52,661 bases of DNA from a bacterium (GTDB lineage Bacteria > UBA8248), in the NCBI GenBank assembly GCA_030922375.1, contig JAVEPB010000019.1:1-52661 (forward strand). Reading direction: 5' to 3'. Positions 1-52,661 of the stretch are shown one piece after another; positions within the stretch are counted from its first letter, which is position 1, and the number at the start of each line of letters is the position of its first letter. The position numbers and the translations under genes were made by a program. The notes beneath the pieces are model-generated. The model ran no database searches and was not told the DNA's origin. It saw only the letters and a list, made by a program, of their open reading frames with translations.

Positions 1-1
1 T

Positions 2-547
2 TGGACGCTTACCGTCCGGGATCGGACGGCCGAAAACGCGGTTTGGAGCTATGAGAACCCCATCGAAAGTGTCCCCGAGATTTCGAAATATATCGCCTTT
101 TACTGGAATCGGATGGACGCATGGTACGAAGAGGACGAGGAGGTATTCCTCCACCCAAGGGACCCCTACAAGCGAGTCGATGTGCTGAAAAGCTCGCGCC
201 ATATCCGCGTTGTACTGGCGGGAGAGACAATTGCCGAAAGCCGCCGCCCTCATGTTCTATTCGAAACGGGCCTGCCGCCCCGCTACTACCTCCCCGGGGA
301 AGATGTTCGGATGGAGATATTGACCCAAACCGAGCGCACTACCGTTTGCCCCTACAAGGGGACCGCGGTGTATTGGTCGGCCGAGCTGGGCGGAGAGGTT
401 TTCGAGGATATCGTATGGAGCTACCCGGACCCGATACCGGAATGTCCGAAAATCAGAGGTCTGCTGGCCTTCTACCCCGAGCGTGTGGAAGATATTTTCG
501 TTGATGGAGAGCCGGGCGAGAAGCGGCCGCCAAAGGACAGGAGTTAG
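2..547 (+). CDS. DUF427 domain protein, 5' truncated by window edge
   Basis: The open frame runs into the window at base 2 with no stop upstream, so the N-terminus is missing. The visible part holds two copies of the DUF427 fold pattern. The first ends around AVWSYENP followed by YIAFYWNRMDAWYEEDE. The second has YKGTAVYWSAEL, then IVWSYPDPIPECPKIRG and LLAFYPERV with FVDGE near the C-terminus. Between the copies, the stretch HIRVVLAGETIAESRRPHVL is the typical start of a DUF427 unit. The family has no firmly established biochemical role. The gene converges on der, with 11 bases between the two stop codons, so it is not part of the minus-strand operons. Family assignment is by motif reading; function is unknown. 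Confidence 0.8.
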   Translation, partial: WTLTVRDRTAENAVWSYENPIESVPEISKYIAFYWNRMDAWYEEDEEVFLHPRDPYKRVDVLKSSRHIRVVLAGETIAESRRPHVLFETGLPPRYYLPGEDVRMEILTQTERTTVCPYKGTAVYWSAELGGEVFEDIVWSYPDPIPECPKIRGLLAFYPERVEDIFVDGEPGEKRPPKDRS

Positions 548-558
548 ATCAGAAAAAG

Positions 559-1959
559 TCAGCGCTTTTGCCGGAAAGGACGGCTCTTGGGTTTCTCTCC
601 CCGTCCCCGCCTGGCGCCGCCGGTGCCTTTTTTCAACATACGTTTCCTGAAGCTCACGCGAACCGCCGTCCCCTCGAAATCGAATTCCTTGCGCAAGCGG
701 TTTTCGATGAATCGGCTGTATTGCGCTTCGGGCAGATTTTTTGCCCGAGAGGCGAAAATGACGAATTGAGGCGGAGCGATCGAAGCCTGGGTGGCGTAGA
801 GAAGATTGGGGCGGCGGCCGGTCCGGCCTGAAGGGGGTGGATGCTCCCTCGTCCAACGATTGAACGCCTGATTGAGCTTTCCGGTCGATACGCGGCGGCG
901 ATGGGAAGCGATAATCAGGTCGATCAGGCCGAAAATCCTGTCCGTCCGCTGCCCGCTCAACGCGGAAATGGAAACCACGGGCGCGAAATCGATGTGAATG
1001 AGCTTTCGGTGAACCAACTGGACGTTTTCATCGAAGCTCTTCTCGTCCTTTTCGACCAGGTCCCATTTGTTCAGCAAGACGGCGCAGGCGCGGCCCGAGT
1101 CGACGATGTGCCGGGCAATCTGAGCGTCGATGGCCTTGGGTCCCTCGGTTGCGTCCACCACCAACAAGACGGCTTCGGCGCGTTCGATGCTCCTGAAGGC
1201 GAGGATCATGCTCACGACATCGGCCTTGTTGTTCCCGACTTTTCCTCTTTTCCGGATTCCGGCAGTGTCAACGAAGCGATAGAGGGCCTCTCCCTGACGG
1301 CAAAGAGAGTCGATCGGGTCGCGGGTGGTTCCCGGAACGGGGCTGACGAGAATGCGCTCCTCACCCAGCAGGGAGTTGATTAGCGAGGATTTGCCGGCGT
1401 TGGGCCGACCGACGACAGCGACACGGATCTCCCCGTCCCCGGAGGGAGGCTCGGGCTCCTCTCCGGGACCCATTCCCAGCGCCTCCTCGATCAGATCGCT
1501 CACGCCCGCGCCATGCTCGGCCGAGATGCTGCGTGGCTCCCCCAGGCCGAGACCGAAAAAATCCCAAACTCCCTCCCGCGCCTGGTTTGCGTCGGTTTTA
1601 TTGACGACGAGCAGAACCGGTTTCCCGGTCACCCGCACCATCCCGGCGATATTTTCGTCCGCGGGAGTCACCCCCTCGCGGCCGTCCACCATGAAGATCA
1701 CCACATCGCCCTCTTCGATGGCGGCGGCGGCCTGGCGGTTGATCAGCGGGCTGAAGGGGTCCTCCTCGGCATCGGTGATGCCGCCGGTGTCCACAGCGAG
1801 AAACGGAGTTCCCTCCCACTCCCCCCGGCCATAGTGGCGATCTCGGGTCACACCCGGCGAGGCCTCTACGATGGCCCGCCGCCGGCCGATAAGGCGATTA
1901 AAGAGGGTGGATTTCCCCACGTTGGGGCGTCCTACGATGACGATTACGGGAAGAGGCAT
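559..1959 (-). CDS. der: Ribosome-assembly GTPase Der (EngA)
   Basis: 466 residues with two tandem GTPase domains and a C-terminal KH-like domain, the hallmark of Der, which acts in 50S subunit maturation. The first P-loop GRPNVGKST starts at residue 10, with DTGG near 57 and NKTD at 120-123. The second P-loop GRPNAGKSS starts at residue 184, followed by DTAG and NKWD near residue 297. The KH part ends in a basic tail (RRGRGEKPKSRPFRQKR) that suits rRNA binding. Length is normal for the family. It lies 62 bases downstream of the amidase gene and may be cotranscribed with it. Confidence 0.97.
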   Translation of the reverse strand: MPLPVIVIVGRPNVGKSTLFNRLIGRRRAIVEASPGVTRDRHYGRGEWEGTPFLAVDTGGITDAEEDPFSPLINRQAAAAIEEGDVVIFMVDGREGVTPADENIAGMVRVTGKPVLLVVNKTDANQAREGVWDFFGLGLGEPRSISAEHGAGVSDLIEEALGMGPGEEPEPPSGDGEIRVAVVGRPNAGKSSLINSLLGEERILVSPVPGTTRDPIDSLCRQGEALYRFVDTAGIRKRGKVGNNKADVVSMILAFRSIERAEAVLLVVDATEGPKAIDAQIARHIVDSGRACAVLLNKWDLVEKDEKSFDENVQLVHRKLIHIDFAPVVSISALSGQRTDRIFGLIDLIIASHRRRVSTGKLNQAFNRWTREHPPPSGRTGRRPNLLYATQASIAPPQFVIFASRAKNLPEAQYSRFIENRLRKEFDFEGTAVRVSFRKRMLKKGTGGARRGRGEKPKSRPFRQKR

Positions 1960-2006
1960 GATCGATCCAGGATTCCAGCCGATTGTTATCGGAAATTACG
2001 CCCCAA

Positions 2007-2037
2007 GGCCGGGCCCTTTCGCTAGGGCCGGGCCCTT
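2007..2037. repeat. 12-bp direct repeat at amidase/der junction
   Basis: GGCCGGGCCCTT occurs at 2007-2018 and again at 2026-2037, spaced 19 bases start to start. The arms GGCCC and GGGCC can also pair across an 8-base loop. There is no T-run on the minus strand, so it does not look like a canonical intrinsic terminator. The amidase stop codon (2022-2024) lies inside the element. Confidence 0.5.
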
Positions 2038-3398
2038 CCGGTGATAAGCGAGGCGCCGGAGGCACGCCGTACGGAAATACCTACGAACCTCGTTATCCCC
2101 TTGGCGATTCCCTCGGACAGGGCATGGCGGTATTTCTTCGTGCGCAGGCGCCTGGCCTCCCCCGAGTTGGTGACAAACGCCATTTCAATCAGGATGCTCG
2201 GCATTTTAGCGCCAACGAGAACATAGAAAGGGCCCCGCTTCACACCCAGATCCTTCACCTCCGGATATTTCTTCCGAAGGCGGGCGACCGACGATTTTTG
2301 GACCGCGTTGGCGAGTTGGTGCGACTCGGTCACTTTCGAACGGAGCATCAAATCGTTGAGGATTTTTTGCAAGTCGCTCAGGCGGCTGACAGTGGTTCCG
2401 CTCTCCCGGGCCGCCAGCTCCATTGCCCGGGGCGTGGAGGCCTCGGCCAGCAGGTAGGTTTCAATCCCTCTGGTTCTCCGAATCGGCGAGCTGTTGAGAT
2501 GGATTGAGACAAAAACGTCGGCGTCGTGGCGGTTGGCGAACGATGTCCGATCGGCAAGTTCGATGAAACGGTCCCGGTTTCGGGTTAAAAGAACAGTGTT
2601 CCCTGGCGGGAGCAAGCCGCGAAGGGCCACGGCCGTACGCTTGGAAATATCGAGGGCCACTTTTTTTTCGACAAGGCCGTAGAGTCCGGAAGCGCCGGGG
2701 TCTCTTCCCCCATGCCCCGGATCAAGAACGATGCGGCCGAGACCGGCCCGGAAGCGCGCCGTCATATTCAGCGATCGCCGTTTTTTGTCTTCCGGAACAG
2801 GGCCTCTGCCCGCTTCCCCAAGGATTGCGCGCCCGATTCGATCATCGCGGGCGGGTGATCGGCTTCCCGGGCCGGGCCGGGAGCGAGCCGCTTTAGGAGC
2901 GCTTCTCTTGACTGATCGCTCCAGTGGGGCTCGCGGCCGCCTTCTGGCGATCCGGGTCTCCCGCAAATCGATCACAATCCGGTTGGGCTCGGGAAGGGTA
3001 AAAATTTTGTGGCGGATTTTTCCTCCCCGCAACTCGATTACAAGGCGCATCAGGTTTTTACCGGGTCGGCCGACGCGGAGCCTTCTGGCAATGCTGTTTT
3101 TGTCGAACGAGGGCATTCTGAATCCCGGCCGTAGGCGGCCGGAGGGGATGTCCACGAAAAGGCGCGGCGGATTCTTCAAGCGGCCCGAACGAAAATTAAG
3201 GGACTCCCGGTTCAGGAGGAGGACAACCCGGGTGTAGCCCTCGGTGCTGAAGTGCCGGAGGGCCGTCACGCGAACCGCCGCCAGGGCAGAGGGCGCGGCA
3301 AGGAGGCCCCACCCCACGATCAGGATCAGGATCGAAAGGAACGGGAAAGAAGACCTGGCGCCCCGCCCGCCGGAGCGGTCAGCGGACCCTTCCAACAT
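2022..3398 (-). CDS. Periplasmic N-acetylmuramoyl-L-alanine amidase (AMIN + Amidase_3)
   Basis: 458 residues. A hydrophobic export segment at about 19-41 ends in PSALAA. Residues about 42-150 form an AMIN domain (FVDIPSGRLR, VIDLRE), which usually targets the enzyme to septal peptidoglycan or the outer membrane. After a basic, proline-rich linker, the zinc amidase domain begins at about 221. Expected metal and catalytic residues are present: H229 in DPGHGGRDPGASG, E244 in VEKKVALD, the His of VSIHLNSS, and the Glu of ILIEMAFVTN. It should cleave the amide between MurNAc and the stem peptide during cell separation (AmiC-like). The ATG is preceded by a good site, GGAGGTGCC. The specific Ami paralogue cannot be named. 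Confidence 0.92.
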   Translation of the reverse strand: MLEGSADRSGGRGARSSFPFLSILILIVGWGLLAAPSALAAVRVTALRHFSTEGYTRVVLLLNRESLNFRSGRLKNPPRLFVDIPSGRLRPGFRMPSFDKNSIARRLRVGRPGKNLMRLVIELRGGKIRHKIFTLPEPNRIVIDLRETRIARRRPRAPLERSVKRSAPKAARSRPGPGSRSPARDDRIGRAILGEAGRGPVPEDKKRRSLNMTARFRAGLGRIVLDPGHGGRDPGASGLYGLVEKKVALDISKRTAVALRGLLPPGNTVLLTRNRDRFIELADRTSFANRHDADVFVSIHLNSSPIRRTRGIETYLLAEASTPRAMELAARESGTTVSRLSDLQKILNDLMLRSKVTESHQLANAVQKSSVARLRKKYPEVKDLGVKRGPFYVLVGAKMPSILIEMAFVTNSGEARRLRTKKYRHALSEGIAKGITRFVGISVRRASGASLITGRARP

Positions 3399-3439
3399 GG
3401 CACCTCCGGCTAGGCGGCTAGAGCAGGGACGAAAAAAGG

Positions 3440-4762
<1,323 letters not shown>

Positions 4763-5941
4763 TTAGATCCCCAATTCTTTGCGCAAGTCGTCCACTTTGT
4801 CGGTGTGCTCCCAGGTGAATTCGGGGAGATCACGTCCAAAGTGGCCGTAGGCGGCGGTCTTTTGGTAGATGGGACGCCTCAGATCGAGGCCTTCGATAAT
4901 TTCCTTGGGTTTGAGACCGAAAACATTTCGCACCGCGGCCGAGAGTTTCTTCGGTTTCACCTTGCCGGTTCCAAAGTCGTCCACAAGAACAGATACGGGG
5001 TCGGCAACGCCGATGGCGTAAGCAAGTTGCACTTCGCAGCGCTCGGCCAGATCGGCGGCGACGATATTTTTCGCCACATAGCGGGCCATGTAGGCGGCCG
5101 AGCGGTCCACCTTGGACGGGTCCTTGCCGGAGAAGGCCCCTCCCCCGTGCCGGCTGTAGCCGCCGTATGTGTCCACGATGATTTTGCGCCCGGTGAGGCC
5201 GGTGTCTCCCATGGGACCGCCGATGATGAAAACCCCTGTCGGATTAACGTAGAAGGTCGTGTCATTGGATATCATTTTCTCGTCCACGATCGGTTTGATG
5301 ACATGGGTGATAATGTCCTCGCGGATAGTGGCGAGGTCCACCTCTTCCGAGTGTTGGACGGAAATGACGACATTTTCGATGGCGACGGGCCGATTTTTCT
5401 CGTAGCGAACCGAAACCTGGCTTTTGCTGTCTGGGCGGAGATAGGGAAGCGTGCCATCGCGGCGGACGGCGGTCGTCCGCTCGACGAGCTTATGTGAAAG
5501 CATAATGGGCATCGGCATGAGCTCTTCGGTTTCCCGGCAGGCGAAACCGAACATCATGCCCTGATCACCGGCCCCCTGGTCCTTATGCAGGCCCTCCCCC
5601 TCTGATACCCCTTGGGAAATGTTGGGTGACTGGCGGTCAATCGCGTTAACAATGGCGCATGTGTCGCAATCGAAACCGAAGGCGGCATCGTCGTAGCCAA
5701 TCCTTCGTATGGTTTCCCGTGCGATTGTTTTAGGGTCGTACTGTGCCCTTGTCGTGATTTCACCGGCAATAAATACAATTCCGGTGGTGAGCAGTGTTTC
5801 GCAAGCCACCCTCCCAAAAGGGTCCTGGGCGAAAATGGCGTCCAGAACGGCGTCACTGATCTGGTCAGCCATCTTGTCCGGATGTCCTTCGGATACGGAT
5901 TCCGATGTGAATATAAAATCGTTGCTTCCAACCGATGCCAT
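4763..5941 (-). CDS. metK: S-adenosylmethionine synthase
   Basis: 392 residues, normal length. It makes SAM from methionine and ATP. The N-terminal [20 protein letters not shown] carries the ATP-binding His. [12 protein letters not shown] and [18 protein letters not shown] are the two family signatures. The start is placed at the ATG 5939-5941 because GGGAG lies about seven bases upstream; a TTG immediately before it is in frame but less likely. ahcY follows in the same direction. The upstream leader is long (about 360 bases to ptsH) but I could not match it to a SAM or SAH riboswitch. Confidence 0.98.
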
Positions 5942-6302
5942 CAAGTGTCTCCCAGCGATTGCGTAAACTGTAAATTCGAGCGATTACAGCCGCGGTTAAT
6001 TAATTGAGCGGGACCTCGATTTTTCTCTCTTGGCCCGGCGAAATATAAATGGTTTTTGTAATAAAGGCCAATAGCTGCAGGTCAGCGCCCGACCTTCATC
6101 AAGACACTGTTTTATGGGCGGTTAGTCAAACGATTAGTCGCGGGCATCAGTCGCCGGATGCCGGAGAATAATGAACGGACGCATCTTGGCCACAGTAGAC
6201 GGCAAATATCCGCCCTGTTCCTCGGCCCCGTACACGTAAACCTCATTCGGCCCCGAATCAAGCGGCCTGGCGCTACGCCAGCATCGGGCGGCGGTCCTGT
6301 TT
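5942..6302. other. Intergenic region, ptsH to metK
   Basis: About 360 bases between the ptsH stop and the metK start. The half nearest metK is AT-rich. On the minus strand it contains TTGGCC, an 18-base spacer and TATATT (about 6042-6071), a weak promoter candidate for metK-ahcY. AGGTC and GACCT can pair around 6079-6096. The half nearest ptsH holds two inverted repeats, listed separately. Short open frames here lack family resemblance or a convincing ribosome site. I find no SAM-I, SAM-II or SAH riboswitch core by eye. Confidence 0.4.
6245..6281. repeat. Two adjacent inverted repeats downstream of ptsH
   Basis: ATTCGG-CC-CCGAAT at 6245-6258 and CTGGCG-CTA-CGCCAG at 6267-6281 are perfect inverted repeats with very short loops, lying 22-58 bases past the ptsH stop. 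No T-run follows on the minus strand, so these may be RNA-stabilising hairpins or a Rho-type end rather than an intrinsic terminator. Confidence 0.45.
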
Positions 6303-6566
6303 TCACTCCTCGAAGCTGTTCTCGACAAGCGCGGCCAGCTGTTCGACGGCATCCTGGGCGTCCTCGCCATCGGCCCGGATGGTCAGTTCCGCGCCAACGG
6401 GCGCGGTGAGCATCATGACACCCATAATGCTCTTCCCGTCCACCTCCATGCCGCGGCATGAGACGAAAATCTCGCATTCAAACCGGGTGGAAAGCTGGGC
6501 AAATGCGGCCGCCGCTCGCGCGTGTACACCGAGTTCGTTGGTTACAGTGACATTCCTTTCGGGCAC
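6303..6566 (-). CDS. ptsH: HPr-family phosphocarrier protein
   Basis: 87 residues, standard HPr length. H15 in ELGVHARA is the residue phosphorylated by enzyme I, and S46 in DGKSIMGVM is the HPr kinase target site. Both are intact. The gene starts two bases after the EIIA gene, and HPr kinase lies just upstream, so the Ser46 route is likely functional. No enzyme I gene (ptsI) follows it, as would be usual; the 3' side is a non-coding stretch with inverted repeats. Its likely role is regulatory rather than transport. Confidence 0.93.
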   Translation of the reverse strand: MPERNVTVTNELGVHARAAAAFAQLSTRFECEIFVSCRGMEVDGKSIMGVMMLTAPVGAELTIRADGEDAQDAVEQLAALVENSFEE

Positions 6567-6568
6567 GT

Positions 6569-6994
6569 TTAATCCTTTTTGCCTGATTTCTCGGGTTTCA
6601 TCGCCTCGAGCATTTCGCTGGGCTGGGCGAGATTCCGCCTTCCGTATTCGACCAGAAAATTAGCCGCCTCCTTGGAGGTTTTGCCCTTAATAAAGGGAAC
6701 CTTGAGCAACATAGGGAGATTGACGCCGGTTACAACTTCGACTCCCTTGCGGTTCAACATGGGCAGGGTGGCATTCGTCGGAGTTCCTCCCATCATGTCT
6801 GTCATGATGATTACCCCCTCGCCCGAGTCGACCTCGTCCACCGCCCGGCCAATTTCCGCCGAAAGCGTACCCGGCACCCTGCCTGGCTCAAGACCGATAG
6901 CGCGCATCTGGGTGACTCCGGCGAGCACGGATTCCGCGGCCTTGAGGAGCGCGACGGGGAAATCCCCATGTCCCACCACCACCAGTCCGATCAA
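6569..6994 (-). CDS. PTS EIIA component, mannose/sorbose family
   Basis: 141 residues of a free-standing EIIA-Man domain. The phosphorylatable His is H9 in VVGHGDFP. GVIIMTDMMGGTPTNAT is the family signature for the second half of the fold, and LPMLLKVP follows. A charged tail (EAMKPEKSGKKD) ends the protein. It overlaps hprK by four bases (ATGA) and is followed by ptsH. No EIIB, EIIC or EIID genes are present, which matches the regulatory, incomplete PTS seen in many deltaproteobacterial-type genomes. Its partner is unknown. Confidence 0.92.
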   Translation of the reverse strand: MIGLVVVGHGDFPVALLKAAESVLAGVTQMRAIGLEPGRVPGTLSAEIGRAVDEVDSGEGVIIMTDMMGGTPTNATLPMLNRKGVEVVTGVNLPMLLKVPFIKGKTSKEAANFLVEYGRRNLAQPSEMLEAMKPEKSGKKD

Positions 6995-7959
6995 TTCTCC
7001 GCTCCCATGGTATCAACGGATTGACGGGAATTTTCCAGGGCAATCTGAGTAGCGAGGTTTCGACTGAATTCATGCGCGGAGAAATATCCCATTCGCTGGA
7101 GAAGGCGGTTCCGAGCGGCCACTTCGATAATTGTGGGTACATTTCGCCCGGGGGCGACCGGAATGCGGACCAGGGAAAGCGGATGACCGAGGATTTCCTT
7201 CGATTCGAGATCGATCCCCAGTCTATCGAATGATTGGTCGGCGGTCCAAGGAACAAGCTCGATGATCATTTCAACATTTTTCTCGTAGCGGATAGCCACA
7301 ACGCCGAACAAATCCTTGATATTCAGGATTCCCAATCCCCGGACTTCGAGATGATGTTTCAGCAAGTCGGTGCTCTGGCCCACGAGTTCCTGGCCGTGGA
7401 GGTGGATGTCCACCACATCGTCCGCGACAAGGCGGTGTCCCCTGGTGATAAGGTGAAGGGCGCATTCGCTCTTGCCGATTCCGCTTTTCCCCTGGATCAG
7501 GACGCCCACACCGTAGAGATCGACGAGGACGCCGTGCATGTGCGCCCGGGAGGCGAGACGGGTCTCCAGATAGGTGAGTATCTGGGGTAGAACCTCCCTG
7601 CCCGGGAGCTTTGTGACGATCAGAGGAACCTGGGCTGTGTCGGCGAGGGTGGTGATTCCGTCGGGAAGAGCGTCCACACCGACAATGAGGACAACACAGG
7701 GAGGGAGACCGAAAAAAGCTGAAACCGCGCCGGACCGGGCGGTGGCGTCGAGTTTATTGAGATAGGAGAGTTCGGTGTAGCCCCACACCTGAACCCGCCC
7801 GGGATGGACCGGCCCCAGATCTCCGGCGAGGGCGAGTCCGTTTTTCTGGAACTGGCTCTCCCGGATCTTGCCATGAATCCCTTCGCGGCCGGCGGCCAAC
7901 TCGAGGTCGAGGTCTTCCCTCATATCTTCAAAAAACTGAGAAACCGAGAGTTGGTTCAT
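6991..7959 (-). CDS. hprK: HPr kinase/phosphorylase
   Basis: 322 residues. It phosphorylates and dephosphorylates HPr at Ser46. The N-terminal domain ends near residue 130. The catalytic domain has the conserved His in RAHMHGVLVDLYG, the P-loop GKSGIGKSECALHL, the acidic VADDVVDI and the family signature LEVRGLGILNIKDLFG. I placed the start at ATG 7957-7959, which has AGAGG seven bases upstream and gives the usual MNQLSVSQFF-type N-terminus. A longer in-frame start at 8076 would add 39 residues unlike the family. A possible -10 element lies 144 bases upstream. Confidence 0.95.
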   Translation of the reverse strand: MNQLSVSQFFEDMREDLDLELAAGREGIHGKIRESQFQKNGLALAGDLGPVHPGRVQVWGYTELSYLNKLDATARSGAVSAFFGLPPCVVLIVGVDALPDGITTLADTAQVPLIVTKLPGREVLPQILTYLETRLASRAHMHGVLVDLYGVGVLIQGKSGIGKSECALHLITRGHRLVADDVVDIHLHGQELVGQSTDLLKHHLEVRGLGILNIKDLFGVVAIRYEKNVEMIIELVPWTADQSFDRLGIDLESKEILGHPLSLVRIPVAPGRNVPTIIEVAARNRLLQRMGYFSAHEFSRNLATQIALENSRQSVDTMGAEN

Positions 7960-8371
7960 AGAAAGCCTCTGGCCAAAATTGAGTCGCGAATGACGGGCTG
8001 GATTGGACTGAAAACGAGAGGGCCAAACAAAATAGCCCGAGGGCGGGTCAATTTCCTTTGTACGGAATCGGCACACTCTCGCCGGATTGAATTCTTGAGT
8101 CCATTATAGTCGAAAACCTTGAAATGATCATGCGTTTGGCACAATAACAGGCCCGGAATGGTATTTCATCCATCTAAGTACAATAAAGACAGTATTCTAC
8201 ACTAGCTGTGTTAACTAAAATTAGCGAAATAAATTCTAATATATTGTATAAATGTCGGTTACGATTTTTTAATAATTAATTGAGAGCATGAGCCAGCCAG
8301 GCCCCCGAAGCTAATCCCGGTTCTCGAAATGTTCTATAAATATTTGATTAATAGGGGTAAATAGATTCAGA
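7960..8371. other. AT-rich intergenic region between rpoN and hprK
   Basis: A 412-base non-coding stretch. Positions about 8160-8371 are strikingly AT-rich compared with the GC-rich genes on both sides. In many related operons hpf (ribosome hibernation factor) sits between rpoN and hprK, but no open frame here resembles it. A short inverted repeat (ACAC...GTGT) lies near 8200. The region probably carries the promoter of the hprK-EIIA-ptsH unit. Confidence 0.5.
8103..8108 (-). promoter_or_regulatory. Candidate -10 element for hprK operon
   Basis: On the minus strand this reads TATAAT, a perfect sigma-70 -10 hexamer, 144 bases upstream of the hprK start. The -35 position 17 bases away (ATGATC) matches poorly, so the promoter may be activator-dependent or fortuitous. 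Confidence 0.3.
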
Positions 8372-9814
8372 TCAGAACTGCTTTCGGCGGCTTGCAGAGA
8401 GAATGCGGAGTTCTTTGCGGTATTTGGTGACTGTTCTTCGGGCTATGACAACGTCCACTTCCCGCAATTTCTCGACGAGTTGTTGATCGGTCAGAGGTTT
8501 AAGCTTGTCTTCTTTATCGACAATCTCACGGATTTTCTCTTTTACGGCGACAGAGGAGGTACTGCCACCGCCTATGGAAACAAGGCCGCTATGGAAAAAA
8601 TATTTAAAATTAAAAACACCCTGAGGTGTTTCCATGTATTTTCCGGTCGTCACCCGGCTCACGGTGGATTCGTGCATTTCAATATCCTCGGCCACATCGC
8701 GAAGAACGAGGGGGCGGAGTTGGCTGACGCCATGTTCGAGAAAATCCTTTTGAAATGAAACGATGCTCCGGGAAACTTTCATAATGGTTTCACGGCGCTG
8801 CTCGATGCTTTTTATGAACCAGACGGCCGCCCGCACCCTTTCTTCGATGTATTTTCGGGTATCGTTCCCGACTTCATTCCGGTTTGCCGCCATGGCACTA
8901 TATGAAGGGCTGATTCGAAGCGGAGGAAGGCCGTCGTCGTTCAGAGTCACATCGAAACCCTCTCCCCGCTTTGTGACGGTCACGTCGGGTTCGGCGACTT
9001 CCACTCGTTCTTGAGAAAAGCGGTCACCTGGCTCGGGGGTCAGAGATCGAATAATTTCGATGGCCGCGTTGATTTTTTCCACGCTCACCTTGAATTGGCG
9101 CGCCAGTTTGGAGAAATTTCTTTCGAAAAGCCCCTCGATATTTTCCTCTACCAACGAACGGGCGAGGGGCAGCAGATTGCCGTAGTCCTCTTCGGGCGCA
9201 TCGAGCATTTCGAGCTGGATAAGCAAACATTCCTTGAGATCTCGAGCGCCGACTCCCGGTGGATCGAAGGACTGGACAAGGCTCAGGGCTTCGTCAAGCG
9301 CATCCTGGGGAAAATCCTTTTGGGTGATGAATTCCGCGGGTTCGGAGCGCAGATAACCTGCGTCATCGATATTCCCGATGATTTCCATAGCGAGGGCCAG
9401 CACCGTTTTGCTGGCCACCGTGAGATTTAACTGCCACTCAAGGTGCTCATGCAAGGATTCGGGAACGGCGAGCGTTTGTTCGTAGGTGGGAAAGTCGTCG
9501 GGGCCGGCGGGTGGAGAAAAGCTGTCGGTGCTGTAATTATCGTGAACGATATTTTCCCAGTCGATTTCAACCTCTCCTCGTTCGTCGGTTTGCGTTTCCG
9601 GGAGATCGTCTCGCACCTCGGGCATTTCGCCGTCCACGGTTTCCTTGATTTCATCCGTATTTTCCTCGAGGGTGGAGTTTTCCATCATCTCTTGTTGCAC
9701 GGCCTGTTGAAGTTCGAGACGCGTCGTCGGCAGGAGGCCGATAGCCTGCTGCAGCATGGCCGTCATGACGAGCCGCTGCTCCGCCCTCAGCACCATTCTC
9801 GGCTGAAGCGACAA
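8372..9814 (-). CDS. rpoN: RNA polymerase sigma-54 factor
   Basis: 480 residues with the sigma-54 layout. A glutamine- and leucine-rich activator region I spans about 1-50 (LVMTAMLQQAIGLLPTTRLE). An acidic region II follows at about 55-110, then the core-binding domain. The C-terminal RpoN box ARRTVTKYR begins at about residue 458 and contacts the -24 promoter element. It follows lptB in the same direction, a widely conserved neighbourhood. Sigma-54 depends on enhancer-binding AAA+ activators. The NtrX-like regulator elsewhere in this window lacks that AAA+ part. Confidence 0.97.
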   Translation of the reverse strand: MSLQPRMVLRAEQRLVMTAMLQQAIGLLPTTRLELQQAVQQEMMENSTLEENTDEIKETVDGEMPEVRDDLPETQTDERGEVEIDWENIVHDNYSTDSFSPPAGPDDFPTYEQTLAVPESLHEHLEWQLNLTVASKTVLALAMEIIGNIDDAGYLRSEPAEFITQKDFPQDALDEALSLVQSFDPPGVGARDLKECLLIQLEMLDAPEEDYGNLLPLARSLVEENIEGLFERNFSKLARQFKVSVEKINAAIEIIRSLTPEPGDRFSQERVEVAEPDVTVTKRGEGFDVTLNDDGLPPLRISPSYSAMAANRNEVGNDTRKYIEERVRAAVWFIKSIEQRRETIMKVSRSIVSFQKDFLEHGVSQLRPLVLRDVAEDIEMHESTVSRVTTGKYMETPQGVFNFKYFFHSGLVSIGGGSTSSVAVKEKIREIVDKEDKLKPLTDQQLVEKLREVDVVIARRTVTKYRKELRILSASRRKQF

Positions 9815-9842
9815 GAATCAACCTCCTTCGTGGCAAATCCGG

Positions 9843-10613
9843 CTAAAGTTTGAAACCTTCCCCGAGATACACGCTACGAGCGCGATCGCTCGTAGCAATT
9901 AAATCCGGAGTCCCCGTCTCCAGAATTTCCCCCTCGTTAATGATGTAGGCCCGGTCGGCAATCTGGAGCGCCTCCCTGACGTTATGGTCGGTGAGAAGTA
10001 TCCCGATATCCCGGTTTTTCAATTGAGTAACAATATTTTGAATATCGTTGACAACGATGGGGTCGATCCCGGCAAAGGGCTCGTCAAGGAGAATGAAAGC
10101 GGGCGAAGCAGCCAACGCCCTGGCGATTTCCACTCGCCGGCGCTCCCCGCCGGAGAGCGTGTACCCAACCGATTTTCGTATGTGAGCGATATTCAAGTCT
10201 TCAAGAAGTTCGTCCGTTCTTTTTCTCCGGGCAGACCGGCCGCCTGGTATCAGTTCGAGTACGGCCATGATATTTTCTTCGACGGTCAGGCGACGGAACA
10301 CCGACGCTTCCTGGGGAAGGTAGCTCACCCCCTTGCGTGCGCGTTGATACATTGGAATATCGGTTATGGGTTCCTCGTCCAGGAACACCTCCCCCGAATC
10401 GGGTTCAATCAAACCGACAATCATATAGAAAATGGTTGTTTTCCCGGCTCCATTGGGACCCAAAAGACCGACGATTTCGCCCGAAAAAACCTCAAGATCC
10501 ACCTCGTCGACCACGCGCCTTCCGCCAAAACTTTTCACGAGCGCCCGGGCGCGCAGGGAATTATCGCGTTTGCGGTCGCCTTGCGCGCCTTGGGAGCGGC
10601 CGTTACTTTCCAT
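9843..10613 (-). CDS. lptB: LPS export ABC transporter ATPase LptB
   Basis: 256 residues. This is the cytoplasmic ATPase that powers LPS extraction from the inner membrane with LptFG. It has Walker A GPNGAGKTT, the signature LSGGERRRVEIARAL, Walker B FILLDEPFAGID and the switch His in LLTDHNVREAL. MIVGLIEPDSGEVFLD is characteristic of LptB. The start overlaps the lptA end by 11 bases, implying coupled translation. An extra N-terminal stretch of about 18 polar residues precedes LRARALVKSFGG. lptF and lptG are not in the window. Confidence 0.96.
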   Translation of the reverse strand: MESNGRSQGAQGDRKRDNSLRARALVKSFGGRRVVDEVDLEVFSGEIVGLLGPNGAGKTTIFYMIVGLIEPDSGEVFLDEEPITDIPMYQRARKGVSYLPQEASVFRRLTVEENIMAVLELIPGGRSARRKRTDELLEDLNIAHIRKSVGYTLSGGERRRVEIARALAASPAFILLDEPFAGIDPIVVNDIQNIVTQLKNRDIGILLTDHNVREALQIADRAYIINEGEILETGTPDLIATSDRARSVYLGEGFKL

Positions 10614-11301
10614 TGAAACCGGTTGCAGAGGAGTTCGAATTAGAGCCGGGTTTGTCGTTACCCGGGTACAGGGTCACGCTCACCCGCCGGCTCTTGCTGC
10701 CGTAAACAATCGTACGTCCATCCTTGAGAAATATTTCAATTTTTGTCCCGATGACCTGATTTTTATTATCCCAGGCGCGAGGGTTTCCGGTGAGCACGGC
10801 GATGCCCGAGGTTTCCCGATAGTCGAGGTGTTCGCCGGAAGCGTACTTGGACTTTTCCTGGGTGATCAAGACATTTCCGATTGCGATTAGCCGATCGACC
10901 GAACTCTGGTCCGGTCCGTCGGCGGAGGGATTTTTTTTGTCGCCCGACGCGGCGCCAGCGCCACCAGCGGCGGATTTTTCTTTTTTCTTCATAAATACTT
11001 CGAGGCGGTCCGACTGAATTTCCATTTTCCCCTGAATAGCGGAAACCGTACCGATGAAAATAATCATATTTTTTTTGTTGTAGGCCTCCATTTTATCGGA
11101 GGTAATGTAGATAGGTTCCTTCTTTTCAGGCTTGGGAGCGGATATCTCCGTCACGGAGGGGGAAGTAGCCGGTTCGGTGGCGCCAACGGCCGCGCTTGGC
11201 AATACCCCGATGAAAAAGACCAATGAAATCCCAAGCGCTATGAAGGTGCGAAAAATTTTCTTCCCCGGGAGAAGGCCGTTCGGATGGCAATAGTTTGTCA
11301 A
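10603..11301 (-). CDS. lptA: Periplasmic LPS-bridge protein LptA (OstA-like)
   Basis: 232 residues with an N-terminal signal segment (about 17-41, ending SAAVGA). The OstA/LptA core follows: PIYITSDKMEAYNKKNMIIF, GTVSAIQGKMEIQSDRLEVF, LIAIGNVLITQEKSKYASG and LDYRETSGIAVLTGNPRAW. These beta-jellyroll repeats form the periplasmic LPS bridge. A low-complexity insert rich in Lys, Ala, Gly and Ser (about residues 106-133) interrupts the domain, and the C-terminal tail is Ser/Asn-rich. The start overlaps the lptC stop (ATGA). Confidence 0.93.
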   Translation of the reverse strand: MTNYCHPNGLLPGKKIFRTFIALGISLVFFIGVLPSAAVGATEPATSPSVTEISAPKPEKKEPIYITSDKMEAYNKKNMIIFIGTVSAIQGKMEIQSDRLEVFMKKKEKSAAGGAGAASGDKKNPSADGPDQSSVDRLIAIGNVLITQEKSKYASGEHLDYRETSGIAVLTGNPRAWDNKNQVIGTKIEIFLKDGRTIVYGSKSRRVSVTLYPGNDKPGSNSNSSATGFNGK

Positions 11302-11960
11302 GGCATGCTCCCTTCAGGTGGTGACGCCTTCGCCGGCGGGGCGGCTTGTTCGGATGCGGCGGCAAATGTGTTTGAACTCCTATTGTAAATAACGGCCTTC
11401 ACCTGTTCGTCGAGTTTAAACAGTCCCTTGTCGGTTTCTCCGTGAAGACCCGTTCCTGTCAGATTGAATGAATTTCCCTTGAGAAGTATTTTATCGTCGG
11501 TATCGAATTTTTTTTCCTTGGGCCGAAATCGCAACCTTTCGGTTCGAAGAGCGTAACCCTCGGAGGTTTGAATCAGGACATGCCCCCGAATGCTCATGTT
11601 CCGGCTGTCGTTTTCCATCTCTCCGCTGTCCGCGGTGATATCGATTGGTTTGCCTTTTTTAGGGTAAAAACGGATTCGAATCGATTCGAGTATTGTTATA
11701 TTTTTTTTATGGTAGATTTTTGCCGAATCGGCCCACATTTCCCAGTCCTTCGCGCCTTGCTTGTTTTGAATTACATGCATTCGATCAATAGTCAGATCGG
11801 CATCCGAACCCATAAAGGAGATATTATTTGCCTTGATGGCATAGTTGGATGGCCATGCAAGGAAATAGACAATGGATCCTCCCAGCAAGAATAGAATGGC
11901 AATAATAATCCGGCGAATCTGGTGGCTTGTAGGCTTATAGGTTTTCATCTTACGTTTCAT
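11298..11960 (-). CDS. lptC: LPS export protein LptC
   Basis: 220 residues: one N-terminal membrane anchor (about 17-36, IIIAILFLLGGSIVYFLAW) followed by a periplasmic jellyroll with DWEMWADSAKIYHKKN, ITADSGEMENDSRNMSIRG and LRTERLRFRPKEKKF. LptC passes LPS from LptB2FG to LptA. An Ala/Pro-rich tail ends the protein. Two nearby ATG codons (residues 1 and 5) are possible starts. It heads the lptC-lptA-lptB-rpoN unit. The 177 bases upstream (11961-12137) are AT-rich and probably contain the promoter, but I cannot pick out a firm one. Confidence 0.9.
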   Translation of the reverse strand: MKRKMKTYKPTSHQIRRIIIAILFLLGGSIVYFLAWPSNYAIKANNISFMGSDADLTIDRMHVIQNKQGAKDWEMWADSAKIYHKKNITILESIRIRFYPKKGKPIDITADSGEMENDSRNMSIRGHVLIQTSEGYALRTERLRFRPKEKKFDTDDKILLKGNSFNLTGTGLHGETDKGLFKLDEQVKAVIYNRSSNTFAAASEQAAPPAKASPPEGSMP

Positions 11961-12137
11961 CTCGAATACAAAAATTAGCGGCGAAAATCATTGTTTTAAA
12001 ACTTGTTTTTCCTGCCGTGAAAATAAAAAAATCCAATTTCATGATGGCTCAACGCCAGCACGTGCAAATGTAATGCCGCAGATACGATGCCACAGGTTGA
12101 ATTGGAATGTAAAGCAAATATGAGGAGCAAACCCTAT

Positions 12138-12566
12138 TCAGGGGGAATCATACTGCTGAACGAGGAATCTTCGGCGATTTTCCCCCAGGATTTCGATGTG
12201 AACTTCGGTGGCCTTCTCGAATCGCATCCACGCCAGCCTTTGCGCCCATTCAACAATAGTCAGACGCTCAGAGTTGGCCCATTCTTCAAGGCCAATATCC
12301 TCGGGGGCGGATTTTTTCGGAAGCCGGTAAAGATCGACATGGCTGACCGGGGGATTCGTGGGGTGCTGTTGGATGTAGACATAGGTGGGACTCCGGACGG
12401 TTCGATTTTTTCCCCCCGGCAAAGCGCGAATGATCCCCCTTGCAAGGACTGATTTTCCCGCCCCCAGGTCCCCATAAAGGAGAACGATATCGCCAGCCGC
12501 TAGATTTTTTGCCAGTTCGCGGCCCAAAATTTCCGTCTCTTCGGGAGAGTTACTCTCAATTGTCAT
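12138..12566 (-). CDS. tsaE: tRNA threonylcarbamoyladenosine biosynthesis ATPase TsaE
   Basis: 142 residues. It is the P-loop subunit of the TsaBDE complex that forms t6A37 on ANN-decoding tRNAs. Motifs are GDLGAGKSVLARGI (Walker A), RSPTYVYIQ (switch) and HVDLYRL with IVEWAQRL following. Length is normal. It starts eight bases after the nnr stop, a very common pairing. TsaB, TsaC and TsaD are not in this window. Confidence 0.95.
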   Translation of the reverse strand: MTIESNSPEETEILGRELAKNLAAGDIVLLYGDLGAGKSVLARGIIRALPGGKNRTVRSPTYVYIQQHPTNPPVSHVDLYRLPKKSAPEDIGLEEWANSERLTIVEWAQRLAWMRFEKATEVHIEILGENRRRFLVQQYDSP

Positions 12567-12574
12567 CGGAAGCT

Positions 12575-14152
12575 CTACCAGGGCGCATCCTCCCTCTTAG
12601 TGTCCGTGGCCCGGGAGCGCGCCAAGGGAAGTGCGGGAAGCAGGTCCGTCGCCGTCAGACCGACTCCTCCAATCTGATTCGCCGCGATATCGCCGGCCGC
12701 ACCATGCAAATAGGTGCCTGCCACCATCGCTCCTTCGGAAGAAATACCCTGTGCGAGCAATCCGCCGACCACTCCAGCGAGAATATCGCCCGTCCCGCCT
12801 GAAGCGAGAGCAGGGTTCCCAGTGGGATTCAGCCAGGCGCCGCCGCCCGGGGTGGCAACGATCGTCCGGGCCCCCTTGAGAGCGAGTGTCACCCCATGAT
12901 CCGACGCAAAATCGATGGCTATACCCGCCCTGTCGGCCTGAACATTCGATGCGCTGATCCGTCCAAGGCGGGCCATCTCGCCCGGATGCGGCGTAAGAAG
13001 AAGCTCTGTGCGTGTCCCATCGAGCACCGTGATGTCCTGAGAAAGCGCGTTGAGCCCGTCTGCATCAAGGACAAGGGGTATTTCAAAGTGTTTGATAAGA
13101 CTTTGAACAAGTTCAACCGTCCTCGGATGAGTGGAAATCCCGGGACCGACAATAACCGCGTCCATGGAAGATGCGGCCTCGAGTATCGGGTCGAATGCCG
13201 AGGTGTCCAGTGTTCCGGCGGGTGTGCCTGCCAACGACAGCGCCATGATCTCCGGTGGGCCGGATTCGACCGCATAGGCGAGGGACTCCGGAACGGCAAG
13301 GGTCACCTTCCCCGCCCCGATACGAAGACCGGCGGACGCGGCCATAATCGCCGCCCCCATCATCCCTCGGGAGCCTGCGACGACAAGCAAATTCCCAGCA
13401 TCCCCTTTATGGGCGCCCAAACTTCTTTCCGGCAAGAAGCGGGCGATATCCTCCGCTTCGGTCAACTTCAGCGGGATGTCTTCCTCTTCCATGCAGGGCG
13501 CTGGAATCCCGATATCGGCGAGTACGACCTCCCCTACGAATTCGGCGGCGGGCAACAGGAAATGCCCACGTTTATAGGCGCCGAAGGCCACAGTAAGGTC
13601 GGCTTTTAGAAAAGATCCATTGGATGTACCCGTTGTCGCATCAAGGCCGGAGGGGATGTCCACTGCAGTGATAGGTGTCCTGATATCGCCAAGCGCTTCC
13701 AGCGCCTCTTCGGCCAATCCCCTCGCCGGCGGGCTGAAACCTGTCCCCAGGATGGCATCCACCACCAGATCGCTGTGGACTGCCGCGGACCTAAGGCGGG
13801 CGACAGAATCCTTATTTTCGATGGATTCGAGCGAGGCCCCCATTTTATTGAGAATATTCATAAAAATCGCCGGATCGCCCGAAACCTCCTCTAGCGGAAA
13901 AAGCGCAAACACGCGAACCTCCGCCCCCCGGTTGATCAGGTGGCGGGCGATAACGAATCCGTCGCCTCCATTATTTCCCTTGCCGGCGGCGACGAGAACC
14001 CGCAATCCGGGTTGGCCAAAGCGCTCCCAGATGGCCCGGGCGGCCTGGCAACCCGCCGTTTCCATCAGCGCGGACGACGGTAGGCCGTAGTCTTCAATCG
14101 CGCGAGCATCCACCCGGCGCATCTCATCGGCGGTGAGAATGGGAAGAGCCAT
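12575..14152 (-). CDS. nnr: Bifunctional NAD(P)H-hydrate epimerase / ADP-dependent dehydratase
   Basis: 525 residues that repair hydrated NAD(P)H. The N-terminal YjeF_N epimerase (about 1-215) has VLVAAGKGNNGGDGFVIARH and AVDIPSGLDATTG. The C-terminal ribokinase-like dehydratase (about 235-515) has HKGDAGNLLVVAGSRGMMGA, LDADGLNALS, LTPHPGEMARL and NPALASGGTGDILAGVVGG. It sits between pdxJ (two bases away) and tsaE. In many genomes acpS lies between pdxJ and nnr; it is absent here. Confidence 0.96.
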   Translation of the reverse strand: MALPILTADEMRRVDARAIEDYGLPSSALMETAGCQAARAIWERFGQPGLRVLVAAGKGNNGGDGFVIARHLINRGAEVRVFALFPLEEVSGDPAIFMNILNKMGASLESIENKDSVARLRSAAVHSDLVVDAILGTGFSPPARGLAEEALEALGDIRTPITAVDIPSGLDATTGTSNGSFLKADLTVAFGAYKRGHFLLPAAEFVGEVVLADIGIPAPCMEEEDIPLKLTEAEDIARFLPERSLGAHKGDAGNLLVVAGSRGMMGAAIMAASAGLRIGAGKVTLAVPESLAYAVESGPPEIMALSLAGTPAGTLDTSAFDPILEAASSMDAVIVGPGISTHPRTVELVQSLIKHFEIPLVLDADGLNALSQDITVLDGTRTELLLTPHPGEMARLGRISASNVQADRAGIAIDFASDHGVTLALKGARTIVATPGGGAWLNPTGNPALASGGTGDILAGVVGGLLAQGISSEGAMVAGTYLHGAAGDIAANQIGGVGLTATDLLPALPLARSRATDTKREDAPW

Positions 14153-14154
14153 TC

Positions 14155-14883
14155 CTAGGACCGTCCCCGCCCCTCGACAAGACGCGCCATTTCACCAACC
14201 GCCGCCTCGAACCCGGTGAATACGGCGTGCGAGACGATGCTGTGGCCGATGTTCAACTCCTCTATGTGCGGGAGAGAAGCTATCGGCTCCACATTTAGGA
14301 AGGTGAGACCGTGTCCCGCATGAACTCCGAGACCCAGGGTATGCGCCTGGTCGGCCGATTTTTTCAGGGCGGATATCTCCCTGCCAACCGCCTCTGAATT
14401 CCGGGCCTCGGAATAGGCCGCGGTATTGAGCTCGATATAATCGGCGCTGAGCCGGTGAGCGGCTTCGATCTGGTGCGATTGGGGGTCAATGAAAAGGCTG
14501 ACGAGGATTCTAGCTTCTCGAATGGGATCGATAATTGCCGCGAGCCGGTCCATCTGGCCGGAGACATCGAGGCCGCCCTCGGTTGTAATCTCTTCTCGCC
14601 GCTCAGGGACCAGTGTCACCTGATCCGGGCGGGTGTCGAGAGCGATTCCTCTCATCTCCTCAACCGGCGCCATCTCAAGGTTGAGCTTGCCCCGGACAAC
14701 TTGGCGAATCAGGCTCAAGTCCCTGTCCTGGATGTGCCGCCGATCCTCCCGCAGGTGAATCGTGATTCCGACGGCACCGGCTCGTTCGGCAATGAGAGCG
14801 GCCGCCACGGGATCGGGTTCGTTTGTTCCCCGGGCCTGCCGAATTGTAGCCACATGATCCACGTTAACACAGAGCTTGGGCAT
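14155..14883 (-). CDS. pdxJ: Pyridoxine 5'-phosphate synthase
   Basis: 242 residues. It condenses 1-deoxyxylulose 5-phosphate with 3-amino-2-oxopropyl phosphate in vitamin B6 synthesis. Motifs are LCVNVDHVATIRQARGTNEP, ITIHLREDRRHIQDRD, NLEMAPVEEM, and near the end LGVHAGHGLTFLNV and IEELNIGHSIVSHAVFTG. Length and start are normal. A gap of about 150 bases separates it from ftsH upstream; no gene is recognisable in that gap. Confidence 0.97.
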   Translation of the reverse strand: MPKLCVNVDHVATIRQARGTNEPDPVAAALIAERAGAVGITIHLREDRRHIQDRDLSLIRQVVRGKLNLEMAPVEEMRGIALDTRPDQVTLVPERREEITTEGGLDVSGQMDRLAAIIDPIREARILVSLFIDPQSHQIEAAHRLSADYIELNTAAYSEARNSEAVGREISALKKSADQAHTLGLGVHAGHGLTFLNVEPIASLPHIEELNIGHSIVSHAVFTGFEAAVGEMARLVEGRGRS

Positions 14884-15037
14884 TCATTTCCTCCGGACGC
14901 ACCAGAACGCCGGGCCGGCAAGATTGGCCCGCCAATTGACATCATATCGAAATTTTGCCGGGAGCCCCGGCGCGGCGAGCGTGTGGACCGATGATATCCG
15001 AAGTGAAGCCGGCAGGTCTTCCAATTGTTCTATTAAG

Positions 15038-16972
15038 TTAGGCTTGTCCCGGAGCCAAATCCGGTGAGGATGGGCGCGGGCCGCCTTCCTGGGTACGAGG
15101 TGGCGCTTCCTGATCTGAAGAAGGTTCGCTTGAGGCTTCGTTCCGGCTGTTTTCGTTTTTTTCCTTAAGCGCACCCGAAACATCCCCTGTTTCGAGCAAG
15201 GTGTTGATCTCGTCTTTATCGAGAATCTCGTACTCGAGTAGCGCATTAGCCAGAAGGTCGAGCTTGGCGCGGTTATCTTCAAGCAACTTCAACGCCCGAT
15301 CGTAGGCGGATGTGACCAATTCCTTGACTTCCTTGTCGATTAACAACGCGACGGAGTCGCTGTAATCGCGGGACTGGGACAGCTCCCTCCCGAGGAAAAT
15401 TTGCTCGTTCTTCTTCCCGTAGGCAAGAGGTCCGAGTTCGTCGCTCATCCCCCACTCGCAGACCATATTTCGGGCAATCTCGGTGGAACTCTGGATATCC
15501 TGCTTGGCGCCGGTGGTCATTTCTTCGAAAACCAGCATTTCGGCCGCCCGGCCTCCCATCAAAATCGTGAGTTGATTCCGAAGGTAGGTTCTGTTCTCGC
15601 TGTAGCGGTCCTCTTCCGGAAACGACCAGGTGCTCCCCAGGGAAAACCCCCTCGGTATGATCGTTACCTTCTCCACTGGATCCGTCCCGGGGGTGAGCAG
15701 GGACACGAGGGCGTGTCCCGCCTCGTGATAAGCGGTATTCGCCTTTTCCTTTTCGCTCAAAACAAGACTGCGGCGCTCTTTTCCCATCAAGACCTTGTCC
15801 TTGGCCTCGGTCAGGTCTGCCATCTCGACGGAATTTCTACCCCGAACGGCCGCGATCAAAGCGGATTCGTTCAGCAGGTTCGCTAGGTCGGCCCCGGAAA
15901 AACGGGGCGTGCCGCGAGCGATGAGCTTGAGGTCAACGGAGTCATCAAGCGGGATATCCGTGGCGTGCACCTGAAGGATTTTGAGGCGTCCTTTAATGTC
16001 CGGCAGCGAAACGACAATTTGCCGGTCAAACCGGCCCGGGCGCAACAATGCCGGATCGAGAACATCGGGCCGGTTAGTCGCCGCGATGAGGATTACCCCG
16101 TCGTTCGATTCGAAGCCGTCCATCTCGACGAGAAGCTGGTTAAGGGTTTGCTCACGCTCATCGTGGCCGCCTCCAAGCCCGGCGCCCCGGTGGCGTCCGA
16201 CAGCATCGATTTCGTCGATAAAAACGATGCACGGTGCGTTGGTTTTACCCTGCTCGAAGAGATCGCGTACACGGGAGGCTCCGACGCCGACGAACATTTC
16301 AACGAAACCCGATCCGCTGCTCTGGAAAAAGGGAACATCGGCCTCCCCGGCGATGGACCTGGCGAGGAGGGTTTTCCCTGTTCCGGGGGGGCCGACCAAC
16401 AGCACCCCTTTGGGAATCCGTGCGCCGAGGCGCGTGAATTTAGGCGGATCCCGAAGGAATTCCACGATTTCCACCAGTTCTTCCTTGGCCTCCTCGACCC
16501 CAGCGACATCTTTGAAGGTGACTTTCTTTTTATCCGGCTCGGAGACAAGGCGCGCCTTGCTCTTTCCAAAAGAGAGGGCCTTGGAGCCACCAACGTGCAT
16601 CTGGCGCATGAAGAAAATCCAGACCCCGATCAGGACGAGCATCGGGAACCAACTCATGAGCAGATTCATATACCACGAGTTTTGCTCGGCGGGTTCGGCA
16701 CTGATTCGCACCCCCTTATCTCTGAGTGTGGAGATCAGGCTCGGATCTTTAGGCGCGAAGGTTTGAAAAACCTTTCCGTTGAGGTAGCGACCGCGGATAT
16801 TGTCTCCCTGGACAAGAACCTCGCTGACCTGCCCCTGGTTTACGGATCGGATAAAATCGCTGTAGACGATATTTCGGTCGAGGGCGCGGGCGCCGTTAAA
16901 CGCCTGGAACAGCCCAACCATGATGAGACCGATGATGAGCCATAGAGCCAAATTTTTATAAAATTGATTCAA
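15038..16972 (-). CDS. ftsH: ATP-dependent membrane zinc metalloprotease FtsH
   Basis: 644 residues. Two membrane segments (about 6-24 and 108-128) flank a short periplasmic domain. The AAA+ module has Walker [14 protein letters not shown] and the second region [19 protein letters not shown]. The zinc motif is HEAGH in [15 protein letters not shown]. The tail is rich in Glu, Ser and Pro. FtsH degrades membrane proteins and short-lived regulators, and in E. coli it sets LpxC levels by proteolysis. An LpxC fusion protein is encoded elsewhere in this window. It follows tilS, a conserved pair. Confidence 0.98.
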
Positions 16973-17082
16973 AGCAATCTCTCAAATTAAAGGAAAAGAC
17001 GGCGTCAACCGGCAAAAGTTAACAGGATTTGCTTCATTCGTCCATCTATTAGATTCGGGTGCTCAGATTCCGCCCAACATGA

Positions 17083-18648
17083 TCATATTTCAAGGGGTTT
17101 TCGAAATAACCTCGCCTTTAGAATTAACCTTTTCCCATGGCGAGAGGTGGCCTGAACCGAAGCGCCCTCTCCTTGATATCTGCCCGAGACGGCTTGGCCG
17201 ACCACCCAGATAACCTCCCTTTCAAAGGCCAGAATCGGAATGAAATCCCGCTCCTGGCGAGGGATTTTCCGGTCAATGAAAAATTCCTTTAACTTTCGCT
17301 CCCCCGGGGCCCCGGCCGGTTTGAAACGGTCTCCGGCGCGGCGGTTCCTGAGAACGATACCCTTTGGCAAAAGATCGTGGTCAAACAAAGCGGTCATATT
17401 ACCGCCAGAATCTTCTCCATCCTCCTGGAGTTGTCCGTATTCACCCAGCTCGGCATCGATCTCTAGCCCAAGTTCCTCGTGGCGGGTGCGGCCCGGAACG
17501 GCGAGGGGGACTTCGCCCCGCGGTGGAGGTGTGTATTCGCTCTCGGGCCCCAGATAAATGGCGTCGTAGCGGCGCCATGCGGCCATTCCGCCGGCCAGGC
17601 TGACCTGCGCGGATGGGCCTTCCTCAACCGCCAGGTGATCGAGATTCTCGATAAGCCGCTCAAGGGCGCGACGCCTCCCTCCAGGCCGCTCGACCCTATC
17701 CAGCGCCGCCGCCCAGACGCCCGCCCGAACGGCTCTGGGCAAGAGGATGAATCCAGCCACCGGCGCGAGGCGAATCCTTCCATTTTCTTCCGATAGAAAG
17801 GAATTTCCCGCATCATCCACCGCCTTAATCAGGGCCTCCGCGGCATCCGCCGCATGATTGGCGCTGCCCGCAATCCTTCCGATGACGCCTGTCCCCATAT
17901 TTTCTCGGATGATGGGGATAACCTGTCTTCTGACAAGATTTCTCAGCCGGGCCTCATCATCGTTGCTCTCGTCCTCGGCCCAACCGATATTCCGGGCCCT
18001 CAAATAGTCCTCGATTTCCGTGCGGGAGATTTCGAGGAGCGGACGAAAAATCTCGATCTCCGGAATATTAGACGCGCGAGGTTCCCCGGCGTAAGAAGGA
18101 TCCCCCTTGCCTGGGGGATTTACCTCCAAGCGGTTTCTGGGGCGAATGCCGGCGATTCCCCGCACACCGGCGCCCTCGAAGAGGTGCATCAAGACCGTTT
18201 CGGCCTGATCGTCCTGGGTATGGGCCAGCGCAACGGCCCTCGCCCCCGTTTCCCGGGCGGAATCGATAAATGCCCGGCGCCGCGCCCTCCGGGCGGCATC
18301 CTCGAGCCCGTGTCCTCCTGAACCATCAACTCTGACGCCGACCCGGCGGAAGGCGATTTTATGGTTTTGGCAAAATTCCTCCGCATGGAGGGCGTCACGC
18401 TCCGAGGAGCCGGGCCGGAGCCCGTGTTCGACGTGAACGGCGACAAGAGAGGCCGGCCAGCGGCCGCCACCGGACATCAGGGATTTAAGGGATAACAACA
18501 GTGCGGTCGAGTCGGCGCCGCCGGAAAACCCGGCGAGAAGGTGGCCTTTGACATCCCTGAGCCCCGAGCGAAGGCAACCCTTGCGGACCTTGGCCTCGAA
18601 ATCGCGGATAATATCGTTCAAACGCCTTTCGGAGAGTTCGTCGGGCAT
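17083..18648 (-). CDS. tilS: tRNA(Ile)-lysidine synthetase
   Basis: 521 residues. It adds lysine to C34 of tRNA-Ile2(CAU), switching it from Met to Ile decoding. The PP-loop FSGGADSTALLLSL begins at residue 41. VEHGLRPGSSERDA, ALAHTQDDQAETVLMHLFEGAG and RPLLEISRTEIEDYLRARN are family-typical. The C-terminal TilS_C domain includes VLRNRRAGDRFKPAGAPGER and KLKEFFIDRKIPRQERD. It lies 30 bases downstream of a tRNA with a CAT anticodon, which I read as elongator Met. ftsH follows after about 110 bases. Confidence 0.96.
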   Translation of the reverse strand: MPDELSERRLNDIIRDFEAKVRKGCLRSGLRDVKGHLLAGFSGGADSTALLLSLKSLMSGGGRWPASLVAVHVEHGLRPGSSERDALHAEEFCQNHKIAFRRVGVRVDGSGGHGLEDAARRARRRAFIDSARETGARAVALAHTQDDQAETVLMHLFEGAGVRGIAGIRPRNRLEVNPPGKGDPSYAGEPRASNIPEIEIFRPLLEISRTEIEDYLRARNIGWAEDESNDDEARLRNLVRRQVIPIIRENMGTGVIGRIAGSANHAADAAEALIKAVDDAGNSFLSEENGRIRLAPVAGFILLPRAVRAGVWAAALDRVERPGGRRRALERLIENLDHLAVEEGPSAQVSLAGGMAAWRRYDAIYLGPESEYTPPPRGEVPLAVPGRTRHEELGLEIDAELGEYGQLQEDGEDSGGNMTALFDHDLLPKGIVLRNRRAGDRFKPAGAPGERKLKEFFIDRKIPRQERDFIPILAFEREVIWVVGQAVSGRYQGEGASVQATSRHGKRLILKARLFRKPLEI

Positions 18649-18678
18649 AGCGCCCCCTCATCGACCGGCGATTTTATC

Positions 18679-18755
18679 TGGTGGCGGTGGAGGGACTCGA
18701 ACCCCCAACACCGCGGATATGAGCCGCGTGCTCTAACCGCTTGAGCTACACCGCC
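18679..18755 (-). tRNA. tRNA-Met (anticodon CAT), CCA encoded
   Basis: A full cloverleaf on the minus strand. The acceptor is GGCGGTG pairing with CACCGCC. The D-arm is GCTC/GAGC. The anticodon stem CGCGG/CCGCG encloses the loop CTCATAT, giving anticodon CAT. The T-arm is GGGGG/CCCTC with loop TTCGAGT. Discriminator A is followed by an encoded CCA. The acceptor and D-arm start (GGCGGTGTAGCTCA) resemble elongator tRNA-Met. T rather than A at position 38 argues against a tRNA-Ile2 substrate of TilS. It may be cotranscribed with tilS. Confidence 0.93.
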
Positions 18756-18774
18756 GGGAGAAAAATCGTCCGCT

Positions 18775-18930
18775 TCAGGGCTGTACCTTCGGACGAAAGA
18801 TCGCGAGGACGAACATTCCGGAAAGAAGATAGAAAAATACCCGGAAACCGATGTCTTCCATCCGAAGCCCGAGCATCAGACACATATAACCGAGAAATAC
18901 CAAGATTAAGATTTCGATTTCCCGTCGCAT
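18775..18930 (-). CDS. Small two-TM membrane protein, unknown
   Basis: 51 residues. The first hydrophobic segment is about 5-22 (IEILILVFLGYMCLMLGL) and the second about 29-46 (FRVFFYLLSGMFVLAIF), joined by RMEDIG. Basic residues at both ends (MRRE at the start, RPK near the end) suggest a hairpin with both termini in the cytoplasm. The ATG overlaps the stop of the upstream Cys-rich gene (TAATG), which indicates translational coupling and supports it as a real gene. No family recognised. Confidence 0.6.
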   Translation of the reverse strand: MRREIEILILVFLGYMCLMLGLRMEDIGFRVFFYLLSGMFVLAIFRPKVQP

Positions 18931-19118
18931 TACTCACTGGCCCCCTGTTCGGAAGGGTGTTCGAGATGATTCTCCGCCTGCGGCTGTTTCTGGGCCAACC
19001 GCAGATCAAAAGTGAACTCGGGACAATGAAGCGCCCCGTTCGGTTCGTTTCTCCATTTCAGGCGGCAGGTTTCTCGCCAAGCGCAAACCACGCATTCGCG
19101 AATATCGGGAGACGCCAC
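18930..19118 (-). CDS. Small Cys-rich protein, possible metal-binding knuckle
   Basis: 62 residues starting at GTG. Cysteines at 9, 12, 18 and 32 give C-x2-C-x5-C-x13-C, with AWRETCRLKW and HCPEFTFDL around them. This could bind zinc or a small iron-sulfur centre. The C-terminal third is polar (QKQPQAENHLEHPSEQG) and probably disordered. It lies between proS and a 51-residue membrane protein whose ATG overlaps its stop. An AGGA site lies about 11-14 bases upstream of the GTG. I recall similar short Cys proteins in deltaproteobacterial genomes but cannot name a family. Confidence 0.6.
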   Translation of the reverse strand: MASPDIRECVVCAWRETCRLKWRNEPNGALHCPEFTFDLRLAQKQPQAENHLEHPSEQGASE

Positions 19119-19279
19119 AGCGCCCGTCCTTCCTGCCGATTCACCACCAGGCCGATCCCCCCGGTTTTTTCACCCGAAAGGCGCCTTCCTTTGGCGAGCG
19201 GCGAGTAAATATAAGGGCTTGGAGGAGGAACCGTCAAGTTTTCCCGAGGGCGGCGAGGGCCCCGCATCAGGACGACGCC

Positions 19280-21004
19280 TCAGGACGAGGTAAATGCTTC
19301 AATCTCTCCCAGTATCTTGGCCCTGATGGCCTCGGCCGCGCCCTCCAGGGGCAGGAACTCCCGCTCCCCGGTTTTTCTCGATTTCACCTCCACCTGACCT
19401 TCTTTAATGCCTTTGGGGCCGACGATCACCTGATAGGGAAACCCGATTAAATCCGCGTCCTTGAACTTGACCCCGGCGCGCTCGTCCCGATCGTCCAGAA
19501 CGGCCTCGACGCCCAGCCCGCTGAGGGTGGTGTAGAGCTTTTCCGCCTCCTCGCGGCATACCGCGTCCTTCATGTTCACCAGAACGATGTCAACGTGATA
19601 AGGCGCGATGGGGGTGGGCCAGATTATGCCGTTCTCGTCGTGATTCTGCTCGATGGCGGCCGCCACCGTCCGTCCGATGCCGATACCGTAGCACCCCATG
19701 ACGATGGTTTTCGTCTTGCCGTTCTCGTCCAGGTAATTCGCCTCAAGCGCCTCACTGTACTTACAGCCCAACTTGAACACATGGCCGACCTCGATGCCCC
19801 GCCGGATATTCATCGGCTCTCCGCACTCGGCGCAAGGATCGCCCTCCTCGGCAAGCGTCAAATCGGCGTAGGCGTCAGCCCGGAAATCCCTCCCCTCCTC
19901 GCCGCCGGTGTAATGGTGATCGGTCTCGTTGGCCCCGAGGACAAGTCCTCCCCTTCCCTTCAGGGAGTTATCGGCGACGATGCGGACTCCGGCGAGGCCA
20001 ACGGGCCCGGCAAAACCGACCGCCGCCTTCGAGAGCCGCTCCACTTCCGCCGCATCGGCGAGAAAAAGGGTCGCCGCGTCCAGCGCGTTTTTCGCCTTGA
20101 TCTCATTCAATTCCCTGTGCCCGGGAATCATCAGGGCGGCGGGCTCATCGTCCGCCATATAGAGAAGCGTCTTGGTGATCTGCTCGGGCGGAAGATCGAG
20201 AAACGAAGCCACCTCGTCCACGGTGTGGGCGCCGGGCGTATGAACTTTCTCAAGCTCACCGCCCCCGTTATCGGGCAACGATATCTCGACCGGCGTTTTT
20301 TCGACGTTCGCCGAGTAGCCGCATTTCCCGCAGACGGAGATCGCCTCCTCTCCGGTGTCAGCCATTACCATGAACTCGTGGGAAAAACTCCCGCCGATGG
20401 CGCCCGAGTCGGCGGCGGCGACGCCGAAGGTCAGGCCGCAGCGCCGAAAAATGCGCTTGTAGGCCTCGACCATCAGCCCGTAACTCTCCTCGGCCCCCTT
20501 CTCGTCGCGGTCGAAGCTGTAGCCGTCCTTCATCGTGAATTCCCGCCCCCGCATGACTCCGAAGCGCGGGCGGATCTCATCCCGGAATTTGGTTTGAATC
20601 TGATAGAGATTCTGGGGCAGGTCCCGGTAGCTTCTGACCTCACGGCTGACGAGATTGGTGATGACCTCCTCGTGTGTCGGCCCGAGGCAAAAATCCCTTC
20701 CGTGGCGGTCCTGGAGGCGGATGAGCTCCTTGCCGTAAGCATCCCAGCGCCCGGATTGTTGCCAGAGCTCGGCCGGGTTGAGGGTGGGGAGGAAAACCTC
20801 CTGCGCACCGGCGCGGTCAAGCTCCTCGCGGCAGATTTGCTCGACCTTGCGCTGGGCCCTGACGCCGAGCGGAAGAAGGGTGTAGACGCCGGCGGCGAGC
20901 CGCCGGATCATCGACGCCCGCATCATCAAGCGGTGACTCACCACCTCGGCTTCGGCGGGCGCTTCCTTGAGTGTGGGGAAAAAGGCCTTGCTGAATCGCA
21001 TCAA
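19280..21004 (-). CDS. proS: Prolyl-tRNA synthetase (bacterial ProS type 1)
   Basis: 574 residues. The class II catalytic core has RMASMIRRLAAGVYTLLPLG-like motif 1 (here MMRASMIRRLAAGVYTLLPL), the stretch FLPTLNPAELW, and CLGPTHEEVITNLVSRE and FRDEIRPRFGVMRGREFTMK (motif 2). The middle holds the editing/INS domain (about 230-385; LDLPPEQITKTLLYMADDEP, IPGHRELNEIKAKN). The C-terminal anticodon domain has VLDDRDERAGVKFKDADLIG. Its ATG overlaps the ispG stop by four bases. Confidence 0.97.
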   Translation of the reverse strand: MMRFSKAFFPTLKEAPAEAEVVSHRLMMRASMIRRLAAGVYTLLPLGVRAQRKVEQICREELDRAGAQEVFLPTLNPAELWQQSGRWDAYGKELIRLQDRHGRDFCLGPTHEEVITNLVSREVRSYRDLPQNLYQIQTKFRDEIRPRFGVMRGREFTMKDGYSFDRDEKGAEESYGLMVEAYKRIFRRCGLTFGVAAADSGAIGGSFSHEFMVMADTGEEAISVCGKCGYSANVEKTPVEISLPDNGGGELEKVHTPGAHTVDEVASFLDLPPEQITKTLLYMADDEPAALMIPGHRELNEIKAKNALDAATLFLADAAEVERLSKAAVGFAGPVGLAGVRIVADNSLKGRGGLVLGANETDHHYTGGEEGRDFRADAYADLTLAEEGDPCAECGEPMNIRRGIEVGHVFKLGCKYSEALEANYLDENGKTKTIVMGCYGIGIGRTVAAAIEQNHDENGIIWPTPIAPYHVDIVLVNMKDAVCREEAEKLYTTLSGLGVEAVLDDRDERAGVKFKDADLIGFPYQVIVGPKGIKEGQVEVKSRKTGEREFLPLEGAAEAIRAKILGEIEAFTSS

Positions 21005-22278
21005 GTGTCCCCGTCGCCGGGCACACCCGCTGAATCCACGGCCATCCTGGCCGCCAGCTCCTCGACCTCGCGCACGAGATTTTTCTTGATATCGGCGTAC
21101 TCGATGAGCCCCATTTTTTCGCCCTTCATGAAAATCAGGGCCCGCTTGTGGCCTCCGGCCACACCGATATCGGCCTCGCGCGCCTCGCCGGGACCGTTCA
21201 CCTCGCAGCCCATGACGGCCACCGTGATCGGCGCATCGATATGGGCCAAATCTTTTTCGATTTCGAGCGTTAGTTTATCCACATCGATCTGAACCCGTCC
21301 GCAGGAGGGGCAAGCCACGACATTCACGCCCTTTTGCCTGAGCCGGAGGCTCTTGAGAATTTCGTAAGCGACGCTCACCTCGTCCACCGGATCGGAGGCG
21401 AGCGAGACGCGCAGGGTGTCTCCAATCCCCTCGGAGAGGAGGATTCCCAGCCCCACCGCCGATTTGATGCTCCCCGTCCGCAGGCTGCCGCTTTCGGTGA
21501 TGCCCAGGTGGAGCGGATAGTCCACCCGTTCGGCCATCAGGCGGTAGGCGACGACGGTGCGCGCGACGTCGGAGGCTTTTAGTGAAATTTTTGTCTCGTA
21601 GAAACCCCGCTTCTCGAGCATGGCGATGTGGCGCAATCCGCTTTCGACAATTGCTTGCGGGGTGGCGCCCCCGTAGCGATCGAGGAGGTTTTTCTCGAGC
21701 GAACCGGCGTTCACCCCGACCCGGATCGGAATTCCGTGATCCTTCGCGGAGGCGACCACTTCGCTCACGCGGTCCTCCCCGTTGATGTTTCCCGGGTTGA
21801 TACGCAGGCAGTCCACCCCGGCGTCGGCCGCCATCAGGGCGAGCCGGTAGTCGAAATGTATGTCGGCGACAAGAGGCAGGCCGGTCCTGCGCTTGATCTC
21901 GGGCAACGCCCTCGCCGCCCGCTCGTCGGGGACCGCCACGCGGACGATTTCGCAGCCGGCCTCCGCGAGCCGGTCGATTTGCCCGACGGTCGCCTCGATG
22001 TCGTGGGTGAGCGTGTTGCACATCGACTGGACGGCGACGGGGGCGCCGCCGCCCACCTTGACGCCTCGAACGGAAATCTGGCGGCTCTTCCGGCGAGCCA
22101 GGACGAACTGGACCGGGTCGCTGCAAGGAACCGAATCGTCCCCGGGCGCAGATGGGTTCCAGATGGGAAGACTATCGGCTTCCGGCGTCTGATCGCGGGA
22201 TGAGAGACCCACGCCCGGAACCGGTTTTTCGTGGAATACGCTGTCCGTGAAATGCTGGGTCGACCACTCTTCCATCAT
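21001..22278 (-). CDS. ispG: 4-hydroxy-3-methylbut-2-en-1-yl diphosphate synthase
   Basis: 425 residues. It is the [4Fe-4S] enzyme that converts MEcPP to HMBPP in the MEP isoprenoid pathway. The TIM-barrel part has AVQSMCNTLTHDIEAT, EIVRVAVPDERAARAL, VADIHFDYRLAL and CLRINPGNI. The cluster cysteines are in VACPSCGRVQIDV and VMGCEVNGPGEAREADIG. About 60 residues precede the usual family start (near SRQISVRGVKVGGG) and look disordered. A later GTG or TTG start is possible, but ATG 22278 has AAAGG upstream. It lies between rseP and proS. Confidence 0.96.
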   Translation of the reverse strand: MMEEWSTQHFTDSVFHEKPVPGVGLSSRDQTPEADSLPIWNPSAPGDDSVPCSDPVQFVLARRKSRQISVRGVKVGGGAPVAVQSMCNTLTHDIEATVGQIDRLAEAGCEIVRVAVPDERAARALPEIKRRTGLPLVADIHFDYRLALMAADAGVDCLRINPGNINGEDRVSEVVASAKDHGIPIRVGVNAGSLEKNLLDRYGGATPQAIVESGLRHIAMLEKRGFYETKISLKASDVARTVVAYRLMAERVDYPLHLGITESGSLRTGSIKSAVGLGILLSEGIGDTLRVSLASDPVDEVSVAYEILKSLRLRQKGVNVVACPSCGRVQIDVDKLTLEIEKDLAHIDAPITVAVMGCEVNGPGEAREADIGVAGGHKRALIFMKGEKMGLIEYADIKKNLVREVEELAARMAVDSAGVPGDGDT

Positions 22279-22297
22279 GCCGCCTTTGTCCCGGGCC

Positions 22298-23434
22298 TTA
22301 CTGAGTCCATTTGACGAAATAATACATGCTGTCCTTGTAGGTGGCGAAGAGCATCACCCCGATCAACAGCACTATGCCCACCTGCGCGGACATATCCCGG
22401 AAGCGGAGGCTCACGGGTTTTCCCCTCAAGCCCTCGAGGACGAGAAAAACCAAGTGCCCGCCATCGAGAATCGGAATCGGCAGCAGGTTCAGGATGGCCA
22501 GATTCAAACTGAGCAGAATCGAAAGACCGACGATATAGGCCAGCCCGCGCTTGGCTTGTTCCCCGGCGAAGCCCGCGATGCGAATCGGGCCGCCGATATC
22601 CGCCGGAACGGTGCGGGCCATCATCCCGTAGAGCGTCGAGACCGTCAGCCGGATGATGTAGTAGTTGCGGCGCAGGCTCTGATATGCGCTGTCGATGGGT
22701 CCGTAGCGTTCTTTGTAGACGCGCTCGGACATGCGGATCCCGATTCGCCCGTAGCCGATTTCTTTGCCTTTCGCGGTTTTTGAGGTGGGCGTAATCGGTA
22801 GCTCGAGGGTCCGGCCTCCGCGCTCGATTTTGAGGGTGATTTGTTTATTGGCGTTTTTGCGGATAAGTCCGACCAGTTCCGTCCATTTGCGGACGGACTG
22901 GCCACCGACGGCGATGATTCTGTCGTCGGCCCGGAGGCCGGCCGTTTGCGCCGGTGTTTTGGGCATCACCTCGCCGACCCAGGTCCCCGGCACTGGGATG
23001 CCCACCATGTGCAATATCCAGCTCAAAACCAGGGCGAAAAGGATATTGAACAGGGGCCCCGCGAAGATGACGGCCATGCGCTGATGGACGGGTCTGAGGT
23101 AGAACGATTTCTCCGGATCCTCGGGCTCGGCCGGCTCGTCGGGGTCCTCCACGCTCGCCTCGGGGTCCTCGCCCACGAGCTTCACGTAGCCGCCCAGCGG
23201 GAGAATCGAGAGCTTGTATTCGGTTTCCCCCCTCTGGAAACCCCAGATTTTACGCCCGAAACCGAGAGAAAAGGTGGTGACGCCGATGCCCAGTAGCTTG
23301 GCGACCAAATAGTGGCCCAGTTCGTGAATGAAGATGAGGACGCCGAGGACGAGTATCATCCCGTAAACCGCGTAACCGAAACTAAAGAACCACTCGGTAA
23401 TCTGGGGGATCAACTCAAATAATTGGGATGCCAT
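22298..23434 (-). CDS. rseP: RseP-type intramembrane site-2 zinc protease
   Basis: 378 residues with the M50 layout. HExxH is in LIFIHELGHYLVAKLLGIG within the first membrane segment. A single PDZ domain (about 165-250; AQTAGLRADDRIIAVGGQSV) follows. The C-terminal segment NLLPIPILDGGHLVFL carries the third zinc ligand. Such proteases cut anti-sigma factors and signal-peptide remnants within the membrane. The usual dxr neighbour is absent; ispG and proS follow as expected. The start has AGAGGA seven bases upstream. Confidence 0.95.
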   Translation of the reverse strand: MASQLFELIPQITEWFFSFGYAVYGMILVLGVLIFIHELGHYLVAKLLGIGVTTFSLGFGRKIWGFQRGETEYKLSILPLGGYVKLVGEDPEASVEDPDEPAEPEDPEKSFYLRPVHQRMAVIFAGPLFNILFALVLSWILHMVGIPVPGTWVGEVMPKTPAQTAGLRADDRIIAVGGQSVRKWTELVGLIRKNANKQITLKIERGGRTLELPITPTSKTAKGKEIGYGRIGIRMSERVYKERYGPIDSAYQSLRRNYYIIRLTVSTLYGMMARTVPADIGGPIRIAGFAGEQAKRGLAYIVGLSILLSLNLAILNLLPIPILDGGHLVFLVLEGLRGKPVSLRFRDMSAQVGIVLLIGVMLFATYKDSMYYFVKWTQ

Positions 23435-23473
23435 TTAGAAATCCTCTGATGTCATGTCAGCGTCGTCTCGTTA

Positions 23474-24307
23474 TTAGCGGCGTTTCGCGCCGGGGTTTTT
23501 CAATACCTCTACACCCGGCGGGATGTCAAACTCGAAAAGGCCCGGAGAGACGGCAATGCCTTCCCTTAGGCGCGAAAAAAGGATGCGCGTTTTGTTGCTC
23601 AGCACATCGGAATATTCAATACCCGTAATCCGGTAGCTCTCGGGGTCGGCCTCGAGCCACATCTTCTGGAACCCGGCGCCCGGGTGTTTGGGTTTGAGCA
23701 AAAGGCGGTGGGGCTGCCCAGCCCGCCAAACGCCCCCCTTTCTGGGGGGAACCCCCTCGTCCAGAAGTGTAACGAGGAAGTCGCGCCTTAGATTCCCCTT
23801 TCCGGCGAGAAAGAGCAACGGCACGGGAGCCCGGCCAGGGCCCCCCAAATCGCTCACAATAACCTGCTTGAGGCGGGGCGTATATATCCAAAGACGTTTT
23901 CCGTTGGACACAACAATTTGTTTTTCGGGCTCAAGATATTCGGCTCGAATTTTGCCCGGTTTGTCGAGATAAATTCGCCCCCTCGACCGGGTGATCCGGC
24001 CCAGGGAACGCAGGTGATTCTCCTGGTCGAAATCGGCCTGAAGCTTCCGTGTGGCCTCGTATTGTTGCTGGATGCGGGAGACGATCTCCTCAGTCCTGGG
24101 GGCTCGGACCACTCTCCTGGGGGCGCCCATTTTTCCGGCGTCCCCGGATGGCTCGCCTTTGGCTAGCCCGGCGGTGAAACCAAAAACAATCCCGAACAAA
24201 GCTACGAGCCCAAGGCGAAGCGGCTTAATCCGTCGAAGTTTCTGAAGGGGGAAAATCCCGGAAATACCCATTGGGCACATCGATTCAGCTGCCTCGAAAA
24301 ACCACAT
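23474..24307 (-). CDS. LolA-like outer-membrane lipoprotein carrier
   Basis: 277 residues from the first ATG. ATGs at residues 10 and 13 are also possible, the former with GAGG upstream. A signal segment covers about 31-49 (LGLVALFGIVFGFTAGLA). The mature part is LolA-like: EEIVSRIQQQYEATRKLQAD, FDQENHLRSLGRITRSRGRI, KPGKIRAEYLEPEKQIVVSN and GKRLWIYTPRLKQVIVSD. The family ferries lipoproteins across the periplasm or acts as a related carrier. It lies between purN and rseP, in keeping with the envelope theme of the window. LolB and LolCDE are not present. Confidence 0.85.
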   Translation of the reverse strand: MWFFEAAESMCPMGISGIFPLQKLRRIKPLRLGLVALFGIVFGFTAGLAKGEPSGDAGKMGAPRRVVRAPRTEEIVSRIQQQYEATRKLQADFDQENHLRSLGRITRSRGRIYLDKPGKIRAEYLEPEKQIVVSNGKRLWIYTPRLKQVIVSDLGGPGRAPVPLLFLAGKGNLRRDFLVTLLDEGVPPRKGGVWRAGQPHRLLLKPKHPGAGFQKMWLEADPESYRITGIEYSDVLSNKTRILFSRLREGIAVSPGLFEFDIPPGVEVLKNPGAKRR

Positions 24308-24352
24308 AACTCAATTAAAGACAATAACTAAAAGAAATAATTGAAGGTGTTA

Positions 24353-25012
24353 CTATAGAAAATTTATCGGCGGGGAGATAAAACCGCCCTCCTGGTTGAC
24401 CTCCACTCCGCTTAGACGGACCCGGGTTCCTTCCCGGCGGACCCGCCCCTCTGCTACCAGGCGGACCGCCAACGGGTATATCCGGTGCTCGAACCAGAGT
24501 ATTCTCGCCGAAAGTATCTCCTCGGTGTCCTCCGGCAGAACCGGGACGGCCGCCTGTAAAATGATGGGACCGGTATCCACCCCCTCGTCGATAAAGTGAA
24601 CGGTGCACCCGGTAACCCGTACCCCGGCTCGCAGAGCCTTCCTCTGCCCGTGGAGACCGGGAAAACTCGGTAAAAGCGAGGGATGAATGTTGATGATTTT
24701 ATCCGGAAAGCGGGCCACGAACGCCGGAGAGAGGATTTTCATATATCCGGCGCAACAGATGAGATCGCAGCCCACGGTTTCGATCTCGGCGGCGAGCCGA
24801 TCTTCATAATTCTCCCCGGCGGGATCAACCCAGACGGCGGGCACTCCCGCCTTCCTCGCCCGCTCAAGCGCCTGGGCGTCTGATTTGTCGCTGAACACCC
24901 CCGAAATTTCGGCGGGATAGTCGGGCTCCACAACCGCGTCCAGAAGGGCTTGGAGGTTCGAGCCCCTGCCCGAGGCTAAAACCGCTACGCGAAGCTTTTC
25001 TCCCGGGCTCAT
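24353..25012 (-). CDS. purN: Phosphoribosylglycinamide formyltransferase (10-formyl-THF dependent)
   Basis: 219 residues. It is the third step of purine synthesis, formylating GAR. Motifs are VAVLASGRGSNLQALLDAV at the N-terminus, AGYMKILSPAFVARFPDKII (active-site region) and NIHPSLLPSFPGLHGQRKAL with GCTVHFIDEGVDTGPII. The catalytic Asn, His and Asp of the family are in place. It overlaps purM by four bases (ATGA). A C-terminal extension of about 20 residues goes beyond the usual GART end. Confidence 0.96.
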   Translation of the reverse strand: MSPGEKLRVAVLASGRGSNLQALLDAVVEPDYPAEISGVFSDKSDAQALERARKAGVPAVWVDPAGENYEDRLAAEIETVGCDLICCAGYMKILSPAFVARFPDKIINIHPSLLPSFPGLHGQRKALRAGVRVTGCTVHFIDEGVDTGPIILQAAVPVLPEDTEEILSARILWFEHRIYPLAVRLVAEGRVRREGTRVRLSGVEVNQEGGFISPPINFL

Positions 25013-26073
25013 GGCTCAACTCCCTCGATGACGACAGCCGCCCCCTCTTTTCTTGCGCGAACCTCGCCGGCGCGGCACGGCGCCTCGCCCGACTTCCTCA
25101 AGGCATCCATCACCTCGCCGACAGCACCCGAATCGGCCGCGACGACAAGGCCGATCCCCATATTGAAGGTTCCGAACATTTCATCGCGGCGGACCGGCCC
25201 GCGTTTTTCGATGAGCCCGAAAATATCGGGCTCCGGCCAGCTTCCGGGATGAAACACCGCTTGAAGACCGGGGGGCAGGATCCGGTTCACGTTCCCCGGG
25301 AGCCCGCCACCCGTGACGTGGGCAATGGCGTGCACGCCTTTTTGGCCCCTGATGGCGTTGGCGGCCGAGGCGTAAATACGGGTGGGTGCGAGTAGCGCCT
25401 CCTTCAGGCTGGTATCCAGGCCGGGATAAATCTCATCTCCGGCCCATTCATCGGGGTCGTCGAACACCCGCCGGACGAGCGAGTAGCCGTTCGAGTGAAT
25501 CCCCGAGGAAAGCAGACCGATGAGCACGTCTCCTTCCCTGACATTCGACGCCTCGAGGATTTCCTCCCGCTCGACGGCGCCCACCGCGAATCCGGCGAGG
25601 TCGTAGACTCCGGCCTCGTAGAAGTCGGGCATCTCGGCGGTCTCGCCGCCCAGGAGCGCGCAGCCGGCATCCAGGCAACCTTGCGCGATTCCATCGACGA
25701 CGGACGCCAAGACCTCGGGCTCGAGTTTTCCCGAGGCGATGTAATCAAGGAAAAATAGCGGAGCCGCACCCGACGTAATGACATCGTTCACGCACATCGC
25801 CACCAGATCGACTCCGATCCCCGCGTGGGCTCCGAGGTGCTGGACCAGCTTGAGCTTCGTCCCGACGCCATCGGCTCCAGAAACGAGGACAGGGTCGCGA
25901 TAAGAAGCCCCCAGGCGAAACATGCCCGCGAAACCGGACCCCTCGCCCAGGATGCGCCCCGGGTGCGCCAGGTGGGTCGAGCGCAACGCGCCCGCAATTT
26001 TTTCGGCGAAGCTCTCGCCGGCGGATACGTCCACGCCCGCCGAACGATAGGTCAGGGACGGTCGTTCGTCCAA
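25009..26073 (-). CDS. purM: Phosphoribosylformylglycinamidine cyclo-ligase (AIR synthetase)
   Basis: 354 residues from the TTG at 26071-26073, which has AAAGGA eight bases upstream and yields the usual N-terminus (LTYRSAGVDVSAGE). The frame stays open another 62 residues upstream, but that part lies over the lpxC 3' end and is unlike the family. Motifs are VSGADGVGTKLKLVQHLG, VDLVAMCVNDVITSGAAPLF, LDYIASGKLEPE, LLGGETAEMPDFY and IAHVTGGGLPGNVNRILP. It is the fifth step of purine synthesis. purN follows; purM sits 40 bases after the REC-LpxC gene. Confidence 0.95.
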   Translation of the reverse strand: MDERPSLTYRSAGVDVSAGESFAEKIAGALRSTHLAHPGRILGEGSGFAGMFRLGASYRDPVLVSGADGVGTKLKLVQHLGAHAGIGVDLVAMCVNDVITSGAAPLFFLDYIASGKLEPEVLASVVDGIAQGCLDAGCALLGGETAEMPDFYEAGVYDLAGFAVGAVEREEILEASNVREGDVLIGLLSSGIHSNGYSLVRRVFDDPDEWAGDEIYPGLDTSLKEALLAPTRIYASAANAIRGQKGVHAIAHVTGGGLPGNVNRILPPGLQAVFHPGSWPEPDIFGLIEKRGPVRRDEMFGTFNMGIGLVVAADSGAVGEVMDALRKSGEAPCRAGEVRARKEGAAVVIEGVEP

Positions 26074-26113
26074 GTGCGATTCCTTTGGAAAAATGACACG
26101 GGAGTTCAGCCGA

Positions 26114-27445
26114 CTAAAGCAAGGACTCCGCGATGCGGCGAACCAGGCCGACATTATGGCGATGGCCCGACCGGAAGGCGGAGACCTTCCCCTCGATGGG
26201 GCGCCCCAACAGGTACAAATCTCCAATGATGTCGAGAATTTTGTGGCGGACAAACTCATCCGGGAAGCGGAGTTCAGTATTCACGACGCGTTCGCTGTCG
26301 ATCAGAATGACATTGCCCCAGCGTCCCCCCTCGCCCAGGCCCATCTCCTCGAGGGCTTCGAGTTCCCAAATAAAACTGAATGTCCTCGCGGGCGCAATCT
26401 CATTCTGGTAGCCCTCGATACTATCGTGACGATACTCGAATATCTGTTTTCCGACGGGCTCGGGAAGATCCATGTCGTATGAAACCGAAAATCCCTCGCC
26501 CGGTTCCACCTTGATATAGCCATTCGGAGAGCCGGGCTCTCCGGTCTCGAACACCTGGTCAATAACGATGGGAGATAATTCCTCGGCTTGCTCTTCCAGC
26601 CCGGCGTCCTCGATCAGGCGGCAAAATTCCTTAGAGGAGCCGTCCAGAATGGGAACCTCCTCGCTGAGCTTGACCAATAGGTTGGAGACGCCGTAGGCGT
26701 AAAGCGCGCTCATGAGATGCTCGATGGTCCGGGCTATCACATCCTTGGCCCGGAGGTTGGTGGCGTGGTTGGTGTTATCGACGAATTCCGCCTGTGCGGC
26801 GATAGTGTCCGGCGTGCTCAGGTTACCGAAACGAATGCCGCTGTCTGGCGGGAGGGGTTCGAGAATGAGACCCGTCTTGAGTCCCGAGTGAAGACCGCGG
26901 CCATATAGAACGACGCTCCGCCGGATCGTCCTTTGCTGGCTTTCGAAGGAACCGTTCCGGCCAGCCGCCGCTACGCCCCTGGCGGCTTCGCCGTGCACGC
27001 CCGGTGAATCGGTGGCGCGGCTTTTTCTCGCACCCGGCGGTTTCCCTTTTCCGGGGGACGGGGCGGACTTGTTCCTCCGGCGGGTACGAACCGCCGAATC
27101 GACGACCCGAAGAATCGATTCCATCGACAGCGGCTTTTCGATGAAGTCGAAGGCCCCGAGTTTCGTGGCCGCCACCGCTGTTTCGATGGTGCCGTGGCCC
27201 GACATGACGACAACTTCGGCCTTTGGGTGCATTTCCTTGACCGCCTGGAGCGTTTTAATGCCGTCGATTCCGGGCATCCACACATCGACCAGAACGACGT
27301 CCGGCCTTTCGTTGCGCACGAGTTCCAGGCCGATCTTGCCCGAGTTGGCTGTGAGGGTCCGGTACCCTTCGTCCTCGAGAATCCCCTCAAGAGTCGAAAG
27401 AATGCTCTCTTCGTCGTCAATGATGAGGATTTGTGCTTTATCCAA
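26114..27445 (-). CDS. lpxC: Response-regulator receiver domain fused to LpxC deacetylase
   Basis: 443 residues in one uninterrupted frame, starting at TTG 27443-27445 inside the ntrY stop (TTGGATAA), with AAAGGA upstream. Residues 1-120 are an NtrX/NtrC-like receiver: acidic pocket D10/D11, phosphoacceptor D54 (VLVDVWMPGIDG), S82 in VVMSGHGTIE and K104 in FIEKPLS. A basic Pro/Gly/Ala-rich linker (about 121-168) follows. Residues about 170-443 are LpxC, which deacetylates UDP-3-O-acyl-GlcNAc, the committed step of lipid A synthesis. Zinc ligands by family alignment are H243 (in TIEHLMSALYAYGV), H401 and D405 (RHKILDIIGD). E242, D409 and H428 (SGHRHNVGLV) are also present. I found no internal start with a ribosome site before the LpxC part. 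The usual AAA+ and HTH output is absent. Confidence 0.93.
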   Translation of the reverse strand: MDKAQILIIDDEESILSTLEGILEDEGYRTLTANSGKIGLELVRNERPDVVLVDVWMPGIDGIKTLQAVKEMHPKAEVVVMSGHGTIETAVAATKLGAFDFIEKPLSMESILRVVDSAVRTRRRNKSAPSPGKGKPPGARKSRATDSPGVHGEAARGVAAAGRNGSFESQQRTIRRSVVLYGRGLHSGLKTGLILEPLPPDSGIRFGNLSTPDTIAAQAEFVDNTNHATNLRAKDVIARTIEHLMSALYAYGVSNLLVKLSEEVPILDGSSKEFCRLIEDAGLEEQAEELSPIVIDQVFETGEPGSPNGYIKVEPGEGFSVSYDMDLPEPVGKQIFEYRHDSIEGYQNEIAPARTFSFIWELEALEEMGLGEGGRWGNVILIDSERVVNTELRFPDEFVRHKILDIIGDLYLLGRPIEGKVSAFRSGHRHNVGLVRRIAESLL

Positions 27446-29702
27446 TCGCGACCGTCCTTTCGATGCCGGCCGGCTCCGATGACGATGGTGCCAGCGGCAG
27501 GGTGAGGCGGAACACGGAACCACGCGGTTGATTATCGCGCACGGTGATCTCGCCGTTGTGATCGTCGATGATCCTGTGGCATATGGCGAGCCCAAGCCCG
27601 GAACCCTGATACTTGGTCGAGAAATAGGGGGAGAATATGAGCTCCTTGTTCTCGACGGGGATTCCGCCGCCCTCGTCGGACACCTCAACGATCAGCTGAC
27701 TTCGCTCGGCATCCGCATGAGCGTGCAATGTCACACGGCCTCCGGACTCCATGGAATCGAATGCGTTTTCGAGCAAATTGATCAAAACGCGCTGGATTTG
27801 ATCGGGGTCGGCCATGACCGAGGGCAGTGCGCCTTCTATCTCTTTTTCGAGCGTGATGTCCCCGCGCCGTTCCCGGTAGAGATTCACCACCTGATCGATC
27901 AAGGAACCGATGCCGCAGGGAGAAAGCCGGGGCTCCGGCAGCCGGGCGAAGCGGCTGAATTCGTTTACCAGGTCCATCAGCCCTTCCACCTGAGAGATGA
28001 TGGTGTCGGTGGCGATTTCGAACACTTCGGGGAAATCCACCGCATCTTGTTCGAATTTTCGGCGCATTCTCTCCGTTGAGAGCTGGATGGGAGTGAGGGG
28101 ATTTTTGATTTCGTGAGCGATCCCCTGCGCCACTTCGCGCCAGGCGGCGACTTTCTGGGCGCGGATGAGGACAGACAAATCGTCGAAAACGACGACCGCC
28201 CCCAGGTGCCTGCCGTCGGAGCCCTCGAGCAGGGTCAGACTCGACCGGAGGGTCCGCAGCTGGCCGTCGATCAGGACCTCGAGCTGCTCGGAAACGCTCT
28301 TTTTACCCCTCTTGCGCATCGCCCGCAGCAAATGCCTTATGGGTTCGAGGTGCTGCACCTTGAACACCTCGTTGAAGGGACGCCCGAGGGCCCAGTCCGA
28401 CTGAATCCGGAGGAGGTCGGCGGCGGCGTTGTTGAGAATGGTGATCCTCCCCCTCCGGTTGATGGAAACCACGCCGGTTCCGATATTCTCGAGCATGGCC
28501 ACCATATAGCGCCGGCGGCGGTCGATTTCGGCGCTCGAACGCTGGAGGTCCAGGGTCGCGGCCTCGATTTCCTGTTTGTTCACTTTAAGCTCGTGGGTCA
28601 TGTTGTTGAAGGCCTTCACGAGTATTCCCACCTCGCCGTCGGCCTGGACATCGACCCGGTAGTCGAGGTCGCCCTCGGAGACGGCGCGGGTGCCTTCAGC
28701 CAGCTCCTCGATCGCCACCGTGATGCCGCGCGCGATGTAGAAACCGAACCAGATGGCGGCAAAGAGGATCAACAGCGTCATGAGAAGAAAAGTAATGATG
28801 TAGCTGGCCTTGATCGGATTTTTCGAGAGCTCGAGCTCTTTGTAGTCTTCGTAGGCGTTGATGATTCCCTCGACCTTCGCGACCAGCCGCTCGGGAATAT
28901 AGCGGGACACGACGACGAAACCCGTTATCTTGACGCCGGACTTGATGGGCGAGACCCCATGAATCGCGTCGCCTCCCCCCCAGCTTTCAACGCTCGTCCT
29001 GGCCTCGCCCTGAAGCACCTTTTCGAGGTAGTCCTGCGACGCGGAAAAACTCGCCACCGAGGGCAGCTTATCGCGGAGAACATGGGCCAGGCTTTTTCGA
29101 TCGGCGCTGAAAAGCTGAATCGCATCGGCCTCGAGGTCCCCTCGAACGCTCTTGATATAGGCCTTGAGCACCTCTTTCTTCTCGAGGCTCCCCCACCCGT
29201 TCGCCTCGATGCTCTTGGCGAGCCGACTCGAGGCGGCCAGGGCGCTTTGCTCCGATTCCCGGTAGTAGGTCTGGGCGACCTGGAAAGAGCCTTTCAGCGC
29301 TCCCTCGACCTTCATGTTGAAAAGCGTATTGAAACTCTGGTTGATGAGACCGCTCGCGATCACGAATAAAAGAACCGAGGGGACGAGGGTGAAACCCACG
29401 AAGGCGGCGATGAGTTTCGCCTGAAGGCGGAGACCGCCGGCGCCTTGCCGGGAGGAGTGGTACAGGCGTACGAGGTTCCGGACGACGAGCAGGGCCAGAA
29501 CCATCAAGAGAATAATGTTCAGGTTGACGAGAGCGAATACGGCGACATTGTTCAGCAGCGGCGTTCCCGGTTCGAGCTCCTTGAAATAAATCCACGCCGT
29601 GAGCAAGAGAATGGTGAAGCCGATCAGGCCGAGAGTCGCCTTCCGGATGTTCTTGCGCCGGCGAAGGGCGATCTCATCGTAATCCATGCTCGTGGGATAC
29701 AT
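27438..29702 (-). CDS. NtrY-type membrane sensor histidine kinase
   Basis: 754 residues from ATG 29702, which has GAGGAA about ten bases upstream (an in-frame codon eight residues earlier is less likely). Three hydrophobic segments near the N-terminus are followed by a periplasmic sensor region (about 130-300), another TM (IITFLLMTLLILFAAIWFGF) and HAMP (GTRAVSEGDLDYRVDV). A PAS domain (MVAMLENIGTGVVSINRRGR) precedes the H-box AHEIKNPLTPIQLSTERM. The ATPase part has NLLENAFDSME, DEGGGIP and GSGLGLAICHRI. The layout is that of NtrY. Its stop overlaps the start of REC-LpxC, its likely cognate receiver. The signal sensed is unknown. Confidence 0.92.
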   Translation of the reverse strand: MYPTSMDYDEIALRRRKNIRKATLGLIGFTILLLTAWIYFKELEPGTPLLNNVAVFALVNLNIILLMVLALLVVRNLVRLYHSSRQGAGGLRLQAKLIAAFVGFTLVPSVLLFVIASGLINQSFNTLFNMKVEGALKGSFQVAQTYYRESEQSALAASSRLAKSIEANGWGSLEKKEVLKAYIKSVRGDLEADAIQLFSADRKSLAHVLRDKLPSVASFSASQDYLEKVLQGEARTSVESWGGGDAIHGVSPIKSGVKITGFVVVSRYIPERLVAKVEGIINAYEDYKELELSKNPIKASYIITFLLMTLLILFAAIWFGFYIARGITVAIEELAEGTRAVSEGDLDYRVDVQADGEVGILVKAFNNMTHELKVNKQEIEAATLDLQRSSAEIDRRRRYMVAMLENIGTGVVSINRRGRITILNNAAADLLRIQSDWALGRPFNEVFKVQHLEPIRHLLRAMRKRGKKSVSEQLEVLIDGQLRTLRSSLTLLEGSDGRHLGAVVVFDDLSVLIRAQKVAAWREVAQGIAHEIKNPLTPIQLSTERMRRKFEQDAVDFPEVFEIATDTIISQVEGLMDLVNEFSRFARLPEPRLSPCGIGSLIDQVVNLYRERRGDITLEKEIEGALPSVMADPDQIQRVLINLLENAFDSMESGGRVTLHAHADAERSQLIVEVSDEGGGIPVENKELIFSPYFSTKYQGSGLGLAICHRIIDDHNGEITVRDNQPRGSVFRLTLPLAPSSSEPAGIERTVAIG

Positions 29703-29706
29703 GGCG

Positions 29707-30342
29707 CTACATTCCTCTCGAACCAAAGGGCGGCGAAGCGGCCCACGGCGTTTTGCTGTTCAGGAACGAAAGCATGTAGTTAAACGGAAATGCGAATTTC
29801 ACCGAGTTCAGGTTAGCGCGGACTTGTAGATAATACCGCGCTTTGGGGTCGAGCGCCCGGGTCTTCGCGATGGCATGTCCGTTGATCTCCGCCATCCAGT
29901 CCATCATTTTCTTCCGGTCCTTCGTGACTTTCTCGATTTTCTCGTCCAATCCGTTCTGGGAGATAAAAGTGTATGCCTTTTTCAAGGCGTCGAATTTCAC
30001 CTGATGAGTCAAGGTTTGCCGGTCCATCTCGATGTCGAAGAGAACGGCCCGGTCTCGCATCAGCGCGAGTTCGTAGGTGAATCGAGTCGTCACCCCGCTG
30101 TGGAGGGCCTCGAACACCTTGGGCGAGAAGGCGCTCCCCAATGACACGAAAGCGAGTAGGCGGCCCTTTTTTTCCACGACCGCAACATCCTTGATTTCGG
30201 GGGCGCTTTTGCCGTCGGGGGCGGCAAGGGCGGAGGATGCGGCGAGCATCATCCCCGAAACCAGGAGAGCTCCGGCAAAAAACCCCCTGGCTGCCGCCAC
30301 GGACCGCCATAATCCACAGAAATTCATCACCTTACCGTTCAT
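29707..30342 (-). CDS. DUF4390 secreted protein, NtrY-associated
   Basis: 211 residues with an N-terminal export signal (about 21-41, FFAGALLVSGMMLAASSALA). The mature part begins IKDVAVVEKKGRLLAFVSLG and ends NSVKFAFPFNYMLSFL. The pattern, a short beta-rich domain next to an NtrY-like kinase, matches DUF4390, whose members are commonly found at that position in deltaproteobacterial genomes. Its stop lies four bases upstream of the ntrY start. The protein may be a periplasmic input partner for the kinase, but this is inferred from position only. The ATG has GGGAGGGGGT upstream. Confidence 0.8.
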   Translation of the reverse strand: MNGKVMNFCGLWRSVAAARGFFAGALLVSGMMLAASSALAAPDGKSAPEIKDVAVVEKKGRLLAFVSLGSAFSPKVFEALHSGVTTRFTYELALMRDRAVLFDIEMDRQTLTHQVKFDALKKAYTFISQNGLDEKIEKVTKDRKKMMDWMAEINGHAIAKTRALDPKARYYLQVRANLNSVKFAFPFNYMLSFLNSKTPWAASPPFGSRGM

Positions 30343-30399
30343 ACCCCCTCCCGGCGCACGAGAGGATTCTAGCGGATTTTCCCCTCATCCCTCAATCCG

Positions 30400-33222
30400 T
30401 TATTTAGCACCTTCCCGGCCCTTCGCCGCGAGCGCCCGGAGCTCGTAGAGTTTTTCCAGCGCTGCCCGGGGGCTCAGGCCGTCGAGGTCGATTTCGAGCA
30501 GCCTGGCCTCGATTTCCGGGGACGAGGACCCGAAAAGGGATAGTTGATGATCCACCATCCCGGAGGCGCCCAAGGGGCCGCCGGAAGGATGGGCGGGGGC
30601 GATGGGAGAGGCGGTTTCCCCTTCCAGTCCGGCGAGTATATCGCGCGCCCGCGAGATGACCTCGGGGGGCAGACCCGCCAGCCGGCCCACATGAATTCCG
30701 TAGCTCCTGTCGCTGCTCCCCTCGCTCACCTTTCGCAAAAAGACCACCTCTTCGCCCCACTCGCGGACCTCCACCGTCAGATTCGACACGCGCGGCAGCC
30801 GATTCGCGAGATCGGCCATCTCGTGGTAGTGGGTGGCGAAAAGCGTCCGCGCCCGGTGGGCGGCGGCGTCGTGAAGATACTCGACCACGGCCCACGCGAT
30901 GCTCACCCCATCGTAGGTACTCGTTCCCCTGCCCACCTCGTCGAGAACGACAAAACTCCTCGATGTGGCCTCCCGGAGAATGGTGGCCGTCTCCACCATT
31001 TCGACCATGTAGGTGCTCTGTCCCTCGAGGAGGCGATCATGCGCCCCTACGCGGGTGAAGACCCGATCGACGACGCCGATGCGCGCCGATTCGGCGGGAA
31101 CGAAACTTCCGATCTGCGCCATGAGGATAATCAGGGCCGACTGGCGGAGGAAGGTGGATTTTCCCGCCATGTTCGGCCCCGTCACGATCATGATCTGCCG
31201 CTCCGCTCCGGCCTTCAGGTCGTTGGGGACGAAAGCCGAGGAAATATCCGCCTCCATGACGGGATGGCGCCCCTCGACGATATCGATATGCTCGCCCTCG
31301 TTGACCTCGGGGCGGACGTATCCTCTCACCACGGCGAGTTCGGCCAGCGCGGCGAGGGCGTCGATCCGCGCCACCCGGTCCGCCGCCTGAAGAATCCGCC
31401 TGGACTCCGACGCCACGCAGGCCCGAAGGCGGCCGAAAAGGCGGTATTCGAGTTCCTTCGCCTTTTCCTCGGCGCCCAGGACTTCGTCCTCGATTTTTTT
31501 GAGTTCGGGCGTCACGTACCGCTCCGCCGAGACCAGGGTCTGCTTGCGCGTGTATTCGATCGGCGCCTCCTCGGAGTAGCGCTTGGGCAACTCGAGATAG
31601 AAGCCGAACACCCTGTTGAACCCGACCTTCACCGGCAGGTCGGTTCGTTCGCGCTCCTCACTCTGATAGGACTCGATCCAGGACTTTCCGTCCCGGCTCG
31701 CGGCCCGGAGGCGGTCGAGATCGGCGTCCACCCCGTCCCGGATCATCCCGCCCTCCCGGATGGTGAGAGGGGGGGGAGGATCGTCCTGAAGCGTATCGCT
31801 AAGTTCGGCCGACAAATCCTCGAGCGAGTCCCAATCCTCCGAGATAGCGGTCAGTTCGGCTGCCCCGGCGCCCGCGAGCGCATCCGCCAGCGGAGGCAGC
31901 GCGGCCAGAGAGCGTCCCAGCGCCAGGAGGTCTCTGGCGTTGGCCGTCTGGATTCCCACCCGCCCCAGAATTCTCTCGAGGTCCTGAATCCGGGCCAGTG
32001 ATTCGCGAAGAGCGCCCCGCCGTGACAAGCCATCGACGAGTTCCTCGACCGCGTCCGCACGCCGCGCCACCGCCCCGGCGGAAATCAGCGGCGAGAGGAC
32101 CCAACGCCTCAGGAGGCGGCCCCCCATCGCCGTCAGGGTCTCGTCCACCAAACCCAGCAGGGTTCCTTTCCGGCCGCCATCCATCGCCGAGCGTACGAGT
32201 TCGAGGTTTCGCTGGGTGGGGGCGTCGAGCAACATGGTATCCGACATTCGCCGGAAGGAAACCGGCCGCAGGTGGGGAAGACCTCCGGGCTGGATTTCCC
32301 GGAGATAGGCGAGCAGCGCGGCGGCGGCGGCGGCGGCCAGCGGATGGTTCGCCGCCTCGGACTCGACCCTCTCATCGTCGCCGAACTGTTCGGCGAGCTG
32401 AACGGCGGGAGAACTCCAGGCCTCTTCCACCCCCCGCTGTTCAAGGCGCGCGCCAAACGCCTTCAGACGCTCGGATGCCGCCTGCGGCATTTCGGCGCCG
32501 GGCGGGATCAACACCTCCCTCGGCCTCAGTCGCTCGAGTTCGTCCGCCATGAGGGCGCCCGAGCGCTCCCCCACGATCTCCGAGGCGCAATATTCGCCGG
32601 TGGACAGATCCACCCACGCCACGCCCCAGCCTCCTTCCCCTTCCGCACCCCCGGCCGTGAGGCCCGCGAGGTAGCAGCTCTCCTTGTCCTCGACGAGCAG
32701 GGGATTGCTTACCGTCCCCGGCGTGAGGGTGCGGACGACTTCGCGCCGGACGATTCCCTTTCCTTCCGCGGGCGTGCTCACCTGCTCGCATATCGCCACC
32801 TTGTGACCCGCCTCGAGGAGGCGGGCCGAATAGGCGTCACCCGCGTGAAGGGGAACGCCGCACATCGAGATGGGCACGCCGTCTGAGTCCTTTTGGCGCG
32901 AGGTCAGGGCAAGTTCGAGCTCCTTCGCGGCTATGTGGGCGTCCTCGTAGAACATCTCGAAGAAATCGCCCATCTGAAAAAACAGGATGGCGTCGGGATG
33001 GCGGTTTTTTATTTCCAGGAATTGGCGCATGGCCGGGCTGGTTTTTTCGGCCTTGCGGGTAGCGCTTTTCGATCTGGTTGAGGGCTTCGACCCGGCCGAG
33101 GGCTCCGATTTGGCTGAGGGCTCCGATTTGGCTGAGGGCTCCGGGACGGTAGGCGGGGCGGGCCCGGGTATTTCCGGCCGAATGGCCGAAGCTTCCCGCG
33201 CTTCTCCGGCTGGCAGAGACAT
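30400..33222 (-). CDS. mutS: DNA mismatch repair protein MutS
   Basis: 940 residues from ATG 33222, placed by GAGGAG upstream and adjacency to the lapA stop. About 60 extra N-terminal residues precede the mismatch-binding domain. They are Ser/Pro/Lys-rich with a hexapeptide repeat (EPSAKS, EPSAKS, EPSAGS, KPSTRS). The mismatch wedge is in FFQMGDFFEMFYEDA (the FxE Phe and Glu). The ATPase has TGPNMAGKSTFLRQ, STYMVEMVETA and VLDEVGRGTSTYDG. The C-terminal ALEKLYELRALA is the usual clamp or tetramer tail. MutS recognises mispairs and recruits MutL, which is not in this window. Confidence 0.97.
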   Translation of the reverse strand: MSLPAGEAREASAIRPEIPGPAPPTVPEPSAKSEPSAKSEPSAGSKPSTRSKSATRKAEKTSPAMRQFLEIKNRHPDAILFFQMGDFFEMFYEDAHIAAKELELALTSRQKDSDGVPISMCGVPLHAGDAYSARLLEAGHKVAICEQVSTPAEGKGIVRREVVRTLTPGTVSNPLLVEDKESCYLAGLTAGGAEGEGGWGVAWVDLSTGEYCASEIVGERSGALMADELERLRPREVLIPPGAEMPQAASERLKAFGARLEQRGVEEAWSSPAVQLAEQFGDDERVESEAANHPLAAAAAAALLAYLREIQPGGLPHLRPVSFRRMSDTMLLDAPTQRNLELVRSAMDGGRKGTLLGLVDETLTAMGGRLLRRWVLSPLISAGAVARRADAVEELVDGLSRRGALRESLARIQDLERILGRVGIQTANARDLLALGRSLAALPPLADALAGAGAAELTAISEDWDSLEDLSAELSDTLQDDPPPPLTIREGGMIRDGVDADLDRLRAASRDGKSWIESYQSEERERTDLPVKVGFNRVFGFYLELPKRYSEEAPIEYTRKQTLVSAERYVTPELKKIEDEVLGAEEKAKELEYRLFGRLRACVASESRRILQAADRVARIDALAALAELAVVRGYVRPEVNEGEHIDIVEGRHPVMEADISSAFVPNDLKAGAERQIMIVTGPNMAGKSTFLRQSALIILMAQIGSFVPAESARIGVVDRVFTRVGAHDRLLEGQSTYMVEMVETATILREATSRSFVVLDEVGRGTSTYDGVSIAWAVVEYLHDAAAHRARTLFATHYHEMADLANRLPRVSNLTVEVREWGEEVVFLRKVSEGSSDRSYGIHVGRLAGLPPEVISRARDILAGLEGETASPIAPAHPSGGPLGASGMVDHQLSLFGSSSPEIEARLLEIDLDGLSPRAALEKLYELRALAAKGREGAK
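33071..33142. repeat. Four 18-bp tandem units in mutS 5' region
   Basis: Units at 33071-33088, 33089-33106, 33107-33124 and 33125-33142. The last two are identical (gatttggctgagggctcc on the plus strand); the first two differ by a few bases. The period is a multiple of three, so unit gain or loss would keep mutS in frame. Confidence 0.85.
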
Positions 33223-33223
33223 T

Positions 33224-33604
33224 TCAGCTCCTCTCCCCCGAAGTCCCGGGCCTCGATTCCTGGCCGGAGGCCTGAAGCTGGCCCGCGGCCTCTCCGTTCG
33301 AGTCAGGCGCCGGCGGCAGAAGGCGGCCGCTCTCCTCCCGGGCCTCATCGAGTTTACGTTTGAGCGCGCGGTTATCCTTGCGGAAGCCGCGCAAGCGGGA
33401 GTAAAAGCGAATCCTGTCGAAAAGACCCCCCATCCAGGCGAACAGAAAACCCCCGCCAAAGAAGACAAGGAGAACATAGAACAGCGGAATTCGGTGGGTT
33501 CCGAGGCGGTGGATGGTCACCGGAACAGGCTCCATGTTCACCACCCCGAAGCTGACGACAGCCATCGCTACAATCAGCCCCAGCAACAATCGTAAAGCGC
33601 CCAT
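33224..33604 (-). CDS. LapA-domain (DUF1049) inner-membrane protein
   Basis: 126 residues with two membrane segments (about 4-22 and 42-62), the second followed by a basic, heptad-like helix (RLRGFRKDNRALKRKLDEAR) and then a Ser/Gly-rich tail. The pattern (short periplasmic loop with VNMEPVPVTIHRLG) is that of the LapA/YciS family, which in E. coli helps adjust LPS synthesis through LapB and FtsH-mediated LpxC turnover. LapB is not in the window, so a shared role is only a possibility. Its stop is one base from the mutS ATG. Confidence 0.82.
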   Translation of the reverse strand: MGALRLLLGLIVAMAVVSFGVVNMEPVPVTIHRLGTHRIPLFYVLLVFFGGGFLFAWMGGLFDRIRFYSRLRGFRKDNRALKRKLDEAREESGRLLPPAPDSNGEAAGQLQASGQESRPGTSGERS

Positions 33605-33614
33605 TCGCTTTCCC

Positions 33615-34136
33615 TTACACCGGCGATTCCCCGAGGCTTTCTGCGAAAGTCCGCCTCAGATTTTCGTAGGTGACTTCAATGTGTTCGGGAATGACCCTGA
33701 CCTCTCCGAGGACGGGCATGAAGTTATGATCTCCCTCCCACCGGGGAACCACGTGTATGTGCAGTTGGGTATCGATCCCCGCGCCGGCGACCTTTCCCAG
33801 ATTCATGCCCGCGTTGAACCCCTGCGCCCCGTGCGTCCGCCGCAGGATGGAGATGCATTCTTGCACCAGACGGAATATCGCCGCGCCCTCGTCCCCGCCG
33901 AGGGCCTCGAATTCCCTCACGTGGCGGTTCGGGACGACTATGAGATGGCCGTTGGAGTAGGGGTATTTGTTCAACACCACGTAGGCCAGCTCGCTCCGGT
34001 GGAGGACCAGATTGCCGGAGCCGTCCTCCTCCTTGAGCAGTCCGCAGAAAACGCAGCCGCCCTCCCCCGGACCACCCTCGGCGGTTTTGTCCCGATGAAT
34101 ATATTCCATGCGCCAAGGCGCCCAGAGTGGTTCCAA
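33615..34136 (-). CDS. HIT-family nucleotide hydrolase/transferase
   Basis: 173 residues. The histidine triad is HIHVVPRW in IDTQLHIHVVPRWEG. LNKYPYSNGHLIVVPNRHV is the matching N-terminal half. A CxxC pair (GCVFCGLLKE) near residue 30 probably binds zinc. The MEPLWAPWRMEYI start is typical of the Ap4A phosphorylase-like HIT branch. Substrate cannot be fixed from sequence; dinucleoside polyphosphates are usual. It lies between ybeY (30 bases upstream) and the lapA-like gene. Confidence 0.92.
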   Translation of the reverse strand: MEPLWAPWRMEYIHRDKTAEGGPGEGGCVFCGLLKEEDGSGNLVLHRSELAYVVLNKYPYSNGHLIVVPNRHVREFEALGGDEGAAIFRLVQECISILRRTHGAQGFNAGMNLGKVAGAGIDTQLHIHVVPRWEGDHNFMPVLGEVRVIPEHIEVTYENLRRTFAESLGESPV

Positions 34137-34166
34137 GCTCTCGAATCTCCCCCGCCCGGCTGAGTC

Positions 34167-34700
34167 CTAACCCTTTCGGGCCGCGCCCCCCCGCACCGCG
34201 TATCCGGGAAGGCCGGCGCCGTGAAGCATTTTCAACAGAGCGTTTTCCTTTCGGCGCATCCGCGAACTTCCCCCCGCGGTGTCGTGCTCGAAACCATGGA
34301 GATGCAAAACCCCATGGACGAGCAGGCGATCGATCGCCACATCGATCGACACCCCGTCTTCTCCGGCTTGGCGCAACGCTTCGCCAATCGAGATTACGAC
34401 GTCGCCGATATGATTGTGTTCCTGGGCGGAATTGAAATCGTCCGGCCCCTGGCCGGAAAACCCCTCGGCCGGAAATGGCACGGAGGGAAAAGAGAGAACG
34501 TCAGTCGTCTCGTCGATGTTTCGAAACTGCCGGTTCAGCTTGCGCATCGTGCGGTCACCCACGATGGCGATGTCGATGTCATGGGCGATGGACGAATCAC
34601 CGGGCGGCCGGAGTTTATCCAGGACCGCCGCCGCCCGCCGGCGTAGCCGCGCGAGGTTGATGCGCGCCTTCCTTTGCCGGTTTGTGATGGATATCCCCAT
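34167..34700 (-). CDS. ybeY: Endoribonuclease YbeY
   Basis: 177 residues. It is a zinc-dependent RNase acting in 16S rRNA 3'-end maturation and ribosome quality control. The metal motif is HGVLHLHGFEHDT, three His in H-x3-H-x5-H. NRQFRNIDETTDVLSFP is the conserved central strand. The start (MGISITNRQRK) fits the family, so the 86-base overlap with the end of the upstream 7TM-HD gene seems real. phoH (ybeZ) is one gene further upstream, as in many genomes. Confidence 0.95.
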   Translation of the reverse strand: MGISITNRQRKARINLARLRRRAAAVLDKLRPPGDSSIAHDIDIAIVGDRTMRKLNRQFRNIDETTDVLSFPSVPFPAEGFSGQGPDDFNSAQEHNHIGDVVISIGEALRQAGEDGVSIDVAIDRLLVHGVLHLHGFEHDTAGGSSRMRRKENALLKMLHGAGLPGYAVRGGAARKG

Positions 34701-37086
34701 TGTTTCCTTTCCGCTCGGGTGATGATTTTTCGGGGTAGATGATTCGGTGGTGATAGATGCCGGCCAGCACCCGGAGGAAGGCCTCCCGGATCTGACTCAG
34801 ATGGCGGAGAGTGAGGTCGCAATCGTCGAGCTGCCCGTCGGTGAAAGCCATCTGCACAAGGCGCTCGACAAGACCGGCCAGCCGCGCGGGCGAAGGGTCG
34901 GCCTGAGAGCGCGAGGCGGCCTCCACCATGTCGGCGAGCAACAGGATACCCGCCTCGCGGGTTTGGGGCCGGGGACCCGGGTAGCGGTAGACCTCCTCGT
35001 GGATGTCCGACCCTTCGGCCTCTTGTTCCTTGGCTTTCTCGAAGAAGTAGCGGATGAGCGAGGTGCCGTGGTGCTGACAGATCAGATCGCATATCTCCTT
35101 GGGCAGCTTATGACTCCGCGCCATCTCAAGGCCTTCCTTGACGTGGCTGATGAGAATAAGCGCGCTCATCGAGGGACTGAGCTTGTCGTGTCTGTTCAGT
35201 TGCCCCTGATTTTCGATGAAGTATTCGGGCTTGACGATTTTTCCGACATCGTGAAAGTAGGCCCCGACCCGGATGAGCAGCGGATTCGCCTTGACGGCCT
35301 CGGCGGCTTCCTCGGCGAGGTTCCCGACGATGAGGCTGTGGTGGTAGGTGCCCGGTGCCCGGACCACGAGCTGGCGGAGGAGCGGATGGTTCTGATCGGA
35401 GAGTTCCAGGAGCTTCATGTCGGTCGTTAGCTTGAAGGTCGCCTCGAGAAGCGGCATGACGGCCGATACGATAATAATATTGGCGAGGCCACCGGCGAAG
35501 GCGAAGGGCACGTCCGCCCACCGCTCCAGCGCGAAGCGGAGGCCCCCCTGGAGGTTGAAGCCGAAAATAAGGGCGGCGTTCGCCAAGCCGATCATCAAGC
35601 CCGCGACGAGGATGGATGTGCGGTGCCGGTAGTCTTTCCAGTTAATCGCGGCGTAGGTGCCGCCAGCCAACGCAATCAGGCTGAAGTGCACATCACCGGG
35701 AATCAACAGGCCGGTGAGTGCCGCCGACATGACAGCCATCAAAACCGCCGTCGATCGGCCCTGAAGGATGCCCGCCAGCATCGCGGCGGAAGCCAGGGGG
35801 ATCGCCAGGTAGAAGGCGAATACGTCAACCCCGCGCGCCGTCTCCTGAAGTTCGTTGGCCAAAAGGGTACTGAGTTTGAGCAAAACCGCATGGGCGAGCA
35901 GCAGCAAAACGAACAGACCCACGCTCCTGGGCGCTCTGAGGAGTCCCAAATCGTAGCGCTGCGCGGCGGTCCAAGCGAAACCCAGAAAGAAGGCGATCAA
36001 AATGGAGGTACCGAGGAAATTGTCGACGATATGGGCCTGGCGCCCTTTTCTCTCTAGCGCGCGGAGCGTCGCCAGCTTGCCTTCGCTGATCCGCTCCCCT
36101 TCGCGGACGATCATCTCCCCGTTCTTGAGTACCCGGCTCGCCGCCGCCACTTTCTCAGCCGCGCGTTTTTGGGCCTCGACCGTATCCTGGTTGTTAAAAT
36201 TCAGGGTGGGTTGAACCAGCCGCGCCGCCAGGGCCGCCAGGAGCGCGCGCCCGGAGGAGGAAAACGGCAGTTTCTTGATCCCCGCCTGGCGGACGAGGAA
36301 TTTTTCCACTTTCCTTAGTTCGAGAGGCTCGAAGGAGGCCGGAAGGGGCACCCTGTTTCCGGTGCGGATATCCCGGACGATGATTCCTTTAGCCGTGTGA
36401 AGGGTGTAGAGGCGGCTGTCGCTGACGACCCCTCTCGAGAGAGCGGCCCGGACAAGCTTCAGGATGTCCTCCCCAATCCACGCCGCGTAACGCTCTTTGC
36501 GGAATATCCGGATGAGCCCCGGCGAGAGCGCTCCGCTCAGAGAACGGCCAAGAGCGGTTTCCGCGGAATGAAACGTCTTGGAGCGAAACAATTCCCGGTA
36601 GACCCGGGATTCATCGACGAGGGCGCCGCCTCCGGTTTTCGCCCGGAGATTGAGCAGGCGGTTCCTGACGGTGGCGGACTGGCCCGCCTGCGCCTTTTGG
36701 ATCAATTCGAACGCGCTCCGGACCTGCCGCTCCAGCCTTTCCTGTAGCTTTGGGTCCACATCGTAGTGCGGCAGGACCTTCTCCCGCGCCTGCTCGCGGA
36801 GCGCCTCGGTGGCCGCGGCGTCTTCAAGACGCATGTCCCTGGGAGCCTTGATGTCTCGCCGGGCGATGTCGCCGGCCTGGTAGTCGGCCGACTTGACGGT
36901 CAGGCCGGTTGTTATCAGGAACGACAGCGCGGCGGCGAGGGTGACGCCCAACACCCAGGGAAAAACCTTCGACTCAAGGGCGGCATTCCAATACTTCCGA
37001 ATGCGGCCCCCCTTCGAATGGTGCTTTCGCGGGGCGCCGTTTTTGCCTTTCCCGGACGCTTTTGCGTTTCCGGTCAGCTGATTCAA
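34615..37086 (-). CDS. 7TM-HD domain protein, PgpH-type cyclic-di-AMP phosphodiesterase
   Basis: 823 residues. There is one N-terminal TM (about 42-64), a large extracytoplasmic 7TMR-HDED domain (about 65-340), a multi-pass 7TM region (about 350-570) and a C-terminal cytoplasmic HD domain. The HD metal ligands are in YHHSLIVGNLAEEAAEA and GAYFHDVGKIVKPEYF. A further conserved stretch is GILLLADMVEAASRS. Characterised relatives (PgpH) hydrolyse c-di-AMP. The last 30 or so residues are a Lys/Pro/Gly-rich tail that overlaps the start of ybeY. It sits between phoH and ybeY, a common location for this family. Confidence 0.9.
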   Translation of the reverse strand: MNQLTGNAKASGKGKNGAPRKHHSKGGRIRKYWNAALESKVFPWVLGVTLAAALSFLITTGLTVKSADYQAGDIARRDIKAPRDMRLEDAAATEALREQAREKVLPHYDVDPKLQERLERQVRSAFELIQKAQAGQSATVRNRLLNLRAKTGGGALVDESRVYRELFRSKTFHSAETALGRSLSGALSPGLIRIFRKERYAAWIGEDILKLVRAALSRGVVSDSRLYTLHTAKGIIVRDIRTGNRVPLPASFEPLELRKVEKFLVRQAGIKKLPFSSSGRALLAALAARLVQPTLNFNNQDTVEAQKRAAEKVAAASRVLKNGEMIVREGERISEGKLATLRALERKGRQAHIVDNFLGTSILIAFFLGFAWTAAQRYDLGLLRAPRSVGLFVLLLLAHAVLLKLSTLLANELQETARGVDVFAFYLAIPLASAAMLAGILQGRSTAVLMAVMSAALTGLLIPGDVHFSLIALAGGTYAAINWKDYRHRTSILVAGLMIGLANAALIFGFNLQGGLRFALERWADVPFAFAGGLANIIIVSAVMPLLEATFKLTTDMKLLELSDQNHPLLRQLVVRAPGTYHHSLIVGNLAEEAAEAVKANPLLIRVGAYFHDVGKIVKPEYFIENQGQLNRHDKLSPSMSALILISHVKEGLEMARSHKLPKEICDLICQHHGTSLIRYFFEKAKEQEAEGSDIHEEVYRYPGPRPQTREAGILLLADMVEAASRSQADPSPARLAGLVERLVQMAFTDGQLDDCDLTLRHLSQIREAFLRVLAGIYHHRIIYPEKSSPERKGNNGDIHHKPAKEGAHQPRAATPAGGGGPG

Positions 37087-37148
37087 TTGAGAATCCTCAG
37101 GAATCCATCTCGTATAGTTGGTTTTGGGTAGTCGAGTATGAGGGCGGT

Positions 37149-38105
37149 TTAGCCGCGGTAGGCCTCATAGGCCTGTACGATTCTCCGGACCAGCTCAGTC
37201 CGGATCACGTCCCGCTGGGTAAATTGAATGAAGCGGACTTCATCGAGCCCGCCGAGAACGTCTCTGGCGTGAATCAATCCACATCCCGCCGAGTCGGGAA
37301 GGTCGATCTGGGTAATATCGCCTGTCACCACGGCCTTGCTCCCGGAACCCATGCGCGTCAAAAACATTTTCATCTGCTCGGGCGTGGTATTTTGCGCTTC
37401 GTCGAGTATGACGAACGAGTCGTTTAGCGATCGGCCTCTCATATAGGCCAGCGGCGCGATTTCGATTTCCCCCCGTTGGAGAAATCGCTCGGCCCGCTCG
37501 AAATCCACCATGTCGTGGAGGGCATCGAACAAGGGCCGAAAATAAGGATTCACCTTGTCCTGCAAGTCTCCGGGCAAAAAACCCAGCCGCTCGCCGGCCT
37601 CGACGACGGGCCGGGTCAACACGATTCTGGAGTAGGCCTTCTCCATGAGCCCCGATACCGCCATCGCCATCGCCAGGTAGGTCTTCCCCGTCCCGGCGGG
37701 TCCGATTCCGAAGGTCAGGTTGCCGGCCCGAATGGCTTCGAGGTAGTCCTTCTGGGCCACCCCTTTCGGAATCACGTGGCGCTTCTTCGAGGGCATGGCG
37801 ACCCTAGCCGAGACCAAATCGTTCAGCGTGAGCCCGTCGCCATTGGCCACCGTCCGGGCGAGCACGCCGACCTCGGAGGGATTAAACCTGTAGCCCTCAT
37901 CGACCCTGGCCGAGAGCTCATCGAAAAACTGAAGCGCGCCCTCAACCGATTCGAGTTGTCCTTCCGCCAAAAATCCCTCGGACGCGATCCGAATCTTCAC
38001 GCCGAAGGCTTTTCCAACCGTTCTCAGGGACTCGTCCCTGTTCCCGATCAGGTGAATCAGGTGGTCCGAACCCTCAAGAGGCGTTGCGGAAATCCTCGTG
38101 ACCAA
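37149..38105 (-). CDS. ybeZ: PhoH-like ATPase (YbeZ)
   Basis: 318 residues from TTG 38103-38105, which has AGGAGA nine bases upstream. A GTG six codons earlier is in frame, but the ribosome site would lie inside the coding region. The P-loop is GIGPAGTGKTYLAMAMAVS. Walker B is SFVILDEAQNTTPEQMKMFL and the sensor is VTGDITQIDLP. LTRPVVEAGERLGFLPGDLQ is diagnostic of the PhoH family. YbeZ works with YbeY on RNA in E. coli. The N-terminal 80 residues form a KH-like or AMPs-type domain. The 7TM-HD gene follows after 62 bases. Confidence 0.95.
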   Translation of the reverse strand: MVTRISATPLEGSDHLIHLIGNRDESLRTVGKAFGVKIRIASEGFLAEGQLESVEGALQFFDELSARVDEGYRFNPSEVGVLARTVANGDGLTLNDLVSARVAMPSKKRHVIPKGVAQKDYLEAIRAGNLTFGIGPAGTGKTYLAMAMAVSGLMEKAYSRIVLTRPVVEAGERLGFLPGDLQDKVNPYFRPLFDALHDMVDFERAERFLQRGEIEIAPLAYMRGRSLNDSFVILDEAQNTTPEQMKMFLTRMGSGSKAVVTGDITQIDLPDSAGCGLIHARDVLGGLDEVRFIQFTQRDVIRTELVRRIVQAYEAYRG

Positions 38106-38161
38106 AAGCCAATATCTCCTCACCTGAAGTCGTTGGTCCCTGCTCCAACGGCCTGGATCGT

Positions 38162-38182
38162 ACGCCCCCCCCCTTGGGGCGT
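38162..38182. repeat. GC hairpin with C9 run between xer and phoH
   Basis: ACGCCCC (38162-38168) pairs with GGGGCGT (38176-38182) across a loop CCCCCTT. It includes a run of nine Cs at 38165-38173. It lies downstream of the xer stop on the minus strand; no T-run follows. It may act as a transcription pause or end, or simply be a slippery homopolymer. Confidence 0.5.
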
Positions 38183-38219
38183 CAACATGAAACAGGCCCT
38201 TATTTACGTAATTATTTCG

Positions 38220-39203
38220 CTACCCCCTCGGGTGATGCTCATCCAACGTGTCCCTCAAGGAATCCCTGTCGATATGGGTATAAATTTCCGTGGTCGAGAT
38301 ATCCGCGTGACCCAGCATCGACTGGATAGCCCTCAAATCAGCCCCGTGGTGGAGCAGATGGGTGGCAAAGCTGTGGCGGAGCATGTGGGGGCTCACCGGC
38401 CGCTCAATCTCGGCCGCCAGCGCCCATCTCCTCAGGCGGACCCAGAAGGCTTGCCGCGTCATGCCCCCCCCGCGCCGGGTGACGAAGACGAAATCCGAGG
38501 GCCGGCCCCTGAGAAGGGCGGAGCGGGCGGTCTCGAGATACTCCCTGACCCGGTCCCGGGCGAGGTCGCCCACCGGAACCAGGCGGGTCTTATCCCCTTT
38601 CCCTTGAACGATGGAGAAACCCGCGTCGAGATGAATCTGGGGGATTTTCAGTCCCACCAGCTCGCTCACCCGCATTCCGGTGGCATAAAGTATCTCCAGC
38701 ATCGCGCCGTCCCGAACGCCCTCGGGGGTTTGGTCGTCCGGCGCGGAGAGGAGGCGATCCACCTCGTCACTTGAAAGCGTTTTGGGAAGTCTTTTCCAGG
38801 ACGCGGAATAGGAAATATCAGCCGTGAAATCCGCGTCGATCAATTTTTCCCCGAGAAGATAGCGGGAAAAAACCCGGAGCGCGGCCAGATTCCTCCTCAA
38901 GGTGGTGTCCGCCCGGCCCTCTTTCCGGAGATGGGTGATGTGGGCGACCACCTCATCGCGGCCCAGGGAACGCAGGTCGGTTATTTTCCGCCGCTGGGCC
39001 CATAGGAGAAAAACCCGGGTATCATGGGTATAGCTCTCCACCGATTTTGGCGACATTCGTCGCTCTATTAGTAAATAATCCTGATAGTTACGTATATTTT
39101 CTCGATAATTTTCTTTAAGTAACTTCGCCTCCCCCGGTCCGCTCTTTTTTCCGTTCAACCGCCTGCCTCGTTTCACCGGATTCGATCCCCGTGGTCTGAG
39201 CAT
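38220..39203 (-). CDS. Tyrosine site-specific recombinase XerC/XerD
   Basis: 327 residues from ATG 39203, with GAGG upstream and the murJ stop eight bases before. The SAM-like N-terminal domain includes YQDYLLIERRMSPKSVESY. The catalytic domain has the first Arg in ATGMRVSELVGL, HMLRHSFATHLL (His and Arg), LGHADISTTEIY (His and catalytic Tyr region) and VQGKGDKTRLVPVG. These enzymes resolve chromosome dimers at dif. XerC and XerD cannot be told apart here with confidence. About 30 extra basic residues precede the usual start. No phage-like neighbours, so a housekeeping role is likely. Confidence 0.92.
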   Translation of the reverse strand: MLRPRGSNPVKRGRRLNGKKSGPGEAKLLKENYRENIRNYQDYLLIERRMSPKSVESYTHDTRVFLLWAQRRKITDLRSLGRDEVVAHITHLRKEGRADTTLRRNLAALRVFSRYLLGEKLIDADFTADISYSASWKRLPKTLSSDEVDRLLSAPDDQTPEGVRDGAMLEILYATGMRVSELVGLKIPQIHLDAGFSIVQGKGDKTRLVPVGDLARDRVREYLETARSALLRGRPSDFVFVTRRGGGMTRQAFWVRLRRWALAAEIERPVSPHMLRHSFATHLLHHGADLRAIQSMLGHADISTTEIYTHIDRDSLRDTLDEHHPRG

Positions 39204-39211
39204 TTCCGTCC

Positions 39212-40831
39212 TCAGGCCCGCCTCAGCGCAGTGCGCCAAAGCGCCGCCGAATCGGGCATGACAAACCACGAAACCAATAGATAGGCCGCCGCCCCGCCGA
39301 TGACTTCGAGGGAGAGAAACCCGGCGCGCATCCAGATATCCGCCCCGGTGGGCCAGAAAACCCAGTTGAACAGATAAAGTCCGGCTCCCATGGCCGCGGA
39401 GACGGGAAGCAGGTGTTTGGCCGCCCGGGCGAGATCGCCGCCGGGCCAATCCTCCGTCTCGCGAAGGCCAGCGAGGAGTAGCCAGGCGTTGAGGGCGCTG
39501 GCGAGCGAGGTGGCCAACGCGAGCCCGACGAACCCGAGCGGAAACATGAGGGCGACGCTTCCCGCCACGTTGGCGAGTACCGCCCAGTTAGCGCACCGGA
39601 CAGGGGTTTTCGTATCCAGGCGGGAATAATAGGCGGCCGCCATGAGGCGGACAAAACCGAAAAAAACGAGCCCGAGCGCATAGGCGCGGAGGGCGGCCGC
39701 GCTCGCGGAGCTGTCCGCCGCCACGAAAGCCCCCCTCTCGAATAAAACCTCCATGATCGGGCGGGCCAGCGCGATCAGCCCGAAGGCGGCGGGCAGCGTG
39801 ATGAACAGGGTCAATCGTCCGGCCTCGGCAAGCGGGCTGCGGGCGGACCCCTCCCCTTTCCCGTGCCTCCCTCTCGCCTCGCGGTCCGCCAGCAGGGGAA
39901 AAGCCGCCGCCGCCACCGCCAGGCTCAAGATTCCGTGCGGAAACTGTACCAGGCGGTTGGCGTAATAGAGGTACGAGATCGAACCCTCCGCCAGGAACGA
40001 GGCCAGCCACCGGTCGATCAGGACATTTATCTGGAGAATGGCCATCCCGAAGGCCGCCGGACCCATCAGGGCAAGGCACCGGCTCACGCTGGGCGCCCGC
40101 CAGGGGAGCACCGGGATGGGCGAAATCCCGAGTTTCGATATCAGGGGAAGCTGAATCAGGAGCTGGAGCGCCCCGCCGGCGACCACCCCCCACGCCAGCC
40201 ATTTTACCGCCGCGTTCGCCTCGACGAGACCGCCCGCCACCACGAGGGCGGCGATCATTACAAGGTTCTGGACGACGGGGGCCAGCGCCGGGAGGAAAAA
40301 GCGCCGGGCGGAGTTGAGCACGCCCACGGCGATGGCGCTCAGGCCGATAAAGAACAGGAACGGAAACATGATCTGGGTGAGCCGGGCCGTCAGGCCCAGT
40401 TTTTCGGCGCTGCCCGCGAAACCGGGGGCGAGGGCCACCACCAGGGGACGGGCGAAATAAATCCCCAGGAGGCACACTCCGGCCAAAAGGGCGGCGAGGC
40501 TCACCGTCATGGCGCCCGAGAAGAGGCGGGCGGAGCGTTCGCCTTGTTGGGCGCGGACATCCGAGTAGACCGGAATAAAGGCCGAGGTCAGGGCGCCCTC
40601 GGTCAGGAGGCGCCGAAACATGCTCGGTATCGCAAAAGCGACGAAAAAAGCGTCGGTCAGGAGGGCGGCCCCGAAAAGGCGGGCGATGAGGACATCCCTC
40701 ACGAAACCGAGAACCCGGCTTAAAAAAGTGGCCGCGCTAATCGAGCCGGCGGCGCGGGTGATTGACTTTCCCTCCGGGGAACGCGGTGAATCGGGCTCTC
40801 TTGGGGAAAGTTCTCCGGTGTCGTCTGTCAC
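39212..40831 (-). CDS. murJ: Lipid II flippase MurJ (MviN)
   Basis: 539 residues from GTG 40829-40831. A TTG at 40862-40864 is also in frame but overlaps the -35 of the rpsT promoter and has no ribosome site. The many hydrophobic segments are consistent with 14 TMs. ISAATFLSRVLGFVRDVLIA is the family N-terminus, followed by DAFFVAFAIPSMFRRLLTEG. MurJ flips lipid II for peptidoglycan synthesis. The strand switch to rpsT marks the left end of a divergent promoter region. Confidence 0.94.
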   Translation of the reverse strand: MTDDTGELSPREPDSPRSPEGKSITRAAGSISAATFLSRVLGFVRDVLIARLFGAALLTDAFFVAFAIPSMFRRLLTEGALTSAFIPVYSDVRAQQGERSARLFSGAMTVSLAALLAGVCLLGIYFARPLVVALAPGFAGSAEKLGLTARLTQIMFPFLFFIGLSAIAVGVLNSARRFFLPALAPVVQNLVMIAALVVAGGLVEANAAVKWLAWGVVAGGALQLLIQLPLISKLGISPIPVLPWRAPSVSRCLALMGPAAFGMAILQINVLIDRWLASFLAEGSISYLYYANRLVQFPHGILSLAVAAAAFPLLADREARGRHGKGEGSARSPLAEAGRLTLFITLPAAFGLIALARPIMEVLFERGAFVAADSSASAAALRAYALGLVFFGFVRLMAAAYYSRLDTKTPVRCANWAVLANVAGSVALMFPLGFVGLALATSLASALNAWLLLAGLRETEDWPGGDLARAAKHLLPVSAAMGAGLYLFNWVFWPTGADIWMRAGFLSLEVIGGAAAYLLVSWFVMPDSAALWRTALRRA

Positions 40832-40857
40832 GAAATTCCCGAGGGGCGGTGGGGCGC

Positions 40858-40885
40858 TTGACAAAAAGCGGAACTAAAGTATTTT
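40858..40885 (+). promoter_or_regulatory. Sigma-70 promoter for rpsT
   Basis: TTGACA at 40858-40863, a 16-base spacer, and TATTTT at 40880-40885. The start of transcription would be near 40892, leaving a leader of about 68 bases before rpsT. The element abuts the 5' end of murJ on the other strand. Confidence 0.65.
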
Positions 40886-40959
40886 ACGCGGCCAGGGTGA
40901 GGTCCTCAATCCGGGCCCTCTCCAATTAAGGCCTCTTTATTAAGGAGATAGAAACAGGC

Positions 40960-41229
40960 GTGGCTAATATCAAATCGGCGAAAAAACGCGACCGGCAGAG
41001 CGTGGGCCGGAAAGCGCGCAACAAAATCGTTCGGACCCAACTCCGCAACGCGGTCAAAAAGGTTCTCGAGTCCGTCGAATCCGGGGAGAGCGCCGAGGCG
41101 TCTCTTCGCGAGGCGCACTCGAACCTGGCGAAAGCGGCTTCCAAGGGGGTGATTCATTCGAACACGGCCTCCCGAAAGGCCTCCCGCCTTGCCCGCCGCG
41201 TCAACCGGGCCGCTGCCTCCGTCTCGTAA
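40960..41229 (+). CDS. rpsT: 30S ribosomal protein S20
   Basis: 89 residues, highly basic and helical. The N-terminus ANIKSAKKRDRQSVGRKARN and the C-terminal VIHSNTASRKASRLARRVN are typical of S20, which binds 16S rRNA. The start is GTG at 40960; the AAGGAG site lies 12 bases upstream, slightly far. rpsT is the only complete plus-strand gene in the window. It converges on holA with five bases between stops. The sequence has no clear intrinsic terminator, so its end may lie within the holA 3' region. Confidence 0.98.
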   Translation: MANIKSAKKRDRQSVGRKARNKIVRTQLRNAVKKVLESVESGESAEASLREAHSNLAKAASKGVIHSNTASRKASRLARRVNRAAASVS

Positions 41230-41234
41230 ACCGC

Positions 41235-42332
41235 TCATCCGCGCGCCCATGCAGGCGGGCGCCCGGAAACGCGATTCTGGTTCTGCCTGTTGAACCCCGT
41301 CGAATCCCGGTTCATTTCAATGACGAACAGTTCGATCGCCCGGAGAGCGGCGGCGTTCCCTCCCGAGCGTTTCACCCGCCTGTCCACGGCGAGCAGCTTT
41401 CCGTAAAGATTTCTTAAAAACCTGGGGCTCGCCTTTCCGGCCTGCTGCTGGATACGCCCAGCGACGAACGGGGGCACCCCCAGCATTTCGGCCAGCTCTT
41501 TTTGCCTGATTCCTTTTCTCTCCGCCGCCCTGGCTATCGTCCAGCGGCGAATCTGGTTCCGGAGAAAACCGACCAGAAACTGCGGTCCGCCATCGGTCTC
41601 GCTCAAGTCCCCCACGAGGGCCAGGGCGCGTTCGGCTCTCCCCTCGGCGAGCATATCGCCCAGCTTGTACATCGCCTCGGCCCGGGAGCGGCCCACGAGG
41701 TTGCGCACGTCCTCCACGCCGGCGGTTTTTTCGGGCCCGAGATAGGCGGCGAGTTTTTCGAGTTCCGAGCGAATCCGCCCGAGGGAGGGCTCGATCCACT
41801 CGGTGAGGAGCACCGCCGCCTCGTGCGTCAGGGTGAACCCAAGGCCCTCGGCCTGGGACTGGGCCCATTTCGGAAGCTCCCGCTCGGGGGGCGGCTCGAG
41901 TTTGAGTGCTGCGCCGGCGCCGGCGAGTTTCTTGAAAAACGAGCGGCGCATGTCGGCCCGCTCGGCGGTGAAGACGACGACGGCCCCGGGAGGCGGGTCA
42001 TCGATCAGGGGGGAGAGAATCCCGGCGTCATGGTCCGCCACCTGCCCGAGGCCGCGGACCTCGATCAGCCGCCGCCCACCCATGAACGGGAGAGTCTGGG
42101 CGGCAGCGGCGATGTCCCTCGCGGGGGTCTCGCCCCAGGTGAAAAGGTCGTGATTGAAGTCGCTTCCCTCATCGCCCAAAACCGCCCGGCGAATTTCGCC
42201 GACTATCTCGTCCCGGAGGAAAGTTTCGGGGCCATGGAGCAGGTACAGGGAGTCGATTTCTCCGGATCTCAAGCGAGAGAGCGCCCCGCGAATCTCCTCG
42301 CCCGATCCGCGGCGGCGGGGCGGGCGCGCCAT
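41235..42332 (-). CDS. holA: DNA polymerase III subunit delta
   Basis: 365 residues. It is the clamp-loader subunit that opens the beta ring. SLYLLHGPETFLRDEIVGEI is the family N-terminus, followed by a degenerate AAA+ fold with FMGGRRLIEVRGLGQV and PGAVVVFTAERADMR. The C-terminal collar domain has FLRNQIRRWTIARAAERKG. It starts two bases after the lptE stop, a conserved lptE-holA pair. A tail of about 20 residues (NRDSTGFNRQNQNRVSGRP) extends past the usual end and faces rpsT. Confidence 0.92.
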   Translation of the reverse strand: MARPPRRRGSGEEIRGALSRLRSGEIDSLYLLHGPETFLRDEIVGEIRRAVLGDEGSDFNHDLFTWGETPARDIAAAAQTLPFMGGRRLIEVRGLGQVADHDAGILSPLIDDPPPGAVVVFTAERADMRRSFFKKLAGAGAALKLEPPPERELPKWAQSQAEGLGFTLTHEAAVLLTEWIEPSLGRIRSELEKLAAYLGPEKTAGVEDVRNLVGRSRAEAMYKLGDMLAEGRAERALALVGDLSETDGGPQFLVGFLRNQIRRWTIARAAERKGIRQKELAEMLGVPPFVAGRIQQQAGKASPRFLRNLYGKLLAVDRRVKRSGGNAAALRAIELFVIEMNRDSTGFNRQNQNRVSGRPPAWARG

Positions 42333-42334
42333 AT

Positions 42335-42922
42335 CTAGAAACCCTCCAGGACCAGGCTCACCACTTCCTCGGAGAAGAAGGAAGCCGCTTTTTCATTTGT
42401 TTCATCGCGGTTCTCGGCGCTGCCCGAGACCGTACGGTCCACGTCGAACTCGGATTCGGATTCAATATCCTGAAGCAGAATATTTTTTCCGCTCCGCAGA
42501 TCGCGCAGCCGTACGGAGGTCTTGACGAATACCCGGTAGCGCTGGACCTGATCGCTCCTGCTGAATCCGATCGGATCGAGCCGGTATTCGCGGACCACGC
42601 CGTCGAGGACGATTTCCGCGCGACCCGAATCCACCACCCGCAGGCGGCCGTCGTTCAAAAAGCGGTTCCGGGTGGCCTCCGCCATGACGAAGCCGAGGTT
42701 CGGCTCGCTCGATTCATTCCGGAATATTGAAATGTTGATTGACCGCGCGCCCTTGAGGTTTTCAGGGTTGGATGTACCCACGAGGGTATAGCCGCACCCG
42801 GCCACCGCGGAGAGCGCGAGCGCCAGGGCCGCGCTCAGAAACGACTTGCGCCCGAAAGTCCGGGCCGTTCTCAAAAACGGCTTGCGCCCGAAAGTCCGGG
42901 CCGCGTTCGATTTGGGTTTCAT
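42335..42922 (-). CDS. lptE: LPS-assembly lipoprotein LptE
   Basis: 195 residues. The lipobox AVAGC near residue 42 marks an outer-membrane lipoprotein. The n-region before it is unusually long and basic because a 12-residue unit is repeated: ARTFGRKPFLRT then ARTFGRKSFLSA. The mature part begins CGYTLVGTSNPENLKGARSI and has NISIFRNESSEPNLG and FLNDGRLRVVDSGRAE, typical of LptE, the plug of the LptD LPS translocon. LptD is outside the window. It overlaps the upstream M17-N gene by four bases (ATGA) and precedes holA. Confidence 0.92.
   Translation of the reverse strand: MKPKSNAARTFGRKPFLRTARTFGRKSFLSAALALALSAVAGCGYTLVGTSNPENLKGARSINISIFRNESSEPNLGFVMAEATRNRFLNDGRLRVVDSGRAEIVLDGVVREYRLDPIGFSRSDQVQRYRVFVKTSVRLRDLRSGKNILLQDIESESEFDVDRTVSGSAENRDETNEKAASFFSEEVVSLVLEGF
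42834..42903. repeat. 36-bp tandem duplication in lptE signal peptide
   Basis: Copies at 42834-42867 and 42870-42903 (34 bases compared, two differences), period 36. CTTGCGCCCGAAAGTCCGGG is shared exactly. It adds 12 in-frame residues to the basic n-region of the LptE signal. Confidence 0.85.
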
Positions 42923-43473
42923 ACGATTATTTCGACGGATAGTTCCCTGCCCTCTGCTCGGCGGAATGCGCTTCTCTCGGCGACGGCTACCAGTTCATTG
43001 TACCGCGACGGGTCCGGCTCGCAAACGGTAATGTCGATATCGTAAGGAAAATTATCCCCTCCCCGCAACGCCCCGTTCACGGTCTCCGAGGCCAGGCGCT
43101 CGTACTTTGCCCGGGTGCCGGACGGCTGGAATACCGGCATCGCCAGGGTGGAGGCCGACAACTTGAGCACCCGCTGGACGATTTCCTCGGTCCGGACGGC
43201 GATGGTGGGGGCCGTGATTTTTTTCACGGAACCCAGGCCGGCGAACAAGACATAGTCGGATTCGAGGCGCCCCCTTGTGGCGAGAAGCGCCTGGGACCCC
43301 CATGCGCCGGTGAGGCGGCCCTCGGCGATCTGGTGGCTGGCCTGCCCGCCGAGAAGGCCGTCTATTCGCCCCGGCACACCGGCCAGCGGAATATCCTCCT
43401 CGGCGAACATCGATACCGTGACGATGCAGGGGGCAGTTTCCAGGGGTTGGGGGTCGATTCGAAGCCGAATCAC
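42919..43473 (-). CDS. Stand-alone M17 aminopeptidase N-terminal (macro-like) domain
   Basis: 184 residues from GTG 43471-43473, which lies one base after the nusB stop. The pattern resembles the N-terminal domain of M17 leucyl aminopeptidases. It has a strand (PCIVTVSMFAEEDIPLAGVP), then RIDGLLGGQASHQIAEGRLTG, SQALLATRGRLESDYVLFAGLG, and a helix with VRTEEIVQRVLKLSASTLAM. The catalytic M17 domain, with its metal-binding and NTDAEGRL-type motifs, is absent. The usual partner of this domain is the peptidase half, where it helps hexamer assembly, so a free copy may bind a ligand or another protein. Function is unknown. It sits between nusB and lptE. Confidence 0.72.
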   Translation of the reverse strand: MIRLRIDPQPLETAPCIVTVSMFAEEDIPLAGVPGRIDGLLGGQASHQIAEGRLTGAWGSQALLATRGRLESDYVLFAGLGSVKKITAPTIAVRTEEIVQRVLKLSASTLAMPVFQPSGTRAKYERLASETVNGALRGGDNFPYDIDITVCEPDPSRYNELVAVAERSAFRRAEGRELSVEIIV

Positions 43474-43474
43474 T

Positions 43475-43885
43475 TTAAACGGGGGTTTCTTCCTGATGGA
43501 GGCGGTCCAGAATGCCGTTGACGAATCCGGGCGTATCCTCGGAGCCGAAGCGTTTGGCCAGCTCAACCGCCTCGTTGATGGCCACCTCGGGCGGCGTTTC
43601 GGAGAAATGGAGGATTTCACAAGCGCCGAGGCGAAGAAGAGAGCGCGAGACCGAATCCATCCGTTTGAGCGTCCAGCGCTTGCTCGCCTCCGAGATGAGG
43701 CGGTCGATCTCGCCGAGATTGCCCAGAACCTTGCACACCAGACGGTCCGCAAACGGCTTCAGAGCGGCCTTGTCGCCGTTAATCTCCCAGAAATGCTCGG
43801 TCTCCTTGTCCGCTTCCCCTTTTATCAGGTCGAGGTGGTAGAGAAGCTGAAACGCCAGTTCCCGCGACTCGCGCCGCCCGCTCAT
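43475..43885 (-). CDS. nusB: Transcription antitermination factor NusB
   Basis: 136 residues from ATG 43885, which has AAGGA seven bases upstream; the frame is open further upstream but that part overlaps ribH. It is all-helical: RRESRELAFQLLYHLDLIKG, VLGNLGEIDRLISEASKRW and SRSLLRLGACEILHFSETPP. The C-terminal part is EVAINEAVELAKRFGSEDTP. NusB with S10 binds boxA RNA in rRNA antitermination. It follows ribH, a widespread arrangement. Confidence 0.96.
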   Translation of the reverse strand: MSGRRESRELAFQLLYHLDLIKGEADKETEHFWEINGDKAALKPFADRLVCKVLGNLGEIDRLISEASKRWTLKRMDSVSRSLLRLGACEILHFSETPPEVAINEAVELAKRFGSEDTPGFVNGILDRLHQEETPV

Positions 43886-43907
43886 GAAAAATTCCTTTCC
43901 CGGACAA

Positions 43908-44402
43908 TCATTTTTTCGGCCGGCGGCCCTTCCCGGGGGTGAACCTTCTCGCGAGGGTCGCCATCTCAACGGCGGCCAGCGCACCGTCGTACCCCTTGTT
44001 TCCGGCTTTCGAGCCCGAGCGCTCGATGGCCTGCTCGATCGTTTCGGTGGTCACGACGGCGAAGATTACGGGAATCCCGGTCTGGGCCGCGACCTGCGAA
44101 ACCCCTTTGGCCGCCTCCGAGCAGACGAGATCGTAGTGCGAGGTGGCCCCCCTGATCACGCAGCCGACGCATACCAGGGCATCGTAGTTTCCCGAATCCG
44201 CCATGGTCCGCGCGGCGAGGGCCAGCTCAAGCGAGCCGGGCACATAGGCCAGATCCACCGAGCCCTCCGGGACGCCGCACATGCGGAACCCCCTCTTGGC
44301 GCCCCTGACGAGGTTTTCGACAATAAATTCGTTGAAGCGCGAGGCGACGATTCCGGCCCTTAGCCCGCTCCCGTCCAAGCTGCCTTCGAATATCTGGCTC
44401 AA
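43908..44402 (-). CDS. ribH: 6,7-dimethyl-8-ribityllumazine synthase
   Basis: 164 residues. It condenses the pyrimidine intermediate with dihydroxybutanone phosphate in riboflavin synthesis. Motifs are IVASRFNEFIVENLVRGAKR, VPGSLELALAA, VCVGCVIRGATSHYDLVCSE and IPVIFAVVTTETIEQAIER. The catalytic His is in TSHYD. The C-terminal AALAAVEMATLARRF is typical. It is 27 bases downstream of the ribB gene. Confidence 0.97.
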   Translation of the reverse strand: MSQIFEGSLDGSGLRAGIVASRFNEFIVENLVRGAKRGFRMCGVPEGSVDLAYVPGSLELALAARTMADSGNYDALVCVGCVIRGATSHYDLVCSEAAKGVSQVAAQTGIPVIFAVVTTETIEQAIERSGSKAGNKGYDGALAAVEMATLARRFTPGKGRRPKK

Positions 44403-44429
44403 ATCTCTCTCCGCGAATGGTTCCCGGTT

Positions 44430-45617
44430 TCAGCCCTGCTCCGATTTCAATTTCATGACGGAAGGCAGGGGGGCCTCCCGCTCGAGGGGGACGCTTCCTT
44501 CGAGATGAAGCCCGTATCCCTCCAGCGCAACGATGCGGGGCTGCTCGTTGGTCATGATCCGTATCCGTTTCACGCCCAGGTCCACCAGAATCTGAGCGCC
44601 GATTCCATATTCCCGGAGCCGGGATATCGGCCCCGAGCGGGGAAGCACCTCCCGTCCGGTCTCCTCCACCGGGGAAGAGGCCCCGCCCATCGTATCCGAC
44701 TGAAGGTAGACGAGCACCCCCCGGCCCTCTTTCTGGATGGCGGCGAGAGCGTACCTGATTCGATCCGTGCAGTCCGACCGAAGGAGGTTGAACAGATCCA
44801 ACACGCCGAGGGCGGGCTGGACGCGGACAAGGACAGGCTCTCCGGTATCGACCTTTCCCATCGAGAGAGCGAAGTGAAGACGTCCGCTCGTCCGGTTCCG
44901 GTAGACGGTGGCCCGAAACTCGCCGTAGGGCGTGGGCAGCATCACCTCTTCGGCACGTTCGATGAGGCGCTCGTTCTGCATCCGGTAGGCGATCAGGTCC
45001 TTGATGGTGACGATGGAGAGGTTATGGGCTTCGGCGGCCTTCTCGAGGTCCGGAAGCCGGGACATGGAGCCGTCCTCTTTCATGACCTCGCATATCACTC
45101 CCGAGGGATCGAGCCCGGCGAGGCGGGCGAGATCCACCGCCCCCTCGGTGTGCCCCGCGCGTCGGAGCACGCCGCCCGGGCGGGCGCGGAGGGGGAAAAT
45201 ATGGCCGGGAGTGACGAGATCCGCCGGTCCGGCGCCGGGCCGGATGGCGGTCTGAATCGTGTGGGCGCGGTCGAAGGCGCTGATGCCGGTGGTCACGCCG
45301 TCGCGGGCCTCGATGGAGACCGTGAAGGGGGTGCCGAAGCGGGAGCCGTTCTGGAAGCGGTCCACCATCATGGGCAGGCCCAGGGTTTCGACCCGCTCGG
45401 GCGTGATCGAGAGGCAGACGAGCCCCCGCCCCTCTTTTGTCATGAAGTTAATCGCCTCGGGCGTGACCTTCTCGGCCGCCATCACGAAATCGCCCTCGTT
45501 CTCGCGGTCCTCGTCATCGACGAGAATCACGATCCGGCCCTCGCGGAGATCTCCGATGGCCTCGCTGATGGAGGAGAAAATACTTTTCTTTTCGCCGCCG
45601 GCCCCGGATTCAGGCAT
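44430..45617 (-). CDS. ribB: RibBX-like DHBP synthase with degenerate GTP cyclohydrolase II domain
   Basis: 395 residues. The N-terminal half (about 1-215) is an intact 3,4-dihydroxy-2-butanone 4-phosphate synthase: [39 protein letters not shown] and [11 protein letters not shown]. The C-terminal half aligns with GTP cyclohydrolase II ([38 protein letters not shown]). Its zinc Cys motif (C-x10-C-x-C in active enzymes) is reduced to one Cys in LLRSDCTD, and RQEGRNIGL is replaced by [10 protein letters not shown]. It is therefore probably not a GTP cyclohydrolase, so an independent ribA should exist elsewhere. Its start overlaps ribE by eight bases. Confidence 0.93.
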
Positions 45618-46266
45618 AGCCGTGCTCTTTCAGCTTATCGAGGGAAACCCCGCCGTCTCCGGGCGCGCGGGCCCGGGAATGGGGGTCGAGGAGTTTTTCC
45701 ACGTATTTTCCGATCAGATCGGCCTCGAGATTCACCGCCTCCCCGTCTTTCTTTTCGGTAAGGGTGGTCGCCTCGCTGGTGTGGGGGATGATCGCAATCG
45801 AAAACGAGACCTCATCGCAGGCCGCCACCGTCAGGCTGATGCCGTCCACCGCGACCGAGCCCTTGAACACGATATAGCGCATCACCTCGGGCGGCGCCGC
45901 GACCGTCAGCCAGATGGAATCGCCATCCGCCCTTCGCCCCCTGATCTCGCCTAGTCCGTCGATGTGGCCCGTCACCATGTGGCCGCCCAGGCGGTCCCCC
46001 AGGGCCAGGGCACGCTCGAGGTTCACCCCGTCCCCCGCCTTGAGGCCGCCGAGATTGGTCATCCGGAGGCTTTCGGGCGAAACATCGGCCTCGAACACCT
46101 GGCCGGCGAATTCCACCACCGTCATGCAAGCTCCGTTGATCGAGATCGAATCGCCCAGTTTCACCCCGTCGAGAAGCCCGCCCGCCTCGATGGCAATTCG
46201 GGCGCCCCCCTCGCCGGAGCGGACGGTGCGAACCCGGCCAACGGTTTCGATGATTCCGCTAAACAT
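45610..46266 (-). CDS. ribE: Riboflavin synthase (alpha chain)
   Basis: 218 residues from ATG 46266, with GGAGG eight to nine bases upstream and the typical start [10 protein letters not shown]. It has two lumazine-binding repeats: [16 protein letters not shown] with [20 protein letters not shown], and [20 protein letters not shown] with [10 protein letters not shown]. It dismutates two 6,7-dimethyl-8-ribityllumazines to riboflavin. It overlaps ribD upstream and ribB downstream by eight bases each, so the rib genes are translationally linked. Confidence 0.96.
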
Positions 46267-47428
46267 CGGAATATTCCTCCGGATCATCCTGAGATCGTGC
46301 CCAGAATGGATCATCTAAGTAGCCTTGAATCAATATATCTTGGCCAATTACCTCATATTCAAGATGAGATAATCTCGGGGCCGCGCCCAGCGATGAACCG
46401 AGCCCCCCGGACACCGCCCCGGGGGCCGAATCGTCCCCGATGATCATGGGAGCGATAAAAGCCATCACCCTATCGGCCAGCCCCTGCCTCAGGAATGAGC
46501 CATGTACCCGGCCCCCGCCCTCGACGAGGAGATGCCGAACGCCCCGCGCCCCAAGGGTTTCAAGCAAAGGGGCCAAAGCAACCCGCCCATCGGGGCCGGC
46601 TTCGGTGAAAACAATTTCGGCCCCCGCTTTTTCCAATTCAGCCGCTCGCGAGGAGTCACCTCCCTCGAGAGCGGCGACGATTGTAGCAACGCCCCGATCC
46701 GGAGGCAACGCTCGCGCCTCTATCGGCGTCCTGAGTCGGGAATCTAAGACAACGCGAATTAAGGGTTTGCCCGCCTTTCCTTCAGGCCGCGCTGTAAGGA
46801 GAGGATCGTCCTTGAGCAGGGTTTCCACCCCGACGAGAATGGCGTCAACTTGGTCGCGGAAATTGTGGGCCCACGCCCGGGCGGGCTTCCCGGTGATCCA
46901 GCGGCTCTCGCCCGAGGGGGCGGCGATTCGACCGTCCAGGCTCATCGCCATTTTCAGGGTGACAAAGGGGCGGCTCTTTTCGATCGAGGTGATGAAGGCC
47001 TCGTTCAGCCGGGCCGCCTCGCGGGCGAGAAGGCCCGTTTCGACCGCCACCCCGCCCTCCTCGAGTATCCGGAATCCCTTGCCGGCGACGCGCGGGTCCG
47101 GGTCCTCAAGAGCGGCGACAACCCGGGTAATCCCCGCCTCCACAACGGCGGGGGCACAAGGAGGGGTCTTTCCCCGGTGGGCGCAGGGTTCAAGGTTGAT
47201 GTAGAGGGTGCCGCCCCGGGCGAGGCCACCGGCCTCCTTGAGGGCGATGACTTCGGCGTGGGGGGAACCGGCCCGCTCGTGCCATCCGCGGCCAGCGGCC
47301 TTCCCGTCCGGACCGATCACCACCGCACCGACGAGGGGGTTGGGGCTGGTCCTCCCCGCACCTCTTCGGGCGAGGGAGATCGCTTCCGCCATCCAGCGGC
47401 GGCCGGCCTCCTCGTGTTCAGCGTTCAC
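46259..47428 (-). CDS. ribD: Bifunctional riboflavin deaminase/reductase RibD
   Basis: 389 residues. The N-terminal deaminase (about 1-145) has the zinc motifs HAEVIALKEAG and LEPCAHRGKTPPCAPAVV. The C-terminal reductase (about 155-370) has VTLKMAMSLDGRIAAPSGES, WITGKPARAWAHNFR and LLVEGGGRVHGSFLRQG. It acts in the second and third steps of riboflavin synthesis. It begins 24 bases after the ppdK stop; no FMN (RFN) riboswitch fits in that gap. Confidence 0.97.
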   Translation of the reverse strand: MNAEHEEAGRRWMAEAISLARRGAGRTSPNPLVGAVVIGPDGKAAGRGWHERAGSPHAEVIALKEAGGLARGGTLYINLEPCAHRGKTPPCAPAVVEAGITRVVAALEDPDPRVAGKGFRILEEGGVAVETGLLAREAARLNEAFITSIEKSRPFVTLKMAMSLDGRIAAPSGESRWITGKPARAWAHNFRDQVDAILVGVETLLKDDPLLTARPEGKAGKPLIRVVLDSRLRTPIEARALPPDRGVATIVAALEGGDSSRAAELEKAGAEIVFTEAGPDGRVALAPLLETLGARGVRHLLVEGGGRVHGSFLRQGLADRVMAFIAPMIIGDDSAPGAVSGGLGSSLGAAPRLSHLEYEVIGQDILIQGYLDDPFWARSQDDPEEYSDV

Positions 47429-47452
47429 CGTTTTTCCCCGCGGGGTCTCGGA

Positions 47453-50101
47453 TCAGTGGATTTCGGCCGTTTTGTAGGCGCCGTGCGCGATGGTGGCCTG
47501 GGCGGCGGCGAGCCGCGCAATCGGCCCGCGCGGCGGGGCGCAGGAGACATAATCCATTTTCACGAGATGGCAAAACTCCACCGAGGTGGGTTCGCCGCCG
47601 TGCTCGCCGCAAATGCCCACCTCGATGTTGGGCCTGACACTCCTTCCGCGCTCGATGCCGATTTCCACCATCTCGCCCACGCCCTCGCAGTCCACGGCGA
47701 CAAAGGGGTCGCGCGCGATCAGATTTTTTTCGAGGTACTCGGGGAGAAACTGCCCGGCGTCGTCGCGGCTGAGGCCGTAGGTCATCTGGGTGAGATCGTT
47801 CGTGCCGAAGCTGAAAAACTCGGCCGTCTCGGCGATCTGCCCGGCGCGGAGACAGGCCCGGGGAATCTCGATCATGGTTCCCACCAGGTAGCGGATCTCG
47901 ACGCCCTGCTCGACCATCACCTTTTTGGCGGTCTCGGCGACGAGATTGCGGTTGAACTCCCACTCGGCCTCGCCCGCCGTGAGCGGAACCATGATCTCGG
48001 GAAACGCCGAGACCCCCCGTTTTTTCATCTCGCAGGCCGCCTCGATGATTGCGCGGGCCTGCATCTCGCAAATTTCGGGATAGGTGACCACGAGGCGGCA
48101 GCCACGGTGGCCCAGCATCGGATTTTGCTCCTTGTGGATCTCGGTGGCATGTTTCACGCCCTCGACGCTGATGCCGAGAAGGGTGGCGACCTGCTCCATA
48201 TCGTGGAGGGTCTTGGGCAGGAACTCGTGGAGCGGCGGGTCGAGGAGGCGTATCGTGACCGGGCGATCGCCCATCACCTCGAAGATGCCGATGAAATCGC
48301 CCCGCTGGAAAGGAAGCAGGTGGGAGAGCGCCTCGCGCCGGCCCGCCTCGGTCTCGGCGAGGATCATCGCCCGGACGTAGTCGATGCGGTCCTCCTCGAA
48401 GAACATGTGCTCGGTGCGGCACAAGCCGATTCCCTCGCAGCCGTATTTGAGCGCGGCCTCGCTGTCGGCCACGGTATCGGCGTTGGCCCGCACCCCCAGG
48501 GTACGGATATCGTCGGCCCATTCCATCAGCGTCGTGAAATCTCCGGCCATCTCGGGCTGCTTGAGATTGGCCTGGCCGAGGATAACATCGCCCGAGTTGC
48601 CGTTGAGCGATATCCAGTCGCCCTCCTTGATGAGGTGGCCGTTGGTCTCGATGGTCTTCTCGTCCGCCTGAACGTTGAGAGCGCTGCAACCGGCGACGCA
48701 GCACTTGCCCATCTGGCGGGCGACGACGGCGGCGTGCGAGGTGAGCCCGCCCCGTGCGGTGAGGATTCCCTGGGCGACGTCCATCCCCATGATGTCCTCG
48801 GGGCTCGTCTCCCGGCGCACCAGGATAACGTCCCCTCCGTTCCCGGCCTGGGCGACGGCGTCGGCGGCCGTGAAGACGACCTTCCCGACGGCGGCTCCCG
48901 GCGAGGCGGCGAGCCCGGTCGCGATCACGTCTACTCCCCCGTCCATGTCGATCGCCGGGTGGAGGAGTTGATCGAGGCTGTCAGCGTCCACGCGGGTGAC
49001 CGCCGTTTCCTTGTCGATGCGCCCCTCGGCGACCAACTCGACCGCGATCCGCACGGCGGCCCGGGCGGTTCGCTTGCCGTTCCGGGTCTGGAGCATGAAG
49101 AGACGGCCGTTCTGGATGGTAAACTCCATGTCCTGCATGTCCTTGTAATGGTCCTCGAGGCGGGCGGAAATCTCCTCGAACTGGGCGAGACACTCGGGCA
49201 TGCGCTCCTTGAGCGCCGAAATGGGCTCGGGGGTGCGGATTCCGGCGACGACATCCTCGCCCTGGGCGTTGAACAGTATCTCTCCGTAAAGCGACTTCTC
49301 GCCCGTCGAGGGGTCACGGGAGAAAGCCACCCCCGTCCCGCAGTCCTCGCCCATGTTTCCATAAACCATGCACTGCACGTTCACCGCCGTTCCCCATGCG
49401 TGGGGAATCGAGTAGAGGCGCCGGTAGGCGACCGCCCGCTCGTTGTTCCAGGACTTGAACACCGCCTCGATGGCGAGGCGAAGCTGCTCGGCGGGGTCCT
49501 GGGGAAAGGCGGAGCCCGTCTTTTCCTTGACGAGGGCATCGTATTGCTTCGTCAACTCGGCCAGATCGTCGGCCGATAGCTCGACGTCGGTCGATACGCC
49601 TCGGTTGTTTTTCATCGCTTCGATCAGCGACTCGAAATCGTGGTGCTCCATTTCGAGGACGACGTTCCCGAACATGTTGATGAAGCGGCGGTAGCTGTCG
49701 AAAGCAAACCGGCGGTTCCCGCTTTTTCGCTCGAGCGCGGCCACGGTGGCGTCGTTCAGCCCCAGGTTGAGAACCGTATCCATCATCCCGGGCATCGAAT
49801 CCCGCGCGCCCGAACGGACGCTGACGAGAAGCGGATTCTCGTCTCCGCCGAACTTCGCTCCCATCGCCTTCTCGAGGCGCTCCATCTGCCCCAATACGCC
49901 CTCCCACACCCCGGCGGGAAATTCATTCGACCCGAGATAATCCACACAACATCCGGTCGTCAGCGTGAACCCGGGGGGAACCGGAATTTCAAGACTCGCC
50001 ATCTCGGCGAGGTTCGCCCCCTTGCCGCCGAGTTGTTCGCGCATCGAAGCGCTCCCCTCGGTGTTTCCCGCCCCGAATGCGTAGATCCACTTATCCGCCA
50101 T
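47453..50101 (-). CDS. ppdK: Pyruvate, phosphate dikinase
   Basis: 882 residues from ATG 50101, with AGGAGG ten bases upstream. It interconverts pyruvate + ATP + Pi and PEP + AMP + PPi. The ATP-grasp part has GGKGANLAEMASLEIPVPPG and SVRSGARDSMPGMMDTVLNL. The phosphohistidine domain is GGLTSHAAVVARQMGKCCVA. The PEP-binding TIM barrel has EHMFFEEDRI, RLLDPPLHEFLP and the active Cys in GICGEHGGEPTSVEFCHL. Length is standard. It follows glyS by 87 bases, an order (glyQ-glyS-ppdK) common in deltaproteobacterial genomes, and precedes the rib genes. Confidence 0.98.
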   Translation of the reverse strand: MADKWIYAFGAGNTEGSASMREQLGGKGANLAEMASLEIPVPPGFTLTTGCCVDYLGSNEFPAGVWEGVLGQMERLEKAMGAKFGGDENPLLVSVRSGARDSMPGMMDTVLNLGLNDATVAALERKSGNRRFAFDSYRRFINMFGNVVLEMEHHDFESLIEAMKNNRGVSTDVELSADDLAELTKQYDALVKEKTGSAFPQDPAEQLRLAIEAVFKSWNNERAVAYRRLYSIPHAWGTAVNVQCMVYGNMGEDCGTGVAFSRDPSTGEKSLYGEILFNAQGEDVVAGIRTPEPISALKERMPECLAQFEEISARLEDHYKDMQDMEFTIQNGRLFMLQTRNGKRTARAAVRIAVELVAEGRIDKETAVTRVDADSLDQLLHPAIDMDGGVDVIATGLAASPGAAVGKVVFTAADAVAQAGNGGDVILVRRETSPEDIMGMDVAQGILTARGGLTSHAAVVARQMGKCCVAGCSALNVQADEKTIETNGHLIKEGDWISLNGNSGDVILGQANLKQPEMAGDFTTLMEWADDIRTLGVRANADTVADSEAALKYGCEGIGLCRTEHMFFEEDRIDYVRAMILAETEAGRREALSHLLPFQRGDFIGIFEVMGDRPVTIRLLDPPLHEFLPKTLHDMEQVATLLGISVEGVKHATEIHKEQNPMLGHRGCRLVVTYPEICEMQARAIIEAACEMKKRGVSAFPEIMVPLTAGEAEWEFNRNLVAETAKKVMVEQGVEIRYLVGTMIEIPRACLRAGQIAETAEFFSFGTNDLTQMTYGLSRDDAGQFLPEYLEKNLIARDPFVAVDCEGVGEMVEIGIERGRSVRPNIEVGICGEHGGEPTSVEFCHLVKMDYVSCAPPRGPIARLAAAQATIAHGAYKTAEIH

Positions 50102-50188
50102 TTCGAACAACCCTCCTGTTCAGCGATGGAGCATGGTTAAAATTCGCCTCCGCCTGGGCGGGCGGGGCGGATGAATAAAGTTGAACTC

Positions 50189-52396
50189 TTAAGACGAGTC
50201 TTTCGGGCGCCCCTGAATTTTCGAGAAATCGGCCACCGGCGCAAAAAGGGCGCCGACCCGGCCGAGGAGGGCCAGGCGGTTTCGCCGCAGCTTTTCGTCC
50301 TCGGCCATCACCAGAACCTCGTCGAAAAATCGGTCCACCACGGGCCGGAGGGCGGCCACTTTTTCCATCACCCCCGCGTAGGCGCGGCCCAGGCTCCCCT
50401 CCCCGTCCCGCCGGAGTTCCCGAAGGGGGGACATGATCTCTCCAATCTCGCCCGCGCAGCCCTCGATCGCCTCGGCCAGCGCGCGCTCGCCCTCGTCCGC
50501 GAGCAGCTCCCCGGAAAATTCCGGAGCCCCGCCGCCCGGCGCCTCCACCTCCCCTGCCTGGCGAATGATGTTGCTCACCCGCTTGAAAGTCGTCGCCAGG
50601 GGCTCGAAGGTCTCCGCGCTCGCCGCCATCGTCTCGATGGCTCCGAGGCGGGCGGCGGCATCCACCGGATCGCGCCAGCCCGCGCCCCCTCCCGAGGAGA
50701 GGACCGCCTCGACGAGATCGGCCCGCGCGCCCCCGCGCGAAAGGCCCGCCGCGACGCGGCTCCTCAAAAATCCGGCCAGCCGGCCGGATACGGTTTCCTT
50801 GTCGTCCTTGAATTTTTCGAGGAGCGGCTCCAACGCCCGCTCCGCGCAACCGGCGAGGGAGAGCCTGTAGCCGCCCCACTGGAGGACCTGAATCACCGCA
50901 TTCGCCGCCCTGCGCAGCGCATACGGGTCCTCCGATCCACTGGGAACATATCCCAGCCCAATCATTCCCGCCAGAGTGTCCATGCGGTCGGCGAGGCCGA
51001 CGATCGCGCCCACATCGCCCAGGGGAAGAGCGTCGCCCTCCCCCCTGGGAAGATAGTGCTCAAAGACGGCTCGCGCCACCTCGGGGTCGATTCCGGCCCG
51101 TTCGGCGTAGCGGCTGCCCATTCGCCCCTGAAGCTCGGGGAACTCGTAGACCATCCCGCTCGTGAGGTCGGCCTTCGAGAGCCGGGCCGCCTCGTCCACG
51201 CGGGAGGCAAACGCCTCGTCCCCCGGAAAAATTTCCCCGGCGATCCAGGCGGCAAGCGCGCGAAAGCGCTCGACTTTTTCCCAGCTCGTCCCGAGGCGCG
51301 GGTGATAGACCACGCCCTTGAGTTTTTCGGCCATATCGTCCAACGGGGTTTTGAGGTCCTGGCGCCAGTAAAATTCCGCGTCCTCGAGCCGCGCCCGGAC
51401 AACCCGCGCATAACCCTCCCCGACGACGGCCATGTCCTTCGCCTCGGTGTTGCTCACCCCGATGAACTCCGCCGCGAGGGGGCCGCCCCCCTTTTTGCGG
51501 AGCGCGAAGCAGCGCTGATGCGCTTCAAGCGTCGTGATGATCACCTCCTCGGGAAGATCGAGAAATCGCTCCTCGAAGCGGCAGGTCACCGGCACCGGCC
51601 ACTCGACGAGGTGGGCCACCTTTTCAACCAGCCGCTCCACCCCCTCGACGTTGGCCGCAAGTTCGGCTCCTGCGGCCTCGGCGGCCTCTTCAACCCCCCG
51701 GCGGACGAGCGGAATCCGCCCCTCGCCCGCGCCATCGTCCACGATGGGCTCGACCTTGTGCGCCCGGAGTTTCGTGAGATAGTCGGCGTAGCCCGTGACC
51801 TCGAATTCCTCGGGCGCCATGAAGCGGTGCCCGCGGGTTTTGTTGCCGAGATTGAGGCTCATCAGGTAATTTCCGCCGGGCAATGGTTGGCCGCCTAGGA
51901 GAACCAACAGCCAATGAACCGGACGGACAAAGGTATTAAGGCCCGCGCCCCAGCGCATCGATTTCGGGGAAGGCAGCCCGAAAAGGATTTTTAGGAGAGA
52001 GTCGTAAAGAACTTCTTGTGTTTTCTCTCCTGCATCCTCCTTCATAAACATCAACCGCTCGCCCTTGGGCGTGTCCCTGCGGGCGAGGTCCCCGACCTCG
52101 ACACCGTTCGTCCTGGCGAATCCCAACGCCGCCTTGGTGGGGTTGCCATCCTTATCGAAGGCCGCCGAGACCGGCGGGCCGAGAAGCTCTTCGCTCAGGG
52201 GTTTTTGATGCTCGGCGAGATCGGCGACGTGCAGCACGAGCCGCCTCGGGGTTCCGCAGACGGAGAGGCCGCTAAATTCCAGACGCGCTTCCCCGAAAGC
52301 CGCCTTGGCGCATTCCCGGAGCGCATCGAGCATGCCCGTCATGTAGACGGACGGTATCTCCTCCGTCCCGATCTCAAACAAAAGTTCCTTGCCCAC
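50189..52396 (-). CDS. glyS: Glycyl-tRNA synthetase beta subunit
   Basis: 735 residues, starting at GTG with GAGG upstream. LLFEIGTEEIPSVYMTGMLD is the family N-terminus. LSVCGTPRRLVLHVADLAEH, the central VVYHPRLGTSWEKVERFRAL and the HD-like EHYLPRGEGDALPLGDVGA with LADRMDTLAGMIGLGY follow. The C-terminal DALR anticodon-binding domain ends near NRLALLGRVGALF. It pairs with the alpha subunit GlyQ in an alpha2beta2 enzyme. glyQ lies directly upstream, ending 65 bases before glyS. Confidence 0.97.
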   Translation of the reverse strand: MGKELLFEIGTEEIPSVYMTGMLDALRECAKAAFGEARLEFSGLSVCGTPRRLVLHVADLAEHQKPLSEELLGPPVSAAFDKDGNPTKAALGFARTNGVEVGDLARRDTPKGERLMFMKEDAGEKTQEVLYDSLLKILFGLPSPKSMRWGAGLNTFVRPVHWLLVLLGGQPLPGGNYLMSLNLGNKTRGHRFMAPEEFEVTGYADYLTKLRAHKVEPIVDDGAGEGRIPLVRRGVEEAAEAAGAELAANVEGVERLVEKVAHLVEWPVPVTCRFEERFLDLPEEVIITTLEAHQRCFALRKKGGGPLAAEFIGVSNTEAKDMAVVGEGYARVVRARLEDAEFYWRQDLKTPLDDMAEKLKGVVYHPRLGTSWEKVERFRALAAWIAGEIFPGDEAFASRVDEAARLSKADLTSGMVYEFPELQGRMGSRYAERAGIDPEVARAVFEHYLPRGEGDALPLGDVGAIVGLADRMDTLAGMIGLGYVPSGSEDPYALRRAANAVIQVLQWGGYRLSLAGCAERALEPLLEKFKDDKETVSGRLAGFLRSRVAAGLSRGGARADLVEAVLSSGGGAGWRDPVDAAARLGAIETMAASAETFEPLATTFKRVSNIIRQAGEVEAPGGGAPEFSGELLADEGERALAEAIEGCAGEIGEIMSPLRELRRDGEGSLGRAYAGVMEKVAALRPVVDRFFDEVLVMAEDEKLRRNRLALLGRVGALFAPVADFSKIQGRPKDSS

Positions 52397-52461
52397 TGGA
52401 GCCTCAAAAGGAGTCAGGGAATCGTGTCAACGATAGTGTCAACAACAGCATCAATACTGAA

Positions 52462-52661
52462 TCAGGAGGCGCTGGCCGCTCCGCTTTTTTTCTTCTTGTT
52501 CTTTTTTTCCGTTTCATCGGCGGGAGTGAGCCTGGCCGCGTACTCGGCTACCCGGCGCTCGCGCTCGGCCTCATCCTTGATGAGGGTAAAACCCGCCTTG
52601 TGTCGCGAGGCGATATAGGCCTCGGCGCAGGCGCGGGCGAGTTTCCGGATACGTCCGATGT
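52462..52661 (-). CDS. glyQ: Glycyl-tRNA synthetase alpha subunit, 3' end only
   Basis: Only the last 66 codons before the TGA at 52462-52464 are inside the window; the gene continues past the right edge. The visible part, IGRIRKLARACAEAYIASRH, matches the C-terminal helix of GlyQ. After it comes a charged tail with a Lys-rich run (EKKNKKKKSG) and AASAS, longer than in E. coli. Order and spacing to glyS support the call. Confidence 0.88.
   Translation of the reverse strand, partial: IGRIRKLARACAEAYIASRHKAGFTLIKDEAERERRVAEYAARLTPADETEKKNKKKKSGAASAS

Follow-up and report, generated by a model that had tools for sequence, protein, structure and literature searches.

The window analysed here, the 52,661-nucleotide contig JAVEPB010000019.1 (assembly GCA_030922375.1) from a bacterium of the GTDB lineage UBA8248, encodes a response regulator receiver domain joined in frame to the deacetylase LpxC, and it raises the question of what a receiver does on such an enzyme. 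Among LPS-bearing bacteria, what is known of LpxC control comes largely from the proteobacterial models. A first-pass annotation of the window had proposed direct control by phosphorylation of the enzyme itself. From the comparisons described below it appears likely that LpxC output is under the direct control of D54 phosphorylation by NtrY, in a protein derived from one NtrX-LpxC fusion that subsequently lost its AAA+ and HTH domains.

The features of the locus, for which the annotation had named no strand, are listed in Table 1. The N-terminal part of the protein matches Response_reg (PF00072) with an E-value of 9e-30 (103 bits against a cut-off of 30), and the C-terminal part matches both LpxC PF03331 (E-value 4e-79, 266 bits against a cut-off of 27) and the LpxC model TIGR00325 (230.8 bits, above the curated cut-off of 187.25). 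A complete NtrX-like receiver and a catalytically intact LpxC had been annotated, and both descriptions were confirmed residue by residue. The phosphorylation site is complete (D10, D11, D54, S82 and K104), and the zinc ligands and catalytic residues of LpxC are all present (E242, H243, H401, D405, D409 and H428). No second LpxC was found in the source genome; a separate complete lpxC is what the annotation had named as speaking against its proposal. As the genome's sole copy, the fused deacetylase is predicted to be active, and probably is. Pfam identifies no AAA+ or HTH domain in the window protein. The NtrX equivalog model scores 122.5 bits against a cut-off of 600, the REC-AAA+-HTH architecture is not present, and without an AAA+ domain the protein does not qualify as a sigma-54 activator (bEBP). 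With the LpxC-FabZ model the score of 195 falls short of the cut-off of 465, and the C-terminal FabZ domain is absent.

Table 1. Features of the REC-LpxC locus in the window, and loci of paired LpxC genes in related genomes
Feature	Position	Strand	Remarks
REC-LpxC fusion gene	26114..27445	(-)	443 aa; TTG start at 27445; no internal stops
Receiver domain, residues 6-115	27101..27430	(-)	PF00072; partial match to NF051870; relatives in PDB
Codon of phospho-acceptor D54	27284..27286	(-)	Asp in 78/78 receivers and in 11 further fusions
Linker, about residues 123-168	26942..27079	(-)	Probable site of the lost AAA+/HTH half
LpxC domain, residues 171-439	26129..26935	(-)	Catalytic residues intact; no C-terminal tail beyond the domain
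Shine-Dalgarno-like AAAGGA	27455..27460	(-)	9 nt ahead of the TTG start; identified by eye
NtrY-type sensor histidine kinase	27438..29726	(-)	NtrY_N, HAMP, PAS, HisKA, HATPase (Pfam)
DUF4390 protein gene	29707..30342	(-)	Upstream of ntrY; same order in L048-L050, L083, L103
Unfused/fused LpxC locus pairs in five acidobacterial genomes			L268/L267, L270/L269, L272/L271, L274/L273, L276/L275

The fusion itself is genuine, as had been annotated. The same in-frame fusion occurs in genomes of the same genus, of the same family and of other phyla, and orthologous fusions in so many genomes rule out a frameshift or misassembly as its source. The source MAG has an estimated contamination of 7.5%. Despite this estimate the contig belongs to its lineage, as three related MAGs (L048-L050) show the same gene order as the window.

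A restriction of the fusion to the window's genus proved wrong, since it is found across several phyla. Within the window's phylum, LpxC is present in 17 of the 18 genomes examined, a few of the genes being broken by contig ends. Three genera have a receiver and LpxC with no other domain between them. Three more have a frame of about 720-730 amino acids that encodes a receiver, an AAA+ domain and an HTH domain followed by LpxC. We used the LpxC part of the window protein to scan GTDB species genomes and took the best 80 loci, which come from Nitrospinota (Nitrospina), Tectomicrobia (Entotheonella), Nitrospirota, Deltaproteobacteria (Desulfomonile, Syntrophaceae), Acidobacteriota (Thermoanaerobaculia, Holophagae) and Aminicenantes. 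A receiver lies in the LpxC frame in 79 of these best 80 loci, and the remaining one begins at a contig end. The architecture is either REC-LpxC or REC-AAA+-(HTH)-LpxC, the latter being a whole NtrX joined to LpxC.

A REC-LpxC profile run on 386 genomes sampled over the domain separates fused proteins (404 bits or more) from unfused ones (280 bits or less), with none between. Beyond the window's family, 22 genomes of this sample, representing 16 families, score as fused, the architecture in most of them being deduced from the match and the frame length. Long LpxC frames in five genomes (G118, G148, G221, G243 and G374) are LpxC-FabZ enzymes with out-of-gene N-terminal extensions and not receiver fusions. 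None of the 32 fusion genomes sampled encodes an LpxC besides the fused one. In five acidobacterial genomes (G508, G480, G516, G468 and G432) an unfused LpxC is encoded alongside REC-LpxC; the fused form has thus coexisted with canonical LpxC, and may have replaced it elsewhere. The first-pass annotation contained neither this canonical second LpxC in relatives nor the putative ancestral NtrX-LpxC fusion across phyla, of which the window protein would be a trimmed form.

In a tree of 130 LpxC sequences, from which one truncated row (U_L186) was left out, a single branch with an SH-aLRT support of 100 separates the fused enzymes from all others. The REC-AAA+ part of 24 fusions likewise groups into a single clade that excludes 22 standalone NtrC-family regulators taken mostly from the same genomes. 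That both parts of the protein form single clades points to a single fusion event. The 79 fusions from the best 80 loci comprise 25 with AAA+ and HTH domains, 17 with AAA+ but without a detectable HTH and 37 with neither, and AAA+ presence changes six times inside the fused clade of the LpxC tree. The tree alone gives these changes no direction, and we infer loss because NtrX is itself REC-AAA+-HTH. The simplest history is probably one in-frame fusion followed by repeated AAA+/HTH loss: a complete NtrX would have been fused once to LpxC, and its DNA-binding/ATPase half, having become dispensable, would have been dropped in several lineages, including the window's genus, to leave REC-linker-LpxC. 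Within the window's family the tree needs three AAA+ changes, and several losses there are likely; a single AAA-less clade in this family is not rejected by the AU test (p 0.19 and 0.087).

The receiver and the enzyme show extensive conservation. The phospho-acceptor is an aspartate in all 78 receivers of the fusions, the acidic partner D11 is kept in 78 of 78 and Lys104 in 77 of 78, and the 11 further acidobacterial fusions have an identical phosphorylation site. The catalytic residues of LpxC are invariant in every aligned fusion. Since the receiver and LpxC are always kept while AAA+ and HTH are lost, what selection appears to keep is the phospho-switch together with the enzyme, and not the transcription machinery.

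The fusion gene directly follows a gene for an NtrY-type kinase, whose stop codon overlaps the REC-LpxC start by 8 nt. This overlap, together with the AAAGGA at 9-nt spacing, suggests translational coupling. The true ntrY start may be an internal ATG. Farther upstream are the DUF4390 gene and mutS (named from its sequence), and purM, purN, lolA, rseP, ispG and proS lie downstream of the fusion gene. DUF4390 recurs next to ntrY whether lpxC is fused or not, and it may belong to the sensing apparatus.

In the window's phylum the gene for NtrY adjoins the fusion, as it does in several MAGs of delta-proteobacteria, Nitrospinota and Nitrospirota. Among 28 fusion genomes, 20 have one NtrY_N kinase, one has two and seven have none. 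Where ntrY is distant, as in Nitrospina, no NtrX gene lies beside the kinase, and no fusion genome contains an NtrX above the NCBI equivalog cut-off, although this model is strict and passes only one of 14 controls. Given this gene linkage and the missing NtrX partners, NtrY is most probably the cognate kinase that signals to REC-LpxC. In some lineages other kinases may take its place, as ntrY is not adjacent in Nitrospina and others and seven of the 28 genomes are without an NtrY_N match.

The surroundings of the fusion gene vary among the more distant lineages. In Nitrospina it comes after greA and a Methyltransf_4 gene, and no kinase is encoded close by (L056:7435-8609); the gene for NtrY stands by itself on this contig, at a distance of about 225 kb (L206). 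A hybrid kinase with three receiver domains (L084:5351-7993) is encoded about 0.7 kb upstream of one Desulfomonile REC-AAA-LpxC, and open reading frames of similar size precede the fusion at three other loci (L090, L096 and L105). In a Syntrophaceae-related clade the fusion is immediately preceded by a radical-SAM-family ORF (L051:8381-9406, Pfam) or, at four loci (L054, L058, L061 and L070), by ORFs of about 345 amino acids, similar in size to it.

We also considered how the two domains are connected. The linker had been annotated as basic, and in the window protein it does carry a net charge of +7. A conserved basic linker was nevertheless rejected: the median charge over 36 AAA-less fusions is 0, linker length among the fusions ranges from 27 to 62 amino acids, and neither property is conserved. 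An AlphaFold model of the window protein (pLDDT 86, pTM 0.69) contains two well-folded domains separated by a low-confidence or disordered segment (residues 132-166). The LpxC part of the model matches solved LpxC structures, and the closest solved relatives of the receiver are those of Brucella NtrX (PDB 4d6x and 5m7n). No PDB chain spanning a receiver and LpxC was found. Contacts between receiver and LpxC, which the annotation had suggested looking for in such a model, receive no confident placement at a pTM of 0.69. The lack of conservation in linker length and charge argues against a single rigid allosteric geometry. Control by dimerisation of the receiver, by tethering or by access for a protease would suit so variable and flexible a linker no less well than rigid allostery would.

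Direct control by phosphorylation nonetheless appears to be the best reading. It is considerably better supported than it was from the sequence alone, considering the conserved phosphorylation site, the dispensable DNA-binding half, the link to NtrY and an LpxC that is usually the only one in the genome; the support is partial, with no confidently modelled interface. In the mechanism we propose, the membrane kinase NtrY would sense an envelope or redox-type signal and phosphorylate D54. Phosphorylation would then alter the receiver, either at its dimerisation face or in its contact with LpxC, and the altered receiver would set the turnover of UDP-3-O-acyl-GlcNAc by the attached deacetylase, most likely through its activity or assembly state. 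In Rhodobacter, LPS rises when NtrYX is lost; if that pattern holds here, signalling would reduce the output of LpxC.

Phosphorylation could instead control the stability of the enzyme, with the receiver acting as a regulated degron or adaptor platform in place of the FtsH degron found at the C-terminus of the E. coli enzyme. The level of E. coli LpxC is set by proteolysis through this degron (PMC12444477), and the fusions stop right after the LpxC domain, ending 0-9 residues beyond it without any comparable tail. The zinc ribbon of LapB has no match in four genomes of the window's family, using a model that also matches Gram-positive controls. In one Aminicenantes MAG (L110:6510-9494) the fusion gene overlaps the end of a gene for a Clp-type (ClpA/ClpB-like) ATPase, which may hint at controlled proteolysis, but this is a single case. 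We regard control of stability as a possibility deserving attention, though not as the probable one.

The receiver might also serve as a scaffold that docks LpxC on membrane-bound NtrY or another kinase, and so recruits it to the inner membrane, while leaving catalysis unchanged. The overlap of the fusion gene with the gene for a membrane kinase is consistent with docking, as is the flexible linker of the AlphaFold model, which would suit a tether, and the Neisseria LapB homologue Ght has been suggested to place LpxC at the membrane (PMC12444477). However, docking needs less than the strict conservation of D54 and K104 that is observed, and ntrY is not always near the fusion gene. On balance we consider this arrangement unlikely.

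The fused protein could be mainly a transcription factor, an NtrX to which LpxC was joined so that the two are co-expressed, or so that LpxC feeds the regulator by sensing a metabolite. Consistent with this, 42 of the 79 relatives keep AAA+, 41 of these 42 with Walker A, and in both Rhodobacter and Caulobacter NtrYX acts as a repressor of lpxC (PMC7240162, PMC12444477). However, the GAFTGA loop is missing from all 42 of these relatives, and most of the standalone NtrC-family regulators have it. To take this as proof that there is no role in transcription would be too strong, because regulators without GAFTGA can still act at sigma-70 promoters (PMC10274813). The window protein and 37 AAA-less relatives have neither an AAA+ nor an HTH domain, which excludes a classical DNA-binding regulator for the window protein, and for the fusions we judge this reading very improbable. 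Finally, the receiver might be a neutral relic of a chance NtrX-LpxC fusion, and in favour of this the AAA+ half shows that regulator parts can decay freely. Yet the phosphorylation site is kept in 78 of 78 receivers over several phyla while AAA+ and HTH decay, and we find a neutral relic scarcely credible.

Returning to direct control by phosphorylation, we lean towards an ancient rewiring in several phyla, in which an NtrX was fused to LpxC, shed its DNA-binding and ATPase parts, and came to set LpxC output post-translationally through D54. The annotation's statement that no experimental description is known agrees with our search, in which no receiver-LpxC protein was found in the open-access literature, subscription papers and domain-architecture databases lying outside that search; a 2025 review mentions neither an LpxC fusion nor a receiver. 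The response regulators in the literature that we found act on lpxC through transcription only. As far as we found, LpxC is undescribed as a response-regulator output. Enzyme outputs as such are familiar among response regulators, and the architecture will appear in automatically compiled databases. If true, the proposed control would provide a direct route from signal to enzyme in outer-membrane synthesis. It might also offer a new handle on the enzyme, LpxC being a drug target. The system is exactly testable, with one aspartate, one kinase and one assay. It would also be a clear case of a transcription factor turned into an enzyme-linked switch by fusion and then domain loss.

The window LpxC has its fold and catalytic residues in common with the canonical enzymes of E. 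coli, Aquifex and Pseudomonas. These have no N-terminal receiver, whereas the window protein has one and is without a C-terminal degron tail. Known post-translational control of LpxC is by FtsH-LapB proteolysis or by MurA binding, not by phosphorylation (PMC12444477). The bifunctional LpxC-FabZ, which is present among the unfused outgroup, is also a natural LpxC fusion, but there LpxC is joined to a dehydratase from the pathway, at its C-terminal end, and in the window protein to a signalling domain. In CheB, REC-GGDEF and REC-HD-GYP proteins, receiver phosphorylation controls a covalently attached enzyme. These enzymes work in signalling, whereas the output of REC-LpxC would be a committed and usually essential biosynthetic enzyme.

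An unfused arrangement of the same genes is found in an acidobacterial class that also has fusion genomes. In this class, that of genome G402, unfused lpxC lies beside DUF4390 and/or ntrY at 33 of 37 loci (L205:1875-6921 and most of L238-L265 and L267-L283), which speaks independently for a link between such regulators and LpxC. The gene order in G402 (L205) is lpxC-DUF4390-ntrY-ntrX, and its NtrX has an intact GAFTGA.

The NtrYX systems of Brucella, Rhodobacter and Caulobacter resemble the window in the Brucella NtrX-related receiver and the NtrY_N kinase. However, known NtrX acts on transcription through its AAA+ and HTH domains, and the window protein has neither, with LpxC as its output. 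In both Rhodobacter and Caulobacter, NtrYX reduces the level of lpxC transcripts (PMC7240162, PMC12444477). In Desulfovibrio vulgaris the single mapped target of the response regulator DVU2934 is lpxC, and in S. fumaroxidans lpxC adjoins an operon orthologous to that of DVU2934 (PMC3333781). DVU2934 is unfused and binds DNA upstream of lpxC, while the window receiver is covalently joined to LpxC itself. By analogy, the fusion would be a post-translational version of the wiring that is seen at the level of transcription in NtrYX and DVU2934.
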